Counted from the stretch's first letter, positions 1-41,716 are shown. The stretch is DNA of 41,716 nucleotides from Bacteroidota bacterium (GCA_006227105.1 SBFR01000093.1:1-41716), one strand, 5' to 3'. The notes: a model not told the origin generated them from the sequence alone. Numbers and translations are program-made.

Positions 1-2352
1 ATACCTACAGCTGCAATTACAAATAATACTGGAGTAACTGAACTTACATGTTTAGTGCCTAGTGTTGATGTTACAGCGACAGGAGGAGTAACTTATAGCT
101 GGGATGGTGGATCAACACCAACAACAGATGTGAACTCATTTACAACACCTGGTACGTATACTGTAACTGCAACAGCGTCGAACGGATGTACAGCAACAGC
201 AGCGATCACGATCACACAGGATATCGCAGCGCCAACACCATCGATCACGAACAACACTGGTACAACGGTACTGACATGTACAACGACTTCTATCAGTGTG
301 ACGGCTACTGGTGGTTTGAGCTACTCATGGGATAATGGATTGGGTTCAAACGCCAATGCAACTATTCCTTCAGCTGGAACATATACGGTAACTGCGACTG
401 GAGCTAACGGATGTACAGCAACATCATCGATTACGATCACAGATGACATTGTACCACCTTCTGTAGCGATTACTAATAATACAGGAACAACGGTTATTAC
501 ATGTACGACGACATCGATCAGTGTTACAGCGACAGGTGGAGTAACGTACAACTGGGATGGCGGTACAACTCCGACTACTGCTGCAAATACATTCACTACT
601 CCAGGTACATATACTGTAACTGCTACTGGAGCCAATGGGTGTACTGCTACAGCATCGATTACAATCACAAATGATGTAGCTCCTCCAGCGATGGGTATTA
701 CGAATAATACAGGATCTACCGTTTTAACTTGTACAACTACATCAATCGATGTTACGGCAACAGGCGGAGTAACATATAGTTGGAACAATGGTTTAGGAAC
801 GAACGCGAACGTTATAATAGCATCCGCTGGAACATATACAGTTACGGCGACCGGCGCAAACGGGTGTACAGCGACGACTTCGATAACTATAACTCAAGAT
901 AACTCTTTACCAACCGCGGGAATAACCAATACGACTGGTTCTACGGTTGTGACTTGTAATGATCCATCAATAGATTTGGTAGCTACAGGTGGAGGAACTT
1001 ACAGCTGGGATAATGGTTTAGGAACGAATGCTTCAGTTTCTATTTCTACAGCAGGAACGTATACTGTGACTGTATCACTTCCAAATGGTTGTACAGATAC
1101 AGAATCGATTACAATTACGGAAAATACCGGAATTGCTTCTCCGACTGTTAATATCACTCAGCCTACTTGTGCTGCTCCAACGGGAACAATTACGGTAACG
1201 TCACCTACAGGTGCAAATTACCAGTATAGTATCGGTGGCGCATATCAGGTGAATAATGTGTTCAACGGGTTGGTAGCAGGCACGACATATCAAGTAACGG
1301 TTCAAGATGCTACAAACGGATGTATTTCGACTGCAGTTCCTGCTACATTGAATACAGTTCCTGATTCACCGGTAATCTCTGTGGTATCTTCTTCGAATAT
1401 TAGTTGTGCAGGCCAGATCGACGGAGCAATTGAGATCTCGGTAACCGGTGGTCAGACACCATACAATGGTTCTTGGACTCCTGGAGGATCAACAGCTCTT
1501 CAGCTGACAGGATTGAATTCAGGTACTTACATCTATTCTGTAACAGATGCAAATGGATGTACAGATACAGAATCAATCACAATCACAGCGCCTTCTCCAC
1601 TTGCTATTTCAGGAGTTGTTACAAACATCGATTGTGGTGTTTCATTAGGATCGATTGCAACGACAACGACAGGAGGTACTGGTCCATTTAATTATTCTTG
1701 GGCACCGAACAACCAGGCTACACCGGATATTTCTGGACTATACCCTGGGAATTACAGTGTCACTGTTACAGATGCGAATGGATGTACAGACACTGAATCA
1801 TTCTCGGTAATTCTAACAGGCTTCTTAGACCTTACAACGACACAATCTGCTGTTCAGATTGACGAAGGAGAATCTGTAGATTTAGGTGTTGTAGGTACAG
1901 GAACCACAGGTACGATCAATTATACCTGGACACCATCAGGAGATCTGACTTGTTCGGATTGTACAAATCCGACAGCAACCCCGGATCAAACTACAACCTA
2001 TACTGTTACAGCTACGGATGCTGTTGGATGTACAGGCTCAGCTCAGTTGATCATTTTTGTAGAGCAATTCTGTGAAGACTTCTTCTTCCCGAACATCTTC
2101 TCACCTAATGACAATGGTCCTGAGGTGAACAATACACTATGTGTTGCTGGAAGTTGTATAGAAGAAATGTCATTACAAATCTTCAACAGATGGGGTGAAA
2201 AGGTTTTTGAATCTGTGGATCCTGAAATTTGTTGGGATGGAACGCATAGAGGTAAACCTGTTGGCACAGGAGTGTTTGCTTACAAACTTTATGTCAGAAA
2301 AGCGAACGGAGAGATTATAGAGAGAGCAGGTAATTTAACTGTTGTTTATTAA
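1..2352 (+). CDS. 5'-truncated repeat-rich surface protein with SprB-like repeats and gliding motility-associated (type B T9SS) C-terminal domain
   Basis: Frame 1 is open from base 1 (IPTAAITNNTGVTELTC...), so the listed GTG at 55 is not the real start. Five ~75-aa repeats, then GGxTPYxxSWxPGGxxxxxLxGLxxGxYxxxVTDANGCTDTES repeats. C-terminus FFFPNIFSPNDNG...LQIFNRWGEKVFES...CWDGTHRGKPVGTGVFAYKLYV..GNLTVVY is the typical gliding-motility C-terminal pattern. Confidence 0.93.
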   Translation: MPTAAITNNTGVTELTCLVPSVDVTATGGVTYSWDGGSTPTTDVNSFTTPGTYTVTATASNGCTATAAITITQDIAAPTPSITNNTGTTVLTCTTTSISVTATGGLSYSWDNGLGSNANATIPSAGTYTVTATGANGCTATSSITITDDIVPPSVAITNNTGTTVITCTTTSISVTATGGVTYNWDGGTTPTTAANTFTTPGTYTVTATGANGCTATASITITNDVAPPAMGITNNTGSTVLTCTTTSIDVTATGGVTYSWNNGLGTNANVIIASAGTYTVTATGANGCTATTSITITQDNSLPTAGITNTTGSTVVTCNDPSIDLVATGGGTYSWDNGLGTNASVSISTAGTYTVTVSLPNGCTDTESITITENTGIASPTVNITQPTCAAPTGTITVTSPTGANYQYSIGGAYQVNNVFNGLVAGTTYQVTVQDATNGCISTAVPATLNTVPDSPVISVVSSSNISCAGQIDGAIEISVTGGQTPYNGSWTPGGSTALQLTGLNSGTYIYSVTDANGCTDTESITITAPSPLAISGVVTNIDCGVSLGSIATTTTGGTGPFNYSWAPNNQATPDISGLYPGNYSVTVTDANGCTDTESFSVILTGFLDLTTTQSAVQIDEGESVDLGVVGTGTTGTINYTWTPSGDLTCSDCTNPTATPDQTTTYTVTATDAVGCTGSAQLIIFVEQFCEDFFFPNIFSPNDNGPEVNNTLCVAGSCIEEMSLQIFNRWGEKVFESVDPEICWDGTHRGKPVGTGVFAYKLYVRKANGEIIERAGNLTVVY
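16..1152 (+). repeat. Five tandem ~75-77-aa (225-231 nt) protein-coding repeats (ITNNTGxTVLTC...GTYTVTATGANGCTATxSITIT)
   Basis: Unit starts read at about 16, 244, 469, 697 and 922. Confidence 0.9.
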
Positions 2353-2357
2353 TAAGA

Positions 2358-3434
2358 TTGATTATGAAGGCAACTATAATGAATAAATTGGGATTGATCT
2401 TATTGGCTGGATTTACAGCAGTATCATCCTCATGGGCGCAGGATATTCACTTCTCACATTTTGAATATTCGCCATTAACGCTGAACCCTGCTTTGGCCGG
2501 AGCAAATTCTCCAATGCAGGCAGTTTTGAACTACCGAAATCAATGGAATAAAGTTGGAAAGCCTTATTCGACATTTGCAGCATCATTCGACGCAAGGATG
2601 AATGAAAACAAGCGAATGAAGAAAGGGATATTTGCAATGGGATTCAATTTCTATAACGATCAGGCGGGAATGCAACGAATGGCTACTTCAATTGCCAATT
2701 TGAATATGGCTTATCATCTGATCTTGGATAGAGAAAGTACATTGGGAATTGGTTTATATGGAGGTTATGGTCAGCGATCTTTTTCGTCTGACGGTTCACA
2801 GTGGATGTCACAGTACGATGGGATCGCATTCAATCCTGGGTATGTCAGCGGAGAGGATTTCAATAATCCTACATTCAAGTACTTTGATGTAGGAGCAGGA
2901 ATCGTTTACGCATATAACATGAAGGGCGGATACATGACCCAGAATATTCGTAAAAAAGTAAATATTGGATTCTCTGCTTATCATTTGAATCGACCTAATT
3001 TCTCTTTCTTGTCTACAGATGATGCTGATCGTTTGGCTATCAGATATACAGCCTTCATCAATGCTGATATTGGAATTGAGAATACAAGAGGGGTGCTACA
3101 ACCTGCTTTGTACTATCAGAGACAAGCTGGGCATCAGGAAATCATGTTAGGAACAAATTATGGGTACATGATCCATGAAGGTTCTAGAGCAACTGGTTTT
3201 ACCAGACCGATTACCTTATTCCTGGGAATGTTTTACAGACATAAAGATGCATTCGTGGCGAGATTTATGTTCGAATATGACCTTTTCTCGATGGGCTTCT
3301 CTTATGATATCAATATTTCAGATTTGTCAACGGTTACAAAAACGGTTGGAGGTTTTGAATTATTCATGAGATATAATTTCGGAGACGGAGGAGGATTTAG
3401 AGCTGCTGGCAAGATCAACAGATATCGTTTTTAA
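2358..3434 (+). CDS. PorP/SprF family type IX secretion-associated outer membrane protein
   Basis: Signal peptide, then QDIHFSHFEYSPLTLNPALAGANSPMQAVLNYRNQWNKVGKPYSTFAASFDARM, typical of PorP/SprF; directly downstream of a type B CTD protein. Start may be M3 or M9. Confidence 0.93.
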   Translation: MIMKATIMNKLGLILLAGFTAVSSSWAQDIHFSHFEYSPLTLNPALAGANSPMQAVLNYRNQWNKVGKPYSTFAASFDARMNENKRMKKGIFAMGFNFYNDQAGMQRMATSIANLNMAYHLILDRESTLGIGLYGGYGQRSFSSDGSQWMSQYDGIAFNPGYVSGEDFNNPTFKYFDVGAGIVYAYNMKGGYMTQNIRKKVNIGFSAYHLNRPNFSFLSTDDADRLAIRYTAFINADIGIENTRGVLQPALYYQRQAGHQEIMLGTNYGYMIHEGSRATGFTRPITLFLGMFYRHKDAFVARFMFEYDLFSMGFSYDINISDLSTVTKTVGGFELFMRYNFGDGGGFRAAGKINRYRF

Positions 3435-3444
3435 TAATACAGAT

Positions 3445-3474
3445 AAGAGCCACGAAAGTGGCTCTTTCCTTTTG
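3445..3474 (+). terminator. Rho-independent terminator-like hairpin
   Basis: AAGAGCCAC-GAAA-GTGGCTCTT perfect 9-bp stem followed by TCCTTTTG. Confidence 0.8.
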
Positions 3475-3481
3475 TAAAAAT

Positions 3482-4807
3482 ATGCCGACAAAGAGTAACC
3501 GACTTCGCCCCTTTGACCTTACGATCATCGTCATCAGCCTGGTGATCGGTATGGGAATATTTCGAACCCCTTCAGAGGTAGCGGAGAAGGCCGGATCAAT
3601 TGAGATATTTTTTCTTGCATGGTTGGCAGGCTCACTAATTAGTTTTCTAGGAGCTTTGACCTTTGCGGAAATTGGTTCCAGGAAGCCAATGACAGGAGGG
3701 TTTTACAAGATCTTTTCAGTTTGTTATTCTCCCGCGTTTGCATTCATGGTGAATTGGATCACGGTGATTTCAAATGCAGCGTCAACTGCAGCGGTGGCAA
3801 TAATGGGATCAACCTATCTTGCTTCAGTATTATTTCCGGAAAGTGTTACGACTTCCACTCAATTGATCGCGATAGTTACAACGCTCGGTTTGCTAGGGGT
3901 AAACTTATTGGGAATACGAGTGAGTGTAGCCGTGCTTAACACACTGATGATCCTTAAAATTCTTTTATTGTTGATCCTTATTTCAGCAGTTTTTTTCATT
4001 TCCAAAGAGTGGATCTCTGAAACACATTTTGAATCTGTGTCCCATGCGACTCCTTCTTGGAAGTCTTTTATCATGTGTTTTATCCCTGTCTTTTTCACAT
4101 TTGGAGGGTATCAGCAAACCATGAACTTTGGAGGCGACATCGATAATCCTTCGAGGGTACTTCCAAGATCGATCTTCTATGCAATGATCGTAATACTTGT
4201 CTTGTATCTAAGTGTGAATTACAGCTATTATAAAGTACTTGGTCTGGAAGGGCTCGCAACTACAAAAACACTAGCTGCAGATACTGCGAAAGTAATTTTT
4301 GGCGATTGGTCTGGAATGATCATTTCAATAGTTATGTTTTTCGCAGTGATGACCTATGTCAATGTTTCTATAATGAGTAATCCCAGGGTTTATTACGCGA
4401 TGGCTGAAGACAAGGTTTTACCTCCGTTATTTCTAAAGGTCAATGAAAAGACAAATGTTCAGACATATGGTGTTATTGTATTCTGCGGATTTATTTTTCT
4501 GACACTCTTTTTTGTGAGCTCATTCCAAAAGATCCTTGAGTATGTGATGTTCTTTGATAGTATTAGCTTAATTACCGCCGCCTCAGCTATTTTTATCTTG
4601 AGAAAAAGAAAGGAAGGTGATCAACTTGAGATCTTCAAGCTTAAAGGGTATCCATGGATACCTATACTGTATATTGTAGTGTATGCGGGGGTGAATTACG
4701 CGGTGTTCTTATCTAATCCTTCAGCATTTATGTGGGGAGCGATCCTGTTTATTTCAGGGCTACCGCTTTATTACCTGATCAAAGGATTTATTGCGAGATC
4801 AATCTAA
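3482..4807 (+). CDS. APC superfamily amino acid permease
   Basis: Multi-TM protein with LTIIVISLVIGMGIFRTPSEVAEKAGS...FLAWLAGSLISFLGALTFAEIGSRKPMTGGFYKIFS. The ORF track start (3458, GTG) lies inside the preceding terminator; ATG 3482 is more plausible. Confidence 0.9.
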   Translation: MPTKSNRLRPFDLTIIVISLVIGMGIFRTPSEVAEKAGSIEIFFLAWLAGSLISFLGALTFAEIGSRKPMTGGFYKIFSVCYSPAFAFMVNWITVISNAASTAAVAIMGSTYLASVLFPESVTTSTQLIAIVTTLGLLGVNLLGIRVSVAVLNTLMILKILLLLILISAVFFISKEWISETHFESVSHATPSWKSFIMCFIPVFFTFGGYQQTMNFGGDIDNPSRVLPRSIFYAMIVILVLYLSVNYSYYKVLGLEGLATTKTLAADTAKVIFGDWSGMIISIVMFFAVMTYVNVSIMSNPRVYYAMAEDKVLPPLFLKVNEKTNVQTYGVIVFCGFIFLTLFFVSSFQKILEYVMFFDSISLITAASAIFILRKRKEGDQLEIFKLKGYPWIPILYIVVYAGVNYAVFLSNPSAFMWGAILFISGLPLYYLIKGFIARSI

Positions 4808-4811
4808 AAAC

Positions 4812-4845
4812 AAAAAAGCCTCACAAATGTGGGGCTTTTCTTTTG
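4812..4845 (+). terminator. Terminator-like hairpin after the permease
   Basis: AAAAAAGCCTCACAAATGTGGGGCTTTTCTTTT just after the stop codon. Confidence 0.75.
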
Positions 4846-4980
4846 TGGGCAAAAGGTCTGAAATATCGAACCAATTGCGAGAAGATGTTGAACGAATTGT
4901 GAATACCCCTTGGGGGTGAATTCTTTGTAGAATGGTATGTGTTAACAGTTTGTGTATAAATGTATACGTAGAGTGCTAAT

Positions 4981-5008
4981 AATACACATGGTTTGTCGCA
5001 TGTGTATT
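4981..5008. terminator. Perfect 10-bp inverted repeat at the end of the minus-strand array
   Basis: AATACACATG-GTTTGTCG-CATGTGTATT, touching the stop codon of the 5008..5454 ORF. No clear T-tract, so the terminator role is tentative. Confidence 0.45.
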
Positions 5009-5454
5009 TAATGATCAATTTTAAATTTTTCTATGTTGAATTCTAGGGTGTGATCGCTATCAAGGCTTTCAGGATTTTGGATTTCCAATTTCAGTATCCG
5101 ATAAAATTTTTGCTCCGGATTTTTTCCCAAAGTGAATGTCATGTTTTTTATCAATTTGTTCAATTTAAAAATCGGTTGGACTTGGTGTGGGTCGATCAGT
5201 AAATGTATTGGGAATTGCTTTCTTCGTTCATCAACGAATTTTTCGTGTGGGTCGTCAAATACAATATATTCCAACTCAGCATTTAATTGAACGTTGGAAG
5301 CAAATTTACTCCATTGACTAGCAGAACTATTTTTGGCTGTTATATAAACACTATGAATAAGTAAATAACTATCCTTTGAATTCAATTTGAATTCTATTTC
5401 AGGAAATTCTTTATTTAGTTTTATTAGTTCCAATCTTATACCTTTTTTATGCAT
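5008..5454 (-). CDS. Hypothetical protein, last cassette of the array
   Basis: The ORF track starts at 5568, but its first ~38 codons are the attC-like repeat. The first Met outside it (MHKKGIRLELIKL, 5454) is the plausible start. Confidence 0.65.
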   Translation of the reverse strand: MHKKGIRLELIKLNKEFPEIEFKLNSKDSYLLIHSVYITAKNSSASQWSKFASNVQLNAELEYIVFDDPHEKFVDERRKQFPIHLLIDPHQVQPIFKLNKLIKNMTFTLGKNPEQKFYRILKLEIQNPESLDSDHTLEFNIEKFKIDH

Positions 5455-5456
5455 TA

Positions 5457-5589
5457 CCAATAACGGTTTGCAGCTTGGCGAAGTGGCGGATTTCAAGGTG
5501 CTTACTTTCAATTTAGCACTAAACTTTATTTGAAAAACTGACCTTGATAATAGCGCTGAACCCGCCATTTTGCCAAACTGCTGTTATGG
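5457..5589 (-). repeat. attC-like recombination site (copy 1)
   Basis: Minus strand: CCATAAC AGCAGTTTGGCAAAATGGCGG ... CCGCCACTTCGCCAAGCTGCAAACC GTTATTG. AAC/GTT-ended imperfect palindrome between two co-directional ORFs, with ends near-identical to 7795..7926. Confidence 0.8.
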
Positions 5590-5597
5590 GCTGGTTT

Positions 5598-5984
5598 TTA
5601 TCGCTCCTCAACAAATCTTAACATTCTATTTACTTCTCCACCAGGTGAGCAAATCGTGTTAGTTGCGTAATGGTTCCAATCTGCCTGCGTGCACCAATGT
5701 CTATGTGTTTTAGAACATCCAGATGTCCCACTTTCATTTGAAAGGAAAAAATAAACTAGTCTGCCATCATTTAATCTACCATATGACATATTATGTCCAT
5801 AAATAGTTCTAATCATTTTCCCATTCTCGTCTTTTTCTTCGTTTACTGAAGTAGGGACAAATTCGGTGTAATTTTCAGCCAAATACTCGTCAGTAATGTA
5901 GCTTACTAGAGATGCGTCTGTTGAACCTAGAAGTGCTAAGGTCTCTTTTTTCGCTTCTTCTGTTGTCAAAGTTTTGTCAATCAT
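5598..5984 (-). CDS. Hypothetical protein (cassette ORF)
   Basis: 128-aa ORF bounded by attC-like sites; MIDKTLTTEEAKKETLALLGSTDASLVSYITDEYLAENYTEF... Confidence 0.7.
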   Translation of the reverse strand: MIDKTLTTEEAKKETLALLGSTDASLVSYITDEYLAENYTEFVPTSVNEEKDENGKMIRTIYGHNMSYGRLNDGRLVYFFLSNESGTSGCSKTHRHWCTQADWNHYATNTICSPGGEVNRMLRFVEER

Positions 5985-6218
5985 TTTTTCAAATATTAAA
6001 TTTCCTACTCATTTGGCTTTTCGGTGTCGCCCCGTTTTTAAAGTGTTTGCTGGTCTTCACTTTTTGTTTGTTTTGTCACTTCGGGTGGTCAACCCATTGG
6101 CATTCGCAGACCTATTTTATTTTTAAGGAAATCTAATTTATCCAATTCATCCTCTGTTTACAGTTGTCAAAATATATTGTCGTTGTTGGTCGGTCGTAGT
6201 CGTGTCCGTTAAACTTGC

Positions 6219-6298
6219 CCATAACGGCTCTGAACTAGGCCAATTGGCGCTTTTCTCCGGTGTAATTGCTGCACCATTTTGCTTAGTGCATGTTTCAG
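6219..6298 (-). repeat. attC-like site (degenerate, second family)
   Basis: Plus strand: CCATAAC GGCTCTGAACTAGGCCAATTGGCGC ... GCACCATTTTGCTTAGTGCAT GTTTCAG. Inner arms CTAGGCCAATTGGCGC and CTAAGCAAAATGGTGC (reverse complement) agree at 12 of 16 positions. Confidence 0.7.
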
Positions 6299-6303
6299 AC
6301 ATC

Positions 6304-6801
6304 TTATTGTTTTTGCATTTTAATTATCAATCCAATTATGTAGATGCTTCTAATAAAAGTGGTCAAAATTAAAATCACAGTAAACACATTGACATAGAAC
6401 AACACATAATTATCTTCAGGAATAATGAAAATCTTGAGCAAATAATTTAGAATGGACACTAATACAAGTATGATAACTGATTTATTAATGAAGCGAACTG
6501 TCTGAAAATATAATGGAGAAGAAATGAAAATTAGAAAAGAATTACTTTTTTTCTTTAATTCTGCCTGTTCTATTAAAGAAGTTGTCTTGAAAGAAACTAG
6601 AATAGTGACTATGGTAATAAGAAAACCACTTAAAGTAAGTCCAATTGAACCTAGATCAGAACATGTTGAAACGTCATAAGATTGGTAAATATTTAGATAG
6701 CCATAATTATTTTCGTAAAGTTTTATGACGCCACAAAAGGCTGAACCAAGGATTGTATCAACAATTAACGGGTATTTGTATAGAACATCTAGAATTTTCA
6801 T
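6304..6801 (-). CDS. Small integral membrane protein (about 4 TM), second gene of a two-gene cassette
   Basis: Hydrophobic segments including DLGSIGLTLSGFLITIVTILVSF; ATGA overlap with the upstream ORF. Confidence 0.75.
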   Translation of the reverse strand: MKILDVLYKYPLIVDTILGSAFCGVIKLYENNYGYLNIYQSYDVSTCSDLGSIGLTLSGFLITIVTILVSFKTTSLIEQAELKKKSNSFLIFISSPLYFQTVRFINKSVIILVLVSILNYLLKIFIIPEDNYVLFYVNVFTVILILTTFIRSIYIIGLIIKMQKQ

Positions 6802-7778
6802 GATAATGATTTGATATAGTCTCTAAACGGTTCCATACTGTTGTCAAATAGACTTCTCGGCTTTACGTTTCCTTTTGTCTCTAATTCGCATTCTATTTCA
6901 AATTCAACTTTTCCTTTTAACAAATTCAAGCTATCGTTTGAGCCATCTTCTTTTTCATACTCAAGTTGAAATTCTTCGATGTCATCTAAAATTTCATTAT
7001 TATCATCGGCTTTCCCAAGCAGGTTCTTAACAAATTTGACGGCCTGTAGGTTTTTATATTTTGAATCTACCTTAACTCCTCTGCTTTTGAATGTGGCTTC
7101 AACTCTAATTGCTACAGGATTTACTGTATTTGCCAGAGCTTGCATATTTCCGATAAAAGATTCACCAATTACATTGTTTAAGTATGCTAATTTGTTTGGG
7201 TTTGCTTTTATTTTAAAATTTAGTACCTCACTCATATTATCGAGTACATCCTTGATGCTGCTATTCATGTGAATTTTTGCCTTACATGATTTGGATGACT
7301 TTAAAATTTTATTTGTGATTTGTCTGATATAATATTCAATATCTAAAATTCTTGGTCCGTGATAATTGTATTCATAGAAGAATCTGGGATGATCTCCTGA
7401 ATCATCAATTAGAAAGTGAGTGGTTTCCAAAAGTGAAGTGTCTCCTAATTCTGAGAGAGGTGTGATCGAGAAATTATCTCTATTGTATACCAGTGGAGTA
7501 CGGTTATCTCTTAACAATGCTATTCTACCTTTCCACAATCTATCCTTATGGTTGTATGAAATACTTGTTACAAAAAGTTCTCTTTTATCTGTTTCATTTT
7601 TACCGTTATTCCTATCAAAAACGACAACTTTTCGATTATTTATTCTTTCATTGTTTATGTATTCAATGCACTCTTTGAGTATTGCATTTGATGTAACAGA
7701 ATCCTCGTCGTCTTTATATGGCGTTAAAACAAGATCGAATACGTTAAACAATATTTTATCAGTTCGTGGTTGTTTCAT
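6798..7778 (-). CDS. Soluble hypothetical protein (326 aa), first gene of a two-gene cassette; candidate sensor/defence protein
   Basis: Long ORF directly after an attC-like boundary; MKQPRTDKILFNVFDLVLTPYKDDEDSVTSN...; translationally coupled to the 4-TM gene. Confidence 0.8.
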   Translation of the reverse strand: MKQPRTDKILFNVFDLVLTPYKDDEDSVTSNAILKECIEYINNERINNRKVVVFDRNNGKNETDKRELFVTSISYNHKDRLWKGRIALLRDNRTPLVYNRDNFSITPLSELGDTSLLETTHFLIDDSGDHPRFFYEYNYHGPRILDIEYYIRQITNKILKSSKSCKAKIHMNSSIKDVLDNMSEVLNFKIKANPNKLAYLNNVIGESFIGNMQALANTVNPVAIRVEATFKSRGVKVDSKYKNLQAVKFVKNLLGKADDNNEILDDIEEFQLEYEKEDGSNDSLNLLKGKVEFEIECELETKGNVKPRSLFDNSMEPFRDYIKSLS

Positions 7779-7794
7779 TATGGTTATCTATTGT

Positions 7795-7926
7795 CTGTAA
7801 CGGTTTGCAGCTTGGCGAAGTGGCGGATTTAGAAGCACTTACTTTCATTTTAGCACTAATGTTAATTTGAAAATCTAATATTCAATTTAGCACTGAACCC
7901 GCCATTTTGCCAAACTGCTGTTATGG
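7795..7926 (-). repeat. attC-like recombination site (copy 2)
   Basis: Same outer arms as 5457..5589 (TAACGGTTTGCAGCTTGGCGAAGTGGCGGATTT ... GAACCCGCCATTTTGCCAAACTGCTGTTATGGGCTGG) with a diverged centre. Confidence 0.82.
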
Positions 7927-7934
7927 GCTGGGCT

Positions 7935-10529
7935 TTATTGCTGTTTTAATTTTGTTTTTATTTCTTTAAATTTGTTGATATGTTCCTCTAAAATTTCAGG
8001 TGTAGGTATTATTCCAAATTCGTCTGATGGAAGATGTCCTTCAATTAAATCTGAAATCTCTCCGTGTTTCTCTACAACATCAAAAATAAGTGACTTTTCA
8101 TACTTAATATCTTTTAATTTTCCCATTCTGATTTGTGGGTCAAATCGTTGCACAGTTCCACCCAAAATGGTGAAAATCGCTAATGCTTCATAAGAAGTTC
8201 GCAAAGCAGACAAGCCTGCTTTGGTGCAATCAACTCTCTCGTTTCCGTTGACGGTTTTACTTTTTGCCAACCAACTTTCTGCTTTTGTAGGCTCGTGATA
8301 TTGTCCTTCATTTGCTGGACTTGTATTTGCCACAACTTTTCCGCAAAGCTGACTTTCTCGCTCTAAGGAATGATGTGCAAAGCTGTCATTAATTCCGTTT
8401 AAAAATTTCTTGCTGAAATTTTTAATATGATAAAAGAAAACCAAATCGTGTGTAAATATGATTACTTGCTTTAAAGTTGCTTGAAAAGCCAAACGTTCAG
8501 CAATTTGCTTTTTTCTATCATTGTCCAAAGAAGTGACAGGGTCGTCAAAAATAATTCCTTTGTTTACTTCGGATAATTGCATTTCTGCTAGAAAATCCGC
8601 AATGGCAATTACTTTTTGTTCGCCCTCACTTAAAACAGCATTAGGGTTTTTCCCTTTTAGTTTGAGTTGTCTGTAAGATTTACCTGCCGAACCTGTATGA
8701 TTGATATCAATTCCAAAATTTCCGTTAAGTTTTTGACATTCTTCGTTAAAAGCATCAATGTATTTTTGATTGAAATATTTGTTTGATAATGCTTTCTCCG
8801 TATCAGTCGTCTTGCGTTTTGCATAATCGGCTTTGTTGGCTTTTTTAATCCAAATCTGATTATTGACAAAAGTCTCAAACTTTGAAAAATGTGTGTTGAA
8901 CTTTTCTTTGTGTTCTAAAAGTGTTTTTGAGTTCAGCAATTTTTCTAACTCCTTACTTTGCTCATCTTCTCTTAGCAATTTTATAGAAGCATCAATAGCT
9001 GTTTCTATTGTTGTGTGTTGTTCAACATTAATTTGCAATGCTGTTCTTTCAGTTGCTATTTTGTTTTGAATATCAGAAACAATGTTTTGAGCAAGTGTTT
9101 TTTGCTCAGTAAGTTTCAGTTTTAATACTTCTAACTCTTCTGAAAATTTTTCAGTCAACCAAACAGTAAGCGTATTGTCTTGCGGAAATAAATCAAAGTT
9201 TAAATTCTCATAATTTACATTTGCTTTATCCAATTTTTCTTGTGCTTTTTTTGCGTTTTGTTCCGCAACGCTTTTTATAAAAATCCAATAATTTGAAATT
9301 AGCGTTTGGGCTTCGTCTGAAAGTGGCTGTTGGCAAAGCAAGCAATTATCTCCATTTTCGGGATAAACCACATTTTCATTTTTTTGCGTTTTAGCAAATT
9401 CTTCGGCAGAAACTATAAAATTTTTCCATTCCGTTGTTCCTACGTTTTCAATTTTATCGGTCTTAAAATTTTCAATTCCTTCAGTTTTTGCTGTCGCTTC
9501 TTTTGAAACACAATCCGAAATAGCTGTTTTTATTTCTTCAATTACTTCAGTTGTGAAAAACTGATTAAGTTTTTCAATTGCTTGTTTATTTTGAGCAACC
9601 AAACTTTTAATACTTTCAAGACTTTTTATTTCTTTCTCTTTTCCTTTTGAAGCTAAAAGAAGGTCATCATATTGTTTTTGTATCGCTTCTTTTTGGGTTT
9701 TATCTTCATCAGAAAAAGGCGTGTATTTTTTTAAGTCGTCAATTTTTGTTTCTGCTTTCAGATTTTGAACGATAGTTTTTATTTCAGAATTACCGTCAAA
9801 CAAAGCCGATAAATCATCTGCTGTGTTTCCTGTTTGTTTGGTTTGAATTTCAGCATTTAATTTTTGCTCCACACGAATGATTGCATTTGTGTAATCAGCA
9901 AAAAAACTTAATCCTGCTGGTCTAAATTCAAATTCGTTTCTGTTTTCAAGATGTTTTAAAACGCTGTTTCCGTCAAAAACTGCAAATTGCTCAAATTCTG
10001 CATTGTCTTTATCAGAAAAACCTAATGGAATTTCAGTATTGCTTGATTTGAAAGTAAATTTTGCATCAATGGCTTTGTGTCCATTATCAATATGAACATT
10101 AGGTAAAATATTTTCGGGTGCTTTTGAATAAAAAACGGTTTTCAATAGCCTTACATAACCTGATTTTCCTGAGCCATTTGCACCATAAATAATTGTTAGG
10201 TTAGGACTAAATTCAATTGTTTGATTTTCTGTTAAGGCGTTTACGCCTTCAACATTTTCAAGTTTTGTTAGAAGTAAATCCGATTTATAATTTCCTGCAT
10301 TCTCGGCATTGTAGTCAATCTCAATTTCAGGTTTTTCGGTTTCTTCTTTAAGTTTTAGATGTTCAAGTAAATAAGAACAAGAAGTATCAATATCGTTTTC
10401 AGAAATAGTATTGCCACATAAAATTTTCTCTGCAAGAAATTTTGCCCAATAGGGAAGTCCGTCAGCGAATTTCTTCACTTCCGTTTCAAGTGTTTCCACC
10501 TGTTGTTCTACTTCTGTATTGTCGTTCAT
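7935..10529 (-). CDS. AAA family ATPase, RloC/PrrC-like (AAA_13-like) with zinc-hook CxxC
   Basis: Walker A (IYGANGSGKSGYVRLLK), long coiled coil with CLLCQQPL, ABC signature LSEGEQKVIAIADFLAEM, Walker B GIIFDDPVTSLD, switch-like IIFTHDLVFF, plus a C-terminal domain. Confidence 0.85.
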   Translation of the reverse strand: MNDNTEVEQQVETLETEVKKFADGLPYWAKFLAEKILCGNTISENDIDTSCSYLLEHLKLKEETEKPEIEIDYNAENAGNYKSDLLLTKLENVEGVNALTENQTIEFSPNLTIIYGANGSGKSGYVRLLKTVFYSKAPENILPNVHIDNGHKAIDAKFTFKSSNTEIPLGFSDKDNAEFEQFAVFDGNSVLKHLENRNEFEFRPAGLSFFADYTNAIIRVEQKLNAEIQTKQTGNTADDLSALFDGNSEIKTIVQNLKAETKIDDLKKYTPFSDEDKTQKEAIQKQYDDLLLASKGKEKEIKSLESIKSLVAQNKQAIEKLNQFFTTEVIEEIKTAISDCVSKEATAKTEGIENFKTDKIENVGTTEWKNFIVSAEEFAKTQKNENVVYPENGDNCLLCQQPLSDEAQTLISNYWIFIKSVAEQNAKKAQEKLDKANVNYENLNFDLFPQDNTLTVWLTEKFSEELEVLKLKLTEQKTLAQNIVSDIQNKIATERTALQINVEQHTTIETAIDASIKLLREDEQSKELEKLLNSKTLLEHKEKFNTHFSKFETFVNNQIWIKKANKADYAKRKTTDTEKALSNKYFNQKYIDAFNEECQKLNGNFGIDINHTGSAGKSYRQLKLKGKNPNAVLSEGEQKVIAIADFLAEMQLSEVNKGIIFDDPVTSLDNDRKKQIAERLAFQATLKQVIIFTHDLVFFYHIKNFSKKFLNGINDSFAHHSLERESQLCGKVVANTSPANEGQYHEPTKAESWLAKSKTVNGNERVDCTKAGLSALRTSYEALAIFTILGGTVQRFDPQIRMGKLKDIKYEKSLIFDVVEKHGEISDLIEGHLPSDEFGIIPTPEILEEHINKFKEIKTKLKQQ

Positions 10530-10573
10530 ATTTGTATTAATTATTTATATTTCGACTGTCGTTTTAGCCTTGC

Positions 10574-10651
10574 CCATAACGGTTCTCAACTAGGAGACGC
10601 GGGCTTCTTGATTAAGTTTGTTCAGCCCGTGGCTTTTAGTTGATGTTATAG
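10574..10651 (-). repeat. attC-like site (second family, well formed)
   Basis: CCATAAC GGTTCTCAACTAGGAGACGCGGGC TTCTTGATTAAGTTTGTTCA GCCCGTGGCTTTTAGTTGAT GTTATAG: imperfect palindrome with unpaired bases in one arm. Confidence 0.8.
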
Positions 10652-10656
10652 TTCGT

Positions 10657-11115
10657 TTATTTTATCACTCCATTATCAACTTTAAAGATTAACCTTTCGG
10701 ATAAAGCATCCTCATTCTCGAAAAGTACTTCACACTTTAATTCGTTGCTTAACTCTTCTATGAAGCCAGTTATTTTGATGTAATTTTCTTCGGTCAATTC
10801 AGTTGGTCCTCTATCGTTAAACCATAATTCTAAGTGTTCCGCACTTTTAATGAATCCATCAATTCTAAACCCATTAAGGTCAATCTCTAGTGATGGCCAA
10901 TATTCTCTTTCTGAATTAAAGTAATCAACTATTTCTTGAGCTTGAATGTCAATTGAGATTCCAAATTCAGTTGTTTCATATTGCTTAAAATATCCTTTTA
11001 ATTTTAAGTAAGTTAGAAAATTAGACCATCTGCGTATATCCATCTCTCTAACAACAATATTGTACGTTTGGGAGAAGTTATCTTTAATATCTGTTTTAAA
11101 GTTGATCCAATTCAT
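10657..11115 (-). CDS. Hypothetical protein (152 aa, cassette ORF)
   Basis: ORF ends 5 nt from an attC-like site; MNWINFKTDIKDNFSQTYNIVVREMDIRRWSNFL... Confidence 0.7.
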   Translation of the reverse strand: MNWINFKTDIKDNFSQTYNIVVREMDIRRWSNFLTYLKLKGYFKQYETTEFGISIDIQAQEIVDYFNSEREYWPSLEIDLNGFRIDGFIKSAEHLELWFNDRGPTELTEENYIKITGFIEELSNELKCEVLFENEDALSERLIFKVDNGVIK

Positions 11116-11140
11116 GTTCTGTTGTACTCTGGGCTATGAA

Positions 11141-11204
11141 CTATAACTAGTTTATACACGCAATGTAAATAAATTAATTGCGCATTATATACCTAAATTG
11201 GTAG
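11141..11204 (-). repeat. Degenerate attC-like (or attI-like) site at the upstream edge of the array
   Basis: CTATAAC TAGTTTATACACGCAAT gtaaataaatta ATTGCGCATTATATACCTAA: paired arms around ATTGCG/CGCAAT; the outer GTT is degraded. Confidence 0.5.
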
Positions 11205-11290
11205 GTAAAAGGAAGTTTAAAGATTGTTAATATCATTTTCAATTAGCATAATTAAATCGATTACCAGTCTTTATTTAAATGATTACTGAA

Positions 11291-11452
11291 CTATACTATT
11301 ATCGCATTCTTTGACTTCTTCTTTGTAGATTTACTTGGCTTTAAGGAGGGAGTATTTCCAGGTGTGTTTTTGTTATCTCTTTGACGCTGATCAGGTTTAC
11401 CAGTTGAGATAGCAGTTCTTTTTGGCCCCGGTTTAATGGCTTCTACTTTCAT
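11291..11452 (-). CDS. Possible small basic protein (53 aa)
   Basis: MKVEAIKPGPKRTAISTGKPDQRQRDNKNTPGNTPSLKPSKSTKKKSKNAIIV; below the ORF-track cut-off, Lys/Arg rich. Confidence 0.35.
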   Translation of the reverse strand: MKVEAIKPGPKRTAISTGKPDQRQRDNKNTPGNTPSLKPSKSTKKKSKNAIIV

Positions 11453-11896
11453 ACTTTTCTTTTGATTAAAAATAGAATGAGTTTCAGAAAATGGCTATAG
11501 GTATTTCTACTCAATTTTATTCTGATAGGTGGTATTCAGTTCAAAAAAGAGGTAAGAATATTATTACAGATAATAATAAAACCTTCAAATACACATTTAT
11601 AGCTATTATTTCAAATAGATCAATATGATCATTTTCTATGGATGAAAAGGGAATTCGTCAAACGGGGTAAAACCCCGTCAAACGACGTAAATAGTCGAAT
11701 TTTTATCAGAGATTATCTTCGATGACTTGAACAAATTGATTGATTGAAATTTCAGGTGAAATTAGAATTATTTGTTGGTGAGAATCAATGAAATCTGAGG
11801 GATCTTGAGTCTCAGAAGTGAGCAAAAGGAATTTATTTTTTTCGGATTGAATTAAAAATTCAATGAAAACAGATTCATTCTCTTTTATCCATTTCA

Positions 11897-12049
11897 ATGG
11901 GATTCGACTATGACAATGTGTTGAGTTACCAGTACGGGGTAGCCGGAGTTATAATAGACAATAAAATTGTATGCATTGACAGTGCGGGAGACCCAATACT
12001 GGCTTGTAAGTTCGATGAGGGCTATGATTGCTTCTCTAAACGAATTTGA
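11897..12049 (+). pseudogene. Relic of a WG-repeat protein (about one repeat)
   Basis: MGFDYDNVLSYQYGVAGVIIDNKIVCIDSAGDPILACKFDEGYDCFSKRI* fits the WG beta-repeat rhythm (YDxV...G.IDxxGxxIxxxKFDEGYDxFS). Confidence 0.5.
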
Positions 12050-12114
12050 ATTCAGATACAACTGAAGAAATCTTGACACCCTTATGTTCAACCTGATTTT
12101 GGAACGAATTTAAT

Positions 12115-12804
12115 TCAATCTTGACCTGCTTGGTCGGTTTCAGAACTCTCATTAACTGGGTTTTCATCAAGCACCTCTTTTATCGAGTCGCTGAAATAAA
12201 CTCCATGATTCATTTGACTAATTGTGAAGATATTAATTGTCATCTGAACAACTAAAAACAAGGAATACAAAATCAAAAACACTGCAATACTCAGATATAT
12301 GCTATTAATTAACAGGTTGGTTTCTTGATCTGGGCAAGAAAACGAGAATCTTAAACCTATACTGTACCCGAACAAAATTATTAAGGTTATTACCTGAATA
12401 AAAACTGCAAAGCCAAATTTCGCAACAGCCGTTTGATAGCTTGAAAATCCGGGAGCCTCTTTCTTAACAAATGCCTCTGTAATGTTGAGTTTGACCATGT
12501 GTTTCAATAGCCGTTCACTTCCAAAAGTGACGATTAGGGTAAGTCCCGCCAAAGTGAGACCAATTAATCCACCATCCAAACTCATCCCAATATCAATAAC
12601 AGAAGCAATTTGATCTAGAACCTCATTGGAATCGAATCCACCCAAAAATGAAATAAAGAATACAACAAGAGACAAAATAAAAGCAAGAATAAAGCTGGGC
12701 TTCCATAAAAATGAAGCCCCGCCATAAACCTTGAAAAGTCCTCGAAACCCCATGGGGTGGAGTCTTTCAAAATCATTTTTGTTCTGCTGTTTCGCTTTCG
12801 CCAT
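12115..12804 (-). CDS. Integral membrane protein (about 4 TM), paired with the upstream soluble gene
   Basis: MSLDGGLIGLTLAGLTLIVTFGSERLLKHM in TM2; same topology and motif as the 6304..6801 protein; overlaps the upstream gene by 32 nt. Confidence 0.8.
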   Translation of the reverse strand: MAKAKQQNKNDFERLHPMGFRGLFKVYGGASFLWKPSFILAFILSLVVFFISFLGGFDSNEVLDQIASVIDIGMSLDGGLIGLTLAGLTLIVTFGSERLLKHMVKLNITEAFVKKEAPGFSSYQTAVAKFGFAVFIQVITLIILFGYSIGLRFSFSCPDQETNLLINSIYLSIAVFLILYSLFLVVQMTINIFTISQMNHGVYFSDSIKEVLDENPVNESSETDQAGQD

Positions 12805-13681
12805 TATTCTTTCCTGTAATGTTGTTGTAAATCTTTCTTAAGAAGTTAATAAATCTTGCCGCACCTTTTTCAGAATCTGCCGAATTTATTGAAGGGTAAT
12901 CCAAAGAATTTACGTTTTTCCTACCCTCTTCGTTTTCAATTACTGCTTTCACCATCCCATTATCTTTGGCAAGTTCCAACAGCCCTCTAGTCATTCCTTT
13001 TTCAGTATTTATTTTTCCAGTATTGTCCGGTTTCAATCTGCCGAAAAAATCCCCAATGTGGTTCTCCTTCATCAATGAGTCCATCAGTTTCTTACCCTCC
13101 GGCAAAACATCGTCATTGGTATAAGAAACTCTAAACTGTAGAGACAATAAATTACTAGCCAGGATTTCATCGAATACAAACTGTTCCTGTTCCACCTCTA
13201 CGACAGCATGTTCTCCAACCTCCAATCCATTATCAAAAGCCACCTTTATCACTTCCTTCATTTTATTCAAAGGTGCTCCAGACTTCTTGATATCGGGATC
13301 AATTTTGCCTACCTTAATTATTGCAAATCTGTGCTTCTCTGGGATGAAGACAAACTCATGCTCACTTACTCTTGCTTCAGCGTTGTCAGGAATCGGGTGT
13401 GGTATCAGTCGCTGGGTGATTTTATCTACAAAGTCTATATTTTCAAAAGAAACATATTTGGTAACCACACCATAATATACCTTCCCGTCATCAACTTTAT
13501 CAAGTTTTCTCAAGGAATAGTAATGGCGTTTATCCCCCGGTGTCATTATCCCATATCCATTGTTGTACCAGTTCAATAAAAGCGATTCATACCTCTTGGT
13601 ATTGCCATTGGTTGCCGGAAGCACCTTTACATTTAGAGTATAATAATCAACGGTGATTTTAAGTTTTGGTTTTCTCCCCAT
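12773..13681 (-). CDS. Soluble hypothetical protein (302 aa), possibly DUF4747-like
   Basis: MGRKPKLKITVDYYTLNVKVLPATNGNTKRYESLLLNWYNNGYGIMTPGDKRHYYSLRKLDKVDDGKVYYGVVTKY...; family guess from recall only. Confidence 0.75.
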   Translation of the reverse strand: MGRKPKLKITVDYYTLNVKVLPATNGNTKRYESLLLNWYNNGYGIMTPGDKRHYYSLRKLDKVDDGKVYYGVVTKYVSFENIDFVDKITQRLIPHPIPDNAEARVSEHEFVFIPEKHRFAIIKVGKIDPDIKKSGAPLNKMKEVIKVAFDNGLEVGEHAVVEVEQEQFVFDEILASNLLSLQFRVSYTNDDVLPEGKKLMDSLMKENHIGDFFGRLKPDNTGKINTEKGMTRGLLELAKDNGMVKAVIENEEGRKNVNSLDYPSINSADSEKGAARFINFLRKIYNNITGKNNGESETAEQK

Positions 13682-13712
13682 AGCGGTGTGTTTAATGTTT
13701 TATCAAACTTAA

Positions 13713-13731
13713 ACATTGCCTTAAGCAATGT
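13713..13731. promoter_or_regulatory. Operator-like inverted repeat in a divergent intergenic region
   Basis: ACATTGC-CTTAA-GCAATGT, 7-bp perfect arms, between divergent genes at 13681(-) and 13903(+). Confidence 0.4.
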
Positions 13732-13902
13732 CAATGCGTATAAATACTCATTTAACACCCAAAAAGACATTATAACTGTAAATATTTCTCTATAACTGTC
13801 AGTATGTCAGTAGTTTTTCAAGCAAATTTACCAATGTGTCATATTTGTGACCCCGGCACGTATATTGCCGATCACCCACATTAATTTTTTTAATTTTAAA
13901 AT

Positions 13903-14193
13903 ATGGGAGTATTACTCAATTATGATCTGAAAGATCAACACACCCCAGTAAAAAACGCAATGAAAGAAAAGGGCTATCAGGATTATTTTGAATTCTATAA
14001 AACCGTTGATGGTGTTGAAGGCAAAAAGCGCATTAAATTGCCAAATACAACATTGTATCACGGCAGCAAAACAGCAGCTTCTGCACGTGATGAATTAATG
14101 GCTGTTGCAAAAACCAAAAATTCTCTGGTTGAATTTATTTTGGCAACTAGCTTTGATCCCGATGTTACTCCATGGGCTTCTTTAAATTTATGA
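13903..14193 (+). CDS. Small protein with Cas2/VapD-like sequence pattern
   Basis: MGVLLNYDLKDQHTPVKNAMKEKGYQDYF...KRIKLPNTTLYHGSKTAASARDELMAV...VEFILATSFD: N-terminal beta strand ending in YDL, helix, GY, LPNTTL strand. Confidence 0.7.
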   Translation: MGVLLNYDLKDQHTPVKNAMKEKGYQDYFEFYKTVDGVEGKKRIKLPNTTLYHGSKTAASARDELMAVAKTKNSLVEFILATSFDPDVTPWASLNL

Positions 14194-14542
14194 TTCTTGT
14201 GGCAGGGTTTGACTATTAGCTAGTTGGATTTCAATGCGAGGGCACCCCGTGTGTGAGCATATTTCTGAAATATTGAAAGAAATGTTACCATCTATTTTGA
14301 TCCCCATTTCTTCATTTGCTCTGTGGTGAAGTTCTCTCAAATATTCTATGAATCTTCCTTGTAATTTGTGTAGTTGTTCTACGATCTTATTGCTCGGATC
14401 CGGTCTCCTTGCGTCTGGGAAATAATTATCTTTTTTTATTATTTCGGGTAATTATTTTAATTAAAATTTATTCAATCCATTAGAAGCGTTTTACCGTTAT
14501 TTATAGGTACTTATACCTGGTTTTTTTATTAAAAAAAGGGAA

Positions 14543-14590
14543 ATGAAGATGAAAAATTCTAAGAGTCAAGCAATTGGGGTGAATTCCTAA
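14543..14590 (+). other. Candidate 15-aa leader micro-ORF
   Basis: ATGAAGATGAAAAATTCTAAGAGTCAAGCAATTGGGGTGAATTCCTAA, followed by the 14600..14626 hairpin. Confidence 0.3.
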
Positions 14591-14599
14591 TTATCAACG

Positions 14600-14627
14600 A
14601 AAATCCTTTGAAGAAAACAGGATTTTT
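14600..14627 (+). terminator. Terminator/attenuator-like hairpin before the two-component operon
   Basis: AAAATCCT-TTGAAGAAAAC-AGGATTTT plus T; 40 nt upstream of ATG 14667. Confidence 0.45.
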
Positions 14628-14666
14628 CGATGGATAGTTTTGCCATAAACATTTAAAAATAAAATT

Positions 14667-14981
14667 ATGGCATTTGATGGAACAGAAGGTTCAGAGGTAA
14701 CATTGACAGAAGCAGCCGGTTGGACAGCTGAATACAGAAGAACGAAAACATCAGGAGATCCAAATGGTCATTTTTTTGGGAAAGACCACATTGAAGATAT
14801 TTTGGCTCAAACAGGATGTATGGGAATTAGAATCTATTACGGGGTTAATGAGAACGATGAGAAAGTGTTAATTTTAGTCGGAGCAAAGGCAAATGAAGAT
14901 GATATTGATTCTGGAATTATCGTTGAAAAAGGTCTGCCATGTCCTAATATTTGTGGAACTTCGAACTCTTTAAATAGTTAA
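14667..14981 (+). CDS. Hypothetical protein (104 aa) heading the sensor operon
   Basis: MAFDGTEGSEVTLTEAAGWTAEYRRTKTSGDPNGHFFGKDHIEDILAQTGCMGIRIYYG...; overlaps the next gene (TAATG). Confidence 0.8.
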   Translation: MAFDGTEGSEVTLTEAAGWTAEYRRTKTSGDPNGHFFGKDHIEDILAQTGCMGIRIYYGVNENDEKVLILVGAKANEDDIDSGIIVEKGLPCPNICGTSNSLNS

Positions 14982-15631
14982 TGGCTAAATGGATTTATGA
15001 ATTATTCTTTTTTACTTCCATTTTAAGTGGGTTAATCCCTATAGGTTTAATCCTAACAAAAATTAAGAAGTGTCTCCAGAAATTCTGGTTGGCACTTTTG
15101 TTTTTAGTTGTTATTGCTGTTTTTACAGATACTATTTGTTATTTTTTCTCGAAGCATTATATCAGAACAATAACAATAATAAACGTATACACGATTGTTT
15201 CCTCATTCATTATTTTATTAATATTTAGACTACTTGCAAGAGAAAAGAAAGTAATAAAATTGATTATTACTATTCTCTTGCCGATAACAGTAATAGTTGG
15301 TTTTATTCAACTGTATAATATCGGGAATTCATTTTTAATGACTGAATATCATACTATATACGCTGTATTTTTTCTACTGTTATCTTTAGTTATCTACCAT
15401 TCTTTACTTCAAGATGAACTGATAAATGAAATTTTGAAAGAACCTAAATTCTGGATTGTCTCAGCCTTTTTCTTTTATTACGGATTTTCTTTTTTTGTCT
15501 CTCTTTTTGAGAATATTATTATTGAGGATGATGTTAAAATTACATTAACACTCTGGCCAATTCAACTGCTTGCAACAATTGTTCAAAATGTTTTTTTTAG
15601 TATTGGAATATGGAAACATCTGAAAAGGTGA
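14981..15631 (+). CDS. Multi-TM membrane protein, putative sensory component
   Basis: Several hydrophobic helices; overlaps the HK gene downstream, which has only one TM helix. Confidence 0.8.
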   Translation: MAKWIYELFFFTSILSGLIPIGLILTKIKKCLQKFWLALLFLVVIAVFTDTICYFFSKHYIRTITIINVYTIVSSFIILLIFRLLAREKKVIKLIITILLPITVIVGFIQLYNIGNSFLMTEYHTIYAVFFLLLSLVIYHSLLQDELINEILKEPKFWIVSAFFFYYGFSFFVSLFENIIIEDDVKITLTLWPIQLLATIVQNVFFSIGIWKHLKR

Positions 15632-16404
15632 TTTATATTGTTTTCATTGGGAGTTTAGTGTTTTTAAGCTTACTTATTTCTGTTTTGATTTTTGTGATTT
15701 TTCATAAAAAAACAGCAAGTGAAAGAAAACAAAAACACATTATAGAACTGAAACAGAAAGAACTAGAGTTACTGAACAAAATCATCGAAACACAAGAACA
15801 AGAGCGATCCAGGATTGCACAGAATTTACACGATAATGTGAATCCGTTTTTATCTGGATTGAAAATGTCTATTTCGCTGGCAAAGAAAAAAATGAATGTA
15901 GATCAAGTTGTTCTTTATAAAATCGAAAATCAATTATCAATGATTGATGATATTTTCGATAATACCACTTTGATAACACGTGATTTATCCCCAAGGAACT
16001 TTTATAAAGACGGACTAGTATCAGCAATCAATAGTTTTTTTGATTCAATTCAAGAAGTTGAAATTTCGAAGGAAGTAATCCTATTAGCCAATGATAAAAT
16101 GAACGATCCAAACGCCTTAAGTGTTTATCGGATGATATTAGAAATTACCCAAAACACTATAAAACATGATCAACCAAGTGAAATAAAATACAAGATACAA
16201 GTTGAAAAGGATCATTTTGTTTTTTTTCTCGAGCATAATGGTATCGGGATTTCGCAATCTCAGTTCAATGAACTTTTGAAAAATTCGGACGGTATAGGGC
16301 TGAATTCCCTTGTTTCAAGGGCGTCGATTTTATCAGCTAAAATCGAATATAATAATGAAACAAAGGCATGCATTAAACTAAGTATTCCATCCTGGTATGC
16401 GTAG
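15610..16404 (+). CDS. Sensor histidine kinase, HisKA_3 (NarX/DesK-like)
   Basis: QEQERSRIAQNLHDNVNPFLSGLKMSISLAKKK (H-box), ITQNTIKHDQ (N-box-like), LEHNGIGIS and NSDGIGLNSLVSRA (G-box-like). Confidence 0.88.
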   Translation: METSEKVIYIVFIGSLVFLSLLISVLIFVIFHKKTASERKQKHIIELKQKELELLNKIIETQEQERSRIAQNLHDNVNPFLSGLKMSISLAKKKMNVDQVVLYKIENQLSMIDDIFDNTTLITRDLSPRNFYKDGLVSAINSFFDSIQEVEISKEVILLANDKMNDPNALSVYRMILEITQNTIKHDQPSEIKYKIQVEKDHFVFFLEHNGIGISQSQFNELLKNSDGIGLNSLVSRASILSAKIEYNNETKACIKLSIPSWYA

Positions 16405-17053
16405 AAAAATAAGAATCGGAATAGCTGAGGATCACGTTGTCGTAAGAGAAGGATTAGAGTCGTTGTTGAATGAAGAAGAAACAGTAAAAGTTGTTTTTAG
16501 TGTTTCCAATGGTGCTTCAGCAATAAATGAAATCAGACAAAATAAAATTGATGTGCTTATTCTAGATTTATCAATGCCCATTTCAGATGGCAGATCAACA
16601 TTACTTGAAATAAGACAGCGTTTTTCGGGTGTTTCTGTTATTGTATTGAGTGCCTACTATGAAACATCTGATATTGTTGATTGCATTTCGTTAGGAGCAA
16701 AAGCGTATTTAACAAAAAACTGTGATTTTGATCACCTTATTGATGTCATATACAGTGTTTACGAGAAGGGTTTTTACTACGATGAACTCGTTACAAAGTC
16801 GTTTGTATCAGAAATTCTTGAAAGTAAAATTCACTTGAAAAATCAAATACAGAATTCACTTACGGAACAGGAGATACAAGTGATTCAGTTGATTTGTTCA
16901 GGATTGAAAAACAAAGAAATTGGTGAACGATTATTTAAAAGCAAGCGAACAATCGACGGAATAAGAAATAAAATTTACGATAAAACCAGAACATCAAATA
17001 CAGCTGATCTTTTTCGTTTTGCAATTAAAAATGGGATATATAAAATCGATTGA
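16397..17053 (+). CDS. NarL/FixJ family response regulator
   Basis: Receiver IGIAEDHVVVREGLESLL...DVLILDLSMPISDG; LuxR-type HTH LTEQEIQVIQLICSGLKNKEIGERLFKSKRTIDGIRNKIYDKT. Confidence 0.93.
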   Translation: MRRKIRIGIAEDHVVVREGLESLLNEEETVKVVFSVSNGASAINEIRQNKIDVLILDLSMPISDGRSTLLEIRQRFSGVSVIVLSAYYETSDIVDCISLGAKAYLTKNCDFDHLIDVIYSVYEKGFYYDELVTKSFVSEILESKIHLKNQIQNSLTEQEIQVIQLICSGLKNKEIGERLFKSKRTIDGIRNKIYDKTRTSNTADLFRFAIKNGIYKID

Positions 17054-17055
17054 TA

Positions 17056-17715
17056 TTAGCTATTTAGTCTATAATATCCGTTTAACAATGCAAATTTGAT
17101 GATGTCAGCTACATTTTTAGAATTCGTTTTCATGTATAGGTTTTGACGATGATTTTCAATCGTTCGATCACTTCTGAAAAGTTTTTTCGCGATTTGAGCC
17201 GTTGTTAATCCTTCACAGATAAGAATCATAACTTCCTTTTCTCGTTGTGTTAGTGGATCGTATCTGTTATATTTTTCTGATAATAACTTGTTGTATTTTG
17301 CTGACTGTAACAATTTTGGAGAAATCGATTCATCGAAATAGTAACCAGTTTCTAGAACGGAAAAAATCGATTCTATAATAATATCAGGATCTGAGTTTTT
17401 GGAAAGATACCCTCTAGCTCCTTTTTCAATTGATTCCTTGATTAAAGAATCATCCAAATAAGAACTAAAAATGATGATTCGAATATTAGGGTAGTCAAGT
17501 GTGATTTTCGGTAGAACTTCAAGTCCGCTTATCACAGGCATTGAAATATCAAGGAGTAAAACATCAATATTCGAATTTTTTATATCAGACATCAGCTGAT
17601 TGCCATCAGCTGACTGAAAAACAACTGAAAAATTTGTTTCTAATTCAAGTACTTGAACAAGTCCGTTTCTTGTAACAGGGTGATCTTCAGCGATACCGAT
17701 TTTTGTTTTCTCCAT
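17056..17715 (-). CDS. NarL/FixJ family response regulator (second, convergent)
   Basis: IGIAEDHPVTRNGLVQVLE...DVLLLDISMPVISG; LTQREKEVMILICEGLTTAQIAKKLFRSDRTIENHRQNLYMKT. Confidence 0.93.
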   Translation of the reverse strand: MEKTKIGIAEDHPVTRNGLVQVLELETNFSVVFQSADGNQLMSDIKNSNIDVLLLDISMPVISGLEVLPKITLDYPNIRIIIFSSYLDDSLIKESIEKGARGYLSKNSDPDIIIESIFSVLETGYYFDESISPKLLQSAKYNKLLSEKYNRYDPLTQREKEVMILICEGLTTAQIAKKLFRSDRTIENHRQNLYMKTNSKNVADIIKFALLNGYYRLNS

Positions 17716-17762
17716 TCCTTATTTGTTCAAAGTTACAATTGAAAAATATTCAAAAGAAAAAT

Positions 17763-17814
17763 GGGTATAAATACCCTAAACATTTGGGTATTTTCCGAAT
17801 TGTTGAATTCGGAA
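17763..17814. promoter_or_regulatory. Clustered inverted repeats in the divergent promoter region
   Basis: GGGTAT-AA-ATACCC (17763-17776), third half-site GGGTATT (17786-17792), and TTCCGAATT-GTTG-AATTCGGAA (17793-17814). Confidence 0.5.
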
Positions 17815-17947
17815 TTTATTTAAACTTTTGTTACTGATTGACATTCAAAACAGGATTCCAAGAATATTATTGATTACTGCTATAATGGATATAATAAATT
17901 ATTACTTTCATTTCCCTATAATATAACTGTGAAACGACTTCAGTAAC

Positions 17948-20245
17948 TTGAAAGTTTTTACTGCCATACTACTACTAACTTGCTCTCTAGCTTATGGGCA
18001 AGACTTTGATTTACATTCTAATGTAATAGATCCAGATGTTACTTTTAGTGAGCCAAACGAAGTTTTATCAACCGATCCGTTTGAGGACAGTCTTTTTCAG
18101 GTTTTCAGAAAATCAATGGTGAATTTTGAATTGTCTAACAGTCTTTTAAATAAGGAAGAGGGTATTGTTGGATTAGAATTCAGACAAAAAACAAAACCAC
18201 TTAACTTATCTGGAGTAGTTAACGTTGGTTACGAATATGGCTTATTAACTGGATATATTGATCCAATTTCGATTAATCCATTAAGCGTTTTTAATACACG
18301 TGGAGATATATCAGTTGATGCAGCGGGTTTACCGGTGAACATATCATATAACTATTCCACGCTTATTAATCCGCTTGGTGTAAATAATTATTTCAGGTGT
18401 TCTCTTGACACTGAGAAGCTCAAACAAAAAGGCTTGGCTAAAAAAAATGAAGCTATTGGAGAAATTGATAGACAGATAAATGATTTACAGAGGAATAAAG
18501 GAGTAATTCAAGGAAAGCTAGGAATGGGGGAAGTGTTACTTCAAAAGTATAAAAGAGAACTAGGACAATACATTAATGAGATAGATCAAATTGAAAATCA
18601 AATAAAAAAGGAGGAAGAAAAACAAAGCTTTGATGACGATATTGGTCTTGAAGGTTTAACAAAGCAACAAAAAATAGATAGTCTAGAATTATTGCAGAAA
18701 CAAGTTCAGCAAAAACAACAAAGAGCAGCTGCAATTTATGATACGGTGAATAAAATCTATAATGATGCTTTAATATTATATGAGCTATACTCTGATTTCG
18801 CGAATGAATTGTCTGATAAAAAAACGGTTCTTTCTGGATTATCAGGTGAAACAATAAAAAACAAGTCGCTTAATGAAATTAACAGTCGTAAAAATGGTTT
18901 TGTTTCAAGTATAAAAACACTTGATTTAGGACTTACTTATCCTAAAATTACAGGGTTATCCAAAAACAGTGTTCCAATCCAAGGTGTGAATTTGGAATTT
19001 CAAAAAGAGAAATGGTACATGGCATTTACTTCTGGTGTTACAATGAATAATCTAATGGTTAGTACAGATGCGATTCAAAATAAGCTGAATAATACCTCCA
19101 ACTTATTTAACCAATTCGATTTTCAGAATATTAAACAACGTGGTTGGTTAACCAATATCAAGACTGGATTTGGAAGACCTGATGAAACACATGTGTATAT
19201 TGGTGTGCGGTATCTTACAAATTCAATCCCTTTACAAGGAAATACTGATAGTAGTGCAATCCCTTCTTTAGGTAATGAACTTGATATAAGATGGATTCCA
19301 AAGTTTTCGAAAAGTACTTCAATTGATTTTATTTATGGTAAAACGTCTTGGAGAAGTGCCTTAATTGATAGTTCTCGATCTGGAGTTTTAAATTCACTTT
19401 ATTCGTCGGACAGAACGAATACAAGCTTGTTTTCAATTACGCAAAATCTGAAATTTATTAGATCTACAATTCAAGGGATAATACGATGGATAGATCCATA
19501 CGCGGATGTTCGGAGTCTAGGGACATTACAACCAGATAACTTAAGATATGAGATCAAATCAACGACAATTGTAACTCAAGGAATGCGGCTTGGTATGAAT
19601 TATAGGCATGATCAAAACAACTTACTTTCCGTTAAAGATACTTCCGTTGAACTTAATGTTTTGGGAGGCCAATTAAATGGAAATTTATTTAAAAATCTGA
19701 GCTATTTCACGTCATTAAATTACTTAACACAATATCAGAATTCTTCCGCTGGTCGAATCACAAAAAATAATTACATGTTTGGGTTCGGAATTTCTTCAAG
19801 TTATACCCTAGGAAAAGTAAAAAACACTTTATCTATCAGTTACAATGATTACCTTATTACGGACACAGTGTCAACTGGATTGTTTAGAAATATTGCACTT
19901 CAAAATGCTACAAAATTCAATTTCGGAGTTAACAAAATCTCCATAAGTTATTTTCAAATGGTTGATGACCTATTGTTGAATAATACATCTTTTATTATCG
20001 GTGATGAATTTTCTGCGCAAAAAATGAAACTGAAAATAACGCTTGGGATCAAACTTTCTATCTCAGATAAATATGGAATACAGCCTGGAGGGAAATTGGA
20101 AACCTCGTATAAAATTAATAACCATTTGGAATGGTCTTTCCGAGCAGAAAGAATGGTGCTAGGTGATTTTTATAATTACTATAGTCGAGAGAGATATGAT
20201 AGATTTCCTTACGCTATTTCAACGAGGTTAGGATGGATTTTTTAA
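17948..20245 (+). CDS. Large secreted/outer-membrane protein (765 aa) with internal coiled coil; TTG start
   Basis: TTG start then signal peptide MKVFTAILLLTCSLAYGQ; coiled coil with Lys/Gln-rich stretch; C-terminal half with alternating beta-like strands ending in LGWIF (aromatic last residue, OMP-like). Confidence 0.8.
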   Translation: MKVFTAILLLTCSLAYGQDFDLHSNVIDPDVTFSEPNEVLSTDPFEDSLFQVFRKSMVNFELSNSLLNKEEGIVGLEFRQKTKPLNLSGVVNVGYEYGLLTGYIDPISINPLSVFNTRGDISVDAAGLPVNISYNYSTLINPLGVNNYFRCSLDTEKLKQKGLAKKNEAIGEIDRQINDLQRNKGVIQGKLGMGEVLLQKYKRELGQYINEIDQIENQIKKEEEKQSFDDDIGLEGLTKQQKIDSLELLQKQVQQKQQRAAAIYDTVNKIYNDALILYELYSDFANELSDKKTVLSGLSGETIKNKSLNEINSRKNGFVSSIKTLDLGLTYPKITGLSKNSVPIQGVNLEFQKEKWYMAFTSGVTMNNLMVSTDAIQNKLNNTSNLFNQFDFQNIKQRGWLTNIKTGFGRPDETHVYIGVRYLTNSIPLQGNTDSSAIPSLGNELDIRWIPKFSKSTSIDFIYGKTSWRSALIDSSRSGVLNSLYSSDRTNTSLFSITQNLKFIRSTIQGIIRWIDPYADVRSLGTLQPDNLRYEIKSTTIVTQGMRLGMNYRHDQNNLLSVKDTSVELNVLGGQLNGNLFKNLSYFTSLNYLTQYQNSSAGRITKNNYMFGFGISSSYTLGKVKNTLSISYNDYLITDTVSTGLFRNIALQNATKFNFGVNKISISYFQMVDDLLLNNTSFIIGDEFSAQKMKLKITLGIKLSISDKYGIQPGGKLETSYKINNHLEWSFRAERMVLGDFYNYYSRERYDRFPYAISTRLGWIF

Positions 20246-20290
20246 TAAGAAACAAGTTTAAAAAGATTACTATTTAAAAGGATAATTGAA

Positions 20291-21016
20291 ATGGAAAAAG
20301 TATTATTCGCACTTTGTTTTGTTTTTGCCTTCATGTTGAATGCTCAGGATAACATATCCTTAATTTCTCCTAATGACGGAGATTCTATCAAGACTAAAAA
20401 TCCCTTATTGACATGGTCCTATTTGGGAGGATTACAACAAAATAATGAAAGAACTTTCTACAGATTGATTATTGTTGAATTAAAGGATAATCAATCAGCT
20501 GAATCTGGGATTATTGTAAATCAACCATTGGTCAAAATGGATAAAATACAGGGTACCCAATTGTTTTATCCATACGACGCCCCAGAAATTAATGAAGGTG
20601 TTTGGTATGGTTGGCAAATTCAAAAAATTTCGAATAATGTAATTATTGATAAATCAGAAGCATGGAGATTCATTTTACCCCTTGAGGTTCAGACAAAGCA
20701 GTATTATAAGATGAAAATTAAAAATGATGGGATCGATTATGTTGCGGAGGAAGGAAAATTGAGATTCGAGTTTATTGAGCAGTATAAGGATGATGAATTA
20801 AAATACTATCTGTATAATGCTAAAAACGAACTTATGGATGTAAAAATCACAATGGGTGATGAAGAAATGGAGGAAGATAAAAGCATTAAGATTAAACGAA
20901 CTGGTAATAATTATTACGAGATCGATCTTGGACAATTTGCACTTGAGGGAAGTTATAAATTAGTTGTTATAGACAAAAAGAAGCAACGTTTCGAAATGAA
21001 ATATACCGTGAAGTAA
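20291..21016 (+). CDS. Secreted hypothetical protein (241 aa)
   Basis: Signal peptide MEKVLFALCFVFAFMLNAQ; Ig/FN-like SPNDGDSIKTKNPLLTWSYLG...FYRLIIVEL. Confidence 0.8.
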   Translation: MEKVLFALCFVFAFMLNAQDNISLISPNDGDSIKTKNPLLTWSYLGGLQQNNERTFYRLIIVELKDNQSAESGIIVNQPLVKMDKIQGTQLFYPYDAPEINEGVWYGWQIQKISNNVIIDKSEAWRFILPLEVQTKQYYKMKIKNDGIDYVAEEGKLRFEFIEQYKDDELKYYLYNAKNELMDVKITMGDEEMEEDKSIKIKRTGNNYYEIDLGQFALEGSYKLVVIDKKKQRFEMKYTVK

Positions 21017-21657
21017 TGTTTAGAATTATGAAACATATTTTATTTTCTTTTTTAACGATGCTAACATTGAACTCATTTATTTGGGTGGAATATGGTGTAG
21101 AACCTTCAAATTATATTACTAGCATAAATGAAAAGAATGAGGTTTTTCAAAAGGATGTTTGGAGTGGTGATGTTCATTATATGATTGGGTACATTCCTAA
21201 AGAATTACAAGTAATTCAAGCGATGAAAAGAGGAACCATATCTGAAATTGAAGCTCAAAAATGGCTTAAAGGAAAAGAGAAAGAAGTGACCCTTTTATTT
21301 CAAATTGAGATTCCTGTAAATGGGCGACAGGAGTTTTTGACATTTGAAAAGGATTCCACAACCTACGAAGAAAGGGTTAAATATTTCTCTTTTGGGTTTA
21401 AAAATGATATTCACATTGTAGAAAACAACTTGACTGAGATTGGTATCGTTGATTATCATTTTGAAAGAGACTTTGGCTTGTCTCCAAAGGGTACGATATC
21501 AATAAGTTTCAACCTTTCGAATCAAGTTAAAACTCTTCAATTCAAATTCGATGATAAGGTTTATGGTAATGGAGTTATTTCAGTCGATTTTGATATTAAA
21601 GAAATAAAGAAGTTACCCAAATTAAAGGATCCCACAAAATGGAAAAATCTGAATTAA
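21016..21657 (+). CDS. Secreted hypothetical protein (213 aa)
   Basis: Overlaps the previous gene; hydrophobic N-terminus (possible start M5, MKHILFSFLTMLTLNSF). Confidence 0.75.
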   Translation: MFRIMKHILFSFLTMLTLNSFIWVEYGVEPSNYITSINEKNEVFQKDVWSGDVHYMIGYIPKELQVIQAMKRGTISEIEAQKWLKGKEKEVTLLFQIEIPVNGRQEFLTFEKDSTTYEERVKYFSFGFKNDIHIVENNLTEIGIVDYHFERDFGLSPKGTISISFNLSNQVKTLQFKFDDKVYGNGVISVDFDIKEIKKLPKLKDPTKWKNLN

Positions 21658-24600
21658 TGAAAAGCAATATTAAAATAGCAGCTCTTTTTTTAGCAACGTG
21701 TGTTTTCGCTGAGTCAACTGTTTTTGGTTATTGGAGGGTTGCTTTACATGAAGGTGAAACTATGTTGAATCAAGACTACCGTAAGAATTTCGAAGTAGAT
21801 TCAACTGAAAGTATTGTAAATAGGAAATTAGATATTATCAATCCTATCTTTTTGCCAGATGGAGGACCTGATCAACCTGAAGTTCAAAGTTTCACTCCTA
21901 TTGGAACTTCGGATATGGTTGATCCGTTCACAGGTGATTTTTCGTATAATATACCATTGTTAGATGTCGATGGATATCCGATAAATATTTCATACAGTGC
22001 GGGTGTCACTATGGATCAGGAAGCCTCATGGGTAGGTTTAGGCTGGAATTTGAACCCTGGAGTAGTAAATCGTGCTATGAGAGGGTTACCCGATGATTTC
22101 GATGGTACCGATCATGTCGAAAAGGAAATGAATTTAAGGAGAAACTGGACTGTAGGTGTAACTCCAAGTTTTGATTTTGAACTTTTTGGTTTTGGTGAAC
22201 TCACTGAGATTCCTGGCACTCAACAATTGAATCCTCTAACAGGTGAAATTATACCTGGATCAGGAACAATGGATGAAAGTAATTCATTTAACCTTAATGC
22301 ATCATTAGGTATTAACTATAATAATTATTCAGGATTCTCTTCAACTGTAAGTTTAGGTCCGAGTTTATCATTTGATCAATACAGTAATACAGGTTGGAAT
22401 GTTGGTTTAGGTTTTTCTGGAAGTAGCACTGGAGGAGCAAGTTTATCGCCGTCGGGTGGATTAAATTGGGAAAATAAAAAAGGTGATAAAGTTTCAAAAA
22501 TAAATCTGGGATCTCAGTTCAACTCAAGAGCTGGTCTGACAAATGCCTCCATTAGTTATTCAAGGACAAAAGGAAAAGAAAAGTTAATGAAACGAAATGG
22601 AAATGAATACAGATATAATGATAATAAAACTCTTCCGATTAGTTCAAAATTCAATTTTTCACAGCCTACATACATCCCGCAAATAGCACTTCCATTTTCT
22701 AGTGGTGGTGGTACATTTACTTATAAAATGGGACCAGATGTATTAGGGGCTGATTTACATTTTGAAATAAGTGGTTTTTATAACGCCCAATGGTTGAGGC
22801 ACGAAACAATTTCTATGCCTGCATATGGATTCATGAATTTGCAAAATGGTGATAAAAAGTCTATGCTTGATTTTAATAGAGAAAATGATGGATCCTTCAC
22901 TAAAAACACTCCAGCATTACCTGTTCCAAATTTGACTTACGATATTTTTAGCGTTTCAGGTCAAGGAATTTCTGGAAGTTATAGACCTGTTAGAAAAGAC
23001 ATAGGACACGTATATGATCCATCAATGCACAACGGATCTACAGATGGGTCACTTGGATTAGAATTCGGTTTAGGATCCACTTTTAAAAGTGGAGTAGATA
23101 TTTCTCTAACTTATTCTAATTCTTCGTCAGGTGATTGGAACGATTGGGGAAACAAAGCCCGAAATACCTTCAAATATGGTTCAACTGGTTGGTATTTCAG
23201 AGAGGCAAATGAATTGGCTGTTGATGGTGATCCTGACCATTTCACTTCAATCGGTGGAGGAAATCCACTTCGCTTCGATGTTAAAAGTCATAGACGTATA
23301 GATAATACTTTAGATGACACTCAAGGGAATTTTTATTCCTCTGATAATTATGTGAAATCGGGGACAGATAAACGTAATCAAGTCGTTTACACATTAACCA
23401 ATGGTGAAATGAAAGAAGGTTTAGGGGTTCAAGAACTTCATCCTTCTGCTCATGCATGGACAACAGACGAGTTGAATCATCACTTAGGTCAATTTACTGT
23501 ATTAAATGTTGAAGGTTCAAGGTACGTATATGGAATTGCGGCGTACAGTCATTTTCAGCAAGATGTTTCTTTTAATGTGGGTTCAACAAGGAATTCTGGT
23601 CCAAATGATGTGGATTGCGTTAAAAACCTAGTCAATTACGAGCCTGATGAAGATAATTCGCTGGATAACGAGCGCGGAATAGATTATTATTACAATAAAG
23701 TTACCACTCCCGATTATGCGCATTCCTATCTTTTGACTTCAGTTTTAAATGCAGATTATGTGGATGCTGATAATATAAAAGGCCCTAGTAAAGGAGATTT
23801 AGGTGGGTATTTAAGTTTTAGTTATAAAAAGATCAACAACTATTTATGGCGAAATCCAGTGAATCAAAATAAGGCTTCTTTTGATGAAGGATTAAATACT
23901 GATAATTCTGACGACAAAGGACATTATATTTTTGGAGAGAAAGAATTATGGTATGTACAAACAATTCAATCTAAAAATCATATAGCTGTTTTCTATACTT
24001 CGAAAAGAAAGGATGCAGTAAGTGTTATTGGTGAAAACGGAGGATTAGTTGATAATTCTAACGAGGTCGCAATGCAAAAACTTGATAGAATTGAATTGTA
24101 CTCACTTCCGGAATACGAAGCAAACCCTACTGGTGCTATACCGTTGAAAACGGTTCACTTCGAATATAATTATAGCTTATGTGAAGGATTTGATGGGAAT
24201 ATTGAAAATCAAGGAAAATTAACCTTGACTAGAATTTATTTTACTTATCAAGGATCTAACAAAGGACGCTATACACCCTATGAATTTCAATATGGAGAAA
24301 GGTTCAATTCTGATGGGACCATACAAACTGTTATAAATCCAGAGTATAATATTAAAGAAACTGACCGCTGGAATAATTATAAACCTCAAGGTGTATGTAG
24401 TGGAAATATTTCGGAAGATCCCTTGAGACCAACTGACTTCCCTTATGTTGGGATGAATAAAACTGCCTCGGATCGAAATGCAACAGCATGGAATTTAACA
24501 ACAATTAATTTACCGTCAGGAGGGAAAATACAAGTAGAATACGAATCTGATGATTACGCTTACGTACAAAATTTACGCGCCAGTCAAATGTTTAGAATTA

Positions 24601-27476
24601 TTGGGGTTCAAAAGGTGACTGAGGTGGCCTCAAATGAAATTATCAGTTCTGGTGTTTCGCCTTTGAGTGAAGATGAAAATAAAAATGGATACATCTATGT
24701 GGAACTTTTACCTGATCCATCTTCCCCTAGCGGTTACAACGAGAATATTTCAGATTACGTCACGCCTGGTCAACAAATTTACTTTAGAGCCTTGATGCGA
24801 TTTACAGATGAAACTATTAATAACAACACAACCTATGTATCTGGATATGATTATGTACCAGGGTATGCGTATGTATCAGAATTGGAATCTGATTTAGATA
24901 TTATATATGTAGGAAACCAACCAGCACTTCGTATCAAGTTGAAAGGTGCTTCTTTAAAGGACAATGGGGGCTCAACTTACAATCCTATTGCTGTTGCGGC
25001 AATACAATTTGCTCGAATTCATTTATCCAAATTAATTCCACCGTCGAGCAGTTCATCGATGGATGAAGACGCTAACTTACCAGGTCTGATTGAATCGATT
25101 GGAGGCGCTTTTACATCTTTTCAGGAATACTTCACAGGACCTAATAAATCATTATGGTATGATAACATTGGGAATAATATAGTAATAGGTAAATCCTGGG
25201 TTAGACTACAAAATCCAAATAAACAAAAACTAGGAGGGGGTCATCGAGTAAAAAAAATTAAAATGTACGATTCCTGGTTCTCAATGACTCAAGAACAAAT
25301 GAGTTCACAATTTTATGGTCAGGAATATAGTTACAAACTTGAAGATGGAACTAGTAGCGGAGTAGCGTCTTATGAACCACTAATAGGTGGAGATGAAAAC
25401 TCATGGAGGAAACCCTTGGCTGCCAATCAAGAAAATTTGTTAGCCCCTGATACAAGAAATTATCAAGAAGTCCCTTTTGGAGAGCAATTTTTTCCGGCAC
25501 CAAGTGTTGGTTATTCCATGGTAACAATTCGGGATATTCAACGAGAAGGAGTTAGTAGGACCGCTACCGGCAAGGTTGTTCATGAGTTTTATACTGCTAA
25601 AGATTATCCGACCATTGCTCGGTACACTAATCTAGATATAGAGCGATTCAAGTTACCTGTATTTACAGTTTTCTTTAGTTCAATGGTTGATGAAATGGCT
25701 GCATCACAGGGGTTCGTAATTGAAAATAATGACATGCATGGCAAAGTCAAAAGACAATCTGTGTTTGCTCAAAATCAGAATGAGCCAATAACCAAAGTAG
25801 AATATTTTTATCAATCGGAACCTTTGATCATGGGTTCTTCTGTATTTGGTTTTAACCCTAATATTGTCCCAGCTCAGCATCTTACCAACAATGTAACTAC
25901 CATTTCTAAAAATGGTCAAATTGGTGAAAGTACGATTGGTTTGACTTATGAAGCAGTTGCCGATTTCAGGAAAAGCACTAGTAATACAGTTTCTGGAAGT
26001 TTAGAAATAAATACAAATGTAATAGTCCCAGCATTGGTAGTTCCGACTATTATGGGATCAGGATCCTATGAACGAACAGCATTCAGAAGTGCAACATTTA
26101 CCAAAGTAATTGAGCGTTTTGGGTTACTTACAAAGACTGTAGCGACTGATTTGGGATCAGTGGTAGAGACTAATAATCTTGCATATGATGCAGAAACTGG
26201 AACGGTTTTACTGACGCAAACGACAACCGATTTCAATGATAAAGTATACAGTTTTACATATCCGGCACATTGGTATTATGACCAAATGGGACAAGCGTAT
26301 CGTAATGTTGGAAAGCTTGCAGTAGATCTACAATTTGTTAATGGAGGAACCGGTCAAGTTAATTCTTCAGAATATTCGAGAGGTGACGAATTGGCCATTC
26401 GTATTTCGGGATCAAATTCATATGTTACGGCGTGGGTTACTGAGGCATCACCAAGTGGAATAATTGTCTTACTTAAGGATGGCACTCCACTTGAAGGAAA
26501 TGTAAGCACAATGAAAGTTCTTCGTTCAGGAAGAAGGAATTTACAGACGACCCCTATTGGAACTCTTGCGTTGAGAGATAATCCTCTTGATAATATTCAG
26601 GGGAATATTTTCGAAAAAGTGCTACAAGCTGGATCCGTTGAGTATAGCGATGATTGGAGAACTTTCTGTGAGTGCTTTTTAAATGAAGATTCTGATAATT
26701 ATACTACCAATCCTTATGTCCTTGGTACAAAAGGAACATGGAGACCTGTTGCTTCTTACGTTCATTTGAGCGGTCGATCACAATCATTCGAAAACGGAAA
26801 TTCTAACATTCGTGAAGATGGAATGTTTACTTCATTCAATCCATTTTATAAACTGATTGGGGGAAATTGGAATATTGATCGCCAAAACTGGACATTTACA
26901 TCATCCGTAGTGGAATTCAGTCCTTTTGGGCAGGCCCTTGAAACGGTTGATGCATTAAATAGATATTCATCTTCAATCTTTGGATACAACCAATCTTTGC
27001 CTATTGCAGTTGCTGCAAATACTAGATACAGACAATTGGGTTATGATGGTTTTGAAGATTATAATTATTTGAATTGTTCTGATAATCATTTTAAAATTGG
27101 TGAAAACGCGACCGTGGTTTCAGATGAGGCGCATACGGGAAGGCACAGTATTAAAGTGAATTCAGGAAGTTCAGTTGTCTTCTCAAATACATTTATTGAA
27201 GGATGCGATGATAATCCTTGTGCGATTTCCACTAAAACTGATATGATTACCGTAGATAAGGTTCATTTTACACAGACCTACTCACTTATTGCTATTGGAG
27301 GAACGGCCCCTTATCAATTCGAATACCAAATTATTGAGGGTAATGCAAGTGTTGAACTTAATGAAAATGGAAATGGGTTGATAATTCAAGATGGTCTTGA
27401 GGGAAGTCCAAATCAAACAGCAATCCGAATTTTAATAACGGATTCTAATGGTTGTCAATTCATTATCGAACTTTAA
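21657..27476 (+). CDS. Very large secreted Rhs-family-associated protein of Bacteroidota type
   Basis: FTPIGTSDMVDPFTGDFSYNIPLLDVDGYPINISYSAGVTMDQEASWVGLGWNLNPGVVNRAMRGLPDDF is characteristic of the protein preceding giant YD-repeat proteins in Bacteroidota. Start M7 (21657, TAATG overlap) precedes a signal peptide. Confidence 0.85.
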   Translation: MKSNIKIAALFLATCVFAESTVFGYWRVALHEGETMLNQDYRKNFEVDSTESIVNRKLDIINPIFLPDGGPDQPEVQSFTPIGTSDMVDPFTGDFSYNIPLLDVDGYPINISYSAGVTMDQEASWVGLGWNLNPGVVNRAMRGLPDDFDGTDHVEKEMNLRRNWTVGVTPSFDFELFGFGELTEIPGTQQLNPLTGEIIPGSGTMDESNSFNLNASLGINYNNYSGFSSTVSLGPSLSFDQYSNTGWNVGLGFSGSSTGGASLSPSGGLNWENKKGDKVSKINLGSQFNSRAGLTNASISYSRTKGKEKLMKRNGNEYRYNDNKTLPISSKFNFSQPTYIPQIALPFSSGGGTFTYKMGPDVLGADLHFEISGFYNAQWLRHETISMPAYGFMNLQNGDKKSMLDFNRENDGSFTKNTPALPVPNLTYDIFSVSGQGISGSYRPVRKDIGHVYDPSMHNGSTDGSLGLEFGLGSTFKSGVDISLTYSNSSSGDWNDWGNKARNTFKYGSTGWYFREANELAVDGDPDHFTSIGGGNPLRFDVKSHRRIDNTLDDTQGNFYSSDNYVKSGTDKRNQVVYTLTNGEMKEGLGVQELHPSAHAWTTDELNHHLGQFTVLNVEGSRYVYGIAAYSHFQQDVSFNVGSTRNSGPNDVDCVKNLVNYEPDEDNSLDNERGIDYYYNKVTTPDYAHSYLLTSVLNADYVDADNIKGPSKGDLGGYLSFSYKKINNYLWRNPVNQNKASFDEGLNTDNSDDKGHYIFGEKELWYVQTIQSKNHIAVFYTSKRKDAVSVIGENGGLVDNSNEVAMQKLDRIELYSLPEYEANPTGAIPLKTVHFEYNYSLCEGFDGNIENQGKLTLTRIYFTYQGSNKGRYTPYEFQYGERFNSDGTIQTVINPEYNIKETDRWNNYKPQGVCSGNISEDPLRPTDFPYVGMNKTASDRNATAWNLTTINLPSGGKIQVEYESDDYAYVQNLRASQMFRIIGVQKVTEVASNEIISSGVSPLSEDENKNGYIYVELLPDPSSPSGYNENISDYVTPGQQIYFRALMRFTDETINNNTTYVSGYDYVPGYAYVSELESDLDIIYVGNQPALRIKLKGASLKDNGGSTYNPIAVAAIQFARIHLSKLIPPSSSSSMDEDANLPGLIESIGGAFTSFQEYFTGPNKSLWYDNIGNNIVIGKSWVRLQNPNKQKLGGGHRVKKIKMYDSWFSMTQEQMSSQFYGQEYSYKLEDGTSSGVASYEPLIGGDENSWRKPLAANQENLLAPDTRNYQEVPFGEQFFPAPSVGYSMVTIRDIQREGVSRTATGKVVHEFYTAKDYPTIARYTNLDIERFKLPVFTVFFSSMVDEMAASQGFVIENNDMHGKVKRQSVFAQNQNEPITKVEYFYQSEPLIMGSSVFGFNPNIVPAQHLTNNVTTISKNGQIGESTIGLTYEAVADFRKSTSNTVSGSLEINTNVIVPALVVPTIMGSGSYERTAFRSATFTKVIERFGLLTKTVATDLGSVVETNNLAYDAETGTVLLTQTTTDFNDKVYSFTYPAHWYYDQMGQAYRNVGKLAVDLQFVNGGTGQVNSSEYSRGDELAIRISGSNSYVTAWVTEASPSGIIVLLKDGTPLEGNVSTMKVLRSGRRNLQTTPIGTLALRDNPLDNIQGNIFEKVLQAGSVEYSDDWRTFCECFLNEDSDNYTTNPYVLGTKGTWRPVASYVHLSGRSQSFENGNSNIREDGMFTSFNPFYKLIGGNWNIDRQNWTFTSSVVEFSPFGQALETVDALNRYSSSIFGYNQSLPIAVAANTRYRQLGYDGFEDYNYLNCSDNHFKIGENATVVSDEAHTGRHSIKVNSGSSVVFSNTFIEGCDDNPCAISTKTDMITVDKVHFTQTYSLIAIGGTAPYQFEYQIIEGNASVELNENGNGLIIQDGLEGSPNQTAIRILITDSNGCQFIIEL

Positions 27477-27486
27477 AGAGATATTC

Positions 27487-28458
27487 ATGAAGAAATTATT
27501 ATTGATATATTCTTTGCTATTTTCCTGTATAGGAATATCGCAAATTGAAAATGTTGAACCTTCCCAGAATTTTACTGCCAATGTAAGTTGTGCTTCAGCT
27601 ATGAAAGTTTGTGAGAATATAAATCAAACTTATGATTTTGAAGCAGGAAATAATGAACAATGTGATCAAAATAAATTATTCTATGTTTTCCATTTTGCAG
27701 GACCAAGTGTTGGTGGCAATCAGATCAATGTTCCAGGATCAAATGGGTCGTATAGTTGGTTTGGTCCTTTTGAAGATTTTGACTTGAATATTTGTGATCA
27801 AGTTAATAGTTACTCTGTAGGATCGATAGAAGGACAAATAAATAACTCTTCATTTAATCTGACGAATTCTGAAGAAGGTTATTACCTACTCATTGTGAAA
27901 CCAAATCAGTGTAGCGGATCATTAACCATTATTAATACTGGAGATGTCCGTTACAATTGTGCTAAGGATGTTCTTTGTACTGAGTGTGTAACATCCTTTT
28001 CCCCAACTCCGGGTAAATACATTATTTCTGCTTGGATGAAAGAGGCAAACGCCATTAAATCTGTGACAAGTTATACTGAAGGTGCTATCCAACTATCTTT
28101 TGACGGGACAAATCAAACTTTATCACCTATGCTTCCAAGTGGAGCAATAATAGATGGTTGGCAACGAATTGAATCAGAATTTGAAATTCCAATCGGATCA
28201 ACCGGAATCAATATTGCTTTAATCGCTAACGGAGAAGATATTTATTTCGATGACATAAGATTTTTTCCAATCGATGGAAGTATGATGAGTTATGTGTATG
28301 ATCCGATTTCCCTCAGATTGATGGCAGAACTTGATGAACGTAATTATGCGACCTTATATGAGTACGATGAAGAAGGAAAATTGATCAGGGTAAAAAAGGA
28401 AACTGAAAGGGGTATTATGACGATTCAGGAGAACAGAGATAATATCAAAAAGCAATAA
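27487..28458 (+). CDS. Secreted protein whose C-terminus is YD/Rhs-type; looks like the detached C-terminal portion of the preceding large protein
   Basis: Own signal peptide MKKLLLIYSLLFSCIGISQ (ORF-track start 27448 lies inside the previous gene); C-terminus SYVYDPISLRLMAELDERNYATLYEYDEEGKLIRVKKETERGIMTIQENR. Confidence 0.8.
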   Translation: MKKLLLIYSLLFSCIGISQIENVEPSQNFTANVSCASAMKVCENINQTYDFEAGNNEQCDQNKLFYVFHFAGPSVGGNQINVPGSNGSYSWFGPFEDFDLNICDQVNSYSVGSIEGQINNSSFNLTNSEEGYYLLIVKPNQCSGSLTIINTGDVRYNCAKDVLCTECVTSFSPTPGKYIISAWMKEANAIKSVTSYTEGAIQLSFDGTNQTLSPMLPSGAIIDGWQRIESEFEIPIGSTGINIALIANGEDIYFDDIRFFPIDGSMMSYVYDPISLRLMAELDERNYATLYEYDEEGKLIRVKKETERGIMTIQENRDNIKKQ

Positions 28459-28479
28459 AATTGCCTTAACTACAAAAAA

Positions 28480-29214
28480 ATGAAACAATTCATTCTGTTT
28501 ATTTTCATTCTATTGAACAGCCTTACTGGAAGATCTCAGTGGCAGGATATTTCAATGGAGGAATTTTCAAAAATGATTCTTTCAATTGAGGAGAAGATAC
28601 CAGAAGAGTCAAGTTATAGCTATGAAGCAAAATACTTGTTTTTTGAAGAACCTCAGTCGACAGACACTACCTTGTATTATGGCTTCTCTTTAAGCAATCA
28701 AGTAAAAAAACAGCTTTTTAATATGCACCAATTCGGTCGGGAAATAGTGCAAAACAACAAAGTTCAAATCATTTGTGATACTGCAGAACATCAAATTATT
28801 ATTAATTATCCGAACGAAGAATATTATAAACGAAAAACCACTGATGACTTCGCTCTACTTCTAAAAAGTAAGTGTACCGCTCAGAAAAAATCACAAGGAA
28901 AAAATACCATTTATGCATTAATGTTTGCAAAGGGAGCGAGATATAAAGGAGCAGAATTATGGGTAGGTTCCGACGGAATGATCTCTAAATATATTTTGTA
29001 CACTGCGATTGATGTTCTGGATGACTCAAAAGAAATTGACAAATACATTCATCCCAGAATGGAAATCCATTTTTTTAATTACCAAGTTGGAAAAAAGGTA
29101 GATGAAGCTAATTTGAAAAATGTTAATTCATTCTTTTTGGATCTGGAAAACAAGACACTTAAAGAGGAATATAAAGATTTTGAAATCATTGATTTAAGAA
29201 ACGAAATAAAATGA
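28480..29214 (+). CDS. Secreted hypothetical protein (244 aa)
   Basis: Signal peptide MKQFILFIFILLNSLTGRSQ; stop overlaps the start of the giant ORF (ATGA). Confidence 0.8.
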   Translation: MKQFILFIFILLNSLTGRSQWQDISMEEFSKMILSIEEKIPEESSYSYEAKYLFFEEPQSTDTTLYYGFSLSNQVKKQLFNMHQFGREIVQNNKVQIICDTAEHQIIINYPNEEYYKRKTTDDFALLLKSKCTAQKKSQGKNTIYALMFAKGARYKGAELWVGSDGMISKYILYTAIDVLDDSKEIDKYIHPRMEIHFFNYQVGKKVDEANLKNVNSFFLDLENKTLKEEYKDFEIIDLRNEIK

Positions 29215-32200
29215 GAATGGCAACTAAAAGAAATCTTGTTGTTTTTGTAATGCTGATCATTGCTAATCTGGGAATGTCTCAAATTATTCCTTACACAGGA
29301 CAACCTATATTCACTGTATATCAGGGGTCACCTGTATTGGTTAACCAAACTGGGATTCCTAATCCTCAAACAACTGTTACTGCACAGGCACCAAATACAG
29401 GAGATTTAGATTTGTCGGTAAAGAATCGCTTAACATTGGGAGTTGATATTAATCATAAAAAATACTACAGTTACCCAATGAAAGTTAGAGTAAGACTTGA
29501 GCTGGAAAGATGGGATGATCAACAAAATGCACTTCCTGATACAACAATACACCTTGAAGTTTTCTATAATCCACAAACCGATTCAACATATATCAGTAGA
29601 GAGTCTGCTAGATTCACAGGATCCTATTCTGTCAGCGCAAGATTAGATAGCGTTTATATTAATGATATATACAATGATACACTGCCGGCAAATCTTTATG
29701 TTCAAAATGAAATCTTAGTCAATAGAAGAACTGCTTTCACATCGCTAGATACTCCAATCGATTTTAATTCAATTACGGCGGTTAATACAAATTGTGATGA
29801 AGATGGAATCCCGGATCATATCCATTTGGATTGGTCAAATAATATACCGGGAATAATTGAATATCAACTTGAATGGTTGCACATTAACAATTATAGTGAT
29901 GACCCTACTTCAAACCAAGTAATAGCAACGAATCTTCTTCCTTTTAATTTTAAATACAATTCAACACGTATTACTACGAGTAATGATGAATATGATTTGT
30001 CACTAATTTTCGATAAAGGTTGGGTTGTTTTCCGATTAAGAGCTGTAGGTGTCAATGTTTCCGGGGAAATCATTTACGGTGATTGGAATCTGGGTGAATT
30101 TGGTACCGTTTCTAATGCGACAAATAATCGTTTCGAAGTAGAAGAATTCCTTCGTCACGAAAATACTCTGAATTGGCAATATTCAGCGACATATGCTGAA
30201 GAGGGTAAGAAAAAAGAGATAATTAGTTATTTCGATGGAAGTCTTAGAAATAGACAAACTGTGACTCAAATAAGTACAGATCAGAATACAATTGTTGGAG
30301 AAACTATATATGATTACCAAGGTCGACCTGCAATTAACGTTTTACCTGTTCCTGTTGTTGACCCGAGTTGTCAAATTGATAATCCTGATAAAAGTTCTGT
30401 TCTGCAATTCTATCCTAATTTTAATCAAAATGACCAAGAAGTTGCTACTGGCTATTCAGCAGCAGATTTTGACTTAAGTCAGGAAAGCCAAGATTGTTCT
30501 ATTGGATCTGCCCCTATGGGAACTCAGTCAGGTGCTTCACAATATTATTCTACAAACAATCAAGACTTGCAAGCTGAGCAAGCATATGTTCCTGATGCTC
30601 AAAAATATCCTTTCACGAGAGTGGAATATACTCCGGACAATACAGGTAGAATCAGACGTCAAGGGGGAGTTGGCCTGGAATTTCAACTGGGTTCATCTCA
30701 TGAAACAGAATACCTCTATGGGCAGCCTAATCAATTGGAATTAGATAGACTATTTGGATCAGAAGTTGGAGATGCATTGCATTACAAAAAGAACGTCGTA
30801 ATCGATGCACATGGTCAAGCAAGCATATCATACCTTGATCAGGAAGGAAGGGTTGTGGCAACTGCTCTAGCTGGAAACGCACCAAATAATTTACAAGGAA
30901 TAATGAGTGAACAGGATGCCTCCGTTCAACTCAATGTTAATGCATTTGGACAAGATGATTCTCAAAATATAGTTTCAATTGAAGGGAATTCTATAGTGTT
31001 TTCTACGCAATTGTTGGTGGCATATGCTTCACCTTATTCTTTTGAGTACAGTTTTACAATTGAACCACTTCAGGATGAGTGTCTTCCTGAAATATGCATT
31101 GATTGTGTGTATGATCTGACTTTGGAATTAGTTGATGAATGCGGAACTGATAAATTCAACGAAGCATATCAACAGAAGGTGGTAGGCAAATTTCAATTAA
31201 ATAACAGTGTATATACTTTTCATGGATTATGTGTTGAAGATATAATAGGATCAGATAATGTTCCAACGATCAATGTGGATATCTTGGAACCTGGCTCTTA
31301 TAGTTTTAACAAAAGACTGACAATAAATGAAGATGCTAGACTGGCGTTTATTGATTTGTACCTTAATGATTCAATAAACGATTGTATTAAAACCTATCAA
31401 GACTTTTTAGATGAATATTTAGCACTTATTGATTCTTCGGATTGTCAGGTTACTTGTGAAAAATGTTTCGAAGAACTTGGTACGATTGAAGTCTATGTCG
31501 CTTCAGGAAATGGTACTGCTAATGATTATTACCAACAGAAAGAGGATTGCGAAAGATTGTGTTCAGAAGGATCTATTAGTTATTGTGAGGCAGCTTATAA
31601 CATGATGCAAATGGATATGTCTCCAGGAGGACAATATGGAGAATACCAAAATAATACGGGGCAAACTGATCTAACTAATCACATTCTATCAATATATCGT
31701 ACGCCAAATTCCTTACCTCAAAATTTAGGTGCCCCAAGCTGGAAATTTCCAAAATTGATAGATGCCTACGGAGAGCATCCAATCTATGTTGATTTGAATG
31801 GAGACACATCTAGGATTGTGGTCAATGATGGTGGGAATGGCAACTGGATTCCAGCTGTAACAGATCCTAACAGTATTAAATATAACCCGGTTGATGAGGA
31901 GTATTATGTTTATGCTGAAGAATTGCTTTCGGAGCTTGATTTCATTGATAATTTCGAGTTCTCATGGGCAAAGTCATTAGTAATCTATCACCCGGAATAT
32001 TGTTACTACGAAAATTGTCTTAGATATTCAGAAAAAGTTTCCGAGACAGATGAATTTACAAGTGATTCATTTGACCAGCTACTGGATAATACAAAGACAT
32101 TTCAAGAAGCAATTGAAAATGGTTTCCTTCCACAGGGGTATGCAGTAATCTTCAATAGTAATGGGAATTCCAATGTAAATGTTTCATCTGATACAGAAAA

Positions 32201-35200
32201 CTGGGTGGAAGCACCATCAGGAAATGGCCCAAATAGTAGCTATGCTTGGGATCCATTTACTGAATATGGAAGTGAGTTTTCAAGCAATGAGTGTATTAAT
32301 GCGGGTGTAGACCTAACTTCCAAATTCAATGCTTATCAAGAAATTGGTGGGATAATGCGAAGCATGGCACAGACTGCAGCTTTTATGGCTCGTTGTGGAG
32401 ATAATTTTTACTCTAATCCACCGGCAAGTTGTTTCGACTTTGGAGGACCTGTGAACGGACAGTATGATGTAACAATATTAAATACAGAATGGAATATTCT
32501 TAAAGCAATTTATAGATCTCAAAAACAGCAGTTGAAACATGAACTTGCAGACTGCATTGCACTTACTGAGTGCAATCAATATTGCGGTTGTATTGGAAAT
32601 GAGGATTACAATCCTTTCAGTAGTGGAATGATAGAACCATTTGATTTTAATAATCCGAGTGCTTATTTGAATTCTCCATATTACCAATCTACCCAACCCT
32701 GTGGAGCAGCATTATTTAATTTGTTTGAACAAAAGGATCGACGATTTCCTAACGTGATGGAAGTAATTACAGTACAAAATGCAAATGAAGCAGCTTATGA
32801 AATGTATTTGGCTACTGGTCAATGCCCAGTACCATTTACCCTTCAAAATTTATTGTCTCAGTTGGCTTTTAATGACGAGTTGGATAATTCTGGAATTGAG
32901 TTGAATGATTATTCAGGACTAAATGCCCTTTTCCAAGCGGACAATGATTTCAACATGCCCGGAACAATTCCAAATTTAATTCAGAATGTAAACATTAACG
33001 GCAACACTTTGATCGCAGAATGGATACAAAATCCAGGAGGGAATACATATGCAACATTGACATTAACCAAAGCAAATTCAGTAGTCACTTGGGATCAATT
33101 GAATTCTATTATCAATTTATATTCAACTACAGGTACCAATTTTGAAGCTGAAGGGGTGTATTTATCTGCCGGAAACTCAAATGAAGTTGTTGATATAAAT
33201 GGAAGTTTGACAACTTTTGAAATAGGAAACTGTTCCTTCGCAAATGAATGTACGCTCAATGAGCTTGGAGGAGATATCCAAAATTTATTGAGCACTTTGG
33301 CTAGTACTGGGAATCTAACAGTGATAAATCCAATAGACATAGATCCATTAGTTGTAGGTGGAAACAACATCAATGGACTTCAGACTATGTTGATCGAAAA
33401 TGCCACAAATGTTGGCACATCAATATCATGGGAAAGAATAAGTTCTAATGAATTCAAACTATATAATGCCTCAACTTCTTCTCAAGCAGGAGTTTATTTA
33501 ACTTTTACAGCATCAAACCCTAGTGGGTTTAACTGGTCAGATTTCAATCAAGTAGCCTATTTTGATAATATGCTTTCAATGGGCCAACACTTGTTTAGCA
33601 TTGATGCACATTTAACGGGAGGTGTAATAATATCATTAGAAGGAAATGTAATTAGGAAAAATTCCTCTGGAGAATCAGTTGGCATTCAAACAGGAAAATG
33701 TGATTTACCAACTCCTGTTGAATGTCAAACTAATGAGCATAACGCTTTTGATGCATTATATAACGTGCTTAATGAGGTTATCGTGACCAATGACTTTAGT
33801 GGGACTGAAAATATTGATTTGTTCAGTAGTATGTTCTTAGAATCTTCAATAACCAATCAGTGGGATCCAAGTATTTCTTCAACTAATTCAACCTATAATT
33901 TATTAACTGATGAACTCATCATCAATGCGGGTGAATGTGTAATAAATCTTACTGCTGATGGAAGTAACAGTTTGACGGAAGTGGTATCATTTGGCGAGAT
34001 GAGTGTTTCCGGAACTACAGATAATTTCTTCAATTATCATGATTTTGAGATCGTGGCAACATTTGACAATGGTGCGGGATCATTAGTTGAGGGAATTATT
34101 TCTGGTTCTTCTTGTCTATCAATTCAGCAATGTTATGGTTGTATTCCTAGTGCATTGACTATTGATGAATTAGATTCAATGCGTTCTCAAAGACTTGCAA
34201 ACGGTCTTTTCTATTTGGACAATAGTATTGATCGGTATAATCAATATACTGCAGCAATTGACAGCTTTAATGTTAGCCATGGATATAATCCCGGAGATTC
34301 AAATTATATTGAGAAAAAACAATACAATTACTTTACGAAAAACGGATTTAATTTTCCGACTCCTGGTTATTTGAGATTCATTGAACACATTATTCCAGAA
34401 TTGGATAATCTGGATTTTTTAAAGGATCCAGATAAATACGTAAGTACATATGGATACGGAACAAATGTGCTTTATGAATTTGATAGATATTATGAGGCTA
34501 TAACAAGGTATAACCTCCGCGCAACCCAAACGGGTGCATCAAGTCTATCTCCAATAAGTAAACTTGAATTTACGGATGCTAAGGTTGCAAGAAACAATGG
34601 TCAATACCTTTTGTACCTTGAAACCATGCCAAATGGTTCGCAATCTGGGCAGGATATTCTAAGTTATTTTGGCGCTACAACAACAATTACAACTGCTGAA
34701 CAAGCGCTTTATAAGCAATATACTGATGCTTATTTGGTTTTCGAAAACGGTCAGTTGGACGGAACAGGACCACAATGTGGTGATTTCAAGAAATTCTCGC
34801 CAATGTATGCCTTTGAAGATATCGTTGAGAATAATCTGTTCTGTTCATCGGAAGGACAACAACAATTTACAGATTATATTGCCAGTGTAGTAAGTGCCTG
34901 TCCTGGTAGACTTCCTGAACGCAAAAACTGTTTACCAGAAACAGCAAATATTACTATGAGGGATGATCAAAAATTATATATCCTCTACAAAGAATCAATA
35001 AAAGATTTTAATCAATCCCTTTGGGCAGATGCAAATGACGTAACATTGGCGTTTGCTTTTCAAAATGTGCATCAGTTCATTCTTTCTGGGTACAAGGCTG
35101 ACTGTTTGAAACAATATCAAGCCTATTTATCGCAATATATATCGAGTACTTCAGGGAATATTCCATCTCTTCCACCCGTTTCTATTGAAGACTTTGCACC

Positions 35201-38200
35201 TTGTAATGGAGAGTTAGAGGCTATAGATCCTTGTAAAGATGCATATTCTCAGTACATGGAATGTATTCTAGATTTCAACACTTGGGCAAAGGATAACAAC
35301 TATGCCTATTTCTACAAAGAAATCCCTAATTACGAAACATTTGTTAAGTATGATGTCTGTTATTGCGTTGGAGAGTTTTGTGCCAGATTGGAGCAAATTG
35401 AAGCAGGTTTAATTGACTTCACAAACGCAAGTTATTTTTATGAATACCTCGATCCAAGTAATGTGTGTCATAAGCCATGTGAACCGGAACATCAATCAGG
35501 ATTTCAGAATCAGCAAATTATTGTTCAATTGGTAGATGATTGTTTGGAAATGCAGTACAATCAAGCGGTATTCAATGCACAGCAAGATTATGCTAATTAT
35601 CAGGATAGTTTAAGTAATGCTTTGGTGAATTTGTACAATTCACATTGTCTTAGCGTTGATGAAAGTCTTTCATATAAATACAATGACAAGCTATATCATT
35701 TTACTCTTTATTATTATGATCAAGCTGGTAATTTGATTAAAACCATTCCACCAGCTGGTGTTGAACGTTTGAATACAACAAGTAGTGATGATGCTTTGTC
35801 TATCCAAATCCAATCTGACCGTTCGTTTGGAAATAAAACGGTATTTACCTCTCATCGTTTGGCAACCAGATATGAGTATAACTCACTCAATCAATTAGTT
35901 GCACAATCAACTCCTGATACAGACCCGATGAACATCTATGAGTTAACCTTGCCAAATGGATTGAATAACAAGTTGATCACTCGTAAGATTCAAATGGTTA
36001 ATGAAAATATTGGATATCTCGTTGGCGAAGTCCCTCCTATTCAATCGGGTGATCCAGTAAGGGGATACATGTATAAGACTTCAGATGGCGGTATAACCTG
36101 GAATCGTGTTTATAATCTGATTGGAAGTGATCTTAAAAAAGCAGTGATGCTGACAGCCGACTTAGGATTTGCAATTGGATCAAACGGAATTGTTCTCAAA
36201 ACAAAGGATGGTGGAAACAGTTGGGATTTACTCAATTCATGGAGTAATGCTGGAATGATCGTTGACTTGAATGATATTACTTTTGAAGATAATGGAGCTG
36301 GTAATTTCACAGTAACCATTGTCGGAAATAACGGTCTCATAGCTCAGAGTACAGATTTACAGAATTTCTCAGCATATTCTGCTGGTTCAGTATGGGATCT
36401 TAGCAGCATTTCGAAATCTTCGACACACTATTTTGTTACTGCAAACGGAAACACACCTGTTTCAACTGCAACTCTTTTCACAAAACCGCTTTCAAGTGGT
36501 GCGTGGACAGAATCGAATAATTTCACTGCAGGAGCTATTCACTCGGTAGACATAACCATTGGGAATGCGTCAGTTATGGCAGGAGCTGACGGAAGATTAT
36601 ATATAAATTCCGATATCAGCAATACAGGATCGCGTTGGCATATGGTCGAAACTGATCTGATTGGAAACATCACCGACGTTCAATTTATGAATGAAAATGT
36701 CGGAGTTGCAATTGTAGATAATAAGCTCTTCAGAACGGTAAATGCTGGTGCTAATTGGCAACAAATTTCATCTGACATTTTTAATCATCTTTCTGAATCT
36801 CAGGATGGTTCTTCTGTACTTGCAGTGGGAGCGAATAGTAAAATGGTATTAATCGTAAATTCTACTGATCCACAAACCCCGACAATACCAGTTAATTTCA
36901 ATGTTCAGGGAATGAATATTACTTCAGGTTGGGTAGATCGAATAGTCAATGGTAACACCTCTACTACAACAGCGGTAATCGCTATTGGTTCTGAACTATA
37001 CATTTCCCATAATGCAAGCGAGACTATTTCTTTCTGGACACCCTATGCTCTGGGTAATATTTTAGCAGGAGGCGTAGTCAAAGACATCTCCTTGGAAAGA
37101 GTAACATCGAATGGAACTGAACTTCGAGGAACACTACTAACCACCAATGGAAGACTCATTCGATTTAGAACTAATCCTACAATTGGTTCCCCAATGGTTA
37201 GCAATATTAATGCTCAAGGCTCTTCTTTTATTGCCATGGATAAGGATCCTGTAAGCTCAATGGTGTTTGCTTATAAAGCAAATGGCGAGATCAAGCGAAT
37301 CAATTTAGCATTACCAAATAATACTCCCCCAACAACAATTACTAATGCTGCCTCTTCCAACCAGGAATGTATGGTTGTAAAAGGAAATAGTTTGGTCTTG
37401 GCAGGGAATGAGCTTAGATATGTAGCAATTCCGGGAGGTGCGATAACAGTTCAATCTACTGCAACCAATCCAGTAAAATTGAATGAAGTGAACTATATGA
37501 ATAATTACATGTTCACTGCTGGAAGTGACGGCTCGTTGTACCGTTTAGAATCTGGTATTTGGAGAATTGTCCGAACCGCTACCAATAAAGACATTTACGC
37601 TTCATCATTCCTGGGAAACAACTATTATTTGGCTGGAGAAAATGGTTATTTATCACGAGGAACGATTTCATCCGGTATTTACAATTCGAACCCACTCAAC
37701 CTATCAATCGGAGGAAGTATTGAGTCAGTAGTTACAGAGTCCCTATATGACCTTGCAATTAATGGAAATAGAATGTATGCTGTTGGTGAAAATGGTAGAG
37801 TAATCTATTCTCCTAACCCAACGATTTCTGACTTTGCAAAACTCACCTTTGGTTCAGAGGATTTGCGTGGAGTGTGTCCAAAAGTAGGTAACTTGAAGAT
37901 GATGATTGTAGGTAATCAGGAGACCGTATTGGAAATTGCTGGAGCAAGTTATATTCAAAAAAGAGACTTGTTCACTCCACAATTAGTAGATGTTCATTTT
38001 GCAAATACAACTTCAGGCACTGTGCTTGGAGATAAGTTTACTATTCGTAAAACAATAGATGGGGGAACAACATGGTATACCATAAAGCCGTTAGCCCTAA
38101 CTGCACCAATTGACCAATATAGCGAAGTGATTACAATTAGTGATAATCGATCTATGATTTTTGGACAAGGAATTCCTATGAATAGCACGGGCAGTATTAT

Positions 38201-41200
38201 TCAGAATTTTCCATTTAACAATACCCTTGATCAGGTTACTGACTTAGAGGTATTCCAGAATAAACTCTACATTTTGAATTCAAATGAAGTTGTTTGGTTG
38301 AATTTGATCAACGGTACTAATGGCAGTTTTGGAACTTTTGTTGGAACTGCCAATTCTATCGAACTATTCAATAACGGATCCTTTGCAATTGCAGGTGAAA
38401 ACGGTTTATTCTCATACTTCGACGCGACTGGAACGGAAATATTCAACTCCTCTATTGGGACTGAAGACATCAATGAGTTAAAATTCATTGACAACACATA
38501 CGCTGTTGCGGTAGGTGATAATGGAGCTTATTATAAGTTCACTGCAACTGGAGTTTCAGCTTCAGGTTATCCCACTGCTGGGTCGTGGATCGTTCAAAGT
38601 ATGTTACTTCTGAATGGAACAGATCCAATAGGAGTTGACACTTATGGTCAGATTAATATATACACTATTGATTTTAGCACTCCAGTGAATGCAGTCTTTG
38701 GAGGAGAATATTTGGATCCACTTTTTGCTTCTGCAGCACATTGTTATACACGAAGAGTGTTCGATCCAAATTCGCGTTATTCATCAAGATTCTTTTATGA
38801 TCGATTAGGACGTTTGGTTGTAAGTCAGAATGCTAGACAATTCAACGTTGTTGACGTTTTTGGAAATCCAAAGGAGCGCAAGTTTAGTTATACCTTATAT
38901 GATGCTTTGGGTCGTGTGGTTGAAGTTGGAGAGAAGACAGAAAATCCTTCACCAGCCACAAATTCAGGATCAGTGCAATTCAAGGATGTATTTGGAACGG
39001 ACGTGTCAGGATATTACAATCCTTCTGTGATAGATGATGCTCAGCTCATTGCCTGGGTTGAAGGTTCCGGCGCTAGAAAGGAGGTAACGAAAAGTTACTA
39101 CGACAAAACAGTAATAACAGGATTACCATCAACCTTTACTCCAAATCCATTGACTCAACGCAAGAGAATAACTCATGTTACCTATGAGGAAATTTATGAT
39201 GGCGATGACCAAACATATTCACATGCCACGCACTATGATTATGATATTCATGGTAATGTAAAGACAATCCTTCAAGACAATCAAAAAATGGCAACGGATT
39301 TTGCGAGTATAGCAGACCAGAGATACAAGCGTATGGACTACATATATGATCTGGTTTCTGGAAATGTACATCGTATGAGTGTGCAAAATGGTGAAATCGA
39401 TCAATGGCACCATGCTTATCGTTATGATGCAGACAATCGTATTATTTCTGCACACACAACCAGTGAAGCTCCAATTCTCGCAGCAATTGGAAATGTAAAT
39501 GTCACAAGTCAGGCATTGGAGAATGAGTTAGTTCAAAATACAGACTGGCAACAAGATGCGAAATATTTATACTATGATCACGGTCCTTTAGCCAGAGTGG
39601 AGATCGGAAACGATCAACTCCAAGGAATGGATTATATATACAATCTTCAGGGATGGATGAAAGGTGTTAATGCCACATCCCTAGAAAATAATTTGGACCC
39701 GGGTAAGGATGGAGTTGATAATGCCCTTAATGGTAATTTTGCTGATGATGTCATGGCGTTCTCACTGCATTATTTTGCGAATGATTATACTCCTATCAGT
39801 GCAACTGCACCTGCTGCTTTGATCGAAAACAGTGATCTTGCATCCAATTCGAACGATTTATTCAATGGAAACATCAAAGTTATGCAGACGACATTGACTG
39901 ATCCTACTTCTCGTGAAGCTATGCCAATGGCGAATGCATATCAGTATGACCAGTTAAACCGCTTGCTTTCCAGTAAGAGTTTTATTAATTTAACAGGTAA
40001 TCAATGGGGAAATTCGGGAATGTACGACAATCGTTATCTAAATACATTTGAATACGATGCAATGGGTAACATTGTGCATCAGAATCGTTATACAGGAGCT
40101 GGGGTTCAGATCGAGGACATGAGCTATGGATATAAGAAAGATGCAAATGGTAATCTCTTGAGAAACCGCTTATACAATATAAACGATTATGTGGAGTCAA
40201 ATATTGATGACTCAGATATTGATGATATGGACAATGACATCTCTCAAGATTTGTTCAATCCGCAAGATCAAAACATAGAGACCGCATATAATTACTCATA
40301 CGATGAAGAGGGACGACTGGTGAATGACATTCAGGAAGGAATCAGCGAAATTATTTGGCGAGTGGATGGTAAGGTTAAGGAGATCAGAAGGCCCTCAGGG
40401 TCAGGAAAAAAGAACATCTCATTTGATTACGACGCTATGGGTAACCGAATTGCCAAACATGTATTTAATGATAACTGGGATCTTGAGAAAAGTACTTATT
40501 ATTTGTTAGATGCTCAAGGCAATCAAATGAGCGTATATGAACATGAAGTTGTAAATTCGAATGTTAATTATAACCTAACTGAACGACACATATACGGAAG
40601 TTCGTCATTAGGGATCAACATGGAAACGATATCGATGAGTGCTGTGCCAAATGAAAATTATTCAACTTCTGTAGGGAATAAGACCTACTCCATGGCAAAT
40701 CACCTTGGAAATGTACTCACGGTTATCAGTGATATTAAGATTCCACAATCTTCAGATGGAAGTACAGTTTCAGGGGCTCTGGTTGGAATCAGAAACATTT
40801 CTGACTACTCGCCGTTCGGTGTTTTGCTCCCAGAAAGGACGGTTGAAAGTGCGTTTTTCAGAATAGGTTTCCAGGGCCAGGAACACGACGATGAAGTAAA
40901 AGGAAACGGCAACTCCATCAACTTCAAATACCGTATGCATGACCCACGAGTTGGAAGGTTTTTTGCAGCGGATCCGTTGAGTGCGATGTATCCCTGGAAT
41001 AGTTCTTATGCATTTAGTGAGAATCGTTTGCTAGATGGGACAGAATTAGAGGGGCTAGAATATAATCCTTTGGGAAATGACCCGATGAGAGCAATAGCTG
41101 AAGGATTCAGAAGATTATTTCAAGGTATTGGTAGAATCTTTAGTGGAAAAGCAAAATTAAAGGTTGAAAAATATAAAAAAGGACCAAAAGGGACACCTGG

Positions 41201-41675
41201 TAAATTATCAGTTAGCACCTATTTTGGAAGTGAGATATATGTAGAAAGTGCTATAGAGCAATTTTTTGCTTCTGAAAGCACCGATTTAAAAGATTTGGTA
41301 AAGTTCAAAAGTCGAATTTATGCAGGTAAAAAGGTTAAGATAGATTATGAAGCTGTTTCATTCGAAATGAAAACTGAAATTGACACTGAGAGCAAGGTTA
41401 CTGTCGAAAAAATAACGGAAGGCCAATTTTATATAGACGGAGTGCCTGTTGACGGCCAATATTTTAAAATTGTTGACTCCAAAGGGAAAAACATTTCAGG
41501 GGGTGAATTAGGAGTAGGAAAAGATAAAAAGAAAGTCTATTTGCGTTATGAAGAAGGAAATGACAAAGCGAAATTAAAAGCTGGAATAAAAGCTGGAATA
41601 GAAATTCCAGACAAAAATGGTGGCAAAACTACAGTGGAAGGGTCAATAGAAGGTACAATTACAATTGATGACTAA
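29211..41675 (+). CDS. Giant YD/Rhs-repeat secreted protein (4154 aa), putative polymorphic toxin, with inserted beta-propeller
   Basis: Signal peptide; YD motifs (YYYDQAGNLIKTIPPAGVERL, YEYNSLNQLVAQSTPD, FFYDRLGRLVVSQNARQ, FSYTLYDALGRVVEVGE, YDYDIHGNVKTILQDN); Rhs core end YRMHDPRVGRFFAADPLSAMYPWNSSYAFSENRLLDGTELEGLE; then a ~200-aa tip. Confidence 0.93.
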   Translation: MRMATKRNLVVFVMLIIANLGMSQIIPYTGQPIFTVYQGSPVLVNQTGIPNPQTTVTAQAPNTGDLDLSVKNRLTLGVDINHKKYYSYPMKVRVRLELERWDDQQNALPDTTIHLEVFYNPQTDSTYISRESARFTGSYSVSARLDSVYINDIYNDTLPANLYVQNEILVNRRTAFTSLDTPIDFNSITAVNTNCDEDGIPDHIHLDWSNNIPGIIEYQLEWLHINNYSDDPTSNQVIATNLLPFNFKYNSTRITTSNDEYDLSLIFDKGWVVFRLRAVGVNVSGEIIYGDWNLGEFGTVSNATNNRFEVEEFLRHENTLNWQYSATYAEEGKKKEIISYFDGSLRNRQTVTQISTDQNTIVGETIYDYQGRPAINVLPVPVVDPSCQIDNPDKSSVLQFYPNFNQNDQEVATGYSAADFDLSQESQDCSIGSAPMGTQSGASQYYSTNNQDLQAEQAYVPDAQKYPFTRVEYTPDNTGRIRRQGGVGLEFQLGSSHETEYLYGQPNQLELDRLFGSEVGDALHYKKNVVIDAHGQASISYLDQEGRVVATALAGNAPNNLQGIMSEQDASVQLNVNAFGQDDSQNIVSIEGNSIVFSTQLLVAYASPYSFEYSFTIEPLQDECLPEICIDCVYDLTLELVDECGTDKFNEAYQQKVVGKFQLNNSVYTFHGLCVEDIIGSDNVPTINVDILEPGSYSFNKRLTINEDARLAFIDLYLNDSINDCIKTYQDFLDEYLALIDSSDCQVTCEKCFEELGTIEVYVASGNGTANDYYQQKEDCERLCSEGSISYCEAAYNMMQMDMSPGGQYGEYQNNTGQTDLTNHILSIYRTPNSLPQNLGAPSWKFPKLIDAYGEHPIYVDLNGDTSRIVVNDGGNGNWIPAVTDPNSIKYNPVDEEYYVYAEELLSELDFIDNFEFSWAKSLVIYHPEYCYYENCLRYSEKVSETDEFTSDSFDQLLDNTKTFQEAIENGFLPQGYAVIFNSNGNSNVNVSSDTENWVEAPSGNGPNSSYAWDPFTEYGSEFSSNECINAGVDLTSKFNAYQEIGGIMRSMAQTAAFMARCGDNFYSNPPASCFDFGGPVNGQYDVTILNTEWNILKAIYRSQKQQLKHELADCIALTECNQYCGCIGNEDYNPFSSGMIEPFDFNNPSAYLNSPYYQSTQPCGAALFNLFEQKDRRFPNVMEVITVQNANEAAYEMYLATGQCPVPFTLQNLLSQLAFNDELDNSGIELNDYSGLNALFQADNDFNMPGTIPNLIQNVNINGNTLIAEWIQNPGGNTYATLTLTKANSVVTWDQLNSIINLYSTTGTNFEAEGVYLSAGNSNEVVDINGSLTTFEIGNCSFANECTLNELGGDIQNLLSTLASTGNLTVINPIDIDPLVVGGNNINGLQTMLIENATNVGTSISWERISSNEFKLYNASTSSQAGVYLTFTASNPSGFNWSDFNQVAYFDNMLSMGQHLFSIDAHLTGGVIISLEGNVIRKNSSGESVGIQTGKCDLPTPVECQTNEHNAFDALYNVLNEVIVTNDFSGTENIDLFSSMFLESSITNQWDPSISSTNSTYNLLTDELIINAGECVINLTADGSNSLTEVVSFGEMSVSGTTDNFFNYHDFEIVATFDNGAGSLVEGIISGSSCLSIQQCYGCIPSALTIDELDSMRSQRLANGLFYLDNSIDRYNQYTAAIDSFNVSHGYNPGDSNYIEKKQYNYFTKNGFNFPTPGYLRFIEHIIPELDNLDFLKDPDKYVSTYGYGTNVLYEFDRYYEAITRYNLRATQTGASSLSPISKLEFTDAKVARNNGQYLLYLETMPNGSQSGQDILSYFGATTTITTAEQALYKQYTDAYLVFENGQLDGTGPQCGDFKKFSPMYAFEDIVENNLFCSSEGQQQFTDYIASVVSACPGRLPERKNCLPETANITMRDDQKLYILYKESIKDFNQSLWADANDVTLAFAFQNVHQFILSGYKADCLKQYQAYLSQYISSTSGNIPSLPPVSIEDFAPCNGELEAIDPCKDAYSQYMECILDFNTWAKDNNYAYFYKEIPNYETFVKYDVCYCVGEFCARLEQIEAGLIDFTNASYFYEYLDPSNVCHKPCEPEHQSGFQNQQIIVQLVDDCLEMQYNQAVFNAQQDYANYQDSLSNALVNLYNSHCLSVDESLSYKYNDKLYHFTLYYYDQAGNLIKTIPPAGVERLNTTSSDDALSIQIQSDRSFGNKTVFTSHRLATRYEYNSLNQLVAQSTPDTDPMNIYELTLPNGLNNKLITRKIQMVNENIGYLVGEVPPIQSGDPVRGYMYKTSDGGITWNRVYNLIGSDLKKAVMLTADLGFAIGSNGIVLKTKDGGNSWDLLNSWSNAGMIVDLNDITFEDNGAGNFTVTIVGNNGLIAQSTDLQNFSAYSAGSVWDLSSISKSSTHYFVTANGNTPVSTATLFTKPLSSGAWTESNNFTAGAIHSVDITIGNASVMAGADGRLYINSDISNTGSRWHMVETDLIGNITDVQFMNENVGVAIVDNKLFRTVNAGANWQQISSDIFNHLSESQDGSSVLAVGANSKMVLIVNSTDPQTPTIPVNFNVQGMNITSGWVDRIVNGNTSTTTAVIAIGSELYISHNASETISFWTPYALGNILAGGVVKDISLERVTSNGTELRGTLLTTNGRLIRFRTNPTIGSPMVSNINAQGSSFIAMDKDPVSSMVFAYKANGEIKRINLALPNNTPPTTITNAASSNQECMVVKGNSLVLAGNELRYVAIPGGAITVQSTATNPVKLNEVNYMNNYMFTAGSDGSLYRLESGIWRIVRTATNKDIYASSFLGNNYYLAGENGYLSRGTISSGIYNSNPLNLSIGGSIESVVTESLYDLAINGNRMYAVGENGRVIYSPNPTISDFAKLTFGSEDLRGVCPKVGNLKMMIVGNQETVLEIAGASYIQKRDLFTPQLVDVHFANTTSGTVLGDKFTIRKTIDGGTTWYTIKPLALTAPIDQYSEVITISDNRSMIFGQGIPMNSTGSIIQNFPFNNTLDQVTDLEVFQNKLYILNSNEVVWLNLINGTNGSFGTFVGTANSIELFNNGSFAIAGENGLFSYFDATGTEIFNSSIGTEDINELKFIDNTYAVAVGDNGAYYKFTATGVSASGYPTAGSWIVQSMLLLNGTDPIGVDTYGQINIYTIDFSTPVNAVFGGEYLDPLFASAAHCYTRRVFDPNSRYSSRFFYDRLGRLVVSQNARQFNVVDVFGNPKERKFSYTLYDALGRVVEVGEKTENPSPATNSGSVQFKDVFGTDVSGYYNPSVIDDAQLIAWVEGSGARKEVTKSYYDKTVITGLPSTFTPNPLTQRKRITHVTYEEIYDGDDQTYSHATHYDYDIHGNVKTILQDNQKMATDFASIADQRYKRMDYIYDLVSGNVHRMSVQNGEIDQWHHAYRYDADNRIISAHTTSEAPILAAIGNVNVTSQALENELVQNTDWQQDAKYLYYDHGPLARVEIGNDQLQGMDYIYNLQGWMKGVNATSLENNLDPGKDGVDNALNGNFADDVMAFSLHYFANDYTPISATAPAALIENSDLASNSNDLFNGNIKVMQTTLTDPTSREAMPMANAYQYDQLNRLLSSKSFINLTGNQWGNSGMYDNRYLNTFEYDAMGNIVHQNRYTGAGVQIEDMSYGYKKDANGNLLRNRLYNINDYVESNIDDSDIDDMDNDISQDLFNPQDQNIETAYNYSYDEEGRLVNDIQEGISEIIWRVDGKVKEIRRPSGSGKKNISFDYDAMGNRIAKHVFNDNWDLEKSTYYLLDAQGNQMSVYEHEVVNSNVNYNLTERHIYGSSSLGINMETISMSAVPNENYSTSVGNKTYSMANHLGNVLTVISDIKIPQSSDGSTVSGALVGIRNISDYSPFGVLLPERTVESAFFRIGFQGQEHDDEVKGNGNSINFKYRMHDPRVGRFFAADPLSAMYPWNSSYAFSENRLLDGTELEGLEYNPLGNDPMRAIAEGFRRLFQGIGRIFSGKAKLKVEKYKKGPKGTPGKLSVSTYFGSEIYVESAIEQFFASESTDLKDLVKFKSRIYAGKKVKIDYEAVSFEMKTEIDTESKVTVEKITEGQFYIDGVPVDGQYFKIVDSKGKNISGGELGVGKDKKKVYLRYEEGNDKAKLKAGIKAGIEIPDKNGGKTTVEGSIEGTITIDD

Positions 41676-41716
41676 ACGTTATATATTTTTTATAGGTATA
41701 TTCTTATTTCTATCCT
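41668..41716 (+). CDS. 5' end of a downstream gene (signal peptide/TM start), candidate immunity gene, truncated by window edge
   Basis: ATGACTAAA...: MTKRYIFFIGIFLFLS..., overlapping the giant ORF's stop by 8 nt. Confidence 0.55.
   Translation, partial: MTKRYIFFIGIFLFLS

What the first reader, a model, noticed from the sequence alone, without database searches (positions are those of the whole stretch)
6304..13681. Two copies of the same two-gene architecture: ~300-aa soluble protein + 4-TM protein with a shared IGLTL(S/A)G motif
Pair A (6798..7778 and 6304..6801) and pair B (12773..13681 and 12115..12804) have the same gene order, overlapping coding regions and protein sizes. The membrane partners share a four-helix topology and a matching TM2: DLGSIGLTLSGFLITIVTILVSF versus SLDGGLIGLTLAGLTLIVTFGSE. 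Both TM2 segments are preceded by a short acidic/polar segment and followed by a charged stretch. The soluble partners also look distantly parallel (GRIALL/GVVTKY strand; THFLIDDSGDHPRFFYEYN versus HEFVFIPEKHRFAIIKVG; P...LDIEYYIRQI versus P..KMKEVIK). Pair A sits inside an attC-bounded cassette; pair B lies ~5 kb away in the same accessory region. A soluble sensor coupled to a membrane effector is a common layout for abortive-infection-type defence, so this is a candidate undescribed mobile system. The function is inference.
Basis: partly seen in the sequence, partly recalled or inferred. Interest (0 to 1): 0.82.

Follow-up and report, generated by a model that had tools for sequence, protein, structure and literature searches.

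The report
Two divergent RexAB-type phage-exclusion gene pairs
Both gene pairs look like distant relatives of the lambda phage RexA/RexB exclusion system (a DNA-binding sensor plus a four-helix membrane protein that aborts infection); one belongs to a family already linked to phage defence and the other to a family that sequence databases do not recognise and only structure prediction exposed.

Summary
All four genes are real and at the stated coordinates. Each soluble gene overlaps a downstream four-TM gene. Pair B's soluble protein is DUF4747 (Pfam PF15931). DUF4747 + four-TM pairs are already a described defence type ("DUF4747/CarolAnn", RexAB-like), so the system is not undescribed. Pair A matches no Pfam, NCBIfam, PADLOC or PHROGs family, but relatives occur patchily across Bacteroidota. 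All 12 relatives whose downstream DNA was available carry the four-TM partner next door, and several lie beside known defence genes. Its AlphaFold model hits lambda RexA (8TWQ) as top PDB match (E 2.8e-5, probability 1.00, whole length) without sequence similarity. Pair B's low-confidence model hits RdgC and CENP-N/CHL4, published structural relatives of RexA. The two pairs are not recent copies: soluble proteins show no sequence similarity, and the shared IGLTL string is within chance (694 of 5,000 shuffles share a 5-mer). They are two diverged members of one architecture. Most likely: RexAB-type abortive infection, where the soluble protein senses phage DNA or proteins and opens the membrane protein, depolarising the cell. 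Fold and architecture are computed; function is inferred. New here: a Bacteroidota branch missed by sequence models, in an integron-like cassette array.

The parts
6798..7778 (-). Pair A soluble protein, 326 aa: RexA-fold protein of an unnamed Bacteroidota family
   Evidence: No Pfam/NCBIfam/PADLOC/PHROGs match; relatives found by search; AF2 model pLDDT 74.6; Foldseek vs PDB top hit lambda RexA 8twq, E 2.8e-5, prob 1.00
6304..6801 (-). Pair A membrane protein, 165 aa, four TM segments; RexB-like candidate pore. Conserved TM2 signature SD-x5-[LI][ST]-x2-GF-x5-T-x4-FK
   Evidence: Hydropathy and positive-inside counts; alignment of 13 relatives; TM2 is the most conserved region
12773..13681 (-). 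Pair B soluble protein, 302 aa: DUF4747 (PF15931)
   Evidence: Pfam 64.5 bits vs cut-off 27; AF2 model low confidence, Foldseek top hits RdgC 2owl E 4.1e-4 and CENP-N/CHL4
12115..12804 (-). Pair B membrane protein, 229 aa, four TM segments; DUF4747 partner
   Evidence: Hydropathy; same partner position and similar size in L005, L006, L007, L027; weak phrog_20580 match
7796..7932 (.). attC-like imperfect palindrome between the AAA ATPase cassette and pair A
   Evidence: 83% direct repeat of 5447-5605; folds as a long hairpin
6215..6300 (.). Degenerate attC-like half-site 3' of pair A
   Evidence: CCCATAACGG..GAACTAGG repeat shared with 10564-10594; no full hairpin
7935..10529 (-). Neighbouring cassette gene: 864-aa AAA ATPase, PADLOC candidate defence family PDC-S06 (context, not part of the pairs)
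   Evidence: E 3.8e-115; Pfam AAA_13

Best explanation
Both pairs are RexAB-type two-component phage-exclusion modules. The upstream gene makes a soluble protein with the RexA/RdgC fold. By analogy with RexA and its characterised relatives it forms a DNA-binding dimer that recognises infection (phage replication or recombination DNA, or a phage protein). The overlapping downstream gene makes a four-helix inner-membrane protein with both ends and the TM2-TM3 loop in the cytoplasm. When the soluble partner is activated it acts on that loop, the membrane protein opens as an ion channel or pore, membrane potential and ATP collapse, and the infection aborts. Computed here: gene order, conservation as neighbours, four-TM topology, fold of A (good) and of B (weaker). 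Inferred: DNA binding, activation, depolarisation and defence. Pair B is a member of the DUF4747/CarolAnn type. Pair A is a separate, sequence-unrecognised branch carried in an integron-like cassette array.
For: Pair A model vs PDB: two RexA chains (8twq) first and second, E 2.8e-5 and 7.4e-5, prob 1.00, about 330 columns; next hit E 0.03, prob 0.13. Viral library: five uncharacterised phage proteins at E 3.8e-16 to 2e-6 over the full length. Pair B: DUF4747 above cut-off. Its model hits RdgC first (E 4.1e-4, prob 0.96), then CENP-N/CHL4 among the next ranks; RdgC and CHL4 are named as structural relatives of RexA by its crystal paper (PMC11077077). The four-TM partner lies immediately downstream in all 12 pair A relatives with downstream DNA held, at -29 to +3 nt, and in all four pair B relatives. 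Topology N-in/C-in with a basic TM2-TM3 loop, the arrangement predicted for Sbash gp31, where R70A and D73A in that loop abolish defence (PMC6426596). Neighbours of pair A relatives include QatC/QatD, AbiLi/AbiLii, AbiJ-like, PycC-like and PDC-S02; the window's own neighbour is PDC-S06.
Against: TM-scores to RexA are low (about 0.3) and rmsd is 17.8 A. This fits a different domain arrangement (the paper describes a closed crystal versus an open AlphaFold form) but is not a clean superposition. Pair B's model is pLDDT 50 and its C-terminal half is unreliable. No sequence profile links A to B or to RexA, CarolAnn gp44 or Butters gp30, and the PF15969 and PF15968 models do not match. RexB has no significant similarity to either membrane protein. 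The defence-gene association has no background control. No experiment.
Confidence: 0.75

Rival explanations
1. Butters mode: the soluble protein is the antiviral effector and the membrane protein holds or tempers it, instead of being the pore.
For: Butters gp30 alone blocks phages and co-expression of gp31 weakens the block (PMC7542560). Same gene order and four-TM partner as here.
Against: Sbash, CarolAnn and P. putida pairs need both genes, with the membrane protein as effector. TM2 is the most conserved region of pair A's membrane family; this is only indirect.
Confidence: 0.12
2. Toxin-antitoxin pair: the four-TM protein is a membrane toxin and the soluble protein its antitoxin, unrelated to phage sensing.
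For: Two overlapping genes, a membrane protein, and a cassette array, a setting where toxin-antitoxin pairs are common (general knowledge).
Against: The soluble partner is upstream and larger (twice the size in pair A), with RexA/RdgC fold. In RexAB-pp over-expression of the RexA-like protein is what causes RexB-dependent growth inhibition, the reverse of an antitoxin (PMC12894663).
Confidence: 0.08
3. The soluble proteins are RdgC-like DNA-handling proteins with a membrane anchor, serving recombination or regulation and not defence.
For: RdgC is pair B's top structural match; RexA also biases the lambda genetic switch.
Against: Rare and patchy distribution (about 1% of sampled genomes), cassette or plasmid location, defence neighbours, and published exclusion activity of DUF4747-type pairs.
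Confidence: 0.05

Closest known systems
Lambda RexA/RexB exclusion system
   Same: Gene order, soluble + four-TM architecture, RexA fold (pair A top PDB hit)
   Different: No sequence similarity; not beside a repressor in a prophage; lambda genes are separated by 15 nt instead of overlapping; RexB 144 aa versus 165 and 229 aa
DUF4747/CarolAnn prophage system (CarolAnn gp44/gp43, Sbash gp30/gp31)
   Same: Pair B carries DUF4747; overlapping genes; four-TM partner; topology
   Different: CarolAnn gp44 itself does not match Pfam DUF4747, only weakly by published HHpred; pair B has no repressor next to it; pair A has no DUF4747 match
P. putida RexAB-pp (PP_5643/PP_5644)
   Same: Link to RexA found only by profile/fold comparison; four-TM partner; DNA-binding soluble protein (published)
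   Different: Sequence not compared here; prophage-borne in a Pseudomonas
Butters gp30/gp31
   Same: Soluble + four-TM, 8-nt gene overlap
   Different: Reported reversed roles; 403-aa soluble protein; no profile similarity
RdgC
   Same: Fold of pair B model
   Different: Housekeeping recombination factor without a membrane partner (general knowledge)

Membership tests
RexAB-type exclusion system (architecture and fold) | Soluble gene immediately upstream of a four-TM membrane-protein gene | tested here: met
   Both pairs and all confident relatives with downstream sequence
RexAB-type exclusion system (architecture and fold) | RexA/RdgC two-domain fold of the soluble protein, pair A | tested here: met
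   8twq top hit, prob 1.00 over the whole length; TM-score low, probably because of domain arrangement
RexAB-type exclusion system (architecture and fold) | RexA/RdgC fold of the soluble protein, pair B | tested here: inconclusive
   RdgC and CENP-N/CHL4 top hits from a model of pLDDT 50
RexAB-type exclusion system (architecture and fold) | N-in/C-in four-TM topology with cytoplasmic TM2-TM3 loop | tested here: met
   Hydropathy and K/R distribution; no dedicated topology predictor
RexAB-type exclusion system (architecture and fold) | Non-specific DNA binding and dimerisation of the soluble protein | not testable with these tools
   Needs purified protein
RexAB-type exclusion system (architecture and fold) | Phage exclusion requiring both genes, with membrane depolarisation | not testable with these tools
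   Needs phage assay
Lambda RexA / RexB sequence families (PF15969, PF15968) | Match to the Pfam models | tested here: not met
   No match for either pair; lambda proteins match as control
DUF4747/CarolAnn system | DUF4747 domain (PF15931) above the curated cut-off, pair B | tested here: met
   64.5 bits, cut-off 27
DUF4747/CarolAnn system | DUF4747 domain (PF15931), pair A | tested here: not met
   No match in any of 13 family members; hhalign to pair B family probability 1.4%
Integron gene cassette | Gene unit flanked by attC sites, pair A | tested here: inconclusive
   attC-like palindrome on one side, degenerate half-site on the other; no integrase above the IntI cut-off in the draft genome

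The most novel reading that the evidence does not exclude
RexAB-type modules form a large and very diverse superfamily, widespread well beyond Proteobacteria and actinobacteriophages and mostly invisible to sequence models. They circulate in Bacteroidota as stand-alone defence cassettes (integron-like arrays, plasmids, defence islands) and not only as prophage exclusion genes, so one genome can stack two of them a few kilobases apart, perhaps with different triggers.
Probability: 0.4. Interest if true: 0.6.

Novelty: new member of a known kind. Interest (0 to 1): 0.45.

Why it matters
The DefenseFinder survey reported RexAB only in Proteobacteria and warned that its models might be limited (PMC9090908); a January 2026 paper counts only five described RexAB-like systems (PMC12894663). 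Pair A's family is spread over Bacteroidota with no model in any library tried, which suggests that the class is undercounted. A family with an almost invariant TM2 signature also offers a way to ask how RexA-like sensors activate RexB-like channels, a question the lambda rII exclusion work left open.

Tried and rejected
Direct A-B paralogy by sequence: rejected. The IGLTL motif as evidence: rejected (not kept in pair B relatives). Known-family scans of pair A: only noise hits (DUF3080 0.015, Csx1 0.0045). Single-protein searches of viral and genome contigs, plasmids and phages for A and B: no relative, apart from one plasmid hit with a pair B relative; a two-sequence alignment then found 11 loci for A. 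Viral-contig scans with A3, A4, A6 and one L005 protein failed on the server, so viral relatives were not sampled with those queries. DUF6731 (remembered as a possible relative): one locus, no TM partner, no Pfam link, dropped. PDB sequence profiles gave no hit. L004, L009, L025 and L026 are weak hits without the gene pair or not examined further. A background control for defence-gene neighbours was not run.

Full report
Observation. The four ORFs exist as described: 6798-7778 (326 aa) and 6304-6801 (165 aa), 12773-13681 (302 aa) and 12115-12804 (229 aa), all on the minus strand, soluble gene first, overlapping by 4 and 32 nt. The small proteins each have four hydrophobic segments; the large ones have none. 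The basic residues lie at the N-terminus, in the TM2-TM3 loop and at the C-terminus of pair A's family, which puts both ends and that loop in the cytoplasm.

The soluble proteins do not align and 1493 of 2000 shuffles score as well. The membrane proteins give a weak alignment (15 of 2000 segment-preserving shuffles reach it). Profile against profile gives probabilities of 1.4% and 3.5%. IGLTL is the only shared 5-mer and 14% of shuffles share one. In pair B's relatives the segment reads LLAGF, LLGGF or LLGGY, so the identity is not an inherited motif.

Pair B. Its soluble protein is DUF4747 (PF15931, 64.5 bits against a cut-off of 27). Relatives occur in three genomes of one other Bacteroidota genus and on a Hymenobacter plasmid next to restriction-modification genes; each has a 206-209-aa membrane protein overlapping its 3' end. 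The literature describes this layout as a prophage defence: CarolAnn gp44/gp43 (PMC6426606), Sbash gp30/gp31 (PMC6426596), Butters gp30/gp31 (PMC7542560), and "DUF4747/CarolAnn prophage system" in 17 CapK/CapS-linked operons (PMC13373217). Those phage papers compare it to lambda RexA/RexB; the Sbash and CarolAnn papers propose that the soluble protein senses infection and opens the membrane protein as an ion channel.

Pair A. No library recognises it. Searches found one clear relative in 396 phylum genomes, eleven loci with a two-sequence alignment (Flavobacterium, Pedobacter, Mucilaginibacter, Sphingobacterium, Pontibacter, Agriterribacter and others) and two more in the class sample (one of them, L023, carries the same gene pair as L020). 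A weaker hit, L024, has the same layout and matches the family profile at 92.6% over 73 columns. In all 12 confident loci with downstream DNA the membrane gene follows at -29 to +3 nt. Around these loci PADLOC finds QatC and QatD upstream (L013), AbiJ-like, AbiLi and AbiLii (L012), a PycC-like gene upstream and a PDC-S36/PD-T4-1-like gene downstream (L014) and PDC-S02 (L020). The window's neighbouring cassette is a PDC-S06 ATPase. There was no background control for this association.

Fold. AlphaFold2 on the 13-sequence alignment gave pLDDT 74.6. Against the PDB the only matches below 0.001 are the two chains of lambda RexA, 8twq (E 2.8e-5 and 7.4e-5, probability 1.00, 330-337 columns); the next is 0.03 with probability 0.13. 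Global superposition is poor (TM about 0.3, rmsd 17.8 A). The RexA paper reports that the crystal is closed while AlphaFold predicts an open arrangement (PMC11077077), so a domain rearrangement is the likely cause, but I could not superpose the domains separately. Against viral models, five uncharacterised phage proteins match over their full length (E 3.8e-16 to 2e-6). Pair B's model from only four sequences is weak (pLDDT 50), yet its top match is RdgC (E 4.1e-4, probability 0.96), with yeast CHL4-position and human CENP-N chains among the next ranks. RdgC and IML3/CHL4 are the structural relatives that the RexA paper names; that CENP-N is the human counterpart of CHL4 is general knowledge. 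The order of strands and helices in the first 200 residues is much the same in the two models.

Mechanism. The simplest account is RexAB-type abortive infection: a DNA-binding, infection-sensing soluble protein activates a four-TM channel. In Sbash gp31, R70A and D73A in the loop after TM2 abolish defence (PMC6426596). In the homologous CarolAnn gp43 a TRVKDL stretch with an R and D three residues apart lies just after TM2; equating them is my inference. In pair A's family TM2 and its exit are the most conserved region, with invariant G59, F60, T66, F71 and K72. P. putida RexAB-pp gives the clearest published precedent: DNA-binding RexA-like protein, predicted pentameric membrane partner, partner-dependent toxicity (PMC12894663). 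None of this was tested for the window's proteins.

Setting. Pair A lies in an array of attC-like palindromes (about 5459-5590, 7796-7932, 10570-10652), with only a degenerate half-site on its own 3' side. The two close copies occur nowhere else in the draft genome. No integrase above the IntI cut-off was found, but the assembly is 256 contigs and 89% complete. Pair B has no attC-like flank that I could see.

Novelty. The kind is known. Pair B is a new member of the DUF4747/CarolAnn type. Pair A is a new, sequence-unrecognised branch of RexAB-type modules in Bacteroidota, where the DefenseFinder survey, using public family models for RexAB, had seen RexAB only in Proteobacteria (PMC9090908). 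The two pairs look like independent acquisitions of one architecture, not duplicates.

Noticed in passing
window 5998-6065 (-): Rfam DUF805 RNA (RF03081, 78.5 bits, gathering 51.1) directly upstream of the 128-aa ORF 5598-5984 inside the cassette array.
   Followed up: no
window 7935-10529 (-): 864-aa AAA ATPase matching PADLOC candidate defence family PDC-S06 (E 3.8e-115), followed by its own attC-like site.
   Followed up: partly
window 10657-11115 and 5008-5568 (-): Further small ORFs in or next to the attC-like array with no Pfam or PADLOC family.
   Followed up: no
L014:3826-4932: PycC-like (Pycsar cyclase model, E 3.9e-13) gene about 50 nt upstream of a pair A homologue; possible linked regulator or adjacent system.
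   Followed up: no
L005, L006, L007: In three genomes of one genus the DUF4747 pair sits directly downstream of a patatin-like gene (GGGxxGAFQAGVL..GISVGS, by eye); host gene or system part is undecided.
   Followed up: no
L024:574-1986: A more distant pair of the same layout (301 aa + 167 aa four-TM) whose soluble protein matches the pair A profile at 92.6% over 73 columns, hinting at a larger superfamily.
   Followed up: partly
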